NCBI GenBank assembly: GCA_021647705.1
Contig: JAKIUF010000011.1
Coordinates: 1-64,000 of the forward strand
Source: Gammaproteobacteria bacterium
Lineage (GTDB): Bacteria; Pseudomonadota; Gammaproteobacteria; SZUA-152
Direction of reading: 5' to 3'
Length of the DNA stretch: 64,000 bases
Below are positions 1 through 64,000 of this stretch, one piece after another. The first letter of the stretch is position 1; each line of letters starts with the position of its first letter. The position numbers were made by a program, and so were the translations under genes. Below the pieces are notes generated by a model. That model worked only from the letters and a program-made list of their open reading frames with translations. It did not search any database and was not told the DNA's origin.

Positions 1-297
<297 letters not shown>

Positions 298-437
298 TAT
301 AACACCCAAGTGGTTTGTACTTGAGTGCTTATAAGTTAAGTTGACGGATATAACATAACCAACCTTAGCTAATATTATTACTATTCAACTTCCCTAATTC
401 GCGGAGCAAGCACATTGCTTGATCTGCAAACAGTTTT

Positions 438-553
438 CCTGGCGGCCATAGCGAAGTGGCACCACCCGATCCCATCTCGAACTCGGAAGTGAAACGCTTT
501 AGCGCCGATGGTAGTGTGGGGTTTCCCCATGTGAGAGTAGGTCACCGCCAGGT
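438..553 (+). rRNA. rrf: 5S ribosomal RNA
   Basis: The segment begins CCTGGCGGCCATAGCG and ends GTCACCGCCAGG, so the two ends pair as the 5S helix I. The internal CGATCCCATCTCGAACTCGG and the GAGAGTAGGTC loop E region are conserved 5S sequences. It lies about 140 nt after the 23S end, with no tRNA gene between them. Confidence 0.96.
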
Positions 554-562
554 TTTATTTCA

Positions 563-594
563 AAAACCCCATACTCGTTTGAGTATGGGGTTTT
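563..594 (+). terminator. Rho-independent terminator of the rRNA operon
   Basis: A 14-bp perfect stem (AAAACCCCATACTC / GAGTATGGGGTTTT) with a 4-nt loop runs into T-rich sequence directly after the 5S gene. Confidence 0.93.
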
Positions 595-879
595 CTTTTG
601 TCTGACAATAAATAAGTTTTACTATTCTTCCATATTATTCTCATATCTGTTGTTACTGTCAGTGCGATTCACGGTTAAGAAATAACCGTGTATGTCATTT
701 TATAATAAATTACAGACTTATTTTCCGGTTAATGCACGGGTAAATTTTTCGGGACGACTTTATTTGTTTCGCTACACTGCATTTTATATACGTCAATAAA
801 TTCTACGCTGGACATTATGCTACTGACAAAATTGGGTACTATTGGGTGTTAACGCAACCGAAGTGCTGAGTTATTTTTT
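595..879. other. AT-rich intergenic region
   Basis: This holds no recognisable gene. It must carry the promoter of the downstream cNMP/rhodanese gene, but no convincing -35/-10 pair could be fixed. The Shine-Dalgarno signal before the next gene is weak. Confidence 0.5.
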
Positions 880-1938
880 ATGCAAGAAGCAACACTCGAT
901 TTGATCGAATTTTCTTCACTGGTGCCCATCAAGGCGTTGGGCATGGCGCATTGCCGTGAGTTGCTGGATCAATCGGAAGTGAGTGTGGTGGGCAAAGGTG
1001 GGGTGGTTTTTGAACAGGGGGCTGAAGCAAAAAATATCTTGTACGTCATGGCCGGTGAGGTGGAATTGCATATTAATGGCAAAATGGAAAAGCGTATCAA
1101 GGGTGGCACCCGTCTGGCCAAATTGCCGTTGGAGCAGGGCAGGTATTATCAATATGCCGCACTCGCATTGACCGATGTGATCTGTGTCAGTGTGGATCCG
1201 GCTGTGCTGGATGGTATGCTTTCCTGGGGGCAGGCTGGTGGTTATGAAGTACAGGAGCTGGATGGTGTTCATGACGATAGTGCTGATGATTGGATGGCAA
1301 AATTGCTACAGGCAAAAGTTTTGCATCGTATTCCTCCGGCGAACATTCAGTCTGTTTTTATGAGTATGGCAACACATCATTTTACGCTGGGTGAAAGCGT
1401 TGTTCGACAGGGCGAAGAAGGCGAGCATTTTTATATTATCCGGGAAGGTCGGTGTCAGGTGAGCCGTAAGACGCGCAAAAATCCTGAAGGCATGTTGCTG
1501 GCAACTTTGCAGGAAGGTGACAGTTTCGGTGAGGAGGCGCTGATCTCCGGCGGTAAGCGAAATGCTTCTGTTATTATGGAGACAACGGGTGTGTTGATGA
1601 GCCTATCCAGAGCAGATTTTTTGGAGTTGCTCAAGGAGCCTTTATTGAAATGGATCAGTTATGCTGAGGGGCGTGAGTTGGCGGCTGATGGTGCAACCTG
1701 GGTTGATGTCCGCTTACCGGGTGAATATCAAACACGACATATTCAACACGGTGTGAACATTCCCTTGCCGTTGTTGCGGGCCAAGCTAGAAAAGCTGGAT
1801 AGCAAGATGAAATACCTGCTTTATTGCGACTCCGGTCGTCGGGCTTCCATTGCTGCTTATTTGTTAGCGCAACGGGGTTTTGACAGTTTCGCGCTGCAAG
1901 GTTCGCTGGACAACGTGCCTGCTTCGGAAATGGTGTAG
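880..1938 (+). CDS. Double cyclic-nucleotide-binding domain plus rhodanese protein
   Basis: The 352-residue protein has three parts. A degenerate cNMP-binding-like beta-roll lies at about residues 35-120, and a better one at about 155-255 carries the GEEALISGGKRNASV phosphate-cassette-like segment. A C-terminal rhodanese domain at about 268-345 has the putative active-site Cys in the loop YCDSGRRA. The predicted role is a cytosolic signal receptor or adaptor in which nucleotide binding or sulfur/persulfide chemistry is sensed. No DNA-binding HTH is visible, so it is not a simple CRP-type regulator. It follows the rRNA operon terminator and stands alone. The domain calls are firm; the ligand and output are unknown. 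Confidence 0.85.
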   Translation: MQEATLDLIEFSSLVPIKALGMAHCRELLDQSEVSVVGKGGVVFEQGAEAKNILYVMAGEVELHINGKMEKRIKGGTRLAKLPLEQGRYYQYAALALTDVICVSVDPAVLDGMLSWGQAGGYEVQELDGVHDDSADDWMAKLLQAKVLHRIPPANIQSVFMSMATHHFTLGESVVRQGEEGEHFYIIREGRCQVSRKTRKNPEGMLLATLQEGDSFGEEALISGGKRNASVIMETTGVLMSLSRADFLELLKEPLLKWISYAEGRELAADGATWVDVRLPGEYQTRHIQHGVNIPLPLLRAKLEKLDSKMKYLLYCDSGRRASIAAYLLAQRGFDSFALQGSLDNVPASEMV

Positions 1939-1997
1939 TCCTGGGGATATTTCCCGTGCGTGCTGCTTTCGTGAATACATTTTTGTAACCCTGGATA

Positions 1998-3011
1998 ATG
2001 ACACTCGCTCAAACGATTTTGACACTACTGGCTGATGGCGAATTTCAGTCTGGTCCAGCCTTGGGGCAGGCTACCGGCTGTAGTCGTACGGCTGTGTGGA
2101 AAGCGGTGCAGTCATTGCAAAATACTGGCCTGGAAATTTATTGTGTGCGCGGTAAAGGTTATCGTCTGGCGCAGCCGGTAGAGTTATTGAATCGTGACAG
2201 CATACTTGCAGCATTGGATATTGATACGCGGCAGGCTGTGCAACAGCTCGATGTGTATTATGAAATTGATTCCACCAATGCTCGTTTGCTGGAAGTAGCC
2301 AGACAGGAAAATACTTCTGGCTATGTTTGCATTGCCGAATGCCAACATATGGGGCGTGGGCGTCGAGGCCGCCGGTGGGTATCACCCCTTGGTGGTAATC
2401 TCTATCTCTCATTGCTGTGGCGGTTTCATGCGGGCGCGACTTCTTTGGGTGGTTTAAGCCTCGCTATTGCTGTGGCGATGGTGCGTGCTTTGCGTGATAG
2501 CGGGTTAGTGTCAGCACAACTGAAATGGCCTAACGATATTTTGCTGGACGGCCATAAACTGGCAGGCATTTTATTGGAGTTGTCAGGTGAATCCTCCGGA
2601 CCCTGCGCTGTAGTTGTGGGTGTGGGGCTGAATATCCGCACCCCTGTGAGAGAGATGTCGGCGGTGGATCAGCCGTGGACTGATCTTGAGTCTGCCCTGG
2701 GTAAAACAGTGTCGCGCAATGAACTGACGGCGTCTTTGTTACGCCATTTGGTGCATGCTGTTACCGATTTTGAACAGCAGGGCTTGATACCTTTTATGGA
2801 CGAATGGAAACAATGGGATGCTCTGGCAGGTCATGAGATTATCCTGGATTTACCCACGGGTGTGGTACGTGGCGTGGCACGCGGTGTGGACGAAAACGGT
2901 GCATTGTTGCTGGCACGTAATGGTGAATTACAGCGTCATCATAGTGGAGAGGTGTCGGTGAGGCTTTCGGCAAACATGGAGAGTTCGGGTACATATGGAG
3001 CAGGACAATGA
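1998..3011 (+). CDS. birA: Biotin operon repressor / biotin--[acetyl-CoA-carboxylase] ligase
   Basis: BirA activates biotin to biotinyl-AMP and attaches it to the BCCP subunit of acetyl-CoA carboxylase. The N-terminal winged helix (about residues 5-60, with TGCSRTAVWKAVQSL as recognition helix region) marks it as the bifunctional repressor/ligase form. The ligase signature GRGRRGRRW lies at about 118 and KWPNDI at about 175. A C-terminal SH3-like domain follows. At 337 aa it is slightly longer than the E. coli enzyme (321). Its stop overlaps the coaX start (ATGA), so the two are translationally coupled. Confidence 0.97.
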   Translation: MTLAQTILTLLADGEFQSGPALGQATGCSRTAVWKAVQSLQNTGLEIYCVRGKGYRLAQPVELLNRDSILAALDIDTRQAVQQLDVYYEIDSTNARLLEVARQENTSGYVCIAECQHMGRGRRGRRWVSPLGGNLYLSLLWRFHAGATSLGGLSLAIAVAMVRALRDSGLVSAQLKWPNDILLDGHKLAGILLELSGESSGPCAVVVGVGLNIRTPVREMSAVDQPWTDLESALGKTVSRNELTASLLRHLVHAVTDFEQQGLIPFMDEWKQWDALAGHEIILDLPTGVVRGVARGVDENGALLLARNGELQRHHSGEVSVRLSANMESSGTYGAGQ

Positions 3012-3808
3012 GTGTATTGTTGCTGGATGCGGGGAATACCCGCCTGAAATGGGCACTTTGTGAACGGGGACAATTTTTACAAAGCGGAGTATTTACCTAC
3101 GAGTGGTCAACATTGCTCGCACAGTTTCAAACGCAGTGGGGGGATCTGGCAAAGAAGGGCATGATCAAGAAACTGGTACTGAGTAATGTCGCGGGAGAGC
3201 GCCTTGAGTCATTGTTGCGTCAGTGGTGGCTTGGCATTTGTTTGCAGGAAAAGGCATTACAGGAAACAGCCCTCTTGACGATAGACATTGTGCAGGCGCA
3301 GGCACAAGCTTTCGGTGTGCAGTGTGCCTACCGGCAACCGAGGCAGCTGGGTGCCGACCGCTGGGCTGCGCTGGTAGCGGCCCGATATCATATTACCGGT
3401 GCTTGTTGCGTGATTGCCTGTGGCACTGCACTGACTATCGATGTGCTTGATGCAGAAGGGGTACATGTCGGTGGTCTGATTGCCCCAGGCATGGCGACAA
3501 TGCGGCAAAGTCTGCTGGCGAACACGACACAAATTACAGCACAAATTGAGACTGCTGAGGCAACGAACACATCAATATTTTGTGTGCAGGATACAGTCAG
3601 CGCGGTGCAGACAGGTATAATGGCGGCTACTACAGGTGCAGTACAGCAGGTGCTACAACAATGTCGAGAGCACGGGCAGTTAACCCCCGTCTGCGTGGTA
3701 ACCGGGGGCGATGCTCAGTTGCTTCTACCGGTCTTACCTAAAGGCAGCTTACATGGAGCAGAATGGGTGTTAAAAGGTCTGGCGATTATTGCCGAGTGTA
3801 ATGAATAA
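3008..3808 (+). CDS. coaX: Type III pantothenate kinase
   Basis: CoaX phosphorylates pantothenate in the first step of coenzyme A synthesis and belongs to the ASKHA fold. Visible motifs are the N-terminal phosphate loop LLLDAGNTRLKWAL, the pantothenate-binding GADRWAALVAARY, and the ACGTALTIDVLD/GGLIAPG block. The length of 266 aa is normal. It overlaps birA by 4 nt. The birA-coaX pairing is common in gammaproteobacteria and couples two cofactor functions. Confidence 0.96.
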   Translation: MSVLLLDAGNTRLKWALCERGQFLQSGVFTYEWSTLLAQFQTQWGDLAKKGMIKKLVLSNVAGERLESLLRQWWLGICLQEKALQETALLTIDIVQAQAQAFGVQCAYRQPRQLGADRWAALVAARYHITGACCVIACGTALTIDVLDAEGVHVGGLIAPGMATMRQSLLANTTQITAQIETAEATNTSIFCVQDTVSAVQTGIMAATTGAVQQVLQQCREHGQLTPVCVVTGGDAQLLLPVLPKGSLHGAEWVLKGLAIIAECNE

Positions 3809-3867
3809 ATAATCCTAGGATAATCAACAATGGAGTTTGTCGTGTGGGCTGGCGGAATGTGTTGTAA

Positions 3868-4587
3868 ATGCTAAAAATTCTTTTCCTATTTTTTTTACTG
3901 CTTAATGCTGTTTATTTTTATACACAGTTTGATGATACCACTGAGCTGGCATCGTCCACGGTGCTGAAGCAGCCCCCATTGCCACAGGGCGTTGATAAGC
4001 TCATTTTGCTGCGTGAGCATGGTTTGGCTGGGGAAAATGCGCCACTCCCGGAAGCTCCCGCAGACAAGCCATCGGTAAAAGCAATTGATATGCTGGTCAA
4101 ACCTCTTGAGCTGCAAGATGAGCCTTCCTGTTTCACTCTTGGCCCTTTTAACAGTACTGATATCGCCAAGCGTAGCTCTGAAACCCTTGCTGCATTGGGT
4201 GTTGATGTTAAATCTCGCGAAATATCCCAGCGTACCCCCAGGGGGTATTGGGTGTATCTACCTTCCTCAAAAAGTTATCAGTCTGCTAAACGTAAAGTCA
4301 CAGAGCTACAGAAAAAGGGCTTAAACGATTTGTATATTATGGGTAAGGGGAACCATCAGAATGCGATTTCGCTGGGTTTGTTCACCCGTGAAAGCGCTGC
4401 AAACAGCCGATTCCAGCAAGTCAAAAAATTGGGCTTGAAAGCAGTGTTGGAAATCCAGTATCGTACCAACAAGCAAACTTGGTTGGACTTGGCGGTGCCC
4501 GGTGAGCAATCTGCTACCGTAGCAAAAATCACCGAAATGGTAGATGGTTTACAGCGGGCCAAGTTGGGGCAGACTGAGTGCGAATGA
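3868..4587 (+). CDS. Membrane-anchored SPOR-domain protein
   Basis: The protein has one N-terminal membrane segment (residues about 2-20, LKILFLFFLLLNAVYF), a Pro-rich linker, and a SPOR domain at about residues 84-165 (FTLGPFNS start, then KGNHQNAISLGLFT). SPOR domains bind denuded septal peptidoglycan. The protein is therefore expected in the inner membrane facing the periplasm, possibly recruited to division sites. It follows coaX by 59 nt and probably belongs to the birA-coaX unit, as is frequent in gammaproteobacteria. A specific role is not known. Confidence 0.88.
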   Translation: MLKILFLFFLLLNAVYFYTQFDDTTELASSTVLKQPPLPQGVDKLILLREHGLAGENAPLPEAPADKPSVKAIDMLVKPLELQDEPSCFTLGPFNSTDIAKRSSETLAALGVDVKSREISQRTPRGYWVYLPSSKSYQSAKRKVTELQKKGLNDLYIMGKGNHQNAISLGLFTRESAANSRFQQVKKLGLKAVLEIQYRTNKQTWLDLAVPGEQSATVAKITEMVDGLQRAKLGQTECE

Positions 4588-4616
4588 GGGGGGCTGATAT
4601 TGTTGTTCGGTTTCCG

Positions 4617-4645
4617 TTGCGAAAACGAAGGCAAATGCCTACAAT
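4617..4645 (+). promoter_or_regulatory. Sigma-70 promoter of tRNA-Thr
   Basis: A -35 TTGCGA (4617-4622) and a -10 TACAAT (4640-4645) are separated by exactly 17 bp. The expected start is about 12 nt before the mature tRNA. Confidence 0.65.
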
Positions 4646-4663
4646 AGCGCCCCTGATTAACAG

Positions 4664-4739
4664 GCCGACGTAGCACAATTGGTAGTGCAACGCACTTGTA
4701 ATGCGTAGGTTCGCGGTTCGAGTCCGTGCGTCGGCACCA
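4664..4739 (+). tRNA. thrT: tRNA-Thr (anticodon UGU)
   Basis: A full cloverleaf can be drawn. The acceptor stem is GCCGACG/CGTCGGC with encoded ACCA. The D arm is GCAC..GTGC, the anticodon stem ACGCA/TGCGT with loop CTTGTAA giving anticodon UGU, and the T arm CGCGG-TTCGAGT-CCGTG. It reads ACA codons. Confidence 0.96.
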
Positions 4740-4810
4740 TTTTTTTGTACCACAACCCCATTATTTAGTGATTGAGCTTAATCTATTTGTAAATGAAGGG
4801 ACTTTCCGTA

Positions 4811-5311
4811 ATGCAAAGTAATATGCTCAGGCGAAAAAGTTTCTGCATCGGGCTGGTGTTGCTGGTATTGACTTTGTTCAGTGGGCAATCGTTTGCGGAT
4901 ATCTCAAGTGGCCAAGCGGCTATTCTCAAAGGGGATTTCCCCCGCGCCTTCAAAGAATTCAAAGTAGATGCAGATAAAGGTGTCCCTTATGCACAAGCGA
5001 CCGTGGGTGTGATGTTGCACCTTGGGCAGGGAGTGAAGCGTAATCTCTCACAAGCTTTTTTCTGGTATAAAAAGGCGGCAGACCAAGGCTATGATGCAGG
5101 TGTGGCGAATGTTGGCATTATGTATTACAAAGGGGCTGGCACCGAACAGAATGATGTAAAAGCCTACGCATGGCTGGATCTTGCCAGCCATATTCGTGGT
5201 GGCCGAGAACACAATGCCAAGGCTAAGGCCGCTAGTTTTTTATCGCCAGCACAATTGAAAAAGGCCCAGCAACTGGCCGCCTCGTTACGCAAGAAATTCG
5301 ACAAAAAATAA
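4811..5311 (+). CDS. Secreted Sel1-like repeat protein
   Basis: The protein has a signal peptide (MLRRKSFCIGLVLLVL.. ending ..GQSFAD) and two to three Sel1-type repeats: AQATVGVMLHLGQGVKRNLSQAFFWYKKAA, then the next unit AGVANVGIMYYKGAGTEQ. Sel1 repeats form TPR-like solenoids for protein interaction, here in the periplasm. An in-frame ATG lies 18 nt upstream at 4793. The start at 4811 is preferred because AAGGGA sits about 9 nt before it, while 4793 has no ribosome site. The partner is unknown. Confidence 0.85.
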   Translation: MQSNMLRRKSFCIGLVLLVLTLFSGQSFADISSGQAAILKGDFPRAFKEFKVDADKGVPYAQATVGVMLHLGQGVKRNLSQAFFWYKKAADQGYDAGVANVGIMYYKGAGTEQNDVKAYAWLDLASHIRGGREHNAKAKAASFLSPAQLKKAQQLAASLRKKFDKK

Positions 5312-5512
5312 CCTGAAAATACGCCTGTACAGGTTTTGTTGTTTATTCCTGTTGCTTGAATCGATAGCTGTTTACACCGATTGTCTCTCTGCTGGTTGTT
5401 TTTGAAAAACACGAGTTTTTGTTTGCAAGCCAATTGTCCGACAATGCGCTTTCCTGTGCTGGTGTTTGTTTAAAAAGCTCGTTAGGATGTTGGCCTCTGT
5501 TGCAATGCACGG

Positions 5513-5920
5513 ATGGGATTTGTGGGGATGGACGGCGATAACAAAACGCAAAACACAAAGACAGCAGGCCGACCTGAGGCAGAAGATAAACGCCTGGCTC
5601 ATCGGCACACGCTGGAACTGGATACGGAAGTGCATTTTCACGAGCAATATGTGAAAGGGATGTTCCGCTGTCGTACGGGCAATATCGGTCTGAACGGTGT
5701 TTTTTTACCATCAGAAAAAATGCCCATCATCAGCAAAACGGACATTGAGCTGGTATTTCATGCGCACGCCGGGGCTGATCCGACACAACACCGTATCTCT
5801 GCCAAAGTGGTGCGCACGGCAGCAGATGGTGCCGCACTGGTTTTTTGTCCTAAAGATGAGCAACAAATACAGGAATTACGGCATTTTTTGCTTAAGGCCA
5901 AGGTGGCCAACCGACAATAA
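5513..5920 (+). CDS. PilZ-like domain protein
   Basis: The small 135-aa cytosolic protein begins with a polar stretch followed by RLAHRH (PilZ RxxxR-like), a beta-rich core, GNIGLNGVFL, and a hydrophobic C-terminal helix. The second c-di-GMP motif (D/N-x-S-x-x-G) is present only in altered form, with Gly in place of Ser. Binding of c-di-GMP is therefore uncertain. Two other c-di-GMP genes lie in the window (8985-10898 and 59732-60919), so the network exists. The start could also be the ATG at 5531. Confidence 0.65.
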   Translation: MGFVGMDGDNKTQNTKTAGRPEAEDKRLAHRHTLELDTEVHFHEQYVKGMFRCRTGNIGLNGVFLPSEKMPIISKTDIELVFHAHAGADPTQHRISAKVVRTAADGAALVFCPKDEQQIQELRHFLLKAKVANRQ

Positions 5921-5968
5921 TTACCCGTCTTTTCCTTTTCTACCCCCTAGTAATTCTGCCGGGCCTTT

Positions 5969-5987
5969 CTCGTTGTAAAACAACGAG
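5969..5987. promoter_or_regulatory. Inverted repeat upstream of htpG
   Basis: A perfect 8-bp inverted repeat CTCGTTGT-AAA-ACAACGAG sits about 65 nt before the htpG start, beside an AT-rich CATAAT that could be a -10. It could be an operator or the terminator of the PilZ-like gene. A clear sigma-32 promoter was not found. Confidence 0.4.
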
Positions 5988-6051
5988 GCATAATACGTCC
6001 CATAAATTTCTGTGATTGACACAAACAAATATAGTGCAAGGAGTAAAAACG

Positions 6052-7971
6052 ATGGTGGTTAAAGCGCATAAAGAAACCCTGGGATTTCAGACTGAGGTGA
6101 AGCAACTGCTGCATCTCATGATTCACTCACTTTATAGCAATAAAGAGATTTTTCTGCGTGAACTGATTTCCAATGCCTCGGATGCTGCCGACAAACTGCG
6201 GTTTGAAGGTTTGTCTGACGATGCATTGTTTGAAGGTGATGCGGATTTCAAAATTCACGTTGCGTTTGATAAAGAAGCACGCACCATCACCATCAGTGAC
6301 AACGGCATCGGCATGTCACGCCAGGAAGTGATTGAACATATTGGCACCATTGCCAAATCCGGTACGGCCAAATTTTTTGAATCCCTGACGGGCGACCAGG
6401 CAAAAGACGCCAATTTGATTGGTCAGTTCGGTGTGGGTTTTTATTCTTCGTTCATCGTCGCAGACAAAGTGACCCTGACTACCCGCCGCGCCGGGTTGGG
6501 TGCGGAGCATGGTGTGCGCTGGGAGTCGGCAGGTGAAGGCGAATATAGCCTGGAAACCGTGGAAATGGATACCCATGGTACCGTGGTGCAATTACACCTG
6601 CGTGAAAATGAAGATGAATTTTTAGATGGCATGCGCCTGCGCAATATCATCGGCAAATACTCTGACCACATTACGTTGCCCATTATGATGGAAAAGCAGC
6701 AGTTTGGTGCGACAGAAGACGATGAGGAAAAAGATAAAGCTGCGGAGCCAGAGCTCGAAGTGGTTAACCGTGCATCCGCGTTATGGGCACGCCCCAAGAG
6801 CGATATCACCGACGATGAATACAACGAATTTTACAAACACGTTGCCCACGATTTTGAAGACCCACTGGCACGCACGCATAATCGGGTGGAAGGAAACTAT
6901 GAATATACTTCGTTGCTGTATATTCCGGCACGAGCACCGTTTGATTTGTGGGATCGGGAGCAGCGTCATGGCATAAAGCTCTATGTGCGTCGCGTATTTA
7001 TAATGGATGATGCTGATCAACTGATGCCAAATTATCTGCGTTTTGTGCGCGGTGTTATTGATTCTGCGGATTTGCCATTAAACGTATCCCGGGAAATTCT
7101 TCAGCACAACAAGGCCATTGATACCATTCGTGCCGGTTCAGTGAAAAAAGTGCTTAGCCTGCTTGAAAACATGGCCAAAAATGACGCCGAAAAATATGCC
7201 ACGTTCTGGAAAGAGTTTGGACGGGTAATCAAGGAAGGACCAGGCGAAGACTTTGCAAACAAAGAACGCATTGCCAAGTTATTGCGTTTTTCCAGCACTC
7301 ATACCGACAGCGAAACCCAGGATGTGTCGTTGCAGGATTATGTGAGCCGAATGAAAGAGGGACAGAAGGATATTTATTATGTAACCGCAGAAAGTTTTTC
7401 GGCAGCGAAAAACAGCCCGCACCTGGAGATTTTCCGTAACAAAGGCATAGAAGTGTTGTTGTTGGCGGATCGTGTTGACGAATGGATGATCAGCTCATTG
7501 ACTGAGTTTGATGATAAACCTGTGAAATCGGTGGCTCAGGGTGAACTGGACCTGGGTGAGTTGGAAGACGAAAAGGAAAAGGCCGAGAAGGAAGAGACCA
7601 GCAAAGCCTTCACCGAAATTGTCGAGCGTATTAAAACAGCGCTGGGTGATGATGTGAGCGAAGTACGAGTTACCCATCGCCTGACATCTTCGCCAGCCTG
7701 CTTGGTAACCGGTGAAAATGATATGAGTGCCAATCTGGAGCGCATCCTTAAATCAGCAGGCCAGAATATGCCGGGTAGCAAACCGGTTTTTGAAATCAAT
7801 CCTGGGCATCCCCTGGTCTTGAAGCTAAAAGATGAAGCTGACGAGGGCCGTTTCACGGAATTAACAAAAGTGCTGTTTGATCAGGCGCTGCTGGCCGAAG
7901 GTGGTCAACTGGATGATCCGGCGACGTTTGTGCGCCGCATGAATGAGTTGCTGCTGGCCATGGCAAAATAG
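6052..7971 (+). CDS. htpG: Molecular chaperone HtpG (Hsp90)
   Basis: HtpG is the bacterial Hsp90, an ATP-dependent cytosolic chaperone. The GHKL ATPase motifs are present: [14 protein letters not shown] near the N-terminus, DNGIGM, GTIAKSG and the lid [11 protein letters not shown]. The middle and C-terminal dimerisation domains follow, ending near [15 protein letters not shown]. The length from 6052 is 639 aa, close to the usual 620-640. The frame is open upstream to a TTG at 6016, but ATG 6052 has AAGGAG 8 nt before it and matches the family start ([14 protein letters not shown]). Confidence 0.97.
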
Positions 7972-7985
7972 TTTTTGCCAGCCGC

Positions 7986-8693
7986 TTGGAATTTCCGCAG
8001 CCCTTGATCGAAGGACGTTTGCTCAAACGTTATAAACGTTTCCTGGCAGATGTTGAATTAAAAAAGGGTGAAGTGATTACGGCGCACACTGCAAATACCG
8101 GTGCGATGACCGGTTGCAGTGAGCCCGGCAGTCGCGTGTGGCTCAGTATTTCTGATAATCCCAAGCGCAAGTATCCTCATAGTTGGGAAATTGTAGAAGT
8201 CGCTCCGAAGGTGTTGTGTGGTATTAACACCTTGCTGGGCAATCATCTGGTGAACGAAGCCATTGTTGCAGACCGGGTACCTGAGTTAAAAGGCTATGCC
8301 CATATTCGTCGTGAAGTACCTTACGGCGAAGAACGTAGCCGTATCGATTTGTTGCTGGAACCTTCCGGGTCTGCGCCTCCCTGTTATGTTGAAGTGAAAA
8401 ACGTCACTCTGGCGGACAACGGTGTGGCATTATTTCCTGATGCTGTAACGGTACGTGGTACAAAGCACCTGCGTGAATTAACTCATGTTGTTGAGCAGGG
8501 CGCGCGAGCGGTGATTTTTTATTGTGTACAACGAAATGATTGTCGTGAATTTCGTCCGGCAGAGACAATTGATGCGGTTTATGCTCAAACGTTGCGCGAG
8601 GCGATGGAAAAAGGTGTTGAAGCTATTGCTTATCAGGCAGACGTTAGTGTGACCGGTATTCGTCTGACAAAAGTCATGCCGGTTTGTGTGTAA
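7986..8693 (+). CDS. sfsA: Sugar fermentation stimulation protein A homologue
   Basis: This is an SfsA-family protein (235 aa), an OB-fold/nuclease-like protein linked to sugar metabolism gene regulation in E. coli; its biochemical role is still unclear. Conserved blocks are ANTGAMTGCSEPGSRVWLS, RKYPHSWEIVEV, RIDLLLE, and YVEVKNVTL with a restriction-endonuclease-like E-x-K. The start is TTG at 7986: the resulting MEFPQPL..RYKRFLADVE lines up with the known family N-terminus, and no ATG fits. It begins 15 nt after htpG. Confidence 0.94.
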   Translation: MEFPQPLIEGRLLKRYKRFLADVELKKGEVITAHTANTGAMTGCSEPGSRVWLSISDNPKRKYPHSWEIVEVAPKVLCGINTLLGNHLVNEAIVADRVPELKGYAHIRREVPYGEERSRIDLLLEPSGSAPPCYVEVKNVTLADNGVALFPDAVTVRGTKHLRELTHVVEQGARAVIFYCVQRNDCREFRPAETIDAVYAQTLREAMEKGVEAIAYQADVSVTGIRLTKVMPVCV

Positions 8694-8706
8694 GCTTGGT
8701 TAAAAT

Positions 8707-8984
8707 GTGAATTAAGCGCTAAAAACACTCACTTTAAAAAATTACCGGGTATTTAATACAGAGGCCGCAGAGACGCAGAGAACACAAAGTTTTCTGTGTT
8801 TTTCTCTGCGTCCTTTGCGCCTCTGCGACCTCTGCGTTAATAACACGTTACTTGCCAGTGCCATGACACGATGTGTTGGAACGTTTGTCTGGAGGGGGCA
8901 CCTCTGGATTCCGGCTAAAAACATACCGGAATGGTGGCGTTTTCAGTAAAAATACTAACGGAGTGATTGAGCCCTTAATTCACA
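8707..8984. mobile_element. MITE-like repeat, copy A (most complete)
   Basis: The left end TGTGAATTAAGCGCTAAA starts at 8706. The right end at 8971-8984 is its inverted form (GCCCTTAATTCACA). Inside lies a long imperfect hairpin made of CAGAGACGCAGAG-type sequence (about 8760-8836), followed by TAACACGTTACTTGCCAGTGCCA. It has no coding capacity. The left about 157 bp is shared with copies at 16961 and 26225, and the terminal motif with 44704, 51393/51621 and 63940. The right end abuts the stop codon of the neighbouring EAL gene. Confidence 0.75.
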
Positions 8985-10898
8985 CTAAAGACGGTTTGCT
9001 TGTACACCAACAAGAGTTTCATCGGCTTGAGTATTATTTTTTATCCTGGTTGGTATCAGCATTGCGGTAAGCTCATCGTGCGGCATAGGTCGGGCAATGT
9101 GGTATCCCTGAATGTATTCACATCCCATGCGGCTTAATTCATCCTGTGAAATCTGGTCTTCGACTCCTTCAGCAACAACTTCCAGTCCCAGGTCATGTGC
9201 AAGGCTGACCGTGGCACGCACAATGGATGCATCGCTTTCATCTTTTGCCATATTCAGCACAAATGATTTATCAATTTTCAATTCATCGACAGGCAATTGT
9301 TTCAAGTAACCCAATGAAGAATAGCCTGTGCCAAAATCATCAATGGAAAGACGTACACCAAGATCATCCAGCTCCTTAAGCAGTTTTTTAGCATGTGCCG
9401 GGTTAGTCATCATTGCTGTTTCGGTAATCTCCAGACAAAGTTTGCCAGGGGAAACGTCCCAATAATGGAGTAAATTGGAAATCTGGCTGCTCAGTGTTTC
9501 ATCATGTAAATTTCGCGCAGACAAATTGACTGACACTGTGAGGTATTTTCCCATGTCACGCCATTCGGCACATTGTTTGATGGCGGTGCGTAATACCCAA
9601 TCCGTTAGCGATTGAATCAAGCCGGTTTGTTCGGCAATTTTAATAAACGTATCGGGCGGAATGAACCCCTGTTGCGGATGTATCCAACGGGCCAGTGCTT
9701 CAACGCTGCCAATTTCATTACGACGTACATCGAGCTGAGGCTGATAGTGTAATTGCAGTTCTTCGTTGTGTATGGCGTTACGCAAGTCGTGTGTCAGTCG
9801 CAGGCGTTCGGCACTGTTGCTGTCCTGGCTGGTATCGTAGACGCTAGAGTCGATGGCCAGTTTTTTTGCGGTGTGCAAGGCGGTTTCTGCTTTCTGAATC
9901 AGTTCTTGTGCGCTATTTGCATGTTCCGGAAAAATAGCGATACCCAAAGTGGCATGTACATGAAGGCTGTGGTTATTTATTTCATAAATAGGCTCAAAGT
10001 TTTCCAGTAATTTACAGCGAATACTTTCTGCATTGTCAGTTTTGCTGCGTTTTATCATGACTGAAAACTTGTTTCCACCGAATCGGCCGATGTGTCCTGA
10101 GTCCTGTAGTGTGTGTTTCAAGCGTTGGGTAACCTGGTCTAATAAAATGTCACCACTTTTGTGTCCTAGGCTATCATTGACTTCTTTGAGGGCATCGATA
10201 TCAATCAAACAAAAAACTAACTCTTCGTTGCAGGCTTTGGCCGTTTCCATTTCCTGTTGGACACTGCGCCCAATAGCCCCTCGATTGGGTAGCCTAGTCA
10301 GCAGATCATGGCTGGCTTGGTATTCCAGTAGTGTATTCTTTTCACTGATTTGCCGGAATAATCTGGCGAGTAAGAGTGCGGCCCAGACAGAAATCCAGAT
10401 ACTGATAAACAATGTTGTACTAAGTGGAGTGCCGACATAACTGAAAAAAGTGGATATATCGCTGCTGTCCCGAAGATAAGTGTTGGCGATAATATACTGG
10501 CTGTCAGGTACCGGGTCTGCGGACCACAAATATTCCTGTTTACCAATAGTGAAATTGCCTTGTTGTGTTTTGTTGCTGGATTGAATTAACAGGTCCGCTA
10601 ATAAATGCGTGCCAAGGTTGAATCCTCCGCCCGGCAGTATTTTTTTCTGCGACATATCAATGATGCTGAAAACATTATCGCGGTTTTCATGATGTGGCAC
10701 GATGCTTTGGAGTTGATCCAACAAAGGCAGTGATGTATCCAGCATTGCAAACAGATGTTCATTGCTTTTGTGCAGACGCACTTGTTCAACGTGTTGGGTA
10801 TATTCGCGAGCACTGATGTAGGCGACAACACTGAAAATACTGACAACCATCAAACTGATAGTAATGAACGACAATATCAGTTTAAGTCGTAGTGACAT
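8985..10898 (-). CDS. Membrane GGDEF-EAL protein, probably a c-di-GMP phosphodiesterase
   Basis: The 637-aa protein has an N-terminal transmembrane helix (about 7-29), a periplasmic sensor region (30-160), a second helix (about 161-181), a GGDEF domain and an EAL domain. The GGDEF signature is degenerate (GGNKF at 274-278), so cyclase activity is unlikely. The EAL domain keeps EALARW (400-405), DDFGTGYSSL and LKIDKSFV. The expected activity is hydrolysis of c-di-GMP at the inner membrane, controlled by a periplasmic signal. It is monocistronic, and its stop codon touches the right end of a MITE-like repeat. Confidence 0.9.
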   Translation of the reverse strand: MSLRLKLILSFITISLMVVSIFSVVAYISAREYTQHVEQVRLHKSNEHLFAMLDTSLPLLDQLQSIVPHHENRDNVFSIIDMSQKKILPGGGFNLGTHLLADLLIQSSNKTQQGNFTIGKQEYLWSADPVPDSQYIIANTYLRDSSDISTFFSYVGTPLSTTLFISIWISVWAALLLARLFRQISEKNTLLEYQASHDLLTRLPNRGAIGRSVQQEMETAKACNEELVFCLIDIDALKEVNDSLGHKSGDILLDQVTQRLKHTLQDSGHIGRFGGNKFSVMIKRSKTDNAESIRCKLLENFEPIYEINNHSLHVHATLGIAIFPEHANSAQELIQKAETALHTAKKLAIDSSVYDTSQDSNSAERLRLTHDLRNAIHNEELQLHYQPQLDVRRNEIGSVEALARWIHPQQGFIPPDTFIKIAEQTGLIQSLTDWVLRTAIKQCAEWRDMGKYLTVSVNLSARNLHDETLSSQISNLLHYWDVSPGKLCLEITETAMMTNPAHAKKLLKELDDLGVRLSIDDFGTGYSSLGYLKQLPVDELKIDKSFVLNMAKDESDASIVRATVSLAHDLGLEVVAEGVEDQISQDELSRMGCEYIQGYHIARPMPHDELTAMLIPTRIKNNTQADETLVGVQANRL

Positions 10899-10922
10899 TT
10901 GTCGAGGTGTTCAGAATAACAA

Positions 10923-11138
10923 TTATTTTTGATAAGTGTTGATGCCTGCAAGGGCATAGATCGGACAGGAGCGTACTGCGGCGGCAAAAAAATTAACAAT
11001 GCCAAAAACACCCAATAACCAGCGTGCCATATCATTGCTGATGTAGCTTGTATCGACAAAACCAAAATAAATCAGTGTGATACCAATGAGTATACGTATG
11101 GCAATATCAATATTGTGAAGGTTTCGTTTTATGGCCAT
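10923..11138 (-). CDS. DUF2892 (YgaP-like) small membrane protein
   Basis: From ATG 11138 the protein is 71 aa and starts MAIKRNLHNIDIAIRI. Two membrane helices follow (ILIGITLIYFGFV and WLLGVFGIVNFFAAAV), then the conserved SCPIYALAGI. This is the pattern of the DUF2892 inner-membrane family, found alone or fused to rhodanese. The frame is open 33 nt further, but the family begins at the internal Met. It ends 24 nt before the GGDEF-EAL gene on the same strand. Confidence 0.8.
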   Translation of the reverse strand: MAIKRNLHNIDIAIRILIGITLIYFGFVDTSYISNDMARWLLGVFGIVNFFAAAVRSCPIYALAGINTYQK

Positions 11139-11346
11139 TGTTTTTTGCAGTAAATACCAACGTATTGTCAAAAATATCGATTAAAACCAATTTTGCTTAT
11201 TTGCTTATTTTTGATGACGAGTTTGAATGGTGGTTTTTATCAAGCCATGAGCCAGCAGATATCGTTTTGCACGGGGGCAACGGATGTCTGTTGATTGCTA
11301 CAAACTTAGCGGTGTAAAACCGGGAAAACTTTAATTTTTTAGTAGG

Positions 11347-12753
11347 TTATGCCGGTTGTCCGGGCGTGGGTTTGTGCGGGAAAACTTTCTCGGGATTAAG
11401 AATATTGTGGGGGTCAAAAACCTGCTTAATGTTTTGCATCAGGTGTAGTGTCGGGGCTGCAATTTCACGGGCGACAAACTCCCGTTTGACCAGGCCAATG
11501 CCATGTTCCCCGGAAAGAGTACCACCCAGCCCCAGTACCAGTGAGAAGACAGCATCAAGACAGGCCTCGGCACTGGCCAATTGACGGGGATCATCAGGGT
11601 TTACCAGCAGGTTTACATGGATATTACCATTACCGGCATGACCAAAATTAACAATGGTCACGTCGTGCTGCTGTGCCAGCGTTTCCAGCCCGTTCAGTAA
11701 TGCCGGGATTTTTGAAACGGGGACCACCACGTCTTCATTGATTTTTTTCGGCGCTACGTTGCGCAGTGCAGGTGACAGTGCCTTGCGTGTGGCCCATAGC
11801 GCCTGAATTTCTTCTGTGGTATCGGCTGTTTTCAGGCTTAGCAGACCCTGGGTTGTGGCGGCCTGGCTCACGGCATCCACCATTTCGGCCATGGCGGATG
11901 CCGGGCCATCCACTTCAATCATCAGCAACGCACCGGCTCCTTCGGGTAACTCCGCCGTGGATATTTCACGCACCATTTCAATCGCCGCACCGTCGATAAA
12001 TTCCAGCGCACAGGGCACCACCGGTTGCGCCATGATGCGCGATACTGCTTGCGTTGCCGAAGCAATATCAGCGTAGATTGCTTGCAAGGTGCGTTTGGTT
12101 TCGGGCAGGGGGGTGAGTTTGAGTGTGGCTTCGGTGATAATCGCCAGGGTACCCTCGGAGCCAATTAACAGGCGCGTGAGGTCGTAGCCCACCACGCCTT
12201 TAGTGGTGCGTGTGCCCGTGCGGATTTCCTCTCCGGTTCCAGATACTGCACGCAGTCCCAGGGTATTTTCCCGTGGCGTGCCGTATTTAACTGCCCGTGG
12301 CCCTGCGGAATTGTAGGCGAGATTGCCGCCGACGGTGCAGACTGCCGCACTGGTGGGGTCGGGTGGCCAGAAAAACCCCTGTGCCGCTGCGGCTTCCTGC
12401 ACGGCCTGATTGGTTACGCCGGGTTCCACTACCATCAGCCGGTCATCGGGTGAAATTTCCAGAATGCGTGCCATGCGTTCGGTGGAAAGTACGATGCCAC
12501 CGCTGACGGGCACGGTTGCCCCAGTGGTGCCAGTGCCACGGCCACGGGTGACCAGCGGAATTTTATCGTGACAACAGCGCTGTACAATGGTGACTATTTC
12601 GTCGTGACTGCGAGGAAATATCACCAGTCCCGGTAGTGCCTGTTCGCGACTGTTGTCATACCCATAGGCCAGCCGGTCGCTAGCCGCAGTGAGCACTCGG
12701 TCTGCGCCTAATAATTGAATCAGCGCCCGGGTAACATCAGCAGGGATCTCCAT
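11347..12753 (-). CDS. FAD-linked glycolate/D-lactate oxidase subunit GlcD-like
   Basis: This 468-aa oxidoreductase belongs to the vanillyl-alcohol-oxidase FAD fold. An FAD-binding type-4 domain has PLVTRGRGTGTTGATVP and DPTSAAVCTVGGNLAYNSAGP. The C-terminal domain carries NFGHAGNGNIHVNL and SGEHGIGLVKREF. Family members oxidise 2-hydroxyacids such as glycolate or D-lactate, passing electrons to a quinone or partner subunit. No glcE or glcF partner lies next to it, so it may act alone (D-lactate dehydrogenase type). It is 9 nt upstream of dolP's stop side on the same strand, so it is probably cotranscribed after dolP. Confidence 0.9.
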   Translation of the reverse strand: MEIPADVTRALIQLLGADRVLTAASDRLAYGYDNSREQALPGLVIFPRSHDEIVTIVQRCCHDKIPLVTRGRGTGTTGATVPVSGGIVLSTERMARILEISPDDRLMVVEPGVTNQAVQEAAAAQGFFWPPDPTSAAVCTVGGNLAYNSAGPRAVKYGTPRENTLGLRAVSGTGEEIRTGTRTTKGVVGYDLTRLLIGSEGTLAIITEATLKLTPLPETKRTLQAIYADIASATQAVSRIMAQPVVPCALEFIDGAAIEMVREISTAELPEGAGALLMIEVDGPASAMAEMVDAVSQAATTQGLLSLKTADTTEEIQALWATRKALSPALRNVAPKKINEDVVVPVSKIPALLNGLETLAQQHDVTIVNFGHAGNGNIHVNLLVNPDDPRQLASAEACLDAVFSLVLGLGGTLSGEHGIGLVKREFVAREIAAPTLHLMQNIKQVFDPHNILNPEKVFPHKPTPGQPA

Positions 12754-12762
12754 TACAGAGAG

Positions 12763-13344
12763 TTACAGATATTCAAATACCTTCACCACACGCTTCACGC
12801 CGGAAATTTCACGGGCGATAGCCGCAGCCTGATTACCGATTTCTTTTGTCACCAGTCCCATGAGGAATACGCTGCCATCTTCGGTCACCACTTTGACGCG
12901 CGTGGAGTCAAAACCTTTGGTGGTGAGCATTTGGGTTTTTATTTTTGAGGTAATCCAGGTGTCGTTGGTACGTGAAGAAAGCCCGGTGAGGTCGGCAATC
13001 CGAATTTCATTGTGTACACGGCGTACCTTGTCGAGGTGGCGCACGATATCCACCACCTTATCGCGTGTTGCCCGGGATAGTGCCTCGCCGGTCAGTAGCA
13101 CCACACGATTGAAACTGGTGACGTTGATATGCACACGTTTGGCCATTTTGACATCGGCGTAAATAGCATCTTTGGCTTTGGTTTCGATCAGTTGGTCATC
13201 AATCATGGTCTGATTGCTGCGTTTGTCGTGCGCAACGCTGGCACCACCGGCAGCGCCCGCCACCAGTACCGGGGCAACGCAACCGGTGCTTAACGTGAAG
13301 GCAGCAAGGGCAAATAAAATGAGTAACAGTTTATCGGGTTTCAT
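12763..13344 (-). CDS. dolP: BON-domain outer membrane lipoprotein DolP
   Basis: The protein is a 193-aa lipoprotein with signal peptide and lipobox LSTGC, then GAAGGASVAHDKRS and two BON domains (about 50-115 and 125-193). DolP (YraP) is an outer-membrane-anchored protein that binds anionic phospholipid and supports envelope integrity. The gene order dolP-yraN-lpoA divergent from rsmI matches the E. coli yra locus, which supports the name. diaA, present there, is missing here. Confidence 0.92.
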   Translation of the reverse strand: MKPDKLLLILFALAAFTLSTGCVAPVLVAGAAGGASVAHDKRSNQTMIDDQLIETKAKDAIYADVKMAKRVHINVTSFNRVVLLTGEALSRATRDKVVDIVRHLDKVRRVHNEIRIADLTGLSSRTNDTWITSKIKTQMLTTKGFDSTRVKVVTEDGSVFLMGLVTKEIGNQAAAIAREISGVKRVVKVFEYL

Positions 13345-13381
13345 GGTGTTCTCGTTTTGTATCGGTTGTTAATGTAGGTAG

Positions 13382-13765
13382 TCATGCCTGAAAGGCATCG
13401 ATAATCCAGTCAATGGTCTGTTGCCCGTTTTCCGTGGTGAGCGCCACCACGTCAAAACGACAGACACTTTGTGCCGCCTTAGGATGTTGCTGTAAATAGT
13501 GCTCGGCAGTGGCCAGCAATTTTGCCTGTTTACGCCAATCAACGCTTTCTGCGCCGCTGCCAAAATGGTCATTACGCCGATAACGCACTTCCACAAAAAC
13601 TGTGGAGTGTTCGTCCTGCATGATCAAATCGATTTCGCCACGTTTGCATAGGTAGTTGCGTTCCACCAGCGTGAGTCCCTGAGTCTGCAAATATTCGCAG
13701 GCGTGAGCTTCAGCCTGTTTGCCCGTTGCAGCACGGGTGTCATTTTGGCGGTTTTTACTGGGCAT
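13382..13765 (-). CDS. yraN: UPF0102 family protein YraN
   Basis: YraN is a small protein with a predicted restriction-endonuclease-like fold. The motif KRGEIDLIMQDEHSTVFVEVRYR carries the acidic and E-V-K/R residues typical of that fold. The frame is open to 13852, which would overlap lpoA by 59 nt. The Met at 13765 (MPSKNRQND) gives a normal 127-aa protein without overlap and is preferred. The function is not established. Confidence 0.88.
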   Translation of the reverse strand: MPSKNRQNDTRAATGKQAEAHACEYLQTQGLTLVERNYLCKRGEIDLIMQDEHSTVFVEVRYRRNDHFGSGAESVDWRKQAKLLATAEHYLQQHPKAAQSVCRFDVVALTTENGQQTIDWIIDAFQA

Positions 13766-13793
13766 TGGTTGTGGCAGTGGCAGTGGTCTGGGT

Positions 13794-15818
13794 TTATGGG
13801 TCTGACGGTGTGTCTGAATATTCGTTGAGCAACTGCGGTATGCCACGCTCAAATTTCGCCCATAATAACCGTCGTTGCAGGCGATTGGCTACGTCCAGAT
13901 ACAGATCACCAGTTTCCCCAGGATAAAATGCCGAACGGTTGCGCCGCAGGGTATTGAGTTCACCGATCACCCGATAAGCATCCACACCTAATGCAAAAAG
14001 GCGCGAATAGCGCTTGCTGGCGTTGGGCCAGATGGCCTCGATGTCGGCCTTGAGGGCATGGGTGGATTGCTCAGTGTGCAGCGTCCACGGCATGTCGGCA
14101 AATGTGACACCGTCCATATCTCTGTCCATATCAGCGTTGATACTGCCACTGTAACTGTGCGATGTAGCGTACACCGGCACTTTGGGTGCGTGGTGAAAAC
14201 GCAACTGTGGACGAATTAGCCGTGCCTGCCGTGAACCGGCGGCCATGAAAATAAAGTCGATATCCTGTCGGCGACGAGGAATGAATTCCGTTTTTTTGCC
14301 CAGCACCCGGCGCAGAGCTTTATGGCGTTGCTCACTTTCATCGACATTGAGCAAGCGACGAATCGGGAGTGAGTAGTCACTCTTTTTGGCGTCGTAAGTC
14401 TGTTTTTCCACCACATGGCCACCAAACTGTAACCAGCGCTCGCTGAATGCCTTGGCCACTCGTGTTCCCCAGGCGGACGAAGGAGTGATGATCGCCGCAC
14501 GACTGTAACCATCCAGCCAGGCACGTTCAGCAATTTGCTGGGCCTCCTGTTCTGGTGACAGACTGAGCTGGAACAGATTATCGGGCAAGCCCTTCGCCGC
14601 ATTTTCACCCTGTTGTTCGCTGTAATTGAGCGCCAACACTGGCACGGGCAACTCATCATGTGCAGCCAATTGATTGACAGCATCCTTGTTGAGCGGCCCC
14701 ACCACAAATTCGGCACCGTCATCGACAGCCTGCTCATAAATCAGATCAATAAATGCCGGGTCATCGCCCGCATCGTAAATGGCGATGCTGGGCACCACGC
14801 TGGCCGGTGTATCAAACGCAACCATACTATCGCCGCTGCCAGCCAGATTGTCGCTGTTTTCCAAACCGGGTGAATTTACCGATGTATTATCGGGTTGCGC
14901 GTAATAGGCGGCAAGAAAACCATCACGCACGGCACTGGCAGCCTTGGCAAAGCGATTATTCAGCGGCAGGATTAGCGCGATTTTTGTCGGCAGAGGCAAC
15001 ACCCGGGGGCGCGCTAACAGCACCGCCACGATAATGTCATCTTGTACCGGATGGGCAGGATAACGTTCACGCCAAGTGACCATATCGATACCACCCTGCG
15101 GGTTATCCGCCATTTTGCTGCCGAGCAGCACCAATTCCAACCAGCCACTGAGCACATCCGGTGGCCCAGCGGTTTGCAGGGTTTGCAACATGCTGGGGGG
15201 AATATTTTGCAGCGCGTTGAGAATAGCCTCCTGATTGGCGAGCACAGCCTCCGGGTCATCGAGCAAAGGCTCCAGTAATACCCGCTCATGAGCAGATTCC
15301 AGATGATTGCCCAACTGCGTAAAGGTAGTGGCGCGCAGATGATGCAAACGCCGCATGTCTTGCGGGTTGATTTTGTCCGTGATCATCAACAGGTTTTCCG
15401 CCAGATCCAGAGAACTCAGAGCCATATCCGGCAACTGTCGCGCCAGTGAAATGCTGGCGGAAAGCAGGGCATGACGAATCTGTAAATCGGTTGAAAGTGT
15501 GGCAGCATCAATTTCATCGAGCATCTGGTGGGCCTGCGGCACGTAATTGCCCAGCATCAACAGCTCAGCGGTGCGCAGTGTATAGTGCTCACGTTGTGGC
15601 GAGGGAGCATCTGCTGCAAGCCTGGAATAGGCCAGCGCCGCATCAAGGAAACGACCATCGGTGGCCATTTGCTCCAGTGCCGCAGTGTCAGGGGCCATGT
15701 CACCCAACTGTTCCTGCTGGACCGGTGGCGCGCTGACGCAGGCCACCAGCAGCAAAGACAGTAAGCTGAGCAGGAAGAGTTGGCGCTGGCGCCTGAAACT
15801 TTGTGTTAGATTCCGCAT
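13794..15818 (-). CDS. lpoA: Penicillin-binding protein activator LpoA
   Basis: LpoA is an outer-membrane lipoprotein that reaches through the periplasm to activate PBP1a. From ATG 15818 the protein begins MRNLTQSFRRQRQLF with a signal peptide and lipobox LLVAC. An N-terminal TPR-like helical domain (to about 250) is followed by a C-terminal periplasmic-binding-protein fold (KIALILPLNNRFAKAASAVRDGFLAAYY, then GPLNKDAVNQL). The open frame extends to 15965, but that would put 49 residues before the signal peptide and overlap rsmI. It is divergent from rsmI with a 37-nt gap. Confidence 0.92.
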   Translation of the reverse strand: MRNLTQSFRRQRQLFLLSLLSLLLVACVSAPPVQQEQLGDMAPDTAALEQMATDGRFLDAALAYSRLAADAPSPQREHYTLRTAELLMLGNYVPQAHQMLDEIDAATLSTDLQIRHALLSASISLARQLPDMALSSLDLAENLLMITDKINPQDMRRLHHLRATTFTQLGNHLESAHERVLLEPLLDDPEAVLANQEAILNALQNIPPSMLQTLQTAGPPDVLSGWLELVLLGSKMADNPQGGIDMVTWRERYPAHPVQDDIIVAVLLARPRVLPLPTKIALILPLNNRFAKAASAVRDGFLAAYYAQPDNTSVNSPGLENSDNLAGSGDSMVAFDTPASVVPSIAIYDAGDDPAFIDLIYEQAVDDGAEFVVGPLNKDAVNQLAAHDELPVPVLALNYSEQQGENAAKGLPDNLFQLSLSPEQEAQQIAERAWLDGYSRAAIITPSSAWGTRVAKAFSERWLQFGGHVVEKQTYDAKKSDYSLPIRRLLNVDESEQRHKALRRVLGKKTEFIPRRRQDIDFIFMAAGSRQARLIRPQLRFHHAPKVPVYATSHSYSGSINADMDRDMDGVTFADMPWTLHTEQSTHALKADIEAIWPNASKRYSRLFALGVDAYRVIGELNTLRRNRSAFYPGETGDLYLDVANRLQRRLLWAKFERGIPQLLNEYSDTPSDP

Positions 15819-15855
15819 GAACCGGAAAGTATGTGGATGAGGTGAGGCAGTGTCA

Positions 15856-16719
15856 ATGAACGAGTTAGTGGAAGCGGGTGTTTTATATGTGGTGGCCACA
15901 CCAATCGGCAATCTGGCGGACATCAGCCAGCGTGCGCTGACAGTGTTGGCCGGGGTGGATCTCATTGCCGCAGAAGATACCCGGCACAGCGGACGCCTGT
16001 TGCAGCAATATCAAATTACCAGCAAAACCCTGGCCCTGCACGATCACAACGAGCGTGACCGGGCACCGGACGTAGTGGCGCGTCTGGCGCAAGGCAAAAG
16101 CGTAGCGCTGATTTCTGATGCAGGCACCCCACTGATCAGCGACCCTGGTTTTCACCTGGTGCGTCTGGCCCGTGAATCGGGCATCAAAGTTGTGCCTATT
16201 CCTGGAGCCAGCGCGATGATTGCCGCCCTGTCGGCTGCCGGGTTGCCATCAGACCGTTTTGTCTTTGAAGGTTTTTTGCCATCAAAAAGCACAGCGCGCA
16301 AAAAACGTTTGGAAGCAATGGGCGCAGAAACCCGCACGCTGATTTTTTACGAAGCTCCGCACCGATTGCTGGACACACTCGCCGATATGGTTGCCGTGTT
16401 TGGTGCAGACCGTCATGTGGTGCTGGCGCGAGAGCTTACTAAAACCTTTGAAACCATCAAGGGTGATACCGTGGCAGCGTTACGCGAATGGGCCAGTGAC
16501 GACCCGGATCAGCAAAAAGGGGAAATGGTGTTATTGGTGGCTGGCGTCAACGCCGCAGAAGATGATGCGCCAGATGGTGAAGCGCAACGTATTCTCAAAA
16601 TACTGCTCGATGAACTGCCGCTGAGCCAAGCCAGTGCGCTGGCCGCGAAAATTACCGGAGGCAAAAAAAAGCCGTTGTACCAGCTGGGCTTATCGTTGGC
16701 CGGAATGAAGGATGATTGA
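15856..16719 (+). CDS. rsmI: 16S rRNA (cytidine(1402)-2'-O)-methyltransferase
   Basis: RsmI 2'-O-methylates C1402 in the decoding centre using SAM. Family motifs are [50 protein letters not shown] and [20 protein letters not shown]. The ATG at 15856 is chosen because AGGTGAGG lies about 9 nt upstream. An in-frame GTG at 15850 is too close to that site. Length is 287 aa, as expected. Confidence 0.95.
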
Positions 16720-16936
16720 GCCACAAGTGGGATAAAAAACGTTCAAAGATGTGCTGCTGGTGAGAAAAAACTAAACAGACAGTACAGAATCGGGATGATT
16801 CGGGTATCACGCATATACTCATAGCGATTGAGATTTCGGCATTCATTGCACGCTTTTTTCATTCCATGGCGGCGTTGTTGTCCTCACAATAGACCCGCTT
16901 TTTACCAAGCGTTGACGTCAACATATTATTTTTACA

Positions 16937-16952
16937 GACCGATTAAACGGTC
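16937..16952. promoter_or_regulatory. Inverted repeat, possible TetR-type operator
   Basis: GACCG-ATTAAA-CGGTC, flanked by TTTACA and TGTAAA so that the symmetry extends outward. This resembles operators of TetR-family regulators. It lies 370 nt upstream of the tetR gene, with repeat copy B in between. Confidence 0.4.
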
Positions 16953-16960
16953 ATGTAAAG

Positions 16961-17117
16961 GTCAATCAAGCGCTGGAAATACGTTATTTTTAACAATCAC
17001 CGGGCATTTAACACCGAGGTCGCAGAGACACAGAGGCGCAGAGTTTTTCGTGTTTTTCTCTGCGACCTCTGCGTCTCTGTGGCCTCTGTGTTCATAACAC
17101 GTCATTTATCAGTACCA
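16961..17117. repeat. MITE-like repeat, copy B
   Basis: This is about 157 bp, starting GTCAATCAAGCGCTGGAAA and ending TAACACGTCATTTATCAGTACCA, with the central CGCAGAGACACAGAGGCGCAG hairpin in between. It aligns end to end with copies A and C. The rest of the 16720-17320 gap shows no gene and probably holds the tetR promoter. Confidence 0.75.
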
Positions 17118-17320
17118 CTCAACTGCAACAACTTTCATTTTCGGACAGGCTCCTGGAGCACTGTCAAAATGATTGTTAACACCCCTAGAGCATGCTTCCT
17201 TGTTTATGACGCAACCTTTCTACCTGACTTGTAAGACGTATTATTGCTGTTGGTTGAATATTTAGTGAACTGGAGTATATTATTGTACTTCGGTCATTTT
17301 GATGCAGGTAACAGTCCACC

Positions 17321-17920
17321 ATGGCAACTCAAGCAGAACGGCGCGCGCAGACGCACGAGAAATTACTGAACGCAGCAAAAACACTGTTCGAAAAACAGGG
17401 ATTTGAAGCGACATTGATCGATCAGGTGGTCAAGAAGGCCAATGTCGCCAAAGGCACGTTTTATCAACACTTCGACTCAAAGTTGGAGATATTGATCGCG
17501 CTGGAGCGTGAGGCCGGGCGAGGAAAAACGCGGGAAGCGCTGGCAGCTATCGAGGCAGGGGTACCCGCATTACCTATTCTGGAAAGTTATCTGGAGTCAC
17601 TGGCCGGATGGTTTACTGCACGGGAAAAAATTGCCGAAGCGATGATTCTTTCCAGTCTGAGCAGAGTGGATAGCGAAACAACGCGCCACCCGGAACTCTC
17701 CGGTCGTGGATTTATTCATGCCGTACTGAAAGCGGCACAGCAGCAGGGGACGATTCGCAAGGATGCAGATGCCTGGGAGCTGACCGGTATGGTGGGCGGT
17801 TTTATCACCGGTTCCGTGCTGTATTGGAGTCGTCAGCCGCAGGCAGACCCGTTGAATAAAATGTTGAAACGCGCGCTGACGTTGTTTTTAGAGGGTGCGC
17901 AGACCCGGGAGGTGACATGA
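17321..17920 (+). CDS. TetR/AcrR family transcriptional regulator
   Basis: The 199-aa repressor has an N-terminal HTH (residues about 12-58) with the signature GFEATLIDQVVKKANVAKGTFYQHFDSK, followed by a helical ligand-binding domain. Its stop overlaps the ATG of the PEP-utilising enzyme (ATGATGA), so it is very likely a local regulator of that gene and of itself. The ligand is unknown. Confidence 0.93.
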   Translation: MATQAERRAQTHEKLLNAAKTLFEKQGFEATLIDQVVKKANVAKGTFYQHFDSKLEILIALEREAGRGKTREALAAIEAGVPALPILESYLESLAGWFTAREKIAEAMILSSLSRVDSETTRHPELSGRGFIHAVLKAAQQQGTIRKDADAWELTGMVGGFITGSVLYWSRQPQADPLNKMLKRALTLFLEGAQTREVT

Positions 17921-20556
17921 TGAAACCCGGTTTTTTGACATGGCAACAGGCTCATGAAGCCGGTGTTACACAGTGCGGCGGCAAGGGATGGAATCTGGCC
18001 CGGTTGCATCGTTTTGGATTCAATGTACCCGATGGTGGTGTACTTACGGGTGATGTTTATGAGCAACTGCTGGCTGACCCGGCGCTTCAGACGCTAGTTA
18101 TTCATCTGCGGACAACACCGGATGACAGGCTTTCCGGTTCTGATACAGCGCAACAGCTGGAAACCCTTCGCCAAATGATCGTTACACGGGGATTGCCTGC
18201 GCAGTGTACGCAACAGCTCACACAATTCCTTGCGGAGCAGGTGCTCGCGGATACGTCATTGGCTGTGCGTTCCAGTGCAACACTGGAAGATGGTGAAAGC
18301 GCTTCATTTGCCGGTATCCATGAAAGTTACCTGAATGTCACGGGCCAACCCGCTGTCGAGCAGGCGATTCTCAATTGTTTCGCTTCGCTCTGGACACTCC
18401 GCGCTGTTACCTACCGCCGAAAAATGGGCATCGACGATCAGGCGCTGAGTTGCGCGGTGGTCATTATGGCGTTGGTTGATACCCATTCATCCGGTATTGC
18501 CTTCTCCTGTGAGCCAGCGACAGGCCGGGAGGACGTCACGGTTATCAACGCCAATTTTGGTCTTGGTGAGTCGGTGGTCGATGGCGTGATTGAACCCGAT
18601 GAATACCGCCTGAGCACGCACTCCATGACATTGCTTAGCCAAAAGACAGGCAGTAAGACAAAGCATACTCGGGTTAACGCCAATGGCGGAACACGCCTGG
18701 TCGAATCCACTCATACCCGGCATGAGCAGGTGCTCCCGGAAAAACAGATCATTCGTTTAGGGCGGCTGGTACAACGGGCTTTTTGGGCACTGAATGAAAA
18801 AGGTAACGGACAACATCAGGACATAGAATGGGCTTTTGATGGAGAGGCATTTTTTCTGTTACAGGCCCGCCCGGTAACAGCACTGCCGCGCCTTACCTGC
18901 GACGCACTACGAAATCAGGCGGATATCTGGAGCAACGGCAATTTTCGGGATGCCGCACCGTTGGTGCAAAGCACCCTGGGCGCAAGTTTGTTCACCCATC
19001 AGGTGGACATTATTTTACGTGCGCCCTTTGAGAGCATCGGCTATCTCTTGCCCGCCGGGCTGCGCTTCATTAAATTATTCCAGGGTCGCCCCTATTGCAA
19101 TTCGTCACTGATGCAGTGGCTTTATTTCGACAGCACGGGATTTTTACCTGCTGCGACCAACCGTAGTATGGGAGGGCATCAACAGGAAATTGAAATTGAT
19201 GCAAAAGCCCGTGGCGGCCTGGGCAAAAAGCTGCGCCGGGGTTGGACCACGATAAAAATGATGCGGGAAATGAACCGCCATAAAAAAGAAGCGCAGGCAG
19301 GTATCGCCAAAGAAACCGCCTTTGCCAACACCGTCGTGCATGCAGATTTGACGGCGTTGAGTGACGAAGAGTTGGTGATCAAACTGCAATTATGTGACCA
19401 TCGGATCGACGCCTACGCGACGCCATTCATCATGCTAACCGCCCGTTCAGGTTCAGCGATTATGTTGTTTGATTTGCTGGAAAAACACCTGCCTGACAAA
19501 GGAACAGCGTTTGCTACCGCACTGCTGGCGGGTGCGGGCGATATCACCAGCGCTGATCACGGTTATCGCCTTCAGGATCTTGCCCTCCTTGTTGAAACAG
19601 ATTCAGCAGCACAGGAGTTTTTTAACGCCGAGCCTTTTTTACCGAACGAATGGCAGCGCCTACCGGAATCGTCATCTTTCAAACAGGCATTTCAGGCATT
19701 TATCGATGAATATGGGCATCGGGCGGTATACGAAGTTTATATCAACAATCCCCGCTGGCGGGAAAAACCGGACTATCTGCTGAATGTCATCAGGCAATAC
19801 ATCGGTGGATCACCGTCATCGACACTAAAAGCACAACAAAAAGCAGAGCAGGCACGACAAACACTTAAAAAAGAGCTGCCCTTCTATTTGCGCGCGTTTA
19901 TTAAATCATTGGTTAAACAAGCGGCCTCCGGTGCAGCGTCAAAGGAAATGGCGAAATCCACCTATATCCGGTTATTCGAGCCAATGCGCCTGCTATTTCT
20001 TGAAGCAGGGCGACGGTTTGAATCACGCGGCCTGTTGCAAAGCAGTGACGAAATATTCCACTGCGCCCACATCGAGGTGACATCACTGCTCATGGGCGAA
20101 TGGAATGGAAAGGGTATTCAGTGGCTGATTGAAGCCCGCCATAAAAATAAAGCAGCATGGGAAAAGTGTGCCCCGCCGGATTTAATTCTGGGTGAACAAC
20201 CACATTATTTAACACCAGTGACGATGGGCTCTGGTAGCGAGATGACCGGGATGGGGGTCGCCGCCGGATGCGCAGAGGGTTGCGCCCGATTGATTCGTAC
20301 CCCGGAACAAGGCACCGCACTCAAGCGGGGCGATGTGCTGGTTGCCCCTTCCACTGATCCTGCCTGGACCCCGCTGTTTTTAAATGCCGCTGCGATTGTG
20401 ATGGAGACAGGTGGCCAGCTTTCCCACGGTGCTATCGTTGCCCGTGAATATGGCATTCCGGCAGTGGTGAATATTCCGGGGCTATTTAATGCCATTGGTG
20501 ACGGTGAGCGAATTGTTGTTGATGGTGATCGTGGTGTTGTGAAAAAACGTGCGTAA
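17917..20556 (+). CDS. PEP-synthase / rifampicin-phosphotransferase-like enzyme
   Basis: The 879-aa protein has a PPDK/PEP-synthase ATP-grasp domain at the N-terminus (about 15-330: CGGKGWNLARL, SLAVRSSATLEDGESASFAGIHESYLNV, DIEWAFDGEAFFLLQARPVT). A long middle region (about 330-770) matches no family I recognise. A C-terminal phosphohistidine domain has GGQLSHGAIVAREYGIPAVVN, with His837 as the swivelling phosphocarrier. The order ATP domain, middle substrate domain, His domain is that of rifampicin phosphotransferases and unlike PpsA, which has the His domain in the middle. The substrate is unknown. GGGAGGTGAC precedes ATG 17917/17920. Confidence 0.8.
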   Translation: MMKPGFLTWQQAHEAGVTQCGGKGWNLARLHRFGFNVPDGGVLTGDVYEQLLADPALQTLVIHLRTTPDDRLSGSDTAQQLETLRQMIVTRGLPAQCTQQLTQFLAEQVLADTSLAVRSSATLEDGESASFAGIHESYLNVTGQPAVEQAILNCFASLWTLRAVTYRRKMGIDDQALSCAVVIMALVDTHSSGIAFSCEPATGREDVTVINANFGLGESVVDGVIEPDEYRLSTHSMTLLSQKTGSKTKHTRVNANGGTRLVESTHTRHEQVLPEKQIIRLGRLVQRAFWALNEKGNGQHQDIEWAFDGEAFFLLQARPVTALPRLTCDALRNQADIWSNGNFRDAAPLVQSTLGASLFTHQVDIILRAPFESIGYLLPAGLRFIKLFQGRPYCNSSLMQWLYFDSTGFLPAATNRSMGGHQQEIEIDAKARGGLGKKLRRGWTTIKMMREMNRHKKEAQAGIAKETAFANTVVHADLTALSDEELVIKLQLCDHRIDAYATPFIMLTARSGSAIMLFDLLEKHLPDKGTAFATALLAGAGDITSADHGYRLQDLALLVETDSAAQEFFNAEPFLPNEWQRLPESSSFKQAFQAFIDEYGHRAVYEVYINNPRWREKPDYLLNVIRQYIGGSPSSTLKAQQKAEQARQTLKKELPFYLRAFIKSLVKQAASGAASKEMAKSTYIRLFEPMRLLFLEAGRRFESRGLLQSSDEIFHCAHIEVTSLLMGEWNGKGIQWLIEARHKNKAAWEKCAPPDLILGEQPHYLTPVTMGSGSEMTGMGVAAGCAEGCARLIRTPEQGTALKRGDVLVAPSTDPAWTPLFLNAAAIVMETGGQLSHGAIVAREYGIPAVVNIPGLFNAIGDGERIVVDGDRGVVKKRA

Positions 20557-20563
20557 CCAATAA

Positions 20564-20587
20564 CAATTAATTGATGGGTGTCCTGTT
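20564..20587. repeat. Short dispersed repeat (first of three)
   Basis: AATTAATTGATGGGTGTCCTG recurs nearly identically at 22189-22212 and, shorter and inverted, at 23258-23278. All three copies lie at the edges of decayed genes. Confidence 0.55.
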
Positions 20588-20651
20588 TTTCTTCTGTTTT
20601 TCTTTTCGTTTTTACTTTGTGCGCCGCATCCCCATGACCATGGAAGACTAA

Positions 20652-20864
20652 GTAACAAAACGGGATGGTTTTTTAAGTTTGAATGATCGTGATATCCTGA
20701 ATCACGCAGGAAAGTTTTCACATCAAATGGCAAAACAAATCGCGGAACGGACGTATGATAAATTTCATCAACAGCGTTTAGCAAAAGAGATAAAACAGGC
20801 AGATCAGTCGTTGGAAATGTTGAGCAAAATTGCAGAGTGTATTTCAAAAAATTATAAAAAATAA
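20652..20864 (+). pseudogene. RhuM-family C-terminal remnant
   Basis: The reading frame is open from after a TAA at 20649 and encodes FLSLNDRDILNHAGKFSHQ.. followed by MAKQIAERTYDKFHQQRL. This resembles, from memory, the C-terminal end of RhuM-family proteins (virulence/phage-associated, about 330 aa). The similarity begins before the first possible start (TTG 20679), so the N-terminal four fifths is missing. It is probably a dead fragment rather than a 61-aa gene. Confidence 0.55.
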
Positions 20865-20938
20865 CGAATGGTATGGGTTTTCAGCGCCCTGCTTATTAGT
20901 AGAATCAATTTAACGTAAACCAAACCTTGTGAGGTTTT

Positions 20939-21622
20939 ATGCATTTTGTCATTTTTGCTATTTTGTTCTTTGCTGTGGTTTTTGGCCCACAATTATGGGC
21001 ACGGCGCACGTTTGCCAAGCATTCGACTGAGCAGCCAACTATGCGTGGAACCGGGGGTGAACTGGCGCAGCATCTCGTTGCTCAATATGAGCTAACCGGT
21101 GTGGTGGTTGAAGAGACAGAACACAGCGACCACTATGATCCTGTGGCAAAAGCCGTGCGTCTGAGCGCTGCTAATTTTAATGGTAAATCGTTAACCGCAG
21201 TGGCGGTAGCCGCCCATGAAATTGGCCATGCGATTCAAGACAAACAAAACAGTCCGCTGTTAAAAAGCCGAACTAAGTGGGTAGGGCTGGCTCAATTTAC
21301 CGATAAGCTTGCTTCATTAACGATGATTGCCGCGCCCTTTCTTGCATTTATTTCGAAATCGCCCATGTTAGCCGGGCTGATTATTCTTTTAGCGGTCGGT
21401 AGTATGTTTGTGACGACGATTGTGCATTTAATTACGTTACCCGTTGAGTTGGATGCAAGCTTTAAAAAAGCGCTACCGATGCTGAAAGAAGGCGAATACA
21501 TTGAGCCTGGGCAAGAACACGCGGTGAATTCTATTTTAAAGGCAGCGGCCTATACTTATGTAGCAACTTCGTTAGCAAGCGTATTAAATCTTGCCCGCTG
21601 GATTGCTATTTTCCGACGATAG
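20939..21622 (+). CDS. Membrane-bound zinc metallopeptidase (YugP family)
   Basis: The 227-aa integral membrane protein has an N-terminal helix and two or three helices after residue 115. The zinc-protease motif AAHEIGHAIQ supplies two His ligands and the catalytic Glu, and E-x-D in the LPVELDASFKKAL region probably supplies the third ligand. The conserved NFNGKSLTAVAVAAHE layout is that of the YugP/Zn_protease_2 family. GTGAGG precedes the ATG. The physiological substrate is unknown; the active site probably faces the cytosol or the membrane interface. Confidence 0.88.
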   Translation: MHFVIFAILFFAVVFGPQLWARRTFAKHSTEQPTMRGTGGELAQHLVAQYELTGVVVEETEHSDHYDPVAKAVRLSAANFNGKSLTAVAVAAHEIGHAIQDKQNSPLLKSRTKWVGLAQFTDKLASLTMIAAPFLAFISKSPMLAGLIILLAVGSMFVTTIVHLITLPVELDASFKKALPMLKEGEYIEPGQEHAVNSILKAAAYTYVATSLASVLNLARWIAIFRR

Positions 21623-21672
21623 GTATATTAATCTGGAAAGCGGCTGTTGTTCTACGATGCAGAGTGCAGATT

Positions 21673-21782
21673 GATGGGGTCAATATCAATTGATTTTTGA
21701 TCCCCTTCTAGCGCCTTCAATGCTGTTTGGTGAACAGCTGATTTTCACTGTTTTTGAATATCAATCGATGTTTGACCCCATC
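21673..21782. repeat. REP-like inverted repeat at the end of the RAYT remnant
   Basis: The arms GATGGGGTCAA (21673-21683) and TTGACCCCATC (21772-21782) face each other. Both are flanked inside by ATATCAATTGAT or ATATCAATCGAT. The right arm forms the truncated C-terminus of the transposase gene. Such palindromes are the usual substrates of REP-associated tyrosine transposases. Confidence 0.55.
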
Positions 21783-22123
21783 GATTTTTCTCCTTTTCGC
21801 ATTCGATCAATTAACAATGGTGCCTTGAATAACAGAGTCCAACGTTCAATTACTTCACCATCAGACCATGCCAAAGCCTGGGGTTGATTGATGTGCAGGA
21901 CCAAATGGTAATGATTACTCATGACCGCGTAAGCACAGACATCGATAGAAAAAACACCGGCCAGCTCTGCGAGTTTATCCACGACCCATTGTTTGCGATG
22001 CTCGTAATTTTGGCCAGAAAACTCATCGTTGCCACAGAGAAAGGCACAGCGAACACAGCGTGAAATGCAGTGGTAGTAGGGCGTTGAGTCCAGGCAGACC
22101 TGGTTTTTGCGAGGGGTTGGCAT
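21761..22123 (-). pseudogene. REP-associated tyrosine transposase (IS200/Y1-like), truncated
   Basis: The 120 residues match the N-terminal third of RAYT-type Y1 transposases: MPTPRKNQVCLDSTPYYHCI start, CAFLCG, and the HUH metal motif in NHYHLVLHI, followed by WSDGEVIERW. The catalytic Tyr region and the rest (usually about 300 aa in total) are gone; the frame ends inside a REP-like arm. Inactive as it stands. Confidence 0.8.
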
Positions 22124-22188
22124 CCGTGCCTCCTTCTTTCATGCGGGTAAAGTATGCTGCGCAATTTAATGAGACTTGCTTTGGATGT

Positions 22189-22212
22189 CAATTAATTGAT
22201 GGGTGTCTTGTT
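22189..22212. repeat. Short dispersed repeat (second of three)
   Basis: CAATTAATTGATGGGTGTCTTG is the same motif as at 20564. Confidence 0.5.
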
Positions 22213-22243
22213 TCTCTCAGCCTCCTGCCGGAGGTAATTTAAC

Positions 22244-22699
22244 TTATTTTCCATCAAGCTTTAGTTCTTTTTTAAGAAGCTCAGATGCTACTGTGCATTG
22301 ATCTCTTGTTTTTCTACATAAGTTTCTAGTTTTCTCTCGGAGATTATTATATTTCTCTTTCCCCTGTTTTTTTGTGATTTCATATAGAATAATATTATTT
22401 TGAACTTGAAATGAATTTTCTCGAATCTCCACCAGTGCTTTAAATGAACTCTCTTTGTAGAAAAATTCACTTAATTGAACTGCATCGTCAAATTTCCAAA
22501 AAGACTCTTCTGAAAAATTCTCCCCTTTCGCTACTAACACACCCCTGAATCTCAACAATGCTTTATAAATTAACAATCTATCATTGTGTTTAGCAATTTC
22601 ATTTGCTGCGGTAGAAGATTTGTATGCGAATAGAACGGAAATACAGGCGATTATGGCCGCACCAATTGCAATTACATTACTGAGTTGTATGTAACACAT
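22244..22699 (-). CDS. Hypothetical protein with one N-terminal membrane helix
   Basis: The 151-aa protein begins with a membrane segment (about residues 6-27, NVIAIGAAIIACISVLFAYKSS) and continues as a charged helical domain that includes NLREKTRNLCRKTRDQC. No family is recognised. The gene is much more AT-rich than the flanking housekeeping genes and lies among gene remnants, which suggests acquisition. ATG start at 22699; no good ribosome site is visible. Confidence 0.5.
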   Translation of the reverse strand: MCYIQLSNVIAIGAAIIACISVLFAYKSSTAANEIAKHNDRLLIYKALLRFRGVLVAKGENFSEESFWKFDDAVQLSEFFYKESSFKALVEIRENSFQVQNNIILYEITKKQGKEKYNNLREKTRNLCRKTRDQCTVASELLKKELKLDGK

Positions 22700-23093
22700 T
22701 TTTTATATCCAACTTATTAGTATCAAGCCCACTTGCCCTGTTACCCACAGTATTGAACGAGGAATCACGCAAGTTTGCCAGATAATCACAGAAACTTGTC
22801 AATTTGCCCTGATATCTTGATATTAATGGGTTATTAAGGCATGTCTGGTTTATTATTTTGTCCAAACCCTATTCTCTGGGAATCATTGTGTCAATTCAAA
22901 ATTCCCGAAATAGTATGGTGAAAAGAATGCGTGATCTGCTGAAACATTTTTAAACTTTGCGGTTCTTTGCGGTAAAAACTGGTGGAAACGTAACCACCCG
23001 CAAAACAATCAGCTGATAGTTGTTAGTGCCACAAGGCCACAGAAATGTTCATAACGCTTGAGAAATGAACATAGGTTATTTTTTCGGCATGAT
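22700..23093. other. Non-coding, low-GC stretch
   Basis: No gene is recognised. A CTTTGCGGTTCTTTGCGG piece near 22960 resembles the hairpin part of the MITE-like family and may be a worn fragment. Confidence 0.4.
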
Positions 23094-23278
23094 TCATTGA
23101 TCACTTTTTTGCCGGATATGATGATAAACGTCTGCGGCGAGAAATAGTTGTTGGGGATTAACATCGCCACACCAGTTAATCAAAATTCCCACCTCGCGAG
23201 TCTCTGACTTTCCATCGGGACCATTAGCAGAACCAAAACCAAACAATAATCTCGCAAGAGAAACAAGACACCCATTAA
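23094..23278 (-). pseudogene. Unrecognised reading-frame remnant
   Basis: On the minus strand the frame runs without stops through ..GPDGKSETREVGILINWCG.. and ..NPQQLFLAADVYHHIRQK.. to a TGA at 23094-23096. The composition looks protein-like but there is no credible start; the upstream end merges with the third copy of the ATGGGTGTCTTG repeat. I do not recognise the family. Confidence 0.3.
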
Positions 23279-23410
23279 ATAAAAGCCTTGCTCAAACCCA
23301 TCCCTCAGAAATATGAGTAAAAACTTGATCAGGAATTTATGGCTTTTACCAGACGCGGAAAAAACCAGGAATTTTCCAACAAACAAGCTGGTTTGAGGTG
23401 TCCTTTACTC

Positions 23411-23697
23411 TTATTCCTGTTGTCGGTTAAAAATCATGATGTAATCTTTAAACCAAAATACTCGGTTACGTTGCTTTCCTGTCAGTTCAAATAACACACC
23501 ATGTTTTACAAAGTCATTCACCAATGCTGCAGCGGTATTGGTTTGCAACCCCAATAAACTGGCAATTGTTTTGATGTTCAACGCCGGGTTTTGATACAGA
23601 TACTGTATCAGGGCTTGGGCATTTTTCTGGCGGTGCGTACTAACAATGCGGAAGCACTTCGCGTTCCAGACGTTCCTTTATATCAAAATATTCTTAA
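23411..23697 (-). pseudogene. Fic-family-like C-terminal remnant, frameshifted
   Basis: One frame gives EYFDIKERLEREVLPHC then a stop at about 23640. A second frame continues THRQKNAQALIQYLYQNP.., ..SLLGLQTNTAAALVNDF.. and FELTGKQRNRVFWFKDY. Together these read as the winged-helix tail found at the end of many Fic-domain proteins, broken by one frameshift. The Fic catalytic domain (HPFxxGNGR) is absent. Confidence 0.55.
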
Positions 23698-24015
23698 ATA
23701 CCTGTATGGAGCTTTCTGCGGTTTCTCGTACGCTGTATAAAAAGAATTTGCGCCACACAGAGTCTTTCCAAATAGTGGCTGTGCTACTTTCAGGTCACGC
23801 AGAAGCCTCACTCGACATATTAACTTCTTTTATTTCATTGGGTTGTAATCATTCGCTTTCTTTTTGGTAATAATCAGCTACTTTTTGCTCGTGTATACAA
23901 AAGCTGTATTTCTACCTTGCACACCCTGGTTTTTTAGACTAAGTTTAATTTACTTCAGGCATTTAGACTGAGTCTACATGGCTGTTTTGTCAATAAATGT
24001 TAAGGGAGCGTTTGT

Positions 24016-25032
24016 ATGAACAAAATTTCACGACGACAGTTTCTGGGCATGACCACAAAAGCGGGGGCTGCAACGATGTTTGCCGGTATATTCGCGCCAA
24101 GTGCCTCCAGTATGCTGGGCTTGGGCGGCGTTGCCGAAGCTGCTACCAAAAAAATCAAACCATTCACCTTTGCCGTGCTCACTGATGCACATCTCTACGA
24201 TATCGCAGACCACAAGTTTGACCACATTCTGGAAAAAGCGGTGGCTGATGTAAACAGTATTAAACCCCGGCCTGATTTTGTTTTGTATGCCGGTGACCTT
24301 GGCCAGTCAGGTAAAAAAGCTGAATTGGTAAAAGGTAAAAAAATCCTCGATAAGCTGAAAATGCCGTACAAAATTATTCCCGGTGAGCATGACTATTACC
24401 TGGATATGGGTAAGGCTTGGCGAAAATTATTCGGTGATGAACATTGGTCATTCAACCATAACGGTGTGCATTTCATCGGTATGAACTCCATTCTGGTTCC
24501 CGACTTCTGGACACTCAAAAAACTCACTCCCAAAGAACGCATGCACATGATGGAAGAGCTGGAATGCCACAATTGTGGAGCCTGGGGTGTGGGTGAAAAA
24601 CAACTGAACTGGTTGGCCAGGGATGTGAGGAGGGTGTCACCAGATACGCCGGTCGTCATTATGACGCATTCACCTCTGTGGGATTATTATCCACGCTGGA
24701 ATTTCCAGACCTATGATGCTCCGGAAATCCGCGAAATACTGCGTAAGTTCGACAAGGTTATTTCCATCCATGGCCATGTGCATCAAGTGGTCTATAACGA
24801 AATCGACAATATGCGGTCCTGTGGTTTGTTATCCACTTCCTGGCCTTGGCCTTACCCGCCAGTGGAACTGGAGTATCCCCACATCATACAGCGTCGTGCT
24901 GATCCCGGTGATTTTGAAGATGGATTGGGTGGTCACGACATCGCCCTGAATGCAGACTTTGACGCCATAGTACATTGGCGGGAATTTTCGGACTTGCTGC
25001 CGGATAATATCAAAAAAGGTCTGAAAGTCTAA
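24016..25032 (+). CDS. Tat-exported metallophosphoesterase
   Basis: The N-terminus MNKISRRQFLGMTT is a twin-arginine signal, so the folded protein is exported to the periplasm with its metals. Calcineurin-like motifs follow: D57-A-H59, GD (93-94), GEHD (123-126, in place of GNHD), MTHSPLW and GHVH. The product is 338 aa. GGGAG lies before the ATG. The c-type cytochrome starts 18 nt downstream and must be cotranscribed, which suggests a redox-linked periplasmic function rather than simple phosphate scavenging. The substrate is unknown. Confidence 0.87.
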   Translation: MNKISRRQFLGMTTKAGAATMFAGIFAPSASSMLGLGGVAEAATKKIKPFTFAVLTDAHLYDIADHKFDHILEKAVADVNSIKPRPDFVLYAGDLGQSGKKAELVKGKKILDKLKMPYKIIPGEHDYYLDMGKAWRKLFGDEHWSFNHNGVHFIGMNSILVPDFWTLKKLTPKERMHMMEELECHNCGAWGVGEKQLNWLARDVRRVSPDTPVVIMTHSPLWDYYPRWNFQTYDAPEIREILRKFDKVISIHGHVHQVVYNEIDNMRSCGLLSTSWPWPYPPVELEYPHIIQRRADPGDFEDGLGGHDIALNADFDAIVHWREFSDLLPDNIKKGLKV

Positions 25033-25050
25033 CCACAGGAGGAGCAGAAC

Positions 25051-25530
25051 ATGAGAAAAGTGCGCAAAACATCATTCACCGCTGTCGCCTCAGTCATTGT
25101 GGTTAGCGGCGCGTTAATCATCACCAGCATGGCACAGGCTAAACCACCGCGTAGCGAAACACAGGTCGCCCAGGAACGGGCCGCATTGATGACGGCCGTT
25201 GCCAAAGGAGATGACCTGTGGCACAGCGCAAAACTGGGCAATAACGGTCTGGCCTGCGCTAACTGTCACCCCGATGGGTCGGCCAGCAATGTACATACCT
25301 GGCCTAAATTTCAGACCAATTTGGGCAAGGTGGGTACGCTGCGGGAAATGATCAATTGGTGTATCGCTGTGCCCATGCAGGGCAGGATTCTTGAATCCGA
25401 CAGCGAGGAAATGATCGCTATGGAAGCCTATGCCACCTTTACCCATCGCGGTGTCGCTATTGCACCTGCCAAAGATGAGCAACACGGTGCCGTCCCGGTG
25501 AAAAGCGGGCCCGGCTATCCTCGGCACTAA
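25051..25530 (+). CDS. Periplasmic monohaem cytochrome c
   Basis: The 159-aa protein has a signal peptide (cleavage near SMAQA-KP) and a single haem site C69-A-N-C-H73. The surrounding LGNNGLACANCHPDGSASNVHTWPKF and the following LGKVGTLREMINWCI resemble class I cytochromes of the thiosulfate dehydrogenase (TsdA)/SoxX type; the distal ligand could be a Met or Cys near the IAVPMQG segment. AGGAGGAG precedes the ATG. It probably accepts or delivers electrons for the upstream metalloenzyme system. A hairpin terminator follows. Confidence 0.85.
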   Translation: MRKVRKTSFTAVASVIVVSGALIITSMAQAKPPRSETQVAQERAALMTAVAKGDDLWHSAKLGNNGLACANCHPDGSASNVHTWPKFQTNLGKVGTLREMINWCIAVPMQGRILESDSEEMIAMEAYATFTHRGVAIAPAKDEQHGAVPVKSGPGYPRH

Positions 25531-25546
25531 CAACAATACGAGCTAT

Positions 25547-25580
25547 AAAGCCACCGCAGGCTGTCACTTGCGGTGGCTTT
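25547..25580 (+). terminator. Hairpin terminator after the cytochrome gene
   Basis: AAAGCCACCGCA pairs perfectly with TGCGGTGGCTTT across a short loop, followed by a T-rich tail. The right arm overlaps the first codons of the next reading frame (TTG 25568). Confidence 0.8.
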
Positions 25581-26092
25581 CTTGTGCATGCAGCCTTGTA
25601 CTTTTGTTAACGCTTAGTAACACCTCTTTTGCTTATGAATGTGCAGACCACATTCGCTCGACCGATATGCAGCGTTTCGATGATAACCACGATGGTACCC
25701 TCACTGATATTGACAGTGGACTGACCTGGATGCGTTGTGCTCTCGGTCAGCGCTGGGATGGCAATACCTGCCAGGGCGAGCCTGCGCGCTATACCTGGCA
25801 ATCCGCACAACAGGCCACTCGACAATTCAACCAAAAAAATGGCTACGCCGAATATAAGGACTGGCGTATGCCCAGGTTGCCGGAACTGGCGGGTATTATT
25901 GAACGACATTGCAAGGAACCGCGTATAAACCTGCAATTATTCCCGACGACTCCCGCAACTTACTTTTGGGCTGTGGATACAAAACCTAAAACTTATGATC
26001 AAGCTTACGTGATGGACTTTGGAAGCGAAGGCGTCACAACATTGCTTAAAAGTGATCAGGCACTGGTGCGGCTGGTAAGAGGCCGACAATGA
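25568..26092 (+). CDS. Secreted DUF1566 (Lcl-type) domain protein
   Basis: The 174-aa product has a signal peptide (LVLLLTLSNTSFA-Y) and a DUF1566 domain: DDNHDGTLTDIDSGLTWMRC, WQSAQQATRQFN, YKDWRMPRLPELAGII and FWAVDT. Such domains are often on exported or surface proteins; the function is unclear. The only start that includes the whole signal peptide is TTG 25568, which sits in the terminator hairpin of the upstream cytochrome. A later TTG at 25607 would shorten the signal peptide. Confidence 0.75.
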   Translation: MRWLSCACSLVLLLTLSNTSFAYECADHIRSTDMQRFDDNHDGTLTDIDSGLTWMRCALGQRWDGNTCQGEPARYTWQSAQQATRQFNQKNGYAEYKDWRMPRLPELAGIIERHCKEPRINLQLFPTTPATYFWAVDTKPKTYDQAYVMDFGSEGVTTLLKSDQALVRLVRGRQ

Positions 26093-26224
26093 AATATATC
26101 TTAGGGAGGTGCGACAAAATAACCTGGATATCTTGTTTGTCTATCCTTCTGTCTTCCGTGTTGACAAAGGGTTGCAGACAACGAGTATGCGCCTATATCT
26201 AAAATTGAATCACAAGCCTTATAT

Positions 26225-26380
26225 GTAAATTCAACGCTAAAAACGCCTGTTTAAAAAATCACCAAGTATTTAACGCAAAGGTCGCAAAGACGCAGAGAAC
26301 GCAAAGTTTTTAGTGTTTTTCTCTGCGTCCTTTGCGTCTATGCGATCTCTGCGTTTATAACGCGCCACTTGTTAGTACCA
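26225..26380. repeat. MITE-like repeat, copy C
   Basis: About 156 bp aligning with copies A and B: GTAAATTCAACGCTAAAAACG at the left, a CGCAAAGACGCAGAGAACGC hairpin, and TAACGCGCCACTTGTTAGTACCA at the right. Between the DUF1566 gene and the GNAT gene nothing else is seen. Confidence 0.75.
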
Positions 26381-26537
26381 CCACAACATAATCCCCCACG
26401 AAATAACGAGAAATGAATAGTCCCGTGTTGGCAGGACTTTCGACAGCTTAATATACCCCTTTTGATGCGCCAATATTCTGAACAGCTTGCCCATATTCCT
26501 TGTGCAGGCTTGTAAAGTGCCCAATAATTGGAGTGAT

Positions 26538-27161
26538 ATGAGTGAGAGTGAAATTATTTATCAAACAGGCTTGCCAGAGCAACTCAGGTCAGATGCCGCC
26601 AGCTTATATGATGAAGCTTTCGGGAAAAATTTTTCAGTAGCAGTACGAAACAATAAAAACCGGCTTCTACTTTTAAATAACTGCTTAATGCCTGAATACG
26701 CGATAGTTGCATTGTCAGAAAACAAACTGATCGGTATTGCTGGCTTTCATGTTCCTGGTGGCTCATTTACTGGAGGAACAACATACAGCGAGTTACTTTC
26801 GCAACTAGGATTCATAAAAGGTAATTGGGCTGCTTTAATTTTTAGTCTTTACGAAAGAAAGCCAGAGCCCGGAGAATTGGTGATGGATGGCATAGCTGTT
26901 CACACAGATTCCAGAGGAAAAGGTGTTGGTAGCAGATTGCTTGAAGAAATAGCATGCTATGCAAAAGATCATGAATTTAAGCGTGTACGATTGGATGTTA
27001 TTGATGTAAACCCAAAGGCAAAAAAACTATACGAACGCAAAGGGTTTAAGAAAGTAAAGGCTGAGTATTTCCCATATTTACGGTGGCTGCTGGGGTTTGG
27101 CGGCTCAACAACAATGGAATTGAATCTTGAAGAAAAAACCCAACCAAAGCCCAGAAAATAA
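26538..27161 (+). CDS. GNAT-family N-acetyltransferase
   Basis: A GNAT fold with the acetyl-CoA motif A VDSRGKGVGSRLLEEI-like segment (HTDSRGKGVGSRLLEEIACYA) and motif B VNPKAKKLYERKGFKK. From ATG 26538 (GGAG five nt before) the protein is 207 aa. The frame is open to 26487 but without a ribosome site. The substrate is unknown. Its AT-rich codon use differs from the housekeeping genes. Confidence 0.85.
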   Translation: MSESEIIYQTGLPEQLRSDAASLYDEAFGKNFSVAVRNNKNRLLLLNNCLMPEYAIVALSENKLIGIAGFHVPGGSFTGGTTYSELLSQLGFIKGNWAALIFSLYERKPEPGELVMDGIAVHTDSRGKGVGSRLLEEIACYAKDHEFKRVRLDVIDVNPKAKKLYERKGFKKVKAEYFPYLRWLLGFGGSTTMELNLEEKTQPKPRK

Positions 27162-27223
27162 GAAATTGGAGAGAGTAAAGGAATGCTGCTCGATGTCATT
27201 AAGTTAACAAATAATAGCATATC

Positions 27224-27297
27224 GTAGGTTGGCGGTGAGCTTGCGAACCCCAATGTGGTCAATGCTGTTGGGGTTCGCAAGCTCACCGCCAACCTAC
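27224..27297. repeat. Perfect 30-bp inverted repeat (non-autonomous element)
   Basis: Arms 27224-27253 and 27268-27297 are perfectly complementary (GTAGGTTGGCGGTGAGCTTG.. and its reverse complement) with a 14-nt loop. There is no T tract, so it is not an ordinary terminator. The arm sequence is of a kind seen repeated in many proteobacterial genomes. Confidence 0.8.
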
Positions 27298-27507
27298 AAC
27301 AAACAAAAAAGTTGGTTTAACTCAATTTTTATCTCGAAGCAGTAGATGATTTGGCTGGGTTGTACTCTGTATTATACATACGATGAAATTGCTACATTAA
27401 ATGCTGCGATTCCTTGTTAACTGCGAAAGCGAGTACAATTGAGGAGTCTTGTGAGGGAAAATTTCATGCGAGGGCAGAGTAATCAGAGTTACTGCTGTGA
27501 CTGTGAG

Positions 27508-27735
27508 TTAGTCAAATTGAAACAACTCTTTAACTTCGACGCCAATCTCGTTAGCGATTTTTTCCAAATTATCAAATTTAGGTCCAAACAGTCCTCGTTC
27601 AATATTACTGATCGATTCAATGGTTAAGCCAGTAGCTTCTGCAAGTTGTTCTTGAGTCAGCCCAGCCTGTTTTCGTAAGGTTTTGAGTCTTTTCCCAAAT
27701 TGAATTTTCAAGTTTGGCAATATTTGTCTCCTCAT
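27508..27735 (-). CDS. XRE-family HTH regulator
   Basis: A small Cro/CI-type DNA-binding protein whose HTH spans LRKQAGLTQEQLAEATGLTIESISNIERG, followed by PKFDNLEKIANEIGVEVKELF. The ATG at 27735 gives 75 aa. A TTG at about 27720 with AGGAG eight nt upstream is an equally good start. The preceding gene on the same strand encodes a tiny membrane protein 18 nt upstream, so the two may form a unit. Confidence 0.82.
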   Translation of the reverse strand: MRRQILPNLKIQFGKRLKTLRKQAGLTQEQLAEATGLTIESISNIERGLFGPKFDNLEKIANEIGVEVKELFQFD

Positions 27736-27752
27736 GCTTTTCTTCAAGATAA

Positions 27753-27923
27753 TTATCTGTCAAAAAATGCATCGCCTGGGGGAAAAGGAGTAGAAGCAGT
27801 ACGCTGGAGAGCTCCAGACAAGTACATGTCTTCGTTAGTTTTTTTCGTTAAACTATTTCCACACCAAAGCCCGTATACGAGCACAAATGAAAGAGCTGCC
27901 AGTCCAAGGCCAATTCCCAACAT
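27753..27923 (-). CDS. 56-residue single-span membrane protein
   Basis: From ATG 27923: MLGIGLGLAALSFVLVYGLW is one strong membrane helix, followed by a short polar tail ending PPGDAFFDR. AAGG lies 11 nt before the ATG. The frame is open further upstream to about 28004 (without ATG), so a longer form with an alternative start is possible. It ends 18 nt before the XRE gene. No family is recognised. Confidence 0.45.
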   Translation of the reverse strand: MLGIGLGLAALSFVLVYGLWCGNSLTKKTNEDMYLSGALQRTASTPFPPGDAFFDR

Positions 27924-28048
27924 ATAAAATGCGCCTTTATCAAGCTTCAGAACCCCGGTAGTTGAATCTAAAGGTGCGCTCCAGATACCATTGAGCGATT
28001 ATTTAACGATCAACAACGTATCCCTGTCTCAAATGTTCTGGGTGTATC

Positions 28049-28069
28049 CCCCGGCCTCGTAGGCCGGGG
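28049..28069 (-). terminator. GC-rich hairpin after katA
   Basis: CCCCGGCCT-CGT-AGGCCGGGG is a perfect 9-bp stem 25 nt after the katA stop. It lacks a clear T tract, so termination is plausible but not certain. Confidence 0.5.
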
Positions 28070-28093
28070 TACGACAGTAAGCATCGAATGGCG

Positions 28094-29551
28094 TTAATCT
28101 ATCCCATCAAGCGGGACATTCAATGCATTTGCGACACCTTGACCATAGGCCGGGTCAGCTTTCAGGCAATTACTGATGTGACGTTTTTGCACATCAATAG
28201 AGGCTCCGCCCACTGAACGGGCGGTATTTTCAAATAACACCTGTTGTTGTTCCGAGGTCATCAGGCGAAACAAATCGCCAGGCTGGGTGTAGTAGTCGTC
28301 ATCGTCTTCACGATGATCCCAGTGGTCTGCTGTGGCACCGACTGCCAGCGGGGGCTCTTTGCTTTCTGGTTGCTCTTGCCATTCACCCAGGCTGTTTGGC
28401 TCATAACCTTTGGTGCTGCCAAAGTTGCCATCGACACGCATCGCTCCATCACGATGAAAACTGTGTACCGGGCAACGTGCTGTGTTGACCGGAATCTGCG
28501 CATGATTAACGCCCAGGCGGTAACGCTGTGTATCACCATAAGAAAAAAGGCGTCCTTGCAGCATTTTGTCCGGTGAAAAACCAATGCCCGGTACGACATT
28601 GGCAGGATTAAACGCGGATTGCTCCACTTCAGCATGGTAATTTTCAGGGTTACGATTGAGTTCCAGCACACCGACATCAATCAGTGGATAGTCTTTGTGT
28701 GACCATACTTTAGTTAAATCGAAAGGGTGAAAGCGGTAAGATTCGGCATCCTTTTCTGGCATGACCTGCACTTTGAAATCCCAGCGTGGGAAATCACCCT
28801 TTTCAATGCTTTCGTACAAATCCTTTTGGTGGCTTTCCCGCTCCTGACCAATCAGTTTTTCCGCTTCTGCATCGGTGAGATTCTCTATGGGTTGCTGACT
28901 CTTGAAGTGAAATTTGACCCAGAAACGCTCGTTATCCGCATTAATAAAACTGAAGGTATGGCTACCAAAACCATGCATATGGCGATAGGTGCGCGGATTA
29001 CCCCGGTCGCTCATCAGAATGGTGATTTGATGCAGTGCTTCGGGTAACAGTGTCCAGAAATCCCAATTGCTGTGGGCGCTGCGCATATTGGTGCGCGGGT
29101 CACGTTTTACTGCGTGATTCAGGTCGGGAAATTTTAGTGGGTCACGCAGGAAGAATACCGGTGTATTGTTTCCAACCATATCCCAGTTGCCTTCGTCAGT
29201 GTAAAACTTGATGGCAAAACCACGGATATCACGCTCCGCATCTGCTGCGCCACGCTCACCTGCAACGGTGGAAAAGCGTAGGAATACGTCGGTTTTTTTA
29301 CCCACTTCAGAAAAAATATTGGCCTTGCTGTACTGACTGATATCATGGGTTACTGTAAAGGTACCGTAAGCTCCTGATCCTTTGGCGTGCATGCGGCGCT
29401 CGGGAATGACTTCACGATTAAAATGTGCCAGTTTTTCCAGAAACCAGATGTCTTGTAACAACATCGGCCCGCGTGGGCCTGCACTCATCACATTTTGATT
29501 ATCACCTACCGGGGTGCCATTACTCTTGGTCAGCTTGGGTTTGTTACTCAT
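28094..29551 (-). CDS. katA: Cytoplasmic haem catalase
   Basis: Catalase converts hydrogen peroxide to water and oxygen. This 485-aa protein has no signal peptide and is of the small-subunit (clade 3-like) type. The distal His lies in [15 protein letters not shown], the distal Asn in [13 protein letters not shown], and the proximal Tyr in [26 protein letters not shown] precedes the ATG. A second, exported catalase follows at 30266-32119 and oxyR lies at 42 kb, so the region forms a peroxide-defence set. Confidence 0.96.
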
Positions 29552-29627
29552 CTCTCTCTCCTTGATGATTAAGACGGCTGGTTTGGAATGCTCTTTGGAA
29601 TAGACTCAGGAACATGTGCGTTCCTTA

Positions 29628-29653
29628 CTATCGTCAGGCTGTACATTTACTAT
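29628..29653 (-). promoter_or_regulatory. Possible OxyR half-sites upstream of katA
   Basis: On the minus strand two ATAG tetranucleotides are exactly 22 nt apart, the spacing of the first and third contacts in the OxyR consensus. The CTAT halves do not match, so the call is tentative. Confidence 0.3.
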
Positions 29654-29717
29654 AGTGGAAAAATAATGTGTTTTTTGTGCTGGAGAAAAATGAACCAATT
29701 GTCATTGATTCGGCATG

Positions 29718-30200
29718 TTATTTTAAATAATCGGGCACTTTCTCCCGGCCAAACATTTTGGCAAACCCCACAGCGGTCATACCGGCATTATTTTCATGAT
29801 CAGGATTGCATTCATAAGACATCAGTTTTTTTGCCAGCGAAAACTCGCCACGAAATATGGCTGCCATTAACACGGTGTTACCCCGCATGTCGGCGGCACA
29901 GGTGTTGGCCTTTTGCGAAACCAGATAATCGAAGGATTTTGTATGGCCATGGTACGTTGCCACCATCAAGGCTGTGTAACCTTTGTTATTCACAACATCC
30001 ACTGGAAAGCCTGCTTTTATAAATTCTTTTAATACCTCCACATTATTGCTTCTGGCGGCGGCAAAAAAATAGGCTTTTAACTCTTCTTCTGCGGATGAAA
30101 ATTCACCGGGTTGGCTAGCCCAGGTGTTACCAGCCCAAGTGTTACCAGCCCAGGTGCCACCAGAAATCAGTAATATTAAAAGTAATAATATCGTTTTCAT
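29718..30200 (-). CDS. ankB: Exported ankyrin-repeat protein, AnkB-like
   Basis: The 160-aa protein has a signal peptide and three or four ankyrin repeats (NNKGYTALMVATYHGHTKSF, MRGNTVLMAAIFRGEFSLA, NAGMTAVGFAKMFGR). In Pseudomonas aeruginosa the periplasmic ankyrin protein AnkB is encoded with katB and is needed for full KatB activity. Here it directly follows a katB-like gene (66-nt gap, same strand), so the same role is inferred. The end of the signal region carries three tandem G-[GN]-T-W-A units from a 15-bp DNA repeat. Confidence 0.85.
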   Translation of the reverse strand: MKTILLLLILLISGGTWAGNTWAGNTWASQPGEFSSAEEELKAYFFAAARSNNVEVLKEFIKAGFPVDVVNNKGYTALMVATYHGHTKSFDYLVSQKANTCAADMRGNTVLMAAIFRGEFSLAKKLMSYECNPDHENNAGMTAVGFAKMFGREKVPDYLK

Positions 30201-30265
30201 AACAATTTTCTCCTATCAAAAAATAATAATGCAGCGGCCTGTTACGGCCGCTGCATTTCCTTTAT

Positions 30266-32119
30266 TTATTTGGCGAGGCTTTTTACCTGTTCCAAATTTC
30301 CATTAACCGCTTTTGTCAGCCGTTCACCAAAGTCTGCATCTGCCTGATAGAAGTAACTCAGCATAATGTGTTTGGTTTCGTTGTCGCGTACTTTACCCAA
30401 GTCACCGGCCAGATTACTGATCAAGTTGGCGCGCTCTGATTCACTGAAGTTGCGATATAACACACCGGCTTGAGCAAAGGAGGGCTTTCCTGCATTCACC
30501 TTTTGTTGGACATTGCGGGTAACGACTTCTTCAGAGTTGCTAACACTACTGTATGACATATCAATCTGAGCAAAAGGTCGTTTGATAGGACGTTTCTTCT
30601 CCGTTGTCATTGAGTGAGCATTACCGTTTGTTGCCCTTTCAACAGGTTGAGCAAAAGGCCGTTTGATCGGACGTTCCATCACAATCCTCTCTTGGTAAGC
30701 ATTATCGCTAATTACTCTTTCAACAGGTTGCGCAAAAGGCCGTTTAATCGGACGTTTCATCATAACCGTCCTCTGATGGGCGTTACCGGTTACTGATTTT
30801 TCAGAGACCTGGGCAGAAGCCTGGTTTTCCACAATAACCTTTTGTTGAGTGTTACCACTCAATGCCATTTCAGAGTAACGTGCATGACTGTCTTCCACGC
30901 GCACATCAATACGGCTTGGTTGATAATTCACATCCGATTTTTGATGACCATAATTACCCGCACCATCCTGATTCCAGTTGTTGACAGCAACCTGCGGACG
31001 GTTGATTGGCAAATGCTGGTGGTTGGCACCCAGGCGATACAACTGCGTATCGGCATAGGAAAACACTCGACCTTGTAACAAGCGGTCTTCAGAAGGCTCG
31101 ATACCGGGCACGATATTCGCCGGAGAAAAAGCCGATTGTTCCGTTTCCTGGAAAAAATTATCCGGCATACGATTCAGGGTCATTGTGCCTACTTTGGTTT
31201 CTTCTACATCCAGCCACATTTTGGTGGCATCCAGCGGGTTGTAGTCAAAATTTGCAAGCTGTGACGGTTTCAGTACCTTGATGTACAAATCCCACTTGGG
31301 ATAATCACCTTTGGCAATAGCGGCATACATGTCATTCGTCGCATGACTAAAGTCTTTGGCCTGTACTTCCGCAGCCTCTTTGGCACTGAGGTTTTTTATC
31401 CCCTGCTGACTTTTCCAGTGAAATTTCACATAAGTGACATCACCTTCTGCATCCACCATTTTGTAAGAGTGAACTCCCCAGCCATCCATTTGCCGCAAAT
31501 TGGCGGGTGTGCCGTAGTCGGAATATACCCAGGTCAACATGTGAGTGGACTCTGGCACATGACTGAAAAAATCAAAAAAGCGATTGGGGTCCTGTTGATT
31601 AGTGACCGGTGATGGCTTCAATGAATGCACCATATCCGGGAATTTGATCGCATCGCGGATGAAAAATACCGGAAGGTTGTTGCCCACCAGATCCCAATTG
31701 CCTTCACTGGTGTAAAACTTGGTGGCAAAGCCACGCGGATCACGCAGGGTTTCCGGGGAGCCCTTGGAATGAATGACTGTTGAAAAGCGCACAAACACCG
31801 GTGTTTTTCCACCTTTTTTGAACACGGCTGCCCGAGTCAGGTCACTGATGTTACGTGTTGCGACAAATTCGCCATGCACCCCGGTACCACGGGCATGAAC
31901 CACTCGCTCTGGAATGCGTTCACGGGCAAAACGTTGCAGTTTCTGAATCAGATGAACGTCCTGTAACAAAACACCACCATTGGGGCCTGCGGTGAAAGAG
32001 TTTTGATTGTCGCCAACCGGCGCACCGTTGTCGCGGGTTAATGTTGTGGCATTCACTGCTGTTGCCGCGCTGATGGCCAATGCCAAAGCTGAGAGTGTTA
32101 TTTTCATCGGTGTTTTCAT
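30266..32119 (-). CDS. katB: Exported KatB-type catalase with a repeat-expanded linker
   Basis: From ATG 32119 the protein (617 aa) has a signal peptide (MKTPMKITLSALALAISAAT..NA) and a complete catalase core: distal His in ERVVHARGTGVHG, Asn in VGNNLPVFFIRD, proximal Tyr in RVFSYADTQLYRLG. After GAGNYGHQK the usual short linker is replaced by about 130 residues made of five imperfect 23-27-aa units. Three of these contain RPIKRPFAQ. The normal KatB C-terminus (FAQAGVLYRNFSESERANL to ADADFGERL) follows. The in-frame ATGs further upstream would add residues before the signal peptide. Confidence 0.93.
   Translation of the reverse strand: MKTPMKITLSALALAISAATAVNATTLTRDNGAPVGDNQNSFTAGPNGGVLLQDVHLIQKLQRFARERIPERVVHARGTGVHGEFVATRNISDLTRAAVFKKGGKTPVFVRFSTVIHSKGSPETLRDPRGFATKFYTSEGNWDLVGNNLPVFFIRDAIKFPDMVHSLKPSPVTNQQDPNRFFDFFSHVPESTHMLTWVYSDYGTPANLRQMDGWGVHSYKMVDAEGDVTYVKFHWKSQQGIKNLSAKEAAEVQAKDFSHATNDMYAAIAKGDYPKWDLYIKVLKPSQLANFDYNPLDATKMWLDVEETKVGTMTLNRMPDNFFQETEQSAFSPANIVPGIEPSEDRLLQGRVFSYADTQLYRLGANHQHLPINRPQVAVNNWNQDGAGNYGHQKSDVNYQPSRIDVRVEDSHARYSEMALSGNTQQKVIVENQASAQVSEKSVTGNAHQRTVMMKRPIKRPFAQPVERVISDNAYQERIVMERPIKRPFAQPVERATNGNAHSMTTEKKRPIKRPFAQIDMSYSSVSNSEEVVTRNVQQKVNAGKPSFAQAGVLYRNFSESERANLISNLAGDLGKVRDNETKHIMLSYFYQADADFGERLTKAVNGNLEQVKSLAK
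30470..30830 (-). repeat. Coding tandem repeat inside katB
   Basis: Equivalent positions of successive units (FAQ/SAQ codons) lie at 30475, 30571, 30652, 30733 and 30814, giving steps of 96, 81, 81 and 81 bp. All steps are multiples of three. The unit nearest the C-terminus is the native catalase segment (KPSFAQAGVLYR). Confidence 0.85.
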
Positions 32120-32622
32120 GGTCAATATCCTCATTGTGGATTCGTACAAAATTTATTCGCTTGATTTTTGTAGCGAGGGCGAAACACATTGATACGTGGT
32201 GTCATTTCTTGTGTTTGCTGTCTCGACGGAATGAGTATCGTCTTGACGGTCGTTCTAGTAAATCGAATTAAATTGATATTATTGTTCTGTTAAACAGAAT
32301 CATTGAATTGTTGAGAAAAGGTGGAAAATGAGGAAAAGGAAGTAAAATGGTGGCGCTACTTGCGATTACAGATCAACTGACTGATAGGGGGGAGTTAGAG
32401 CTGCGCCATCGCATCATTAATGTGGAATATTGCTTTCCTCGTGCCCACCGATGGAGTCGGCATTTCGACTTTCAAGCTAAGGTGTCAACATCCCGTACTT
32501 TGCAACAGGGTTTGAGCTTCTTACTTCACATCTCACAAAGAAAATACGACATTTAGGCGCTATCGTCATACAATAAGCCTGATACGAATGACATATCATG
32601 AATATACTGATCATAAAAAACT
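32120..32622. other. Divergent intergenic region between katB and ietA
   Basis: No gene of any length is convincing. It contains a perfect inverted repeat TTCTGT-TAA-ACAGAA at 32285-32299, which may be an operator for either direction. The promoters of katB and of the ietA cassette must lie here. Confidence 0.45.
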
Positions 32623-33603
32623 GTGGCTAGTTCTGAACAAATAAAAGCACTATTACTTTCGCATCTCGCAAAGGATGAGGAGCGCTTTTTGTCTGTTGCT
32701 TTACAAATGGCAGCACACGAGGCTCGCAGCGGACACGGCAAACTCGCCCAAGAGCTGAGAGAAATCGTCGATAAAGCCAAAAAACAAGGCAAATCCAGTC
32801 CACCTGTCCCAATATCCAAAGGATTAAAAGACTCGTCAGGATTGTTGTATGCGACAACCCCTCATTTTCGACTGACAGACTTAATCACTAAAAATGATGT
32901 CACAGACAAGCTTGTTCGTGTCATCCGCGAACAGCGTCATATCAGCAAATTAAAAAATCACGGCCTTTCACCCAGGCGCAAGCTGCTGCTTGTCGGTCCG
33001 CCTGGCACGGGGAAAACATTCACCGCATCGGTGTTGGCCAGTGAGCTGGGCTATCCGTTATTTCAGGTCAGGCTGGATGCTGTGATCACTAAATTCATGG
33101 GCGAATCATCGGCAAAACTTAGACAAGTCTTTGATGCCATTCGTGAGGTAAGAGGCATCTATTTTTTTGATGAATTTGATGCGCTTGGTTCTCAGCGGAC
33201 AACACCCAATGATGTTGGCGAAGCAAGACGGATACTGAATAGTTTCTTACAGATGATTGAACAAGATGATTCCAACAGCGTCATTATCTGCGCCACCAAC
33301 CACGCTGAAATTTTGGATTATGCTTTATTTCGGCGTTTTGATGATGTTATTCAATATCAACTACCCGAAAAGAGCGAGATTGTTATCTTACTCAAAAACA
33401 GACTTCAACCCTATGTCACAAAAAGATTTCCGTGGTCCAACCTTGCAACCAAAGCGATAGGACTCAGCAGCGCAGAAATCACGCTTGCTGCCGAAGATGC
33501 TATCAAAGAACTGCTTATTCACGAATACAAAACAATCAGCCCCAACATCATTGAACTTGCCATTAATGACCGTCGTGAAATGAGCTATCAAAAACACCGA
33601 TAA
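32623..33603 (+). CDS. ietA: AAA-family ATPase, IetA-type
   Basis: The 326-aa ATPase has an N-terminal helical segment (about 1-60), then an AAA domain with Walker A GPPGTGKT (125-132), pore-loop-like KFMGESSAKLR, Walker B IYFFDEFD (D183, E184), sensor-1 ICATN and sensor-2/arginine-finger region ALFRRFDD. The architecture matches FtsH/CDC48-like ATPases encoded next to subtilases. The IetA/IetS pair is known from Agrobacterium plasmids as a stability module and as an anti-phage system. It starts with GTG and ends 9 nt before the protease. It is named by pairing and domain content, not by alignment. Confidence 0.8.
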   Translation: MASSEQIKALLLSHLAKDEERFLSVALQMAAHEARSGHGKLAQELREIVDKAKKQGKSSPPVPISKGLKDSSGLLYATTPHFRLTDLITKNDVTDKLVRVIREQRHISKLKNHGLSPRRKLLLVGPPGTGKTFTASVLASELGYPLFQVRLDAVITKFMGESSAKLRQVFDAIREVRGIYFFDEFDALGSQRTTPNDVGEARRILNSFLQMIEQDDSNSVIICATNHAEILDYALFRRFDDVIQYQLPEKSEIVILLKNRLQPYVTKRFPWSNLATKAIGLSSAEITLAAEDAIKELLIHEYKTISPNIIELAINDRREMSYQKHR

Positions 33604-33612
33604 GGAGACAGG

Positions 33613-36114
33613 GTGACTGATCGAAAGGACGCGAAACCACATTTTTTTCTTGGCCGAACAGGCAAGCCTGAATTATACACCTACAGCGGTGGAGGTGGTG
33701 GTGAGAAACCTCTAATCCCAGAGAAAAATAGACAGCAGCACGGCTCAAGACTTCTTGGGCAACTTCAACAAATCCAAACTGATCAACAGGAACTCAAAAC
33801 TGAGGCATCAGACTACCCGTTGGAGTCTGTAATAGGCATACAGATAGAGTTCGAAAGCTTTCCTGATATAGCACTTGCTGTTGAAAGTCTCGCAAACGAG
33901 ACGCACAAAATTGAACTGTTAAATGTAACCCATCGTAACGATACAACCTTCGCGACTATTTTTGTGCCTGAAGGCAAACTGTCAGCTTTTGAGAAAAAGC
34001 TACGTGACTACCTTTCTGAGAAAAAGAACAAAAATGGCGGTGCGATTGATAATCGCCCGTTGATTGATGCCATACGGTCATTTAGAGTGGCCGCGCTAGA
34101 AGCCCTTTGGACAGATGACATCGATCAACTACCTGAAGATTCCGAACAAAGTTTTTGGTGGGAAGTATGGTTGCCAGTCCGAGGAAATAGGCAAGGTGTT
34201 CTCCATGACTTTACTTTGTTAGCAAGTGCTATAGAGATCGAGGTATCACCGCAATCACTGCATTTTCCAGAAAACTCCGTGCTACTCGCCAAAGGTAATC
34301 GCCGTCAGTTTTCACAAAGTGGTTTATTGCTAAATACCATTTCAGAGCTACGCAAAGCAAAAGAGACTGCTGCCTTTTTTGATGAAATACCAGCCAATCA
34401 GCAGCATGAATGGACAGATGAACTACTAAGCCGTGCTTCATTTTCAAAGGCCACGGATACAACGCCCTACGTATGTATTTTGGATACAGGTGTCAACAGA
34501 GGCCACCCATTGCTAAGCCCCATCATTGGCACTAAAGATCAGTTTTCTCTTGATGGTGCGTGGGCTGCTACAGATGATGATGGTCATGGAACGGGCAGCG
34601 CGGGTTTAGTTGCTTGGGGTGATTTAACCTCTGTGCTTGATAGCGATTCCATGATCGAAATAGATCATCGTTTAGAGTCTGTAAAAACACTACGCCATCA
34701 TGGGGACAACGAAGGAAAACACCTTGGCATCGTTACCGCCGATAGTATTTCCCTGCCTGAAATCGAAAACCCGTTTCGAACAAGAGTCTTCTCAATGGCA
34801 TTATCCGCAACGGATGCCAGAGACAGAGGCAGACCATCGGCCTGGTCTGCGGCAATAGATAGTTTATCGGTAGACTATCTGGGTGAAAATGAAAAATCCC
34901 GGATCATCGTGCTATCGGCAGGCAATGTCAGTGATAGCCTAAACGATATGACTGAATACCCTGACTACAACGTATTACAAGATGTGCATGATCCAGCTCA
35001 GGCATGGAACGCGATCACCGTTGGGGCATACACGGAAAAGGTAACGATCACTGAAGACGACTGCTCCAACTACACAGCACTTGCCCCTCTCGGAGGTCTA
35101 TCCCCCCATAGCACCACATCGACTACATGGGAGCCATCCACCCCGATCAAACCAGAGATTGTATTTGAAGGTGGAAATGTAGGTATCGACCAGCATAGCT
35201 GTGCATCCATTCCGAGCTTATGCCTGTTAACCACGCACAATGAGATTACCACAAGACTATTTTCCACTTTCCATGCAACAAGCGCGGCTACCGCGCTGGC
35301 CAGTCGGTTCGCGGCTGAAATATATGTTCAGTATCCGAAGCTCTGGCCAGAAACGGTTCGGGCGCTAATGGTTCATTCAGCACAATGGACTGATGCCATG
35401 TGTGAACAATTTTCACATGGAAACACACCACACCAACAAGCCCAACACCGTGTTCGCTGCGTAGGGTTTGGTGTACCCAATTTAGAACGCGCTCTTTGGA
35501 GCGCCAACAATTCACTCGCGCTGGTGATAGAAGATCAATTACAGCCCTTTGATAAAATCAAAGGCAAGCCAGTTGCCACGAGGGATATGCACCTGCATGA
35601 CCTGCCTTGGCCGAAGGAGTCACTCCTTGAGTTAGGCGAAACGAATGTTGAGATGACAGTCACTCTCTCTTATTTCATCGAACCCAACCCATCTAGCCGA
35701 GGCGTAAAGGGTAAATATAGCTACCCCAGCCACCATCTTAAGTTTGACGTAAAACGTGCCACTGAGTCTTTGGATGATTTCAGGAAACGTATTAACCGTC
35801 GGGTGTTAGATGCAGAAGGAGGAGAAAAACCAAGTAAAACCACCGACCCAAATTGGCTTCTTGGATCGCAATTTCGACATAAAGGCTCAATCCATAAAGA
35901 TGTATGGAGTGGTACCGCAGCAGATTTGGCAGAGCGCGGAAAAATTGCTATATACCCTGCCATTGGTTGGTGGAAAACAAGAACGAAGTTAGAGCGCTAT
36001 AACAAGTCGGCACGATATGCCTTGATCGTTTCCATTTCGGTACCCGACGTGAAAACAAATATCTATGACGAAGTCTTTAACCAACTGGAAATTGAACAAC
36101 TCATTGAAGTGTAG
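33613..36114 (+). CDS. ietS: Subtilisin-like serine protease, IetS-type
   Basis: The 833-aa cytosolic S8 peptidase has no signal peptide. An about 280-residue N-terminal region precedes the catalytic triad Asp291 (CILDTGVNRGHPLL), His325 (DDDGHGTGSAG) and Ser557 (HATSAATALASRF). A beta-rich C-terminal domain of about 220 residues follows. The start is GTG 33613 with AAGGAGA upstream. In IetAS the protease is the toxic effector and the ATPase is thought to control it. The arrangement fits: ATPase first, 9-nt gap, same strand. The primase-helicase begins 15 nt later. Confidence 0.83.
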   Translation: MTDRKDAKPHFFLGRTGKPELYTYSGGGGGEKPLIPEKNRQQHGSRLLGQLQQIQTDQQELKTEASDYPLESVIGIQIEFESFPDIALAVESLANETHKIELLNVTHRNDTTFATIFVPEGKLSAFEKKLRDYLSEKKNKNGGAIDNRPLIDAIRSFRVAALEALWTDDIDQLPEDSEQSFWWEVWLPVRGNRQGVLHDFTLLASAIEIEVSPQSLHFPENSVLLAKGNRRQFSQSGLLLNTISELRKAKETAAFFDEIPANQQHEWTDELLSRASFSKATDTTPYVCILDTGVNRGHPLLSPIIGTKDQFSLDGAWAATDDDGHGTGSAGLVAWGDLTSVLDSDSMIEIDHRLESVKTLRHHGDNEGKHLGIVTADSISLPEIENPFRTRVFSMALSATDARDRGRPSAWSAAIDSLSVDYLGENEKSRIIVLSAGNVSDSLNDMTEYPDYNVLQDVHDPAQAWNAITVGAYTEKVTITEDDCSNYTALAPLGGLSPHSTTSTTWEPSTPIKPEIVFEGGNVGIDQHSCASIPSLCLLTTHNEITTRLFSTFHATSAATALASRFAAEIYVQYPKLWPETVRALMVHSAQWTDAMCEQFSHGNTPHQQAQHRVRCVGFGVPNLERALWSANNSLALVIEDQLQPFDKIKGKPVATRDMHLHDLPWPKESLLELGETNVEMTVTLSYFIEPNPSSRGVKGKYSYPSHHLKFDVKRATESLDDFRKRINRRVLDAEGGEKPSKTTDPNWLLGSQFRHKGSIHKDVWSGTAADLAERGKIAIYPAIGWWKTRTKLERYNKSARYALIVSISVPDVKTNIYDEVFNQLEIEQLIEV

Positions 36115-36128
36115 CGCCAACCTTTCAG

Positions 36129-38483
36129 ATGACACATGAATTACATTTTCTCCGCGCCGAGAATGCCCGCCTGATTACACTGCTTGAATCACACGGTATT
36201 GAATGGCGCTTACCACAAACTCTACCCTTTGCACCTGATACCGAATCCTCTTCATTCACTACCAAAGAAAAAATAGCACTTTTTTGTCGCCTTTTTCGGG
36301 GTCGGGAAGATGTTTATCCTGTTCGCTGGGAAAGCAAGGCAGGTAAATCAGGCTATTCCCCAGCGTGTGCCAATGAATGGAAATCAGGTATCTGCGAAAA
36401 GCCGCGCATCAAGTGTGCTGATTGCTCCAATCGCTCACTAATCCCGCTGACCGACCAGACCCTTTTTGACCATCTTGCAGGAAATCATACTATTGGAGTT
36501 TACCCGCTATTAACAGATGACCGTTGTTATTTTCTCGCCGTTGATTTTGATAAAGCGGATTGGCGTGAGGATGCCTGTGCCTTTGTGCAATCATGCCAGG
36601 AGCTGGATGTGCCTGCTGCTCTGGAAATTTCCCGTTCCGGCAATGGTGCTCATATCTGGGTCTTTTTTTCCTCCTCTGTTTCTGCCAGTGATGCGCGGCG
36701 ACTGGGTACGGCGATCATCAGTTATACATGCCATCGTACCCGACAACTTGAGTTGGGTTCTTATGATCGTTTGTTTCCGAATCAGGATACGATGCCAAAG
36801 GGTGGTTTTGGTAATCTGATTGCGCTGCCGTTACAAAAACGGCCTCGTGAGCATGGGCGTAGCGTATTTGTCGATGACAAGCTACAGCCTTACCCCGATC
36901 AGTGGGCTTTTATTGCCTCGATACAATCCATGAGCCTTCCGGATCTGGAAGCAGTCATATTGCTTGCTACAGGCAACAAACATCCACTGGATGTAACGTT
37001 TATCAGTGATGAAGATCAGCAGGAACCCTGGAGACGACCAGCTTCGGCATCAAAAAAAATAATGGATTCTATACCGGAGTCGCTGACGATCACGTTGGCA
37101 AATCTCATCTATTTTGAAAAGGAACAGCTTCCACAATCCCTGGCCAATCGGCTGATTCGTTTGGCAGCATTCCAAAATCCGGAATTCTATAAGGCACAGG
37201 CCATGCGTTTTCCTGTTTGGGATAAACCCAGAATCATCGGGTGTGCGGAGAATTACCCCAGACATATTGCCTTGCCTCGTGGTTGTCTGGAGGCTGTTCA
37301 AAAGCTGTTGCATGAAAACAATATTCACTGTGAGTTGCAGGATAAGCGTTTTGTGGGTGACACTATTGATATCAATTTTGAAGGCACGCTTCGCGCAGAC
37401 CAGAAAAAAGCGGTTAACGCCATGCTCAAACATGATGTGGGTATCTTGTGCGCCCCGACGGCTTTCGGGAAAACGGTCACAGCGGCCTCGCTCATTGCTC
37501 GCAGAGGTGTCAATGCTTTGATTTTAGTGCATCGTACTGAACTATTGAAACAGTGGCAGGTGAGGTTACAGTCATTTCTTGACATAAAAAAAGGTGTCGT
37601 CGGCACAATGGGGGGAGGCTCAGTAAAGCCCACTGGTGTCATCGATATAGCCGTCATGCAAACACTGACACGCCGGAAAGAACTCCGTGACAAACTGGAA
37701 CATTATGGGCATGTCATTGTTGATGAGTGCCACCATCTCTCGGCATTTTCTTTTGAGGCGATTCTTAAACACACCAAAGCAAAATATGTGTTGGGCCTGA
37801 CAGCAACACCTGTGCGTCGTGATGGCCAGCAACCCATTATCTATATGCAGTGCGGCCCAATTCGTCACACGGCAACCACGCCAGAAAATGCTCCTAAAGA
37901 ACTGGAGGTAACGCCACACTATATTTCCTCGGATATCGATGTCGTTCCTGATGCTCGCATACAGGATATCTTTCGTCATTTATCAGAAAATACGCATCGA
38001 ACCACAGAAATTGTTACCCACATTGCGAACCTTTATGCGCAAGGGAGAAAAGTGCTTGTATTGACGGAGCGTACTGACCATCTGGCTGCCATTGGTGATG
38101 CGCTGGCCCCGCTTGTTCCGAGTTTTTATAGGTTGCACGGACGCATGTCAAAAAAACAGCGTTCTACGGTAATTGCTGAACTGGATGCCTTGCCTGATGA
38201 TGCTCCACGCATCCTGCTGGCAACGGGGAAACTGGTCGGGGAAGGTTTTGATCATCCTCCACTGGATACTCTGATACTTACCATGCCGATTTCCTGGAAA
38301 GGCACGCTACAGCAATATGCCGGGCGATTACATCGTCAACACAGTTCTAAAACAGATGTAAAAATTATCGATTTTGTTGATACCGGTCATTCGGCATTAT
38401 TGAAAATGTGGGATAAACGTCAGCGTGGTTATCGGGCAATGGGGTATTGTATTACCGTTGGCAATACCTTCAAATCCAGGTGA
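36129..38483 (+). CDS. TOTE-type archaeo-eukaryotic primase / SF2 helicase fusion
   Basis: The 784-aa protein has a short N-terminal coiled coil (LRAENARLITLLESHGI) and a primase-polymerase (AEP) domain with a zinc-binding Cys cluster (CANEWKSGICEKPRIKCADC) and catalytic D139-F-D141 in FLAVDFDK. SRSGNGAHIWVFF follows. Then comes a superfamily-2 helicase: Walker A APTAFGKT (K448), DECHH (532-536), GLTATPVRRDG, and motif VI QYAGRLHR. This matches the AEP-helicase of TOTE conflict systems, inferred to act on foreign nucleic acid. Its 15-nt distance from ietS suggests one operon. No nuclease domain is evident. Confidence 0.85.
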   Translation: MTHELHFLRAENARLITLLESHGIEWRLPQTLPFAPDTESSSFTTKEKIALFCRLFRGREDVYPVRWESKAGKSGYSPACANEWKSGICEKPRIKCADCSNRSLIPLTDQTLFDHLAGNHTIGVYPLLTDDRCYFLAVDFDKADWREDACAFVQSCQELDVPAALEISRSGNGAHIWVFFSSSVSASDARRLGTAIISYTCHRTRQLELGSYDRLFPNQDTMPKGGFGNLIALPLQKRPREHGRSVFVDDKLQPYPDQWAFIASIQSMSLPDLEAVILLATGNKHPLDVTFISDEDQQEPWRRPASASKKIMDSIPESLTITLANLIYFEKEQLPQSLANRLIRLAAFQNPEFYKAQAMRFPVWDKPRIIGCAENYPRHIALPRGCLEAVQKLLHENNIHCELQDKRFVGDTIDINFEGTLRADQKKAVNAMLKHDVGILCAPTAFGKTVTAASLIARRGVNALILVHRTELLKQWQVRLQSFLDIKKGVVGTMGGGSVKPTGVIDIAVMQTLTRRKELRDKLEHYGHVIVDECHHLSAFSFEAILKHTKAKYVLGLTATPVRRDGQQPIIYMQCGPIRHTATTPENAPKELEVTPHYISSDIDVVPDARIQDIFRHLSENTHRTTEIVTHIANLYAQGRKVLVLTERTDHLAAIGDALAPLVPSFYRLHGRMSKKQRSTVIAELDALPDDAPRILLATGKLVGEGFDHPPLDTLILTMPISWKGTLQQYAGRLHRQHSSKTDVKIIDFVDTGHSALLKMWDKRQRGYRAMGYCITVGNTFKSR

Positions 38484-38608
38484 TCAGCTCTTTGTTGGGT
38501 TTTGTGGCTTGGCGGATTGGAGTGATCTGAATATAGTTTTGGAGGTGGTTTATTGTTCTGGCATGCTGGGGTTCATAAAAAAACATTCACCCCAGCCTAC
38601 GCATCGCT

Positions 38609-39313
38609 TTAACGCCGTTGCGGTTCGCTCCACCAGTTAGGGGAGATTTCATAAATTTCAGTCTGCTTGCCGAGTCGTTTAACCAGGTTTAAAGCCGCCA
38701 TGCCGGGCTCACTTTTTACGACGATGGTTAAACCATCACCGGGCAAGCTGCGCTCTTTCAATAAGTTGTGCTGGGTCAGCCAGATATGAATGTTCTCCAC
38801 TGCCATATCTGATTGAAAGCGGATGATGACGTTGCCGGGCAGTGCCATGCGGGGTGAGTTGGGACGGGGGGAGCTGTGAAAGACTGGTGATACGTTGGGA
38901 CTCCGTTTTGCATTTGCAGCAGCACTGGCGCTGTCTGCAAGTGATTTGCTAACAATGTTCTCCACTTGCTGTGGCTCTGCTCGCCATATGGTGGTTATGC
39001 CGTGTGTTTTGACTTGTTGACTGTTGGCGTTGCGCAAGGCAGTGGTTGATTTGAGCTGTTCTGCGGCGTTGTTATTCGGTACATAAAATTCTGCATACTC
39101 TTCGGGATTGAGCCAACTGGTGATATCCCGTTTGCCATTGTTCCAGGTAATTGCTTTCCACGAATTTGACTGGGTTGTGTTCGTGATGCTTTTACTCACT
39201 GTTTCCCCTTTAGTGGGGGGATTGCTGTAGCCCAGAGTGGCAAAAATAGCGAGGGAGGCCACTGCTGTTATCACAATATAGCGTTTTGTTAATGCGGGTT
39301 TGTACTTATTCAT
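38609..39313 (-). CDS. Exported stand-alone subtilase-prodomain-like protein
   Basis: From ATG 39313 (GGAG about 9 nt before) the protein is 234 aa. It has a signal anchor (YIVITAVASLAIFATLGYS), a long polar low-complexity region, and a C-terminal domain from about residue 160. That domain, VIIRFQSDMAVENIHIWLTQ..LPGDGLTIVVKSE..YEISPNWW, has the rhythm of subtilase propeptides that end 'P-N'. It lies 27 nt after the stop of the secreted protease gene, which itself has no prodomain. I infer that it is the folding chaperone or inhibitor supplied in trans. No other domain is seen. Confidence 0.6.
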   Translation of the reverse strand: MNKYKPALTKRYIVITAVASLAIFATLGYSNPPTKGETVSKSITNTTQSNSWKAITWNNGKRDITSWLNPEEYAEFYVPNNNAAEQLKSTTALRNANSQQVKTHGITTIWRAEPQQVENIVSKSLADSASAAANAKRSPNVSPVFHSSPRPNSPRMALPGNVIIRFQSDMAVENIHIWLTQHNLLKERSLPGDGLTIVVKSEPGMAALNLVKRLGKQTEIYEISPNWWSEPQRR

Positions 39314-39340
39314 ATTTATAGGCTCCGGCAGCAATAGGTT

Positions 39341-41797
39341 TTAGTGGCCATAAAACTTAAGCCCCCAGGAGGTAAATGTGCCTGTGTCACTCGATGTTTT
39401 ATCGGAAACCTTGAGGGTCCAAGTGCCGGCGCTGTTCTCGCCTAAATGGCGGGCGCTGCCAAATACCCAGCTATTGTAGTTACTACTGCAAGGAGTAGGG
39501 TTGAGGCGGTGGAGGCAGCCATGTTTTTCGGCCAGAACGCTTGTTGTTCCAGAGGGGCTGGTGAGTTCCACTCTGAGGTCGCCGTGGTAGGTGTGATTGG
39601 CACTGAAGGTAATTTCGATAAATTCAATACTCATGCTGCTATCGATGACGATACTGTTGCTGACGCCCGTGAGATTGTTATCAGGAATACTGGTAGCAAC
39701 AGAGCGTACGCCGCTGTTAAAAGTGCGTTCAGGGCCGATATTGCTCCAGGTTCGGCTGGTTGTAACAGCGGTAGCGGCGTCAACCACACCAAACCCGTAT
39801 TTATGGTTAAAGTTGTAGACTGGCGTGCCAGCGGTCACTTCCCAGTCGGTATCGGCCGGATCATTTTTGCGTGCTGTCTGCGCCAGTATCAGGCGTACAT
39901 CGCGCCAGCCTAGATTGGGGTTGGTTTGCAGCATTAGGGCAATAACCCCGGCTGCGAGGGGGGCAGATGACGAAGTGCCAATAAACGTTTTGGTGTAATT
40001 TTTGTCAGCGTAATCGTTAGGGCTGTTGTTGGTATTCAAGCCCTGATCTCCTCCTCCGCTGCGATCAGTGGTGGTAATGCTTTGCTCATTGTTTTCGAGG
40101 TTACCGCCTGAAGGGGCGCAGATCCACAGGTTGGCACCATTTTCTGAATAAACAGCTTGCTGACCTCTATCGTTAGTGGCACAGACAGCGATGACATAAC
40201 GATTATTAGCAAACGCATCATAATTTGAATTGTCGACGCCATTGGGGTTGCCGTACCGAAGGCTTGCACCATTGCCAGCAGCCCAGGTGTAGATGGTACC
40301 AAGACCACCACGACCATCAGTTGTGCCCGTTTGTAAGCTATTGAGCCAGCCGGCAGGCGGAGGAGGGCTTAGTTCGCCGGTATCATCCGTAGGTCCCCAA
40401 CTGTTATTGGAGATGGCGACATTGCTGATATTTCTGGTCATGGCATCAAGGGCATTGACCCCGGTAAGGTTACTGATCAGGTTAAACCCGGCTATGGAGG
40501 CTTGAGGAGCACTGCCTCGTACGCCCAGGCCGTTGAAGTCACGTGCGGCAATGACGCCTGCGACCAAGGTACCGTGGTAGTGATCGCTACACTGGGTGGG
40601 TGTATTTGCCAGATCATTGTCATTGTCACAGTAGTCGTAACTCTGACCAGCCAGGATATTGGTGGCCAAGTCTTCATGCTCTACTTCCAGGCCGTCATCA
40701 ACGACTCGGATATTAACGCCTGCGCCTTTGGTTTTGGTGCCAGTGGTGGCATTAATTACCGTGTTCCAAGCGGTTTCTACGTTGATATCTTCACCACTGA
40801 CACCACTATTTTGGCCACTGTTTTTAAGGTGCCATTGTTTATCATAAAGCGGGTCGGCGATGCTGGTGATGGTGGTGGTGTCGGCGGTACTGTCGATGAG
40901 GCCGTCGTTGACGATCAGTTCTAGTACATAGGCACCATCGACATCGGGGGTGAACGTGGGTTTGGCGATGACCATACTGCTCAGATTGATATTGCTGATA
41001 GCGGGTTTGCTAACAATGGACCAGCGGTAGGTAATGGGGGCGGGACTGTTGTCAGCATCATTGCTGCCGGAGCCATCGAGCTGCACCTGTTGCAGGGTGA
41101 TTGAGTTTTGATCAGGGCCAGCATTGGCAACCGGTTTCATATTGGGCGTGCTGGTAATGGTGACGGTGTCTGTTGCGTTGTTATCAGGTATGCCATCGTT
41201 GACGGTGAGTTTCAGTACATAAGTGCCATCGATGTCGGGAGTGAAGGTAGGGTTGACGATTGTGGCATCGCTGATATTGGCGGTACTGCCCGCAGGGCGG
41301 TTGTCGATGGCCCAGGCATAGGCGAGCGAATTGTTTTCAACATCACTGCTGCCGGAACCATTGAGCTGTACCTGCCGCAGGGTAATTACGTTCTGGTCTG
41401 AACCGGCATCAGCGACAGGGGGCGTATTCGTGCTGGTGACGGTGACGGTGTCTGCAATACTGTTGGTGATGCCGTCATTGACAATGAGTTGCAACGTATA
41501 AGTACCATTGCGCTCGGGAGTGAAAGTGGGGTTGACGATGGCCGCATCATTCAGCGTGGCGGTACTGTTTGTGGGGCCAGTGATGGTCCAGGCATAGGTG
41601 AGTGTCGCGTTTTCAACATCACTGCTGTCGGAGCCATCGAGCTGTACCGGTTGCAGGGTAGTTGCATTTTGATTAGGCCCGGCGTTGGCGACAGGGGCTA
41701 TATTGGCGCTATCTCCTTCTTCAATGTTTTCACCACAAGCACTTAGTAACAGAAATAAAGAGATAACAACACGTTGAGTCCATTTTGTTGACAACAC
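39341..41797 (-). CDS. Lipoprotein with three PKD domains, subtilase (kexin-like) and P domain
   Basis: The 818-aa protein has a signal peptide with lipobox LLSAC (Cys21). Three tandem PKD/Ig-like repeats of about 93 residues follow (35-123, 127-216, 221-311), each starting PVA(N/D)AG.DQN. The S8 peptidase has Asp367 (VVDDGLEVEHEDL), His408 (DHYHGT), Asn509 and Ser609 (GTSSSAP). The C-terminal P/homoB domain (about 690-818) includes HTYHGDLRVELTSPSGT and GTWTLKVSD. It is probably anchored in the outer membrane or surface-exposed and cleaves proteins. GTG start with AAAGGA upstream. Followed by the prodomain-like gene. Confidence 0.92.
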   Translation of the reverse strand: MLSTKWTQRVVISLFLLLSACGENIEEGDSANIAPVANAGPNQNATTLQPVQLDGSDSSDVENATLTYAWTITGPTNSTATLNDAAIVNPTFTPERNGTYTLQLIVNDGITNSIADTVTVTSTNTPPVADAGSDQNVITLRQVQLNGSGSSDVENNSLAYAWAIDNRPAGSTANISDATIVNPTFTPDIDGTYVLKLTVNDGIPDNNATDTVTITSTPNMKPVANAGPDQNSITLQQVQLDGSGSNDADNSPAPITYRWSIVSKPAISNINLSSMVIAKPTFTPDVDGAYVLELIVNDGLIDSTADTTTITSIADPLYDKQWHLKNSGQNSGVSGEDINVETAWNTVINATTGTKTKGAGVNIRVVDDGLEVEHEDLATNILAGQSYDYCDNDNDLANTPTQCSDHYHGTLVAGVIAARDFNGLGVRGSAPQASIAGFNLISNLTGVNALDAMTRNISNVAISNNSWGPTDDTGELSPPPPAGWLNSLQTGTTDGRGGLGTIYTWAAGNGASLRYGNPNGVDNSNYDAFANNRYVIAVCATNDRGQQAVYSENGANLWICAPSGGNLENNEQSITTTDRSGGGDQGLNTNNSPNDYADKNYTKTFIGTSSSAPLAAGVIALMLQTNPNLGWRDVRLILAQTARKNDPADTDWEVTAGTPVYNFNHKYGFGVVDAATAVTTSRTWSNIGPERTFNSGVRSVATSIPDNNLTGVSNSIVIDSSMSIEFIEITFSANHTYHGDLRVELTSPSGTTSVLAEKHGCLHRLNPTPCSSNYNSWVFGSARHLGENSAGTWTLKVSDKTSSDTGTFTSWGLKFYGH

Positions 41798-42015
41798 GAT
41801 ATCCTTTTCTAACAGTCCATTGTTTTGTATTTTTGTAATGACTTGATTTGGGAGGCGGTCCAGTCCCTCTTCATTACGGAATACATTATCAGAATGCGTT
41901 ATAAGGTATCTGTCAGCACTAACCCCGTCAAGCGGCTTTTTACTGAGATATCACGATTAATTTATGCGGGAATCCGAATTTGGTGAGCTCGCGGTCTGTG
42001 AAGATTAGCTGTGTT

Positions 42016-42924
42016 TTAATTTTTTTTGTGGGTTCTGTGCAATTGTTGTCGAAACAGTTCCATCAATATTTCAATATTGGTGGTGCCTGCATAATTCAGG
42101 CGGGTAATAAAAGCGATTTTCCGGTGTGGCCCCGGTTCATTCAGATGAACGGCCTTTATTTCGGCATTGTCATTAATCAACTGGCTCAATGCCATTTCCG
42201 GCACCAAAGTGGTACCCATATGGCCAGCGACCATTTGCACCAGGGTATTCAGGCTGGTGCCTGACAGGGAGTATTTTGTTTCGACGGGCCGGAATTTACA
42301 CGCGGCGAGGGCGTGGTCTTTCAAGCAATGCCCGTCTTTCAATAGCAGCAGCGGGGCTTCTTGCAATTGCTCACCGGTAATTTCGCAATGATCGGCCAGC
42401 TTGTCCGAGCGATGAGTGACGACAAAAAAGTCCTCTTCCCAAAAGGTGAAGGCATGCAAGCCTTCAATCGCATAAGGCAATGCCAGTATGGCGGTATCAA
42501 GGTCACCTTTTCTGACTTTTTCTACTAACACATTTGACTGTTCTTCAGTAATTGTGAGCTGAAAATCCGGGTACTGCTTTCTGACCTCCGGTAATACCTT
42601 CGGCAGCAAATACGGTCCGATGGTGGGAATAACGCCCAGTGACATTGGATAAGAAAGTGGCGCATTCTGGCTCTGACACAATTGATACAGTTCATTAACC
42701 TCCAGATTGATCGCGCGTGCCTTGTCCAGGATCATTTCGCCGACTGGCGTGACCAATACCTTCTTGTTATTGCGTTCGAAGATTTGTGTTCTGAGCTGGC
42801 TTTCCAGTTCGGATATGGCTGTGCTCAGGGCTGACTGGGAAACAGAGCAAAGTTCAGCCGCTCGTTTGAAATGCCGGGTTTTGTCAACCGCCAGGGCGTA
42901 ACTCAGCTGTTTGATAGTAATCAT
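42016..42924 (-). CDS. oxyR: Hydrogen-peroxide-inducible regulator OxyR
   Basis: A LysR-type regulator of 302 aa with N-terminal HTH (HFKRAAELCSVSQSALSTAISELE). The two redox cysteines are in LLLKDGHCLKDHALAACKF at 200 and 209, the same nine-residue spacing as E. coli Cys199/Cys208. Peroxide forms the disulfide and turns on genes such as catalases, two of which lie 10-14 kb upstream. It stands 38 nt after plsC on the opposite side of no other regulator and shares the minus strand. Confidence 0.95.
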   Translation of the reverse strand: MITIKQLSYALAVDKTRHFKRAAELCSVSQSALSTAISELESQLRTQIFERNNKKVLVTPVGEMILDKARAINLEVNELYQLCQSQNAPLSYPMSLGVIPTIGPYLLPKVLPEVRKQYPDFQLTITEEQSNVLVEKVRKGDLDTAILALPYAIEGLHAFTFWEEDFFVVTHRSDKLADHCEITGEQLQEAPLLLLKDGHCLKDHALAACKFRPVETKYSLSGTSLNTLVQMVAGHMGTTLVPEMALSQLINDNAEIKAVHLNEPGPHRKIAFITRLNYAGTTNIEILMELFRQQLHRTHKKN

Positions 42925-42962
42925 TGTCCCCAGCCTTTTTATCTGGAAATGTTACAAAACGT

Positions 42963-43709
42963 CTATTCTGTTTTAGCCGTACCATTCACGTTGTTTTTTT
43001 CAACATCGCTGATCTCTGCCATTGTTGTGCGCATCCAGTTTTCCACTTCGGCACTGATCTCGGCCGCTTTGCGGCCACGCGGTTCGACCACCGGGCCAAT
43101 AATCACCTGAATAGTGCCTGGCCGTTTGACAAATTCACGTCGTCCCCAGAATTCCCCGGCATTATGCGCCACCGGTACAATGGGGTAATTGCTCTCTTCA
43201 GCCAGTATGGCACCCCCCATTCCCCAGCGCTTGTATGTGCCCGGTGCGATACGTGTACCTTCGGGGAAAATAGTCACCCAGATACCCGCATCCAGCCTTT
43301 CCTTTCCTTGTTTGATGATTTGTTTGATGGCCTTGCGACCCGATGAGCGGTCAATGGAAATGGGTTTTAACATTGCCATTCCCCAGCCAAAAAACGGTAC
43401 CCACATCAGTTCGCGTTTTAACACCCACACCTGCGCAGGAAACAACAATTGCAGTGCGTAGGTTTCCCAGGTGGACTGGTGTTTGGAAAAGATAATCGCC
43501 GCACCTTCGGGAATATTCTCGCGGCCTTTCACCTGATAATCCACACCACACAAGACCTTTAATGTGCCAATGACATAGGCGGCGTAAGCACGGCCAACAC
43601 GAGAGCGCAGGCGAAATGGCAGGGGTGCGCATAACAGCAACGCCAGTGAAACCAGTACGGTCGCGATAATCATGCTCACGCTGAAAATAAATGAACGAAT
43701 AAACTGCAT
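42963..43709 (-). CDS. plsC: 1-acyl-sn-glycerol-3-phosphate acyltransferase
   Basis: PlsC acylates lysophosphatidic acid to phosphatidic acid at the inner membrane. The protein (248 aa) has an N-terminal membrane helix (FIFSVSMIIATVLVSLALLL), the acyltransferase motif SKHQSTWET, and the substrate motif FPEGTR with the VPVAHNAG block. It follows gmhB by 15 nt on the same strand, an arrangement often seen together with glyQS in gammaproteobacteria, as here. Confidence 0.94.
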   Translation of the reverse strand: MQFIRSFIFSVSMIIATVLVSLALLLCAPLPFRLRSRVGRAYAAYVIGTLKVLCGVDYQVKGRENIPEGAAIIFSKHQSTWETYALQLLFPAQVWVLKRELMWVPFFGWGMAMLKPISIDRSSGRKAIKQIIKQGKERLDAGIWVTIFPEGTRIAPGTYKRWGMGGAILAEESNYPIVPVAHNAGEFWGRREFVKRPGTIQVIIGPVVEPRGRKAAEISAEVENWMRTTMAEISDVEKNNVNGTAKTE

Positions 43710-43724
43710 CAGTTATAACACCTG

Positions 43725-44294
43725 TTAGTCATTTGTTTTTCCTGTCAGTTTTCCTGTTAACAAGGCATCTACTGCCCCTGCCAGATCATCAAATACCGGT
43801 ACATTTGCCAGCCCCGGCTCTTTGGCCAATTGTGCAAGGCTGCGTTCGCCTTTGCCCGTGCGTACCATAATGGGTGTAGCACCCACTGCCTGCGCACTTT
43901 GCAAGTCCCGCAACGAGTCACCAATCACCGGCACACCGCTCAGCTCAGTTTCGAGCTTGTGGCTGATCTGCTGCAACAAACCCGGTTTTGGTTTGCGGCA
44001 ATCACAACCGGCATCCGGCGCATGAGGACAATAGAAAATCCCCTCAAGATGCCCACCTACTGTAGTCAATAATTTTTCCAGTTTGTGGTGCATGGCATCA
44101 AGTGTCTGCAAATCAAACAGGCCGCGCGCGATGCCGGATTGATTAGTGGCGACCGCAACGCAATAACCTGCCGCATTGAGGCGTGCAATAGCCTCCAGGC
44201 TGCCGGGCAGGGGAATAAATTCGTGCGGTGATTTGATGAAATCGTCCGAGTCTTCGTTGATCACACCATCGCGATCCAAAATGATCAGGGGCAT
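43725..44294 (-). CDS. gmhB: D-glycero-beta-D-manno-heptose 1,7-bisphosphate 7-phosphatase
   Basis: A HAD-superfamily phosphatase of ADP-heptose (LPS inner core) synthesis. Motif I is ILDRDGVIN, motif II VATNQSG, and the structural zinc loop is CPHAPDAGCDCRKP. At 189 aa it has the usual length. It is upstream of plsC in one unit. Confidence 0.95.
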   Translation of the reverse strand: MPLIILDRDGVINEDSDDFIKSPHEFIPLPGSLEAIARLNAAGYCVAVATNQSGIARGLFDLQTLDAMHHKLEKLLTTVGGHLEGIFYCPHAPDAGCDCRKPKPGLLQQISHKLETELSGVPVIGDSLRDLQSAQAVGATPIMVRTGKGERSLAQLAKEPGLANVPVFDDLAGAVDALLTGKLTGKTND

Positions 44295-44360
44295 TGGGCT
44301 ATGTGGCTGTTGGTAAATTAAGGGAGAGTATTCTAGCAGAAGCGGGCGGGCACAAAAAAA

Positions 44361-44386
44361 CCGGGGCTCGCACTAACGAGCCCCGG
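44361..44386 (-). terminator. Strong rho-independent terminator
   Basis: A perfect 10-bp GC stem (CCGGGGCTCG/CGAGCCCCGG, 6-nt loop) is followed on the minus strand by seven T residues (44354-44360). It ends the transcript of the 23-codon gene just upstream. Confidence 0.92.
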
Positions 44387-44416
44387 CCGGTATTGGTTAA
44401 ATATTTGTATTAACGC

Positions 44417-44488
44417 TCAGTTTCCTTCAGCCATGCACAAAAAGGCAAAACCGAACAGTACAACGAACATCACTATCGCCATTGTCAT
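44417..44488 (-). CDS. 23-residue membrane miniprotein
   Basis: The reading frame ATG 44488 to TGA 44417 encodes MTMAIVMFVVLFGFAFLCMA plus EGN. AAGGAGG, a near-perfect Shine-Dalgarno, lies 5 nt before the ATG, and a strong terminator begins 30 nt after the stop. The peptide is one hydrophobic helix, so it should sit in the inner membrane. A TTGACA on the minus strand about 75 nt upstream may be its -35. It resembles in size the small subunits of membrane complexes (CydX, KdpF), but no sequence match is claimed. Confidence 0.75.
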   Translation of the reverse strand: MTMAIVMFVVLFGFAFLCMAEGN

Positions 44489-44703
44489 AAAAACCTCCTT
44501 TTACACCTTCAAAAATCCCGCACAGTATGTTAAGGGTAGGCTCTATATCCATATTGTCAAGGTGGTTATGACCCAGTGCAGTGCTCGGGTATGGTGGATT
44601 GGTTGAAGTGCTGATTGTTTGCTGCGGGAGCCCGTAACGCTGGTCGGAGTCCGGAAAACTTCAGGGCATTGTTAGCTGATTCGTGAACACGCGCGTAATA
44701 TCA

Positions 44704-44760
44704 GTGAGAATTAAGCGCTAAAACCAATGCCAACACAGTAAGCTGCCACCAGTGTTAACA
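44704..44760. repeat. MITE-like repeat end, copy F (partial)
   Basis: GTGAGAATTAAGCGCTAAAAC matches the left end of the repeat family. The hairpin part is missing. It lies exactly where the following glucosaminidase gene is truncated. Confidence 0.55.
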
Positions 44761-45006
44761 TTAATCGTCAGGATTGCAGGAAACGCTGCTGTGATGTCAC
44801 AGGTACAAGAGGATACAAAGAAAAAAGTAAACTATGGCAAATTCTTGACGACTAATTCAAGGTACAAATCCGCTTTCGCTCACTCAAACGACCCGTACAA
44901 ATTTGCAAATATATTACAGTCTTCAGGATATGCTACGGATCCACAGTATGCCAAAAAACTGCAATCCATTGTTTCTACTTACTATCTCGACGATTACGAT
45001 AAGTGA
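44752..45006 (+). pseudogene. Glucosaminidase (FlgJ/endo-N-acetylglucosaminidase) C-terminal fragment
   Basis: The 84 codons end with FLTTNSRYKSAFAHSNDPYK.. and LQSSGYATDPQYAKKLQSIV, the C-terminal segment of FlgJ-type peptidoglycan glucosaminidases. The catalytic Glu region is absent. The frame opens with GTG 44752 right after a repeat-family end, so the gene seems to have lost its 5' part. Its TGA overlaps the next start (GTGA), showing it was cotranslated with the lipoprotein. Confidence 0.65.
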
Positions 45007-45452
45007 AAAATAGCTATAAGAGCGAGCATAGTCACATATCGATAGCGATATACTGTTTATGTATTGTGATTCTCTCATTATTTAATCAAGGTTGTTCGGA
45101 GGACGTTGCCCAAAAATCAGATGCTGGTGACTTTATATCCCGGCATGTTGTGTCAACTCAAGCTGAATCAAATAATACCCCGGAAAATAAATTCATTAAT
45201 CAAGCCAAGCAAATAGTAACAAAATATAAACTTTCAGAATTACCATTAATTTGTTTGAAGTTTGATGTGCAGGAAAAACTTTTTGAAGGCAAGCGTATTA
45301 TTGATGTGCGCGAAAAACACGGAGGTTCTTGTGGGGGAGACCCGAATGTTTCACCACGACTATTCAGTATCGGCATAGAGCAATCAACAGGAGTGATTTG
45401 GAGTGATGCAAAGTCAATGTTGGGACAACTGGAAAGGCTTGAACTAAAATAG
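45003..45452 (+). CDS. Putative lipoprotein, possible immunity partner
   Basis: The 149-aa product has a signal peptide with lipobox-like LFNQGC, a polar linker, and a small domain with the motif REKHGGSCGGDPNVSPRLFSI ending in ..LGQLERLELK. The domain is unrecognised. GTG start, coupled by a 4-nt overlap to the truncated glucosaminidase. A peptidoglycan hydrolase followed by a periplasmic lipoprotein is the usual order of effector-immunity pairs, but this is inference. AT-rich relative to the flanking genes. Confidence 0.6.
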   Translation: MKNSYKSEHSHISIAIYCLCIVILSLFNQGCSEDVAQKSDAGDFISRHVVSTQAESNNTPENKFINQAKQIVTKYKLSELPLICLKFDVQEKLFEGKRIIDVREKHGGSCGGDPNVSPRLFSIGIEQSTGVIWSDAKSMLGQLERLELK

Positions 45453-45575
45453 AGCCCGCCTCAGTTGAGCCGAGCGCATTTTATGCACCTAAAGTCGAGG
45501 GCGAGTCAGGCAGGACATTCCTGCCATAACAACTTTATAGCCCGGCGACATGCTTTCTAATTGTGCTAAAGACAA

Positions 45576-47660
45576 CTACCCTTGCAGGCGCGACAAATCT
45601 GCCACATGCAGAAATAGGTTGCGCAATTGGGCGAGCAGGGCAAGGCGGTTATCACGTAGCGCGGCGTCATCGGCCATCACCATGACTTCATCAAAAAATG
45701 GGTCCACCGTTTTACGCAGGCTGGCAAGCCTGCCTAGCGCGGTTTCGTAATCACGCTGATCAAACAAAGGAGTCACTTCTCGGGTAATGATTTCCAGTTG
45801 TGCTGCCAGTGCCTGTTCAGCAGCATCTGCCAGTTTTGTTGTGTCGATGGTTTCAGGGACGACGATATTTTTTTCCGCCGCCTGACGTAGAATATTGGAA
45901 ATGCGTTTATTGGCGGCGGCCAGGCTTTCCGCCTCGGGCAGACTGAGAAAATGATTGACCGCACGCACACGGCGATCAAAATCAAATGGCTGTGTGGGGT
46001 GTTGCGCCAGCACGGATTCAAACACTTCCGGTATTACGCCGCTGTCTTTGTAATAAGCGCGCAGGCGATCCATCATGAAATCAACCACCTGATTGACCAC
46101 GTCTTTTGTCGTTATTTTAGTGCCTAACGCCGTTGTTGCTTGTTGCACCATTTCAGGCAAGTCCAGCGGCAGCTGACATTCGATAATGATGCGTAACAAA
46201 CCCAGTGCGGAACGACGCAAAGCAAAAGGATCTTTGCTGCCTGTAGGTGGTTGGCCAATGCCAAACATACCTACCAGGGTGTCCAGTTTATCGGCGATGG
46301 CCACGGCCTGACCGGTTGCCGTAGCAGGTAATTCATCACCCGCAAAACGTGGCATGTATTGTTCGTCCTGCGCTAGCGCCACCGCTTCGGCCTCGCCATC
46401 ATGTAACGCATAGTAGCGGCCCATAATACCTTGCAGGTCCGGAAACTCGTTGACCATTTCTGTCATCAGGTCACACTTGGCCAGCCACGCAGCACGCTCA
46501 GCCCATTCTTTGTTAGACGATAACGATGTCGCAATACTGCCTGCAAGCTGTGCAACACGTTGTGTTTTGTCGTGCAGGGTGCCTAGTTCCTTTTGGAATA
46601 ATATCGTTTTTAATTTTTCAATATGGCTGTCGAGTTTTTGCTTGCGATCCTGTGCCCAGAAGAATTCAGCATCCGCCAGACGTGGGCGTATCACACGTTC
46701 ATTTCCGTCACGTACCACGTCGGGATGAATACTGTCGATGTTGGCAACAGTAATAAAGTGGGGCATCAATTTTCCGTCAGCATCGACGACATGGAAATAT
46801 TTTTGATTGGTTTTCATGGTGAGAATCAATGCCTCGGCAGGCACTTCGAGATAACGCTCCTCAAAATTACCGGCAATGGCGACCGGCCATTCCAGCATGG
46901 CGGTTACTTCATCCAGCAGGGCATCATCGATAACGGCATTACCGCCTAATTGCTCCCCGGCTTCCAGCACTTGCGCACGCACCGCTTCACGTCGCGTGGC
47001 AAAATCAGCGATCACCCGCCCTTCGGTTTCCAGTAATGGCGAATAACCAGCAGGCTCGGCAATGTACAGGGTTTCCGGATGGTGGAAACGATGGCCACGG
47101 GTCTCACGACCGGACTTTGTGCAGAGAATTTCCGCATCGATCACTTCATCACCAAACAACAGCACCAGCCATTGCACCGGGCGCACAAACTGTGCGTCCA
47201 GATCCGCCCAGCGCATGCGTTTGGGGATGGGCAATTTATCCAGCGAAGCGGTTACCAGGTCCGGTACCAGTGAAGCTGTACTTTGCCCCGGTTGTTCGGC
47301 GCGATATACCAGCCACGCACCCTTGTCGGTTTCCATGCGCTCAAGATCGGCCACGGACGCCACACCGCAGGAACGGGCAAAGCCTTCAGCGGCTTTGGAT
47401 GGGCAGCCCTCATCGTCAAAGGCCGCCAGCAGTGCCGGACCACGGCGTTCAATTTTTTTGTCTGCCTGTCTTTCGATCAGATCAGATACCAGTACCGCTA
47501 AACGACGGGGGCTGGCGAACAACGACACTTTGCCATGGGCAAGGTCCGCTGCTTTTAATCCATTCTCGATACCACGACCAAAAGCCTCGGATAATTTTTT
47601 CAGCGCTTTGGGTGGCAGCTCTTCTGTACCAATTTCGATTAACAAATCACGGGTATTCAT
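45576..47660 (-). CDS. glyS: Glycine--tRNA ligase beta subunit
   Basis: The 694-aa beta subunit of the bacterial alpha2beta2 glycyl-tRNA synthetase starts [20 protein letters not shown]. Characteristic blocks include [35 protein letters not shown] and an HD-like/anticodon C-terminal part. ATG overlaps the glyQ stop (ATGA), so the subunits are translationally coupled for equal output. Confidence 0.97.
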
Positions 47661-48607
47661 GCTGCTCCCCCTTCATTGCGTGAAGAAGAGGTCATCGTAT
47701 TGCTCATGGGGAAACCGAGTTTTTCCCGTGCCTCGAAATAAGTTTGAGCCACCGCGCGGGATAGTGTGCGCACGCGCAAAATGTAACGCTGGCGCTCAGT
47801 CACGGAAATGGCGTGACGCGCATCCAGCAAATTAAAAGAGTGCGAAGCTTTCAACACCTGTTCGTAGGCAGGTAATGGCAATCCGGCTTCAATGAGCTTC
47901 TGCGACTCTCTTTCGTAATCATCGAATGCCTGAAACAGCACCTCCGTGTTGGCATGCTCAAAATTGTACGTGGATTGCTCCACCTCATTTTGGTGAAACA
48001 CATCACCATAGGTGATTTTACCCAATGGCCCGTCGGCCCAGGTGAGATCATAAATACTGTTTTTCCCCTGCAAATACATTGCAATGCGTTCCAGCCCGTA
48101 AGTGATTTCACCCGTTACCGGCTTGCATTCCAGGCCACCCACCTGCTGGAAATAGGTGAACTGTGTCACTTCCATGCCGTTGAGCCATACCTCCCAGCCC
48201 AGCCCCCAGGCTCCCAGAGTGGGGGATTCCCAGTTGTCTTCCACAAAGCGGATATCGTGTTCCAGCGGGTTCAGGCCGAGCATTTTCAGTGAGTCCAAAT
48301 ACAGCTCTTGAATATCCAGTGGTGAAGGTTTGATCACCACCTGAAATTGATAATAGTGCTGCAAACGATTCGGGTTCTCGCCATAACGACCATCGGTGGG
48401 CCGACGTGAAGGCTGCACATACGCAGCCGCCCAGGGCTCAGGGCCAATGGCACGCAGGAATGTTGCAGGATGAAACGTGCCTGCGCCGACCTCCATATCC
48501 AGCGGCTGTAAAATCACACAGCCGCGCTCGGCCCAGTATTGTTGCAGGGCAAGGATCAGCCCCTGAAAGGTTGAGACATCAGGGGTATTCGTATTTTGTT
48601 TCGACAT
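47657..48607 (-). CDS. glyQ: Glycine--tRNA ligase alpha subunit
   Basis: Class II aminoacyl-tRNA synthetase core subunit, 316 aa. [40 protein letters not shown] and the [19 protein letters not shown] motif are diagnostic. First gene of the glyQS unit. Confidence 0.97.
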
Positions 48608-48941
48608 GTTTCGTAGTTCTTTGTGTGATTCGTGCCAGACGTGGAAAAACCGCGCCAGAAAAGCCGGTGATTATACCCGCTGGCCCGCATGGCGGGAAAC
48701 GCTTCGTGCGTGCAGTGCAAATGCCATCAAATCCGAGGCATTCACGCAAGGATTATGTGGCTGAAGAAAATGTTGCATGGGGTGAATTGCGGCGTAATTG
48801 AAGGTGAACCTCTGAGTGTGTTGCCGCCAACAGGGAAATGGGGGGATAATACGACATGTGTTATTGCAGGACTGTTTCCCTGCGTATCAAAACCGGGTGG
48901 AGCCCGGACAGTTAAACCGTTAACGGGAAAAGGAATCACCC
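48608..48941. other. Intergenic region between glyQ and a response regulator
   Basis: Divergent promoters are expected here. A CCCGC..GCGGG hairpin near 48680 is the only structure seen; no riboswitch or T-box was recognised. Confidence 0.4.
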
Positions 48942-49670
48942 ATGAACATACTCATCGCGGAAGACGCACCCATTCTTCAGTCATTAAACATAAGGCTGAT
49001 GGAACACTGGGGATACGATTTTGATATAGCTTCAAACGGAAAGGAAGCTGTGGAATATGCTTTAAAAAATGACGGGAAATATGATCTCGGTCTTATGGAT
49101 ATCGAAATGCCGATAATGGATGGTATGGAAGCTACTCGGCGTATCCGGCAGGCAACAAAGTACTTTCCCATCATAGCTTATACTTCGAATTCATCTTATC
49201 GGAGGCAATGTTTTGAATATGGATGTGATGCGTTTGTCGAAAAGCCAATGCTGTCTGGCAGGCTTTATAAAAAAATAAAAGAATTAACGGTAAAGTCACT
49301 TTTTTTGTGCATCGAAAAAAATAATATTTCAATTAAACAGGTAACGCCCATGAGTTCAGATGAATTGGAAGAATTAAGGAAGTTGGAAAAAAAGGGATTG
49401 GCTAAATTCAGTCTCATCGGTACAGAGTATAAATTTTTGGTCCATAAAAACATACAGAATAAGCTGTCACATGATTTCATTGCCGAGAAAAAACTGCTGT
49501 CCGAATTCATTGATCGTTCACCTGACAGCCCAGGAATAATTCATGTTTATGCATCAAACCTGCATGCCAATAAAAAATTCATATCCACAGAATTACTTAA
49601 TCAATTAATACCAGAAGAAGATAAAAAAATGGAAAAATTTGCCGACAAAGTGGTGAGCGAAGAAAGCTGA
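48942..49670 (+). CDS. Orphan response regulator with uncharacterised C-terminal domain
   Basis: The 242-aa protein has a receiver domain (1-120) with acidic pocket E7/D8, phospho-acceptor Asp53 (GLMDIEMPIMDG) and Lys in FVEKPM. The last 120 residues are charged and helical with no HTH, GGDEF or enzyme motif. No histidine kinase is adjacent. GGGAAAAGGA precedes the ATG. The C-terminal half is AT-rich and family-less, so the output is unknown. Confidence 0.85.
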   Translation: MNILIAEDAPILQSLNIRLMEHWGYDFDIASNGKEAVEYALKNDGKYDLGLMDIEMPIMDGMEATRRIRQATKYFPIIAYTSNSSYRRQCFEYGCDAFVEKPMLSGRLYKKIKELTVKSLFLCIEKNNISIKQVTPMSSDELEELRKLEKKGLAKFSLIGTEYKFLVHKNIQNKLSHDFIAEKKLLSEFIDRSPDSPGIIHVYASNLHANKKFISTELLNQLIPEEDKKMEKFADKVVSEES

Positions 49671-49929
49671 TTATTTGAGCAGGAACAAAAAAATACATAT
49701 ATTAGCAATTAGTTTGTATTTATAAAGGCATCAAAAAGAGTCAATTTATTGTTTGATTTTTGAAGAAAAAATAGCGATTTAAACATTTTCTTTCGTCGGA
49801 AAATGCCCACTAAATACTCAAAAGAAAGGGGTGTGCGATATTCCCCACCCTGTCTGGTGCGATGCAACAGGGGATAAAAGCCTCGAATAAAGTGTGGACG
49901 CCACATGCAAATTCGACGTTAATGAAAGC

Positions 49930-51378
49930 ATGGGCCAGGAAATCGACCACACCCGCTTCACTCAACGGGATTTCGATACCTTTGCACAGCGTCTCCGTGA
50001 GGAGACCGCTTTGCTGGCCTGTTATTTTGACGAGGGCCGTTTTGACGATGACCCGCCAGTGGCCGGCTTTGAATTGGAAGCCTGGCTGGTAGACAGGGAA
50101 TTCGGTCCAGCGCCCATTAATGCAGCATTTCTGCAACGTTTCAACAATCCACTGGTTTCCCCTGAGTTGGCGACCTTTAATGTGGAATTCAATGTTGATC
50201 CGCTGGCCCTGCGTGGGGACGCGCTTTCCAGGCTGGAAACAGAACTGCAAACCAGCTGGAAGGCGGGTTGTGCGGTTTCGCAGAGCATGGGGGCTGAACT
50301 GGCAATGATCGGTATTCTGCCCACGGTGGATAATGCTCATCTGGTGATGGGTAATCTGTCATCCATGAATCGTTATGTCGCTCTTAACGCCGCCGTTTTG
50401 CGCTTGCGTGGCGGCCGACCGTTACAGCTCGATATTCACGGTAAGGATATCCTGCGCGCTGAACATGGCAACGTGATGCTGGAAGCCGCCACCACGTCGT
50501 TTCAAATCCACTTGCAAGTACCACTGATGCTGGCAGTGCGCGCCTATAATGCATCGATCATTGCTTCTGCACCACTGGTGGCAGTGAGCGCCAATTCTCC
50601 CTATTTGTTTGGCAAAGATCTGTGGGCCGAGACACGCATCCCATTGTTCGAGCAATCTGTGGAAGTGGGGGGCTATGAGGATGATGCCCACGGTCCCATG
50701 CGTCGTGTGACCTTTGGCTCTGGTTATGCACGAAACTCCATTATGGAATGTTTTACCGAAAACCTTGAGCATTATCCGGTGTTGTTACCCAAGGTTTTTG
50801 ACAGTCCACCGGAGCAACTGGAACACCTGCGTTTGCATAACGGCACACTTTGGCGCTGGAATCGACCGCTTATCGGTTTTAAAAATGGCACACCGCATTT
50901 GCGCATCGAGCAGCGTGTTGTGCCTGCTGGCCCCACTATTGCTGACGCCATGGCCAATGCCGCATTTTATTACGGACTTACTCAGGCGTTGTGTGAAACG
51001 GATGTAGCCCCGGAAAATGATATGCCTTTCGCTCGGGCGCGTGATAATTTTTACGCCTGTGCCCAACAAGGGCTCGATGCTCACATCACCTGGCTGGATG
51101 GGCAAAAACAACCGGCGCAATCACTCATACTGAAAACCCTGTTGCCCATGGCGCACGGCGGATTGATTTCGCTGGGTATTAACGACAAAGACCGTATCCA
51201 TTTTTTAGGTATTATCGAGGCACGGGTGCAAAATGCCTGCAACGGTGCCATCTGGCAGCGCCGTTTTTGCGCTGCCCACGGTGCAGAAAAAGGTAACGAT
51301 ATGGCACATTTATTAAGTGCTTATTTGCAATGCCAGCGTAGTGGGTTGCCGGTACATGAATGGGGTAACAGTGAGTAA
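49930..51378 (+). CDS. GCS2-family glutamate--cysteine ligase-like protein
   Basis: The carboxylate-amine ligase fold is shown by VAGFELEAWLVD near the N-terminus, LATFNVEFNVDP, HLVMGNLSSMNRY, SFQIHLQVP and HLRIEQRVVPAGPT. The substrate could be glutamate/cysteine or another amino acid/amine pair. The open frame reaches GTG 49894, but ATG 49930 (MGQEIDHTRFTQRDF) gives the typical 482-aa form. The gene stands alone; no gshB lies in the window. Confidence 0.85.
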   Translation: MGQEIDHTRFTQRDFDTFAQRLREETALLACYFDEGRFDDDPPVAGFELEAWLVDREFGPAPINAAFLQRFNNPLVSPELATFNVEFNVDPLALRGDALSRLETELQTSWKAGCAVSQSMGAELAMIGILPTVDNAHLVMGNLSSMNRYVALNAAVLRLRGGRPLQLDIHGKDILRAEHGNVMLEAATTSFQIHLQVPLMLAVRAYNASIIASAPLVAVSANSPYLFGKDLWAETRIPLFEQSVEVGGYEDDAHGPMRRVTFGSGYARNSIMECFTENLEHYPVLLPKVFDSPPEQLEHLRLHNGTLWRWNRPLIGFKNGTPHLRIEQRVVPAGPTIADAMANAAFYYGLTQALCETDVAPENDMPFARARDNFYACAQQGLDAHITWLDGQKQPAQSLILKTLLPMAHGGLISLGINDKDRIHFLGIIEARVQNACNGAIWQRRFCAAHGAEKGNDMAHLLSAYLQCQRSGLPVHEWGNSE

Positions 51379-51392
51379 ACTAAGAGTAAAAT

Positions 51393-51621
51393 GTGAACGT
51401 AAGGACTAAATTGCCCTATTTTCAGCCTATATTGCAGAGTTTGAGTAATGAAAATATAACGCAAAAAAATATTCTTTACCCGTTATTCTTTTATTCTTTG
51501 CGCTCTCTACGTCTTCGCGTTAGAGTTTATAACTCTGTGATTCGTGACTTGGGAACGGTCTGTCCCGCTGAATGTAAATCAATGATTTTATTTGTTTGGA
51601 TATTTTTAGCGCTTAATTCAC
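51393..51621. mobile_element. MITE-like repeat, copy D with both ends
   Basis: The left end is GTGAACGTAAGGACTAAATTG and the right end TTTTTAGCGCTTAATTCAC, the inverted form of the family terminus. The inside is about 190 bp of AT-rich sequence with a worn CTTTGCG..CTACGTC..CGCG block. Its left about 40 bp is very similar to copy E at 63940. Confidence 0.65.
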
Positions 51622-51632
51622 ATTAAACTAAA

Positions 51633-51666
51633 AAAGCGCCCCCTCTCATGCGAAAGGGGGCGCTTT
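51633..51666. terminator. Bidirectional terminator between the GCS2 gene and glnA
   Basis: A perfect 12-bp stem AAAGCGCCCCCT/AGGGGGCGCTTT with a 10-nt loop, A-rich on one side and T-rich on the other, placed between two convergent genes. Confidence 0.88.
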
Positions 51667-51716
51667 ATTTTATCCTGCAGACAGCGGATTGACCGTTGTC
51701 TTTTGCCAATAAAAAA

Positions 51717-53126
51717 TCAGCAGCTGTAATACATATCAAACTCAACCGGATGCGTGCTCATGCGCAGGCGGGTGATTTCTTCCATTTTCAGGTCAATGAA
51801 GGCGCTGATCATGTCGTCTGTAAACACACCACCAGCAGTGAGGAAGCCGCGATCAGCATCCAGTTCTTCCAAAGCCTGATCAAAAGAATGACAAACCTGT
51901 GGAATTTCAGCCGCTTCTTCGGCAGGCAGGTCGTACAAATCTTTATCCATGGCTTCGCCAGGATGAGTCTTGTTTTGAATGCCGTCCAGGCCAGCCATCA
52001 TCATGGCAGCGAAGGCCAGATAAGGATTGGCGGTAGGGTCGGGGAAGCGCAGTTCAATACGACGACCTTTGGGGTTGCTTACAAACGGGATGCGGATGGA
52101 AGCAGAACGGTTACGTGCGGAATAGGCCAGCATCACGGGAGCTTCAAAGCCGGGTACCAGACGCTTGTAGCTGTTGGTTGAAGCATTGGTGAAGGCATTT
52201 AGTGCGCGGGCGTGTTTGATGATGCCGCCAATGTAGAACAATGCGGTTTCGGACAGGCCGCCGTATTCGTCACCGGCAAACAAGTTATCGCCACCTTTGA
52301 ACAAGGACATGTGTACGTGCATGCCGGAGCCGTTGTCGCCTACCAGCGGCTTGGGCATAAAGGTGGCGGTTTTTCCATAGGCGTGGGCCACATTGTGAGT
52401 GCAGTATTTCTGGATTTGCACCCAGTCGGCACGTTGGGTCAGGGTGGAGAATTTAGTACCGATTTCGCATTGGCCAGCGGTTGCCACTTCGTGGTGATGC
52501 ACTTCAACAGGCACTCCCATTTCTTCCATGGCCAGACACATGGCGGCACGGATGTCGTGCAGGCTGTCCACGGGAGGCACAGGGAAATAACCGCCTTTTA
52601 CGCCAGGACGGTGACCGATGTTGCCGTCTTCGTAGACTTTCTCGGAGTTCCATTCGGATTCTTCGGAGTCAATTTTGTAAAAGCTGCCGGACATGGTGGT
52701 GCCCCAGCGTACGTCATCGAGAATGAAGAATTCAGGCTCTGGGCCAAAGTAGGCTGTATCGGCAATGCCCGTGCTTTTCAGATAGGCTTCAGCGCGGTTG
52801 GCGACAGAGCGGGGGTCACGTTCGTAACCCTGACCGGTGGATGGCTCAACAATGTCGCAGGTGATGTTGAGCATGGATTCGTCGGAAAACAAGTCCATCA
52901 CGGCGGTGGAGGTATCAGGCATGAGGATCATGTCGGATTCGTTAATACCCTTCCAGCCTTCGATGGAGGAACCGTCAAACATCTTGCCTTCGATGAAGAC
53001 ATCCTCGTCCACAGTGCTGGAAGGCACGGTGACGTGCTGCTCTTTGCCGTGGGTGTCGGTGAAGCGAAAATCAACAAACTTCGCTTCGTTGTCTTTGATC
53101 ATATTCAATACGTCTTGTGCAGACAT
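51717..53126 (-). CDS. glnA: Glutamine synthetase type I
   Basis: GlnA joins ammonia to glutamate using ATP. At 469 aa it is of the GSI-beta type with the adenylylation Tyr in KDLYDLP near the C-terminus, so GlnE control is expected. Other signatures are [37 protein letters not shown] and [18 protein letters not shown] precedes the ATG. A sigma-54 promoter and NtrC site lie upstream. Confidence 0.98.
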
Positions 53127-53270
53127 GATGGACTCTCCTGATTGCTTATTTTAGTAATGTTGACTAAGTGAATAATTATTTAAGAATATTTTGGCCTGGT
53201 TTTTTTCAGGCTGTTCTATTCTTTTTATTTTAATTTTCGATTTGTACGGTTCTGCTCAATAGTGCCGTCA

Positions 53271-53286
53271 AGCATGAAATATGCCA
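53271..53286 (-). promoter_or_regulatory. Sigma-54 (RpoN) promoter of glnA
   Basis: On the minus strand TGGCATATTTCATGCT has GG and GC separated by exactly 10 nt, the invariant RpoN spacing, and a good match to TGGCAC-N5-TTGCT. Confidence 0.72.
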
Positions 53287-53406
53287 TTGCTCCCTAATAA
53301 GGCATTGCCGCGCCCTGTTCCTGTAAAACTGTTGCGATAACGACAGCTTATGCGGGAAACCTACCTTACCCGCATTCTTGTCTCACGGAAACCGTTGCAC
53401 GACTAT

Positions 53407-53422
53407 TGCACAATGGTGGTGC
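53407..53422. promoter_or_regulatory. NtrC enhancer site upstream of glnA
   Basis: TGCAC-AATGGT-GGTGC has the arms and 6-nt spacing of enterobacterial NtrC sites. It lies about 120-150 nt upstream of the RpoN promoter, the distance seen for E. coli glnAp2. Another TGCAC is at 53396. Confidence 0.6.
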
Positions 53423-53469
53423 GTGAGGATGCCTGGCGCACGACAGCTGTGCGCTTTATAACCACTGTT

Positions 53470-54672
53470 TCAGTGAAAGCGCACCACAACGTTGGCAATA
53501 TGATCCATACCGGGCTGCTCTGTTGCCTGCTGACGTAATGCGTGTGCTGTGGCCTGTGCTGCATTCATATCGGTCATGCGGGACAGCGGCAATAATACCT
53601 CTACATGAATTTCCCCGTCCAGATAGTGCAGCACAGTTTCTTCTTCTTCGATGTATCGGGCTGCCTCAATACTGGCCCAGCGCTGCTGGAGCCGAGCCAG
53701 TATCTCGTTGCGTAGCGGCAACCCACTGCTGGGGGCTGCTTGTTCATCGTCTTCCGGGTCAATATGCACCATCACATCAGTAACCGTATTTACGTCGCGC
53801 ATGATTTGTGCGCGCACGGTTTCGCTGATGCGATGTCCCTCGGAGACACTGATGCGAGGACTCACTAAAATGTGTACGTCCACCAAACCGCTGTCGCCCA
53901 TGCGCCGGGTACGCAGCATGTGCAGAGCCTGTACGCCGTCCACGGATTGAATCGATTGGCGAATCTGCGTGACCTTCTCTGGCTCCATGGCGGTGTCGAT
54001 GAGTTCCTGGGCGCTGTGCCAGGCCAGCTTGCCGCCAATCCAGGCCACCATTAATGCCACACCGATGGCGGCGACGGCATCCAGATAATGCAGTCCGCTC
54101 ATGCTGCCCAGTATGCCGATGACCACAATGACCGAGGAAATGGCATCCGAGCGACTGTGCCAGGCATTGGCGCGCAGCAGGCTGGAGTTCCATTTCTTTG
54201 CAGCGCGCAGGGTGTAGTGGTAAATGACCTCTTTGGAAACAATCGAAATACTGGCCACCACCAGCGCCAGCCAGCCAGGATGCATGAGCAGTTCAGGGTG
54301 TCGCAGGCGTAAAAAGGCATCCCAGGCGATGCCGATAGCGACACCGATTAGCGCTACGCCGAGTGTGATGGTGGCCAGAGTCTCGATGCGGGCATGGCCA
54401 TAGGGATGTTTTTCGTCGGCCTCGCGGGAGCCGTGTTTCATGGCGAATAACACCACGCCGTCAGTAGCGAGATCGGATAACGAATGTATGCCGTCGGCGA
54501 TCAATGCCTGGGAGCTGCCGATGTAACCCGCCACAATTTTTGCCACGCCCAGTAGCAAATCCACCGCCGAACCGATCAGGGTGACTTTGCGAGCCGCTTT
54601 ATAGCGCGCATCGTGATAACCGGCTCCGCCGGCCTCGGCGCTGGGTTGGTGATGGTGGTGGCTATGGCCCAT
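53470..54672 (-). CDS. Cation diffusion facilitator (FieF-like) transporter
   Basis: From ATG 54672 (MGHSHHHHQ, a His-rich metal-binding start) the protein is 400 aa. Six membrane helices carry the metal site residues (ALIADGIHSLSDLATD in TM2 and NAWHSRSDAISSV in TM5). A cytosolic CDF dimerisation domain and an extra C-terminal domain follow. Expected role: export of Zn2+, Fe2+ or related metals by proton exchange. The start overlaps the tusA stop (TGATG). The open frame reaches 54765 but would lie inside tusA. Confidence 0.92.
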   Translation of the reverse strand: MGHSHHHHQPSAEAGGAGYHDARYKAARKVTLIGSAVDLLLGVAKIVAGYIGSSQALIADGIHSLSDLATDGVVLFAMKHGSREADEKHPYGHARIETLATITLGVALIGVAIGIAWDAFLRLRHPELLMHPGWLALVVASISIVSKEVIYHYTLRAAKKWNSSLLRANAWHSRSDAISSVIVVIGILGSMSGLHYLDAVAAIGVALMVAWIGGKLAWHSAQELIDTAMEPEKVTQIRQSIQSVDGVQALHMLRTRRMGDSGLVDVHILVSPRISVSEGHRISETVRAQIMRDVNTVTDVMVHIDPEDDEQAAPSSGLPLRNEILARLQQRWASIEAARYIEEEETVLHYLDGEIHVEVLLPLSRMTDMNAAQATAHALRQQATEQPGMDHIANVVVRFH

Positions 54673-54908
54673 CAGTCGGAGTTGGCACCCACACGCACGC
54701 TGATCATCAGCTCGCCATCCTGTTCCTGCGTACCGATGATTTCGTGGCCATGGATGCGGCACCAAGCCGGGATATCATGGAGTGCGCCGGGATCAGTGCA
54801 GAGCACGTCCACGGTATCACCTGCGGGTAATTTGGCCACAAAATTTTGTGTACGGATCACCGGCATGGGGCAGAGCATGCGGCGGGCATCGAGTTGATGA
54901 TGGCTCAT
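54672..54908 (-). CDS. TusA/SirA-family sulfur carrier protein
   Basis: The 78-aa protein has the family signature LDARRMLCPMPVIRTQN with the persulfide-bearing Cys in CPMP. TusA-like proteins pass sulfur to tRNA thiolation or to sulfur-oxidation enzymes. It overlaps the PP-loop gene upstream (ATGA) and the CDF gene downstream (TGATG), so all three are coupled. The context points to tRNA thiolation rather than dissimilatory sulfur use. Confidence 0.9.
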   Translation of the reverse strand: MSHHQLDARRMLCPMPVIRTQNFVAKLPAGDTVDVLCTDPGALHDIPAWCRIHGHEIIGTQEQDGELMISVRVGANSD

Positions 54909-55972
54909 AAATACCACTCCACAGGGATTTCTTCGTTGGTCAGAGGTGTTACATCCAGTTCACGTTTAGCGGCACCTTTTTCGTGTAGTTCAACGCGCAC
55001 CGTTTCAGCCATTTTACCTTGGCTGAAACGGGCCGCCAGTTGTGCTGCCAATTGCAGATCGTTGTCATTGGCCTTGCCATCGAGCAATACCAGCGGGCCG
55101 GGATGGCTGGTGGTATACAGGTGAGTGAACTGCTTGCGGTAGCCTTCGAGAAAGCGGTTTTCGCCTTCCTCGCGCCCGACGATAATTTTGAAATGTGGTC
55201 GCGGGCGCAAATGACGACCTACCTTGAGCAGCATGATGTCATCGAGTTCGTAGCGACGCTCGCCGCGTGCCGACCACAAATCGGCCAGCTTGCCGGAATA
55301 GGCCGCATCAGTGAGAAAACAGCAACCGCCGGAGGGTTGGGCAAAATCTGATATGCCCATTTTTTCGGCTAGGGCGATTTGTGGTTTGCGGCCACGACCG
55401 TTGAAGCCGAACAATTTTTCCCGATCCACCCAGCCTTCGCGTTCGGGCAGGGTAGCGGGCAGAATTTTGGCGCACAGTGGACGTAGCAGGCGATCTTCAG
55501 CACCGGACTCACGCTGGATCACCGGCATGGTGTCCCGTCGTTGTGACATAGGCCGCTGACCCACCACCTCGCCAGTGATGATGAAGTCAAAATTGTGTTC
55601 TTCAATCCACTCATGCGCCTTGCGTACCATAAAACACTTGCAGTCCAGGCAGGGGTTCATATTGCTGCCGTAGCCGTGTTTGGGATTGATCACCACATCC
55701 TTGTATTCATCAATAACATCAATGATATGCAGTTTGATGCCTAATTGCTCCGCCACCCACAAAGCGTTGTTGCGCTTGGGTTTCGCCTTGTCTTTTTTGC
55801 GAATCGCGTGAGTATGGCCCTCTACGCAAAATCCGGTATAAAAATTAATGCCTTCCACATGGATGCCCTGCTCTAGCATGGCCTGGGTGGCCAGCATGGA
55901 GTCGAGCCCTCCGGAAATCAGGGAAACGGCTTTACGTTGTTGGGTTATTGGCTGGGTCATGGGATAAGTCAC
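54905..55972 (-). CDS. PP-loop ATP pyrophosphatase, ThiI/MnmA-like
   Basis: The 355-aa protein has the PP-loop VSLISGGLDSMLATQAM, two Cys motifs (NPCLDCKCFM and SGGCCFL), and RPLCAKILP. These are features of tRNA-sulfurtransferase-like enzymes that adenylate a uridine before sulfur transfer; MnmA-type and ThiI-like proteins are the nearest relatives I can name. The adjacent coupled tusA gene would supply the sulfur. The exact target nucleotide is unknown. The N-terminus may begin at the second Met. Confidence 0.8.
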   Translation of the reverse strand: MTYPMTQPITQQRKAVSLISGGLDSMLATQAMLEQGIHVEGINFYTGFCVEGHTHAIRKKDKAKPKRNNALWVAEQLGIKLHIIDVIDEYKDVVINPKHGYGSNMNPCLDCKCFMVRKAHEWIEEHNFDFIITGEVVGQRPMSQRRDTMPVIQRESGAEDRLLRPLCAKILPATLPEREGWVDREKLFGFNGRGRKPQIALAEKMGISDFAQPSGGCCFLTDAAYSGKLADLWSARGERRYELDDIMLLKVGRHLRPRPHFKIIVGREEGENRFLEGYRKQFTHLYTTSHPGPLVLLDGKANDNDLQLAAQLAARFSQGKMAETVRVELHEKGAAKRELDVTPLTNEEIPVEWYL

Positions 55973-56129
55973 GCCGGAAATGGGTTCGGAAAAAAGGTCG
56001 GTGATTATAGCTGAAAATGGCTGCCTTGGTCTTGTCTCCGCTGTTTGCCGACGATGGACGTACTCGTGAGGTCTAACTTTGTTAGAATCCGGCTCTTAAC
56101 TAAATCCAGCAAACATACAAGTGAATAAT

Positions 56130-56489
56130 ATGTCCGAGCAAAACACTCTCAACGCCATTCAGCAAATCAAAAAAACCCTGGAAAATTTTATGGTCAGTAT
56201 CGGTATACTTTCCGGCATGATTTTACTGGTTTATTTTTTCACCTATGGCGCACTGGTGGATTCTGTTGGTAGTTTTCTCCTTTGGTTTGAAGTCGTCACC
56301 AGTATCATGGTGCTTTTTGTGTTGCTGTTTCTCAGGCGGGTGTGTTTCTTTTTGACACGATTGAAGTTGGGGCGACGGGCGGATTGCTCGGCGGTTTTAA
56401 AGAAATTAAAGCTTGTTGATCTGACTTTGGATGATAATGCCTTGTTGGCCAGACTGACCGGCAGCAATGTGAATGACTCAGTATCGTAA
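56130..56489 (+). CDS. Hypothetical two-helix membrane protein
   Basis: A 119-aa protein with two membrane helices (VSIGILSGMILLVYFFTYG and FEVVTSIMVLFVLLFL), a basic loop, and a soluble C-terminus (KLKLVDLTLDDNALLARL). No family is recognised. ATG 56130 is chosen; an in-frame GTG lies at 56121. Confidence 0.6.
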   Translation: MSEQNTLNAIQQIKKTLENFMVSIGILSGMILLVYFFTYGALVDSVGSFLLWFEVVTSIMVLFVLLFLRRVCFFLTRLKLGRRADCSAVLKKLKLVDLTLDDNALLARLTGSNVNDSVS

Positions 56490-56758
56490 GGGGTGTTTGT
56501 AATAACGAGCTATGTTTTGTCGGGTGCCTGTTTTTTAGTTTGATTTTTTCGATAGACAGCATAGTTGACGGTCGTTGCGTAGTCGGAAAATGCGGGTTTC
56601 CGTTTGTTGTTTTTCATATCACATGAAACATGTGCTTATTGGGTAAGCCCTGATAAATCGTCATTGTTCCCCTCAAGTAGTATGGATAGTCTTGCTAGGA
56701 TCGAAATAATAAGTATGCCGATAGCCAGTAAATTATTTCAATTTTTAAAGGGAATAGA

Positions 56759-57346
56759 ATGAAAAAATACTCACTGTGGTTATTATTGTGTATCAGTTCA
56801 TCGGTTGCATACGCAGATGAGGAAGATTGGTATACCTATTGGGCAATTGGCGCAGTAAATCATGACTATCCAGTAGGTCTGAATTCAATGCCGGGCGCTA
56901 TGGAGGCTGCGCCGGATGTTGATCGCACCGAAATGGCTTTCGATATGTTTGGTTTTTATTGGCCTCAATCCGAAAATAGCTTGTTGGGTTTTGTCATTTC
57001 AGGTTCTGTTGATCGGTTTGAATCCAGGTCTTCTGAATTACAGATTGTTCAGAATCTGTTGGGCATAAGCGGCATGAGGTTTTTTGGCTCGGAGATTGGT
57101 GATGGGTTTTTCGCTCGTGTTGATGCAGGGTTGGCGCAAGTTGCTTTGGAAGACAATCTTTCAGCAGTAACCAGTGAGCGTGGCTTTGGTTATTTATTGG
57201 GTGTTGGATACGCTTTTCCTGTTTCCGATGGGGCACGCATACTAGTGGGTGTGAGTTTTTCCGATAAGCAGGTAAATTTTCCTAATGAACAAGTAGGTAA
57301 CAGTAGTTGGAAATCCACGACTTTAACTGTGGGTGGGCTTTGGTAA
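56759..57346 (+). CDS. Putative outer-membrane beta-barrel protein
   Basis: The 195-aa protein has a signal peptide (MKKYSLWLLLCISSSVAYA-D) followed by alternating amphipathic beta strands, with Gly/aromatic repeats (FGYLLGVGYAFPVSDGARI, ILVGVSF) and a C-terminal aromatic residue (LTVGGLW), as in small OM barrels. AAAGGGAA precedes the ATG. It stands alone and its function is unknown. Confidence 0.7.
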   Translation: MKKYSLWLLLCISSSVAYADEEDWYTYWAIGAVNHDYPVGLNSMPGAMEAAPDVDRTEMAFDMFGFYWPQSENSLLGFVISGSVDRFESRSSELQIVQNLLGISGMRFFGSEIGDGFFARVDAGLAQVALEDNLSAVTSERGFGYLLGVGYAFPVSDGARILVGVSFSDKQVNFPNEQVGNSSWKSTTLTVGGLW

Positions 57347-57437
57347 GTTTTTAATGCCCCGGGTTAACGATTAACAGCCGGGTCAGGTGGTATTCCGAGA
57401 GGAAATTTATACTTTTCTTCCAGGGGAGTGAATGCCG

Positions 57438-58028
57438 TCAGTGTCGTTGCGTTGACTGATCCGGTTTACCAACAAACACTGGCTGCCCGTCACTCACATC
57501 CCGCAATCGTTGCCGTGCCTGCGTGCTGTCAGTGTGTTGCCAGAGTTCATGTGCGGTGAGCGGGTCAAGCAGCGATTGTGAGTCGCCCATGTTACGAATC
57601 GTTTGCAACACATCCATAGCTGGAACAAATCCTTCGTACAGATGTTCGTAGAGCTGGCCTTGTTGGTGTGCTGTGTTGTGGTGTAACTGATAATAGGCAC
57701 CAATGCCAAGGTCAACGTAATAATTCACGCTGACACGGCGACGACGGGCGCGTTGTGGAAAAAAGCCGGCATGCAACAGGCAAATGTCACCTACGTCGCG
57801 CAGTTTGCCAATTTGCCGTTGTCCGGCGATGCGAAAACTCTTGAGATAATCCAGTGCGAGAATACGACCTGTCATTTCCGGTCTGTTGAGAAAACGTTGC
57901 AGCAGAAATACCAGGTAACTTTGCAGTTCTTCATTCAGGCTGCGTTGCGCCTGTTGTTCCGCCTCACACACCAGTTTGTGCCAGTGCGCGGTGGATGTGG
58001 GTTGTAAATCAAGGTTACGCATACACAT
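57438..58028 (-). CDS. Conserved-type hypothetical protein, 196 aa
   Basis: A soluble mostly helical protein (SLNEELQSYLVFLLQRFL, RILALDYLKSF, VSVNYYVDLGIGAYYQLH). No signal peptide, membrane span or catalytic motif is obvious. It lies 88 nt after plsY on the same strand. I do not recognise the family; codon use fits the chromosome. Confidence 0.72.
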   Translation of the reverse strand: MCMRNLDLQPTSTAHWHKLVCEAEQQAQRSLNEELQSYLVFLLQRFLNRPEMTGRILALDYLKSFRIAGQRQIGKLRDVGDICLLHAGFFPQRARRRRVSVNYYVDLGIGAYYQLHHNTAHQQGQLYEHLYEGFVPAMDVLQTIRNMGDSQSLLDPLTAHELWQHTDSTQARQRLRDVSDGQPVFVGKPDQSTQRH

Positions 58029-58115
58029 CTCCTGTGACTACCCTTGTTACCAAAGGCTATCGGCGTGCAATGACGAGGGCTTGAGCCTTCGTTATTTGTG
58101 GCGCTCAGGATAACG

Positions 58116-58697
58116 TCAGCGAATTTTCTCTTCGGTACCCGCGATCAGCTCTTTGATATTGGATCGATGACGCCATATCAGCATGATGCTGAGGACAATG
58201 GCGAGCGCGATGAAACCAGGTTGCGGTGCAAGCAGCCACATATAAAACGGCAAAAGAACAGCGGCAATCAGTGCCGATAGTGATGAAATTTTGAACAGTT
58301 TGGCGAGTAATAACCAGGTTCCCAACACCGCTAAACCTACCGGCCATGAGAGAGCAATGAGTACCCCAAAGGCGGTGGCAACACCTTTGCCTCCCCGAAA
58401 ACCAAAAAATACCGGGTAGAGGTGGCCCAGGAATGCGGCCAGTGCAACGAGTGCCAGAATATGTGATGGCGCTTCCATCCAGTGTGCGATCAGCACGGGA
58501 ATCACACCTTTGATGGCATCACCCAGCAGGGTGAAGGCGGCGGCCTTTTTTCCACCCACGCGCAATACGTTAGTGGCTCCTGGGTTGTTGGAGCCTTGGG
58601 TGCGAGGGTCAGGTAGCCCCATGAGCCTGCAGGTGATGATGGCGGCAGATAACGAGCCCACGAGATAGGCTGCGAGGATCATGATGGTGCTAAGCAT
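58116..58697 (-). CDS. plsY: Glycerol-3-phosphate acyltransferase (acyl-phosphate dependent)
   Basis: PlsY transfers an acyl group from acyl-phosphate to glycerol 3-phosphate, the first step of phospholipid synthesis. It is an integral membrane protein of 193 aa with motif 1 GSNNPGATNVLRVGGKKAA and motif 2 GFRGGKGVATAFG. The start at 58697 (MLSTIMILAAYLVGS) matches the family better than the upstream Met at 58715. Divergent from folB, as in E. coli. Confidence 0.95.
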   Translation of the reverse strand: MLSTIMILAAYLVGSLSAAIITCRLMGLPDPRTQGSNNPGATNVLRVGGKKAAAFTLLGDAIKGVIPVLIAHWMEAPSHILALVALAAFLGHLYPVFFGFRGGKGVATAFGVLIALSWPVGLAVLGTWLLLAKLFKISSLSALIAAVLLPFYMWLLAPQPGFIALAIVLSIMLIWRHRSNIKELIAGTEEKIR

Positions 58698-58808
58698 GGT
58701 GCCATTATTGCGCATTTTTTGCGGTAAGTCGCTGTTGCTGGTCTGGTATTGCGCAAAACGGTATAGTTTTGTCTCATTTCATATTGGAGCTTTCTGCTGA
58801 CTACTCTC

Positions 58809-59165
58809 ATGGACATTATTTTCCTGCATGACCTCACCATCGAAACCATCATTGGTATTTACGATTGGGAGCGCAAAGAAAAACAGTCGATTATTCTTGA
58901 TCTGGATATGGCGGCAGATATTCCTGCCGCTGCGCGTACCGATGCTATTGAAGACACGCTTGATTACAAGGCGGTGGCCAAGCGGCTTATCGACTTTGTG
59001 GGTGACAGTCAATTCCAGTTGGTGGAGACCCTGGCTGAGCGAGTGGCGGACACTGTGCTCAATGAATTTGATGTGAAGTGGGTGCGTTTGCGTGTCAACA
59101 AAAAAGGCGCAGTACGCTATGCTGGAGATGTAGGTGTCATTATTGAAAGAGGCACAAGAGACTGA
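58809..59165 (+). CDS. folB: Dihydroneopterin aldolase
   Basis: FolB cleaves dihydroneopterin to 6-hydroxymethyl-dihydropterin in folate synthesis. MDIIFLHDLTIETIIGIYDWER is the typical N-terminus; TLDYKAVAKRL and LVETLAERVADTVL carry the conserved Tyr and Glu. 118 aa. folK follows after one base. Confidence 0.95.
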   Translation: MDIIFLHDLTIETIIGIYDWERKEKQSIILDLDMAADIPAAARTDAIEDTLDYKAVAKRLIDFVGDSQFQLVETLAERVADTVLNEFDVKWVRLRVNKKGAVRYAGDVGVIIERGTRD

Positions 59166-59166
59166 T

Positions 59167-59655
59167 ATGCCAAGGGTATTTGTTGGCATCGGTAGCAACA
59201 TTGAGCGTGAGCGCAGCGTGCGGGCAGGTGTGGCAAATTTGCGCCGCCAATATTGTGAGATGCAACTTTCGTCAGTGTACGAAAGCGATGCGGTGGGCTT
59301 TGATGGGGATGTTTTTTACAATCTGGTGGCCGCATTTGATACCGATGACAGCGTTGAGCAGGTCGTTGCCGGTCTGGCGCACATTGAAGACCAGAATGGT
59401 CGAGTGCGCAGCGGCGAACGTTTTGTCGCGCGCACGCTGGATTTGGATTTATTGCTCTACGGCGATGAAATTATTACTACGGACAATTACCATGTACCAC
59501 GCGATGAAATTCTTCGTTATGCCTTTGTGCTGTGGCCTCTGGCGGAGATGGTGCCGGATGATATACACCCGGAGGTTGGCGAAAGTTACGCCACTTTGTG
59601 GAAAAAATTTGACAAAAGAAATCAGATGCTGAGGCCGATACCTTTTAAATGGTAG
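59167..59655 (+). CDS. folK: 2-amino-4-hydroxy-6-hydroxymethyldihydropteridine pyrophosphokinase
   Basis: HPPK, the next folate step after FolB. VFVGIGSNIERERSV at the N-terminus and the signature RTLDLDLLLYGDE are diagnostic. ATG 59167 directly follows the folB stop; the frame open to 59134 would overlap folB. Together with the pteridine reductase at 61821 the area is rich in pterin genes. Confidence 0.95.
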   Translation: MPRVFVGIGSNIERERSVRAGVANLRRQYCEMQLSSVYESDAVGFDGDVFYNLVAAFDTDDSVEQVVAGLAHIEDQNGRVRSGERFVARTLDLDLLLYGDEIITTDNYHVPRDEILRYAFVLWPLAEMVPDDIHPEVGESYATLWKKFDKRNQMLRPIPFKW

Positions 59656-59731
59656 GTTTTCTATCAATGCAAGATATTTCAGGGATTGAACAATTGTTAA
59701 TGATAACCATACAGCGGCAAACACAGCATTA

Positions 59732-60919
59732 ATGAGCGACATACCCAGTCCCTTTCCCAAGCCCGATGCAGATGGCTTTAAGCCACTGATCCTTATTGTC
59801 GATGATTCGCCCACGATTCGTCTGTCGTTGAGCCGTGCCCTGCAAGACGAATTTACACCACTGGAAGCGGTGGATGGCGAACAGGCCTGGGAATTCCTCA
59901 GTGGTGACAGCCGGATTGAAGTGGTGATTACTGATTTGTCCATGCCCAAGCTGGATGGTCTCGGTCTGGTCAAACGCATGCGTGACAGTGTAGTGATGCG
60001 GATACGCAATATGCCGGTGATCATGGTCACGGGTGATGATGACACGGCGGCCCGTGAGGCCTCTTTCATGGCGGGTGCCAACGATTTTGTCGCCAAAACC
60101 AGCGACCGGGTCGAGCTGCTTGCCCGGTTGCGCGCTCATCGCAAGCTGGCAGTAACCTTGCGTGAATTGGAAGAGAGTCAACGTGAGTTGCGTGAACAGG
60201 CGAACACTGATCCGCTGACCCGGTTGGCCAACCGGCGATTTTTTAGTCACATTGCTAATAAAGAATTATCTCTCATGCGTCGGCAAAAAGAATATTTTGC
60301 TGTGTTGATGATGGATATTGATTATTTCAAACACACCAACGATACCTTTGGTCATGCTGCAGGTGATTATGTGCTGGTACAGGTGGCGCAGATTTTGTCG
60401 AACAATGTGCGTGAAGAGGATACTCTGGCACGGATAGGGGGCGAGGAATTTGTGGTGAGTTCACCGTATACCAACCGGTTGGCCGCTATTGTGTTGGCTG
60501 AGCGTTTGCGTAAAGCAGTGGAGTCGCTGGAGATTCAGTTTGAGGGTAACCGCATTCCCGTTACCATCAGCATTGGTATTGCCATGCAACCACAGGATGG
60601 CGATGTGCTGGATACTTTGTTGGCCGCTGCTGATGAGCGTCTGTATGCTGCCAAAAATGCGGGCCGCAATCGTTTTTGTGCCGCTAACAAGCACCATGAT
60701 GAGCTGGCCATGGATGTGGATAAAGTTTGTCCAAAGTTGGATGAGGCCGTTGGTATGATCAAACATGGCAATCTGCATCGGCTGATGCCACATATCCCCA
60801 CATTACTGGAAGAGCTGATCCCCCTGTTTGAGCTGGTTAATGAAGAGTCGCCAGCGCGTATTGATGTGGATCAAGTACGTGCGGCAATTGTTGAGTTGAA
60901 AGCCAAAGATGGACATTAA
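59732..60919 (+). CDS. REC-GGDEF response regulator (diguanylate cyclase)
   Basis: The 395-aa protein has a receiver domain (phospho-acceptor Asp68 in VVITDLSMPKLDG), a linker helix, and a GGDEF domain with intact GGEEF (236-240) and the inhibitory I-site REED in the correct place, 5 residues before it. A helical tail of about 75 residues (LDEAVGMIKHGNLHRLM..) follows. It should make c-di-GMP on phosphorylation, with product feedback. No kinase is adjacent. Confidence 0.93.
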   Translation: MSDIPSPFPKPDADGFKPLILIVDDSPTIRLSLSRALQDEFTPLEAVDGEQAWEFLSGDSRIEVVITDLSMPKLDGLGLVKRMRDSVVMRIRNMPVIMVTGDDDTAAREASFMAGANDFVAKTSDRVELLARLRAHRKLAVTLRELEESQRELREQANTDPLTRLANRRFFSHIANKELSLMRRQKEYFAVLMMDIDYFKHTNDTFGHAAGDYVLVQVAQILSNNVREEDTLARIGGEEFVVSSPYTNRLAAIVLAERLRKAVESLEIQFEGNRIPVTISIGIAMQPQDGDVLDTLLAAADERLYAAKNAGRNRFCAANKHHDELAMDVDKVCPKLDEAVGMIKHGNLHRLMPHIPTLLEELIPLFELVNEESPARIDVDQVRAAIVELKAKDGH

Positions 60920-60925
60920 TACTGG

Positions 60926-61543
60926 CTAATTCGCATCTGTTCTTTCCCATACCAGAATATTATTATTCGCTGGCATCACATGTGTCGCAATGCGTGAAAG
61001 TCCCGCATTTTCCGCCAGTTTATCCAGCTCGTCTTGATCCCGGATCCCGCTCTTGGGGTTTTGTGATTTTAACCACTGTTCAAAACGGGCATTGCTTTCC
61101 GAAGTGAATTGTCCATTGATATTGAATGGTCCATAAAGGCAAAAGTGTCCACCGCAGGACAATACCTGGCCGATGCCCGCAAACATTTTTATCACCTCCA
61201 GCCAGCCCATGATGTGTGCGGTGTTGGCGCTGAACACGGCATCAAAAGCCATGTTCGGCCAGCGGTCTGTTGCTACGTTCAGGCTCAATGGGGCGCGCAC
61301 ATTGTCCGGGCCTTCATCGCTGATCCAGGCGTGGATGCCGGGATGGTGTTTATCCACATCGCTGGTCTGCCAGGTGAGGTGGGGCAGTGCGCGGGCAAAA
61401 AACACTGCGTGCTGGCCAGTGCCGCTACCGATTTCCAGTACGTGTTGTGTCGCAGCAAATTCTTTCAGTAACACTTCAAGAATAGCGTGCTGGTTTTGCA
61501 CGCAGGATTCAGAGAAAGGTTTTATTCCATGCATGCCGGTCAC
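60926..61543 (-). CDS. DUF938 SAM-dependent methyltransferase-like protein
   Basis: A 205-aa class I methyltransferase fold with motif I VLEIGSGTGQHAVFFA and the DUF938 pattern (KPFSESCVQNQHAIL, SANTAHIMGW, YGPFNINGQFTSESN). The substrate is unknown. GTG start overlaps the stop of the preceding 93-aa gene (GTGA). Confidence 0.88.
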   Translation of the reverse strand: MTGMHGIKPFSESCVQNQHAILEVLLKEFAATQHVLEIGSGTGQHAVFFARALPHLTWQTSDVDKHHPGIHAWISDEGPDNVRAPLSLNVATDRWPNMAFDAVFSANTAHIMGWLEVIKMFAGIGQVLSCGGHFCLYGPFNINGQFTSESNARFEQWLKSQNPKSGIRDQDELDKLAENAGLSRIATHVMPANNNILVWERTDAN

Positions 61544-61821
61544 GCCAATTTTTCATCGGACTTGCATCGCAAGTCTTCAGTCACACTGTGTCTTGCTGTT
61601 TCAACACTGTCGAATATGGATCCGCTTTCATATTCAGCCCAATACCCTTCACCGATATACTCAAATTCTGACAAGTCCCAGGTGTAGATAAACGATGTAA
61701 ATGTGGAATCACACTTTTTGGCAATGATTGCTATTGCGTTGCCAGCAGGTGTGTCGATTCTCTCAATTTGTTCAAATCCGTCTCTGCTGAACAAAAACTT
61801 TTCTGGTGGCAGCATTTTCAT
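61540..61821 (-). CDS. Hypothetical 93-aa protein
   Basis: A small acidic protein (EKFLFSRDGFEQIERIDTPA, EFEYIGEGYWAEYESGSIF). No family is recognised. Its ATG overlaps the stop of the pteridine reductase (TAATG) and its stop overlaps the DUF938 start, so the three genes are translationally coupled. Confidence 0.65.
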   Translation of the reverse strand: MKMLPPEKFLFSRDGFEQIERIDTPAGNAIAIIAKKCDSTFTSFIYTWDLSEFEYIGEGYWAEYESGSIFDSVETARHSVTEDLRCKSDEKLA

Positions 61822-62597
61822 TAGCTATTCAGAGAACGCCCGCCATCCACCGTAATCACCTGCCCGCTGGTGTAGTCGGCATCACGAATCAAAAACAGTG
61901 CGGCACGGGCGATATCTTCGGGACTACCCTGGCGCTTGAGAAAGGTACGGGAAACGATGCGTTGCTGGGTCACTTCATCAATTTTGCGCTCCGGCCATAA
62001 AATAGCTCCGGGGGCAATGGCATTAACACGTACCTCGGGACCCATTTCGCAGGCCAGTGATTTGGTGAGCATTACCAAACCGGCTTTGGCGATACTGTAT
62101 ACGGGAAAGCGTTTCAGTGGCCGGTCGGCATGAATATCGGCAATGTTGATAATGCAGCCATGCTGTTCCTTGAGGTGCGGTGCAGCGGCCTGGGATAAAA
62201 AAAACGGTGCCTTGAGGTTGGTGCCGACGAGGTCATCCCATTCCGTTTCGGTGGTTTTTCCCAGCTGGGTGGGATAAAAACTGGAGGCATTGTTGATCAG
62301 CACATCGAGCCGTCCCCAGGTGGCCAGCGCATCGGCTACCACTGCAGGCAGGGCGGCCTGATCCAGCAGGTCAGCACGTACCAGCACCACGGAATCATTG
62401 CGCAACGCATTGAGTTCGTTTTGCAGGGTGTGGGCGGCATTGCGTGAACCTCGATAATGCAGCACCAGACGTGCTCCTTCGGCGTGCAAGGTGCGGGCGA
62501 TAACGGCACCGATGCGATGCACGCCACCAGTAATCAGGATGACACGGTCCTGCAACGGACCCAGGCTCTCGCTACTGGCTTCTGTGGTATCATTCAA
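61821..62597 (-). CDS. Pteridine reductase-type short-chain dehydrogenase
   Basis: A 258-aa SDR with NADP-binding TGGVHRIGAVIARTLHAEGARLVLHYRGS (Arg-containing, NADPH type), NNASSF, and catalytic Y-x-x-x-K in VYSIAKAG. HADRPLKRFPVYSIAK is characteristic of pteridine reductases (FolM/PTR1-like), which reduce dihydropterins or dihydrofolate. Fits the nearby folB-folK. Confidence 0.88.
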   Translation of the reverse strand: MNDTTEASSESLGPLQDRVILITGGVHRIGAVIARTLHAEGARLVLHYRGSRNAAHTLQNELNALRNDSVVLVRADLLDQAALPAVVADALATWGRLDVLINNASSFYPTQLGKTTETEWDDLVGTNLKAPFFLSQAAAPHLKEQHGCIINIADIHADRPLKRFPVYSIAKAGLVMLTKSLACEMGPEVRVNAIAPGAILWPERKIDEVTQQRIVSRTFLKRQGSPEDIARAALFLIRDADYTSGQVITVDGGRSLNS

Positions 62598-62705
62598 AGT
62601 GTATTTTCCTGTATTCAGGTAATGTGCTTATCCATAAAATGCACACTCTAACTCACTCTGTATCCATTGCCCAACCACCGCTTGTGACAGACCTGATTCA
62701 ACGCC

Positions 62706-63926
62706 ATGCCGACATCATCTACTCTCCTTTCACGCCCGGGTATCACTTCAGCAAGTGCGTTGTCGCAGTTGCCAGCGCCTGATGCTGCTGCGCAGGCGCA
62801 TAGCGAAAAGCTTATTGCATTTATTACCGATGAGATTGTTGCTGCCGGAGGGCAGATCAGTTTCGCTCGCTACATGGAGCTGGCGCTGTTTGCTCCGGGA
62901 ATGGGTTATTATTCGGCGGGCGCACGCAAATTTGGCGAGCAGGGTGATTTTGTCACTGCACCGGAGATTTCACCGCTGTTTTCCCGCGCTCTGGCGAAAC
63001 AACTGGCTGAGGTGCTGAATACCTTTGACGGAACAGGCAAGGTGCTGGAGGTAGGAGGGGGGAGTGGTGTTATGGCGGCGGATATGCTGGCCGAGCTGGA
63101 AACCCTTGATGCATTGCCTGCGCAATATCTTATTTTGGAGTTGAGCGCAGATTTGCAGGAACGTCAGCGTGAAACCCTTGCTGCACGGGTGCCGCATTTG
63201 CTGGAACGGGTGTACTGGTTGCACGAATTACCCGCACCCGGTTTTCGCGGGGTAGTGGTGGCCAATGAATTGCTGGATGCATTGCCCGTTCACTGTTTTG
63301 TCACCCACAAAAACGGCTTGCAGGAACGTTGTGTGAGTTTTGCAGAGGGTCGTTTTCAATGGGTAAACAATGAGACAGATGAGTTGTTGTTGCCAGAGCA
63401 CCTGACAGAAATCATTGCAAAACTGCCTCCGGGTTACACATCAGAAATCAATTTTGCAGCCACCGGCTGGATACAATCCATTGCCAATTTGCTGGATGCC
63501 GGGGTGGTGTTGCTGATTGATTATGGCTATGCCACTGCCGAGTATTATCATCCCCGGCGTGATGGCGGTACGTTGATGTGCCATTATCGGCATCGTGCCC
63601 ATGATGATCCGTTTGTTTATCCCGGGTTACAGGATATTACCGCCCATGTGGATTTTACTGCCATTGCCGAAGCGGCGGTATCTGCCGGGTTGGATGTGCG
63701 TGGTTACAATACTCAGGGGATTTTTCTGTTGGGCTGTGGCATCAGTGAACTGGCGCAACCCTTTGAGGAGCTGGATGAGCGGCAGCAGATATTACAAGCA
63801 CAACAATTGCGTACCCTTACCTTGCCTACTGAAATGGGGGAGCGTTTTAAAGTGATTGCCCTGGCACGAGACTATCATCAGCCCTTGTGTGGTTTTGTCA
63901 TGCAAGATTTACGTCATCAGCTTTAA
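62706..63926 (+). CDS. MidA/NDUFAF7-family SAM-dependent methyltransferase
   Basis: The 406-aa protein has the family blocks ISFARYMELALFAPGMGYYSAG, GDFVTAPEISPLFSRALAKQL, VLEVGGGSGVMAADML and VVVANELLDALPVHCF, plus IDYGYATAEYYHPRRDGGTLMCHYRHR. The eukaryotic homologue NDUFAF7 dimethylates an arginine of complex I. The bacterial substrate is not established. It is divergent from the pteridine reductase gene. Confidence 0.92.
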   Translation: MPTSSTLLSRPGITSASALSQLPAPDAAAQAHSEKLIAFITDEIVAAGGQISFARYMELALFAPGMGYYSAGARKFGEQGDFVTAPEISPLFSRALAKQLAEVLNTFDGTGKVLEVGGGSGVMAADMLAELETLDALPAQYLILELSADLQERQRETLAARVPHLLERVYWLHELPAPGFRGVVVANELLDALPVHCFVTHKNGLQERCVSFAEGRFQWVNNETDELLLPEHLTEIIAKLPPGYTSEINFAATGWIQSIANLLDAGVVLLIDYGYATAEYYHPRRDGGTLMCHYRHRAHDDPFVYPGLQDITAHVDFTAIAEAAVSAGLDVRGYNTQGIFLLGCGISELAQPFEELDERQQILQAQQLRTLTLPTEMGERFKVIALARDYHQPLCGFVMQDLRHQL

Positions 63927-63939
63927 ACCCGAGTTAAAT

Positions 63940-64000
63940 GTGAATTAAGGGCTAAATTGCTCTGTTTTCAGCGTTGCAGCAGGGTTTTTGGGCATGGTTT
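63940..64000. repeat. MITE-like repeat, copy E (cut by window end)
   Basis: TGTGAATTAAGGGCTAAATTG followed by CTCTGTTTTCAG matches the left end of copy D at 51393. The remainder lies outside the window. Confidence 0.6.

What the first reader, a model, noticed from the sequence alone, without database searches (positions are those of the whole stretch)
32623..38483. Three-gene cassette: IetAS plus primase-helicase as one candidate conflict system
The AEP-SF2 helicase starts 15 nt after ietS with no terminator or promoter between them, so the three genes look like one operon. IetAS is described as a two-gene system, and TOTE-type primase-helicases as parts of other conflict systems. Their joining would be a composite: a nucleic-acid sensor/processor placed with an ATPase-gated protease.
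Basis: inference. Interest (0 to 1): 0.85.

Follow-up and report, generated by a model that had tools for sequence, protein, structure and literature searches.

The report
IetAS defence operon with add-on helicase
A bacterial two-gene protease defence system here carries a third gene, a combined primase and DNA helicase of a kind also found at the tail of other defence and toxin operons, and the three sit together as one acquired cassette, although close copies elsewhere have let the helicase decay and one of them has kept the protease pair.

Summary
In detail: ietA (32623-33603), ietS (33613-36114) and an AEP-SF2 primase-helicase (36129-38483) are intact, co-directional, 9 and 14 nt apart. 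They behave as one block: three same-genus relatives lack all three genes; host homology stops at 32341 (two relatives) or 32299, and in one relative resumes at 38493, ten bases past the helicase stop. A left edge at 32536 with a promoter-like motif is shared with two other lineages. The composite-machine reading is only partly supported. Among 76 non-redundant IetS and 66 AEP-helicase groups fetched, the two adjoin only in this lineage. In both other members the helicase is dead; in one (G307) ietAS stays intact under purifying selection. Relatives of the helicase sit, more often last than first, behind AbiEii, HipA, ParE, McrC, RhuM, Fic, AlbA_2 and an unnamed ~185-aa protein. Best reading: a mobile IetAS operon with a promiscuous bolt-on helicase, expressed with it but not needed by it. 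The families are known; the joining, the cassette edges and the tail-gene habit were not found described in the few searches made. No function was tested. It fails the TOTE test: no TPR, OB or TBP match among ten flanking proteins.

The parts
32536..32622 (+). Shared left edge of the cassette, with promoter-like ACGACA-17-TACAAT (32546-32574); the 14-mer TATCGTCATACAAT is identical in the window, G307 and SZUA-140 (L010)
   Evidence: Local homology to L068 and L010 begins at 32536 in both; motif
32623..33603 (+). ietA: AAA+ ATPase; Walker A GPPGTGKT from residue 125, Walker B FFDEFDA from 181, RRFD from 237
33613..36114 (+). ietS: S8 subtilase; D291, H325 and S557 invariant in the 27 aligned sequences
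   Evidence: model pLDDT 83.8; subtilase matches
36129..38483 (+). AEP primase fused to an SF2 (XPB/UvsW-like) helicase, 784 aa; D139, D141, H175, K448, D532, E533, R733, R736 invariant in the 15 aligned sequences
32342..38492 (.). Segment without counterpart at this site in relatives; 32342-32535 also lacks a match in the two other cassette copies compared (L068, L010)

Best explanation
The cassette is a mobile IetAS anti-phage operon with a bolt-on third gene. Shown by sequence: the three genes are present or absent as one block at a variable spot between a catalase and a subtilase cluster, with one conserved promoter-like region in front. Inferred: one mRNA is made; IetA (AAA+) gates or feeds the IetS protease when phage replication is sensed; the helicase, an XPB/UvsW-like DNA motor fused to a primase-polymerase, acts on invader or replication-intermediate DNA as a separate second layer. 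It gains expression by sitting at the 3' end of an established defence operon, as relatives do behind other conflict genes, and it can be lost without loss of IetAS.
For: Site without the cassette in three of seven same-genus regions fetched (G763, G764, G197). Shared left edge at 32536 in G307 and L010. Helicase a stop-ridden remnant in G307 and cut short in L010. IetA/IetS against G307: dN 0.019/0.051, dS 0.39/0.47, no internal stops. Of 44 loci with an intact helicase ORF (50 tried), 31 of 42 with room have a close co-directional ORF upstream and 12 of 41 one downstream (p 7e-5); control ORFs in the same loci 83 of 154 and 85 of 161. Upstream partners by Pfam: AbiEii (2), HipA (2), McrC, RhuM (2), Fic, NYN-OST, GNAT, SLFN_AlbA_2, ParE, YgjP, RNA ligase, SNF2.
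Against: No expression, defence or interaction data. Only G307 is a clean case of helicase loss with ietAS kept: in L010 ietA has an in-frame stop at codon 43. The site in G763 is not scarless: 382 bases of its own, unlike the window, stand there, so replacement rather than simple insertion is possible. The upstream excess over control ORFs is modest (p 0.02; the downstream lack p 0.008). Neighbours come from a simple ORF rule; loci were picked by similarity and some are related, so the p-values are optimistic.
Confidence: 0.57

Rival explanations
1. A true three-component machine: the primase-helicase senses or processes phage DNA and hands a signal to IetA, which unleashes IetS.
For: Tight spacing and a shared junction in three lineages. 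One other IetAS locus (G358) carries a different, SF1 UvrD-like helicase 3 nt after ietS, as if a helicase slot can be refilled. An introduction sentence in PMC10732053 says that phage core replication proteins such as primase and helicase activate ietAS among other systems (passage).
Against: Of 76 non-redundant IetS groups held, none outside this lineage has the AEP helicase in the DNA held around it; G307 keeps ietAS with a dead helicase.
Confidence: 0.15
2. A passenger: the helicase is a mobile-element or selfish gene that landed behind ietS and has no defence role there.
For: Relatives lie between a recombinase and a Tn3-family transposase (E. albertii) and beside AlpA, YfjI and inovirus-type Gp2 genes in two E. 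coli plasmids; broken copies are frequent.
Against: Catalytic residues are intact here; a place just behind conflict-type genes repeats across operon types.
Confidence: 0.22
3. Chance neighbours: two independent arrivals at the same spot, no shared history.
For: The trio is rare: one of 24 genomes of the family.
Against: Same 14-base junction, same start codon and same left edge in three lineages.
Confidence: 0.03

Closest known systems
IetAS anti-phage system (PADLOC IetA/IetS; NCBIfam IteA/IteS)
   Same: AAA+ ATPase followed at once by an S8 protease; PADLOC models matched
   Different: A third gene follows in the same block; scores are far below the NCBIfam equivalog cut-offs (188.7 of 510 and 82.3 of 900 bits), so a divergent branch
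TOTE conflict systems (TPR, OB, TBP, Effector; expansion taken from PMC12458937, passages)
   Same: Shares the AEP-TOTE primase domain PF22548
   Different: No TPR, OB or TBP match among ten flanking proteins
Primase-polymerase 7nqd/7nqf (PDB name: TPR_REGION domain protein; identified from memory as the CRISPR-associated prim-pol) and XPB, RadD, T4 UvsW helicases
   Same: AEP part matches 7nqd/7nqf by sequence; helicase core matches XPB and RadD by sequence and XPB, TFIIH-XPB and UvsW by fold
   Different: Primase and SF2 helicase are fused here; identities are low (13-21% in the 50 fold matches listed) and the context differs

Membership tests
IetAS | AAA+ IetA with Walker A and B | tested here: met
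IetAS | S8 protease IetS with catalytic triad directly after ietA | tested here: met
IetAS | NCBIfam equivalog cut-offs | tested here: not met
   188.7 and 82.3 bits against 510 and 900
IetAS | Two-gene system without a third gene | tested here: not met
   a third gene is present and absent with the pair
IetAS | Protects against phage | not testable with these tools
   needs plaque assays
TOTE conflict system | AEP-TOTE domain | tested here: met
TOTE conflict system | TPR, OB and TBP partner genes | tested here: not met
   ten flanking proteins, one of them without any Pfam match
CRISPR-associated primase-polymerase | CRISPR-cas neighbourhood | not tested
   ten flanking proteins named, none Cas; no search for CRISPR arrays was run

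The most novel reading that the evidence does not exclude
This AEP-SF2 helicase family is a general plug-in of bacterial conflict systems: a mobile tail gene that repeatedly docks at the 3' end of toxin-antitoxin, restriction and protease defence operons, borrows their promoter and adds a DNA-processing layer to whatever sensor stands in front. The IetAS trio is one instance of that docking.
Probability: 0.35. Interest if true: 0.75.

Novelty: new variant of a known kind. Interest (0 to 1): 0.5.

Why it matters
If the helicase is a docking module, catalogues that score defence operons by their core genes miss a shared accessory, and its effect can be tested by adding or removing the same gene behind many unrelated systems. 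The G307 copy is a natural helicase loss with ietAS kept, so the question whether IetAS needs the third gene is directly testable.

Tried and rejected
TOTE membership: rejected. A fixed, recurrent trio: rejected. Rules and limits of the counts: one search took IetS matches at E below 1e-20 and 30% identity or more, and helicase matches of at least 40 residues above 38% identity starting before residue 250, then merged loci sharing an identical 80-mer; window and G307 merged into one IetS group. Some loci hold short flanks or end at contig edges and could hide a neighbour. In the large genome searches at most two candidates per genome were scored, and the lists are cut. Exclusive partnership of the ~185-aa protein with the helicase: dropped; 10 of 321 genomes have a relative of it and only G136 and G122 have it beside the helicase, the window's genome has none. 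A short terminal inverted repeat at the cassette ends, seen by eye, was dropped because the right copy lies where host-like sequence seems to begin. The genome-contig scan with one protein gave two loci. Of seven same-genus regions found through the neighbouring LysR gene, four (G762, G760, G758, G757) did not span the site or lacked homology there. Six of 50 helicase loci had no intact ORF by my rule and were left out of the neighbour count; the window was not in it. Upstream ORFs of L004 and L085 are overlong and L131's is doubtful. L077 and L078 (HipA, AbiEii) have broken helicases: named as partners, not counted in the 44. Papers: passages only of PMC12458937, PMC5862659, PMC10732053, PMC10924106; everything else only as listings with the start of the abstract. 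That I found no description of the trio rests in one open-licence library, which lacks most subscription papers.

Full report
What is there. The three genes exist as described, on the + strand, 9 and 14 nt apart. IetA is a AAA+ ATPase and IetS an S8 protease by PADLOC and Pfam; the third protein has an AEP-TOTE primase domain, four invariant cysteines at 80-99 (a zinc site by inference) and an SF2 helicase. Catalytic residues are invariant in the alignments made here: IetS D291, H325, S557 in 27 sequences; helicase protein D139, D141, H175, K448, D532 and E533 in 15. The model of the primase-helicase is of middling confidence (8 sequences, pLDDT 74.1, pTM 0.43); its top fold matches are XPB, TFIIH-XPB and T4 UvsW. 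The IetS model (pLDDT 83.8, pTM 0.75) matches subtilases. Both IetA and IetS score far below the NCBIfam equivalog cut-offs, so this is a divergent branch.

One block. The neighbouring LysR gene led to the same site in seven same-genus genomes. In G763, G764 and G197 the cassette is absent: homology to the window ends at 32341, 32341 and 32299. In G763 it resumes at 38493, ten bases after the helicase stop. It is not a scarless site: G763 has 382 bases of its own there. In G764 the subtilase cluster is missing too and homology resumes at 41998, so the spot is variable. The other four regions were uninformative. Of 24 family genomes 4 have an IetS match, one of them a fragment, and one (the window's) has the trio. 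The left edge of homology to G307 and to the SZUA-140 contig (L010) is window 32536 in both, 87 bases before the ietA start; it carries ACGAC(A/T)-N17/18-TACAAT, with a 14-mer identical in all three. The 14-base ietS-helicase gap and the ATG are also kept in all three. G307 belongs to another family than the window; the family of SZUA-140 was not determined.

The helicase is not kept with ietAS. In G307 IetA is 96% and IetS 91% identical, but the helicase is a remnant with stops and deletions; its best internal stretch is 77% identical over 88 bases. IetA and IetS show dN/dS of about 0.05 and 0.11 against G307; this is pooled over both branches. In L010 the helicase breaks off after about 42 codons, ietS is open, and ietA has a stop at codon 43. 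So there is one clean natural loss of the helicase with ietAS kept, and one case where ietA fell too.

Co-occurrence. In 369 class genomes I read 10 with IetS at E 1e-70 or better and 29 with a match covering part of the AEP; 5 have both, and they adjoin in the window genome and, as a remnant, in G307; in G162, G250 and G358 they lie apart. In 398 phylum genomes the numbers by the same reading are 17 and 16, both in two genomes, adjoining only in the window (the list is cut at weak matches). The samples share genomes. Pooling the loci held, 76 IetS groups and 66 AEP-helicase groups meet only in this lineage. Of 72,556 plasmid records none covers 80% of the cassette by distant blastn; 5,426 E. 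coli genomes give no megablast match.

Where the helicase usually lives. Relatives at 41-72% identity lie behind other genes. Pfam names for upstream partners: AbiEii in L078 and L080, HipA in L077 and L157, McrC in L158, RhuM in L124 and L164, Fic in L167, NYN-OST in L005, GNAT in L161, SLFN_AlbA_2 in L165, ParE in L126, YgjP in L125, RNA ligase in L086, SNF2 in L076. Others (AbiEii-like L081, L137; HigA-like L141, L160; AlbA_2-like L138, L140; ParE-like L079) are named by eye. Several loci have no close upstream partner at all (11 of 42). A ~185-aa protein without Pfam, PADLOC or PHROGs match (one or two members scanned) stands just upstream in L002, L003, L004, L083, L085, L128, L129, L130 and, frameshifted, L084: 9 of the 24 rows of the window's helicase clade, in both halves, one of which is weakly supported (88/84). 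It is the commonest partner seen and perhaps the old one, but it also occurs alone. In the neighbour count the helicase is mostly last in its run: upstream 31 of 42, downstream 12 of 41 (p 7e-5); control ORFs 83 of 154 and 85 of 161. In E. albertii it sits between a recombinase and a Tn3-family transposase. Broken copies are frequent; G752 has two decayed copies and one intact.

Where IetAS usually ends. Of 24 IetS loci from genomes, contigs and plasmids with room downstream, 5 have a co-directional ORF within 100 nt, two of them recognisable: a UvrD-like SF1 helicase 3 nt after ietS in G358 and a metallophosphatase-NACHT protein 42 nt after in G426; of 41 from the viral collection, 6 do, none examined further. 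So a third slot behind ietS can be filled by different genes, but usually is not.

Verdict. Known: IetAS, AEP-TOTE domain proteins, XPB-like helicases. From this work: the three-gene IetAS block with its edges and sites without it, the natural loss of the helicase, and the tail-gene tendency of the helicase family. The joint-machine idea is possible but not the best reading.

Noticed in passing
L003:7445-7987, L128:2225-2794 and relatives: A ~185-aa protein family with no Pfam, PADLOC or PHROGs match in the members scanned, just upstream of this helicase in nine loci, and elsewhere (L259, L261) followed by another small ORF (112 and 61 aa); function unknown.
   Followed up: partly
L071:5899-10473 (G358): ietS followed after 3 nt by a 690-aa UvrD-like SF1 helicase with a weak HigB-like match near its N-terminus: another helicase in the third slot.
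   Followed up: partly
L144:1810-6119 (G426): ietS followed after 42 nt by a metallophosphatase-NACHT protein that runs off the contig.
   Followed up: partly
L265:4379-10316 (Escherichia albertii plasmid): The AEP helicase lies between a recombinase and a Tn3-family transposase; in Pantoea (L006) it lies between a recombinase and a DUF4158 protein.
   Followed up: no
L158:319-10352: A viral-collection contig carries a four-gene run: 1253-aa protein, AAA_5 protein, McrC, then the AEP helicase overlapping by 4 nt.
   Followed up: partly
G752:C37 (L253) and G752:C32: Two decayed helicase copies in a genome of the window's family that also has an intact one; the C37 copy lies near guaA-like and xseA-like genes (named by eye).
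   Followed up: no
window 28094-32149 and 38609-41797: Two catalases and an ankyrin protein on one side and a PKD/P-domain subtilase on the other; the subtilase cluster is absent at this site in G764, so the spot varies on its own account.
   Followed up: partly
L228:8514-8933 (G197:C40): A lone fragment of an IetS C-terminus (45% identity) in a same-genus genome that lacks the cassette.
   Followed up: no

What the first reader, a model, noticed from the sequence alone, without database searches (positions are those of the whole stretch)
38609..41797. Secreted protease with its prodomain in a separate gene
The PKD3-S8-P-domain lipoprotein has no recognisable N-terminal propeptide. A second exported protein encoded 27 nt downstream ends in a domain with the pattern of subtilase prodomains (VIIRF..., ending ISPNWW). 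A prodomain supplied in trans would act as folding helper and timed inhibitor.
Basis: partly seen in the sequence, partly recalled or inferred. Interest (0 to 1): 0.72.

Follow-up and report, generated by a model that had tools for sequence, protein, structure and literature searches.

The report
Protease with separately encoded folding helper
A furin-like bacterial protease anchored to the membrane lacks the built-in folding segment these enzymes normally carry, and the gene right behind it encodes that segment as a separate exported protein; this arrangement was known from one studied enzyme, Aeromonas ASP with its helper ORF2, and here it is shared by a much wider group of bacteria.

Summary
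The protease (39341-41797, minus strand) has a lipobox, three PKD domains, a kexin/furin-type S8 catalytic domain and a P-domain, with no propeptide between PKD3 and the catalytic domain. Twenty-seven nt downstream, 38609-39313 encodes an exported 234-aa protein. Its C-terminal domain (residues about 157-234) is predicted with high confidence as a subtilase prodomain. A profile of 24 homologues aligns end to end with fervidolysin-type cis prodomains (hhalign probability 97.7), and three homologues pass the Pfam PF22148 cut-off. The closest solved folds are subtilase prodomains and inhibitors, including ORF2 of Aeromonas sobria.

The known precedent is ASP-ORF2. The window pair belongs to a different, broader branch: 23 adjacent pairs, one unlinked pair and one relic where both genes decayed together. 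All 22 checked proteases lack a cis prodomain, and nearly all carry a lipobox. ORF2 ends in Arg/Lys in 21 of 22 members; the exception (Leu) pairs with the only protease whose S1-pocket Asp is Ser. Co-duplicated paralogues keep their partners.

Best explanation: a steric foldase plus temporary product-like inhibitor acting in trans. New variant of a known kind. Docking and foldase activity are inferred, not shown.

The parts
39341..41797 (-). Propeptide-less kexin-like S8 protease lipoprotein: signal peptide and lipobox, 3 PKD domains, S8 catalytic domain, P-domain
41731..41797 (-). Lipoprotein signal peptide of the protease (MLSTKWTQRVVISLFLLLSAC), lipobox LSAC
   Evidence: sequence; lipobox present in nearly all relatives
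39344..40867 (-). S8 catalytic domain plus P-domain; kexin/furin-like; S1-pocket Asp in NYD and TTD motifs; starts directly after PKD3
   Evidence: (Z 50.0 furin, 48.7 Kex2, 41.2 ASP)
38609..39313 (-). ORF2-like exported helper protein, 234 aa from ATG at 39313, 27 nt after the protease stop
38612..38845 (-). C-terminal fervidolysin/I9-type prodomain of the helper (residues ~157-234), ending PNWWSEPQRR; C-terminal Arg predicted to sit in the protease S1 pocket
38876..39157 (-). N-terminal degenerate prodomain-like beta-alpha-beta-beta-alpha-beta domain of the helper (residues ~53-146)
   Evidence: model; the cis counterpart in L053 spans the same two regions

Best explanation
The pair is a split kexin-like protease. 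The protease is made and exported as a lipoprotein without a prodomain. The neighbouring gene makes the missing pro-region as a separate exported protein, a remote counterpart of the Aeromonas ORF2 external chaperone. After export its C-terminal prodomain packs on the S8 catalytic domain and templates folding. Its C-terminal tail (PNWWSEPQRR) lies in the substrate groove with the terminal Arg in the acidic S1 pocket, like a product of cleavage after a basic residue. It thus holds the protease inactive until the helper is degraded or released, leaving active protease on the membrane. Shown: gene layout, absence of a cis propeptide, prodomain homology and predicted fold, conserved pairing, co-duplication, co-loss, conserved basic C-terminus. 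Inferred: docking, foldase need, inhibition, timing.
For: No cis propeptide: kexin similarity starts right after PKD3; in relatives the lipobox is sometimes only about 12 residues from the catalytic domain (L013). Prodomain identity: PF22148 passes its gathering cut-off in homologues L021, L022, L019; 24-member profile vs 28 cis prodomains, hhalign probability 97.7, E 1.5e-12, 79 columns end to end, against at most 1.6 for 40 column-shuffled controls; model with pLDDT 93-97 in the domain, and about 16 of the top 23 VIA matches are subtilase prodomains, inhibitors or ASP ORF2 (3wqb_B: Z 6.0, 91 of 99 residues). Fused counterparts: L053 and L052 carry a profile match directly N-terminal to S8 in one polypeptide. 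Pairing: 23 adjacent loci, gaps -17 to 189 nt where measured; in the class survey every protease above 400 bits has an adjacent ORF2. Co-duplication in G224 and G097 with matching paralogue clusters. Joint decay in G002. ORF2 C-terminus basic in 21 of 22; the sole Leu (L015) pairs with the sole Ser at the S1 Asp column. Experimental precedent: ASP needs ORF2, whose C-terminal Lys lies at the active site and which inhibits with IC50 84 nM (PMC5638518).
Against: The window protein itself scores no Pfam match even at E 1; its prodomain status rests on homologues, profile and model. Z values are 6-7, below the level the tool regards as distinctive, and Foldseek alone gave no match under 0.001. Sequence profile comparison with ASP-type ORF2 is weak (probability 32, though above all 40 shuffled controls). 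The fused catalytic+ORF2 model has pTM 0.70 and no interface readout, so docking was not demonstrated. The S1/C-terminus correlation rests on two events.
Confidence: 0.85

Rival explanations
1. The second protein is only a stand-alone protease inhibitor (I9-like, as POIA1) that guards the cell against the protease; the protease folds by itself.
For: The fold also matches the inhibitor POIA1 (1v5i, Z 6.3); inhibition and chaperoning share the same surface; at least one S8-P protein in alphaproteobacteria (L092) starts almost at the catalytic domain and has no ORF2-like neighbour annotated.
Against: All checked proteases of the group lack a cis prodomain while the helper is nearly always kept next to them; cis relatives carry the same region as their own pro-region; the experimentally studied relative needs ORF2 to become active (PMC5638518).
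Confidence: 0.1
2. The second protein is an unrelated exported ferredoxin-like protein with another function (for example substrate recruitment or surface assembly), and the prodomain resemblance is a common-fold coincidence.
For: The ferredoxin-like fold is common; structural Z below 8; no Pfam match for the window protein itself.
Against: Sequence-profile match to cis prodomains far above shuffled controls; PF22148 gathering cut-off passed by homologues; prodomains heavily enriched among best structural matches; conserved basic C-terminus at the place of the pro/catalytic junction.
Confidence: 0.04

Closest known systems
Aeromonas sobria serine protease (ASP, 3hjr/3wqb) with external chaperone ORF2 (PF18492; 2mk4, 3wqb_B)
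   Same: Kexin-like S8 plus P-domain protease without propeptide; helper encoded just downstream on the same strand; helper exported, prodomain-like fold, basic C-terminal residue (Lys in ASP ORF2); protease domain Z 41.2 to 3wqb_A, helper Z 6.0 over 91 of 99 residues of 3wqb_B.
   Different: Helper not matched by PF18492 and only weakly by profile; helper longer, with an extra N-terminal prodomain-like domain; protease is a lipoprotein with PKD or other N-terminal domains instead of a free secreted enzyme; different and wider set of organisms.
Fervidolysin-type cis prodomain (PF22148) of S8 subtilases
   Same: C-terminal domain of the helper aligns end to end (probability 97.7).
   Different: Normally N-terminal to the catalytic domain in the same polypeptide; here a separate, downstream gene.
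Proprotein convertase/kexin prodomain and subtilisin prodomain (9fid_D, 1spb, 3cnq)
   Same: Same fold over the whole domain; ends in a basic residue as kexin/furin prodomains do; S1 pocket Asp conserved in the protease.
   Different: Cis-encoded and cleaved off in those; here never covalently joined.
Lipase-specific foldase (Lif), from general knowledge
   Same: Works like it: steric chaperone encoded just downstream of its exported enzyme and often membrane-tethered (several helpers here look like lipoproteins).
   Different: No sequence or fold relation was tested; Lif is not a prodomain.

Membership tests
ASP/ORF2-type external-chaperone protease pair | Kexin-like S8 catalytic domain plus P-domain | tested here: met
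ASP/ORF2-type external-chaperone protease pair | No N-terminal propeptide in the protease | tested here: met
   Kexin similarity starts directly after PKD3; relatives with as few as about 12 residues between lipobox and catalytic domain
ASP/ORF2-type external-chaperone protease pair | Chaperone gene directly downstream, same strand | tested here: met
   27 nt gap in the window; 22 of 23 adjacent pairs in this order
ASP/ORF2-type external-chaperone protease pair | Helper shares the fold of ORF2 | tested here: met
   3wqb_B Z 6.0, rmsd 2.6, 91 of 99 residues; modest Z, tied with other prodomains
ASP/ORF2-type external-chaperone protease pair | Protease domains of both kinds form one clade | tested here: inconclusive
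   Tree holding them together has higher likelihood than the free search, p-AU 0.71; not rejected, not proven
ASP/ORF2-type external-chaperone protease pair | Protease requires the helper for folding; helper inhibits | not testable with these tools
   Needs expression; known for ASP (PMC5638518)
Pfam PF18492 (ORF_2_N) | Match above gathering score | tested here: not met
   No match for the window helper; best homologue E 0.092, below cut-off
Pfam PF22148 (Fervidolysin_NPro-like) | Match above gathering score | tested here: inconclusive
   Not for the window protein; yes for homologues L021, L022, L019 in the same domain
Kexin subfamily S8B | Catalytic triad and S1 acidic residues of kexin/furin conserved | tested here: met
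   kexin alignment

The most novel reading that the evidence does not exclude
Propeptide-less kexin-like lipoproteases with a trans-encoded prodomain form a widespread lineage with perhaps a single origin of the split. ASP, cited as the exception among subtilases, would be one branch of it, and ORF2 chaperones would be true detached fervidolysin-type (tandem) prodomains whose C-terminal residue co-evolves with the protease S1 pocket.
Probability: 0.6. Interest if true: 0.55.

Novelty: new variant of a known kind. Interest (0 to 1): 0.45.

Why it matters
[quoted passage not shown] Here the split arrangement is a lineage trait across many gammaproteobacterial genera, with a recognisable sequence link between the trans helper and ordinary cis prodomains. 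It supplies natural paralogous pairs within one genome to test partner specificity, an unlinked pair, fused relatives, and a testable prediction that the helper's last residue reads out the protease's P1 specificity.

Tried and rejected
Direct Pfam, NCBIfam and PDB sequence searches with the helper alone found nothing; profile searches of PDB with A1 and A2 gave only chance matches. PF18492 in 369 class genomes: none, and no control genome rang, so absence is not shown. A SeqA-based attempt to find an Enterobacterales centre failed; 'of' does not accept plasmid loci. hhalign against a single Vibrio ORF2 was not significant. Fold of catalytic domain plus helper as one chain (the TAA between the two in-frame genes read as Gly, as the tool permits) was meant to show docking; the tool returns no interface data and pTM 0.70 is ambiguous, so I draw no conclusion on docking from it. 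Foldseek alone gave no match under 0.001 for the helper. Plasmid search with a relative's helper: no match. The JBC 2015 paper on the ASP-ORF2 complex is not held; its content is taken from PMC5638518.

Full report
WHAT IS THERE. On the minus strand the window encodes an 818-aa protein (39341-41797) with lipobox LLSAC, three PKD domains, a subtilase S8 domain and a P-domain. Its nearest solved relatives by sequence are kexin and furin, then the Aeromonas sobria serine protease ASP, and similarity starts at residue 309-314, immediately after PKD3. Mature kexin and furin begin there only after their propeptide has been cut off, so the window protease has no propeptide. The catalytic triad and both S1-pocket Asp columns are kept. 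Twenty-seven nt behind its stop codon starts a 234-aa protein (ATG 39313, end 38609) with an N-terminal export segment. No terminator-like site was found on this strand between or within the two genes.

THE SECOND PROTEIN IS A PRODOMAIN. Alone it matches nothing in Pfam or PDB by sequence. In three homologues the C-terminal domain passes the gathering cut-off of Fervidolysin_NPro-like PF22148. A profile of this domain aligns end to end with 28 PF22148-positive regions taken mostly from long single-chain proteins of the same class: probability 97.7, E 1.5e-12, while 40 column-shuffled controls reach at most 1.6 and the reversed alignment 1.1. The AlphaFold2 model of the helper has pLDDT 93-97 in the C-terminal domain, with order beta-alpha-beta-beta-alpha-beta. 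Among 999 PDB chains re-aligned, the best rows are mostly subtilase prodomains and I9-type inhibitors (EpiP 7.1, PC1/3 prodomain 6.8, POIA1 6.3, prosubtilisin 6.2) and ASP ORF2 (3wqb_B, Z 6.0, 91 of 99 residues). The Z values are modest and this fold is common, so the weight lies on the agreement of sequence profile, structure and context. The N-terminal half is a second, degenerate beta-alpha-beta-beta-alpha-beta domain.

FUSED COUNTERPARTS. Two S8-P proteases of the class, L053 (G075) and L052 (G153), have a match to the helper profile directly in front of the catalytic domain of the same polypeptide; in L053 the match spans both halves of the helper. The helper therefore corresponds to the pro-region of ordinary relatives, and its C-terminus corresponds to the junction with the catalytic domain.

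THE PAIR IS A UNIT. Twenty-three loci have an adjacent pair: 22 with the protease first and one (L026) with the helper first; measured gaps range from -17 to 189 nt. From the protease side, in 369 sampled genomes of the class every protease above 400 bits has an adjacent helper; L047 (295 bits) has one, while L046 (303 bits) has none and carries what looks like its own cis prodomain. Genome G070 has two tandem propeptide-less proteases on one contig and a single helper on another: a natural unlinked case, if the assembly is right. In G002 the locus, next to a LysR-type gene similar to the window's neighbour, holds a 107-aa relic joining a piece of the protease and a piece of the helper: both decayed together. 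In G224 (three pairs) and G097 (two pairs) protease and helper paralogues fall into the same two clusters, so they duplicated as pairs. The overall distance correlation (r 0.86) is confounded by species history. In 22 of 22 relatives examined there is no prodomain before the catalytic domain, nearly all have a lipobox, and the linker can be as short as about 12 residues.

MECHANISM. In ASP-ORF2 the helper is needed for maturation, its C-terminal Lys lies at the catalytic centre, and it inhibits the enzyme with IC50 84 nM (PMC5638518). In the window family the helper ends in Arg or Lys in 21 of 22 adjacent members with a complete end. The one exception, L015 (Leu), pairs with the only protease of this set whose S1 Asp (NYD motif) is Ser; the Vibrio campbellii ORF2 (Gln) also pairs with a non-Asp enzyme at that column, where the alignment is less sure (one-sided p 0.0085 over 27 pairs, not corrected for relatedness). 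This fits a product-like tail in the S1 pocket. I infer: export of both proteins, packing of the prodomain on the nascent catalytic domain, folding, inhibition by the tail, then release or degradation of the helper. Not shown here: docking, need for the helper, inhibition, and the trigger for release.

WHAT IS KNOWN. The arrangement is known from Aeromonas, with related operons noted in Vibrio, Shewanella, Chromobacterium and Pseudoalteromonas (PMC5638518); a 2022 survey treats ASP as the exception among subtilases (PMC9549277). The Vibrio campbellii pair found here carries the Pfam ORF_2_N helper. The window helper is not matched by that family, and the profile link is weak though above controls (probability 32, controls at most 1.1). 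In a catalytic-domain tree, ASP-like and window-like proteases can be held as one clade without loss of fit (p-AU 0.71), so a single origin of the split is possible but not proven. Three further ASP-like proteases (L051, L054, L060) also have an ORF downstream that resembles an exported helper by eye; two of them end in Lys or Arg.

VERDICT. It is a new variant of a known kind: a broad lineage of membrane-anchored, propeptide-less kexin-like proteases with a trans-encoded prodomain.

Noticed in passing
window 32623-36114 (+): AAA ATPase and subtilase pair matching IetA (E 7.9e-68) and IetS (E 1.6e-38), a known anti-phage system.
   Followed up: partly
window 36129-38483 (+): TOTE-type archaeo-eukaryotic primase plus helicase (PF22548 E 2.6e-103, ResIII) directly after IetAS: a small defence cluster beside the protease pair.
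   Followed up: partly
window 42016-42924 (-): LysR-family regulator that looks like OxyR (two Cys spaced as in OxyR, by eye) directly upstream of the protease; a similar gene flanks the decayed locus L007.
   Followed up: no
L007 1248-1568: Relic ORF joining parts of the protease and helper in a same-genus genome; both genes decayed together.
   Followed up: partly
L026 (G218): The only pair with the helper gene before the protease gene, overlapping it.
   Followed up: no
L048, L058 (G070:C43) and L020 (G070:C1): Two tandem propeptide-less proteases and one unlinked helper in one genome: a natural one-helper-two-clients case.
   Followed up: partly
L051, L054, L060: ASP-like proteases followed by very divergent helper-like ORFs outside both PF18492 and the window family.
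   Followed up: partly
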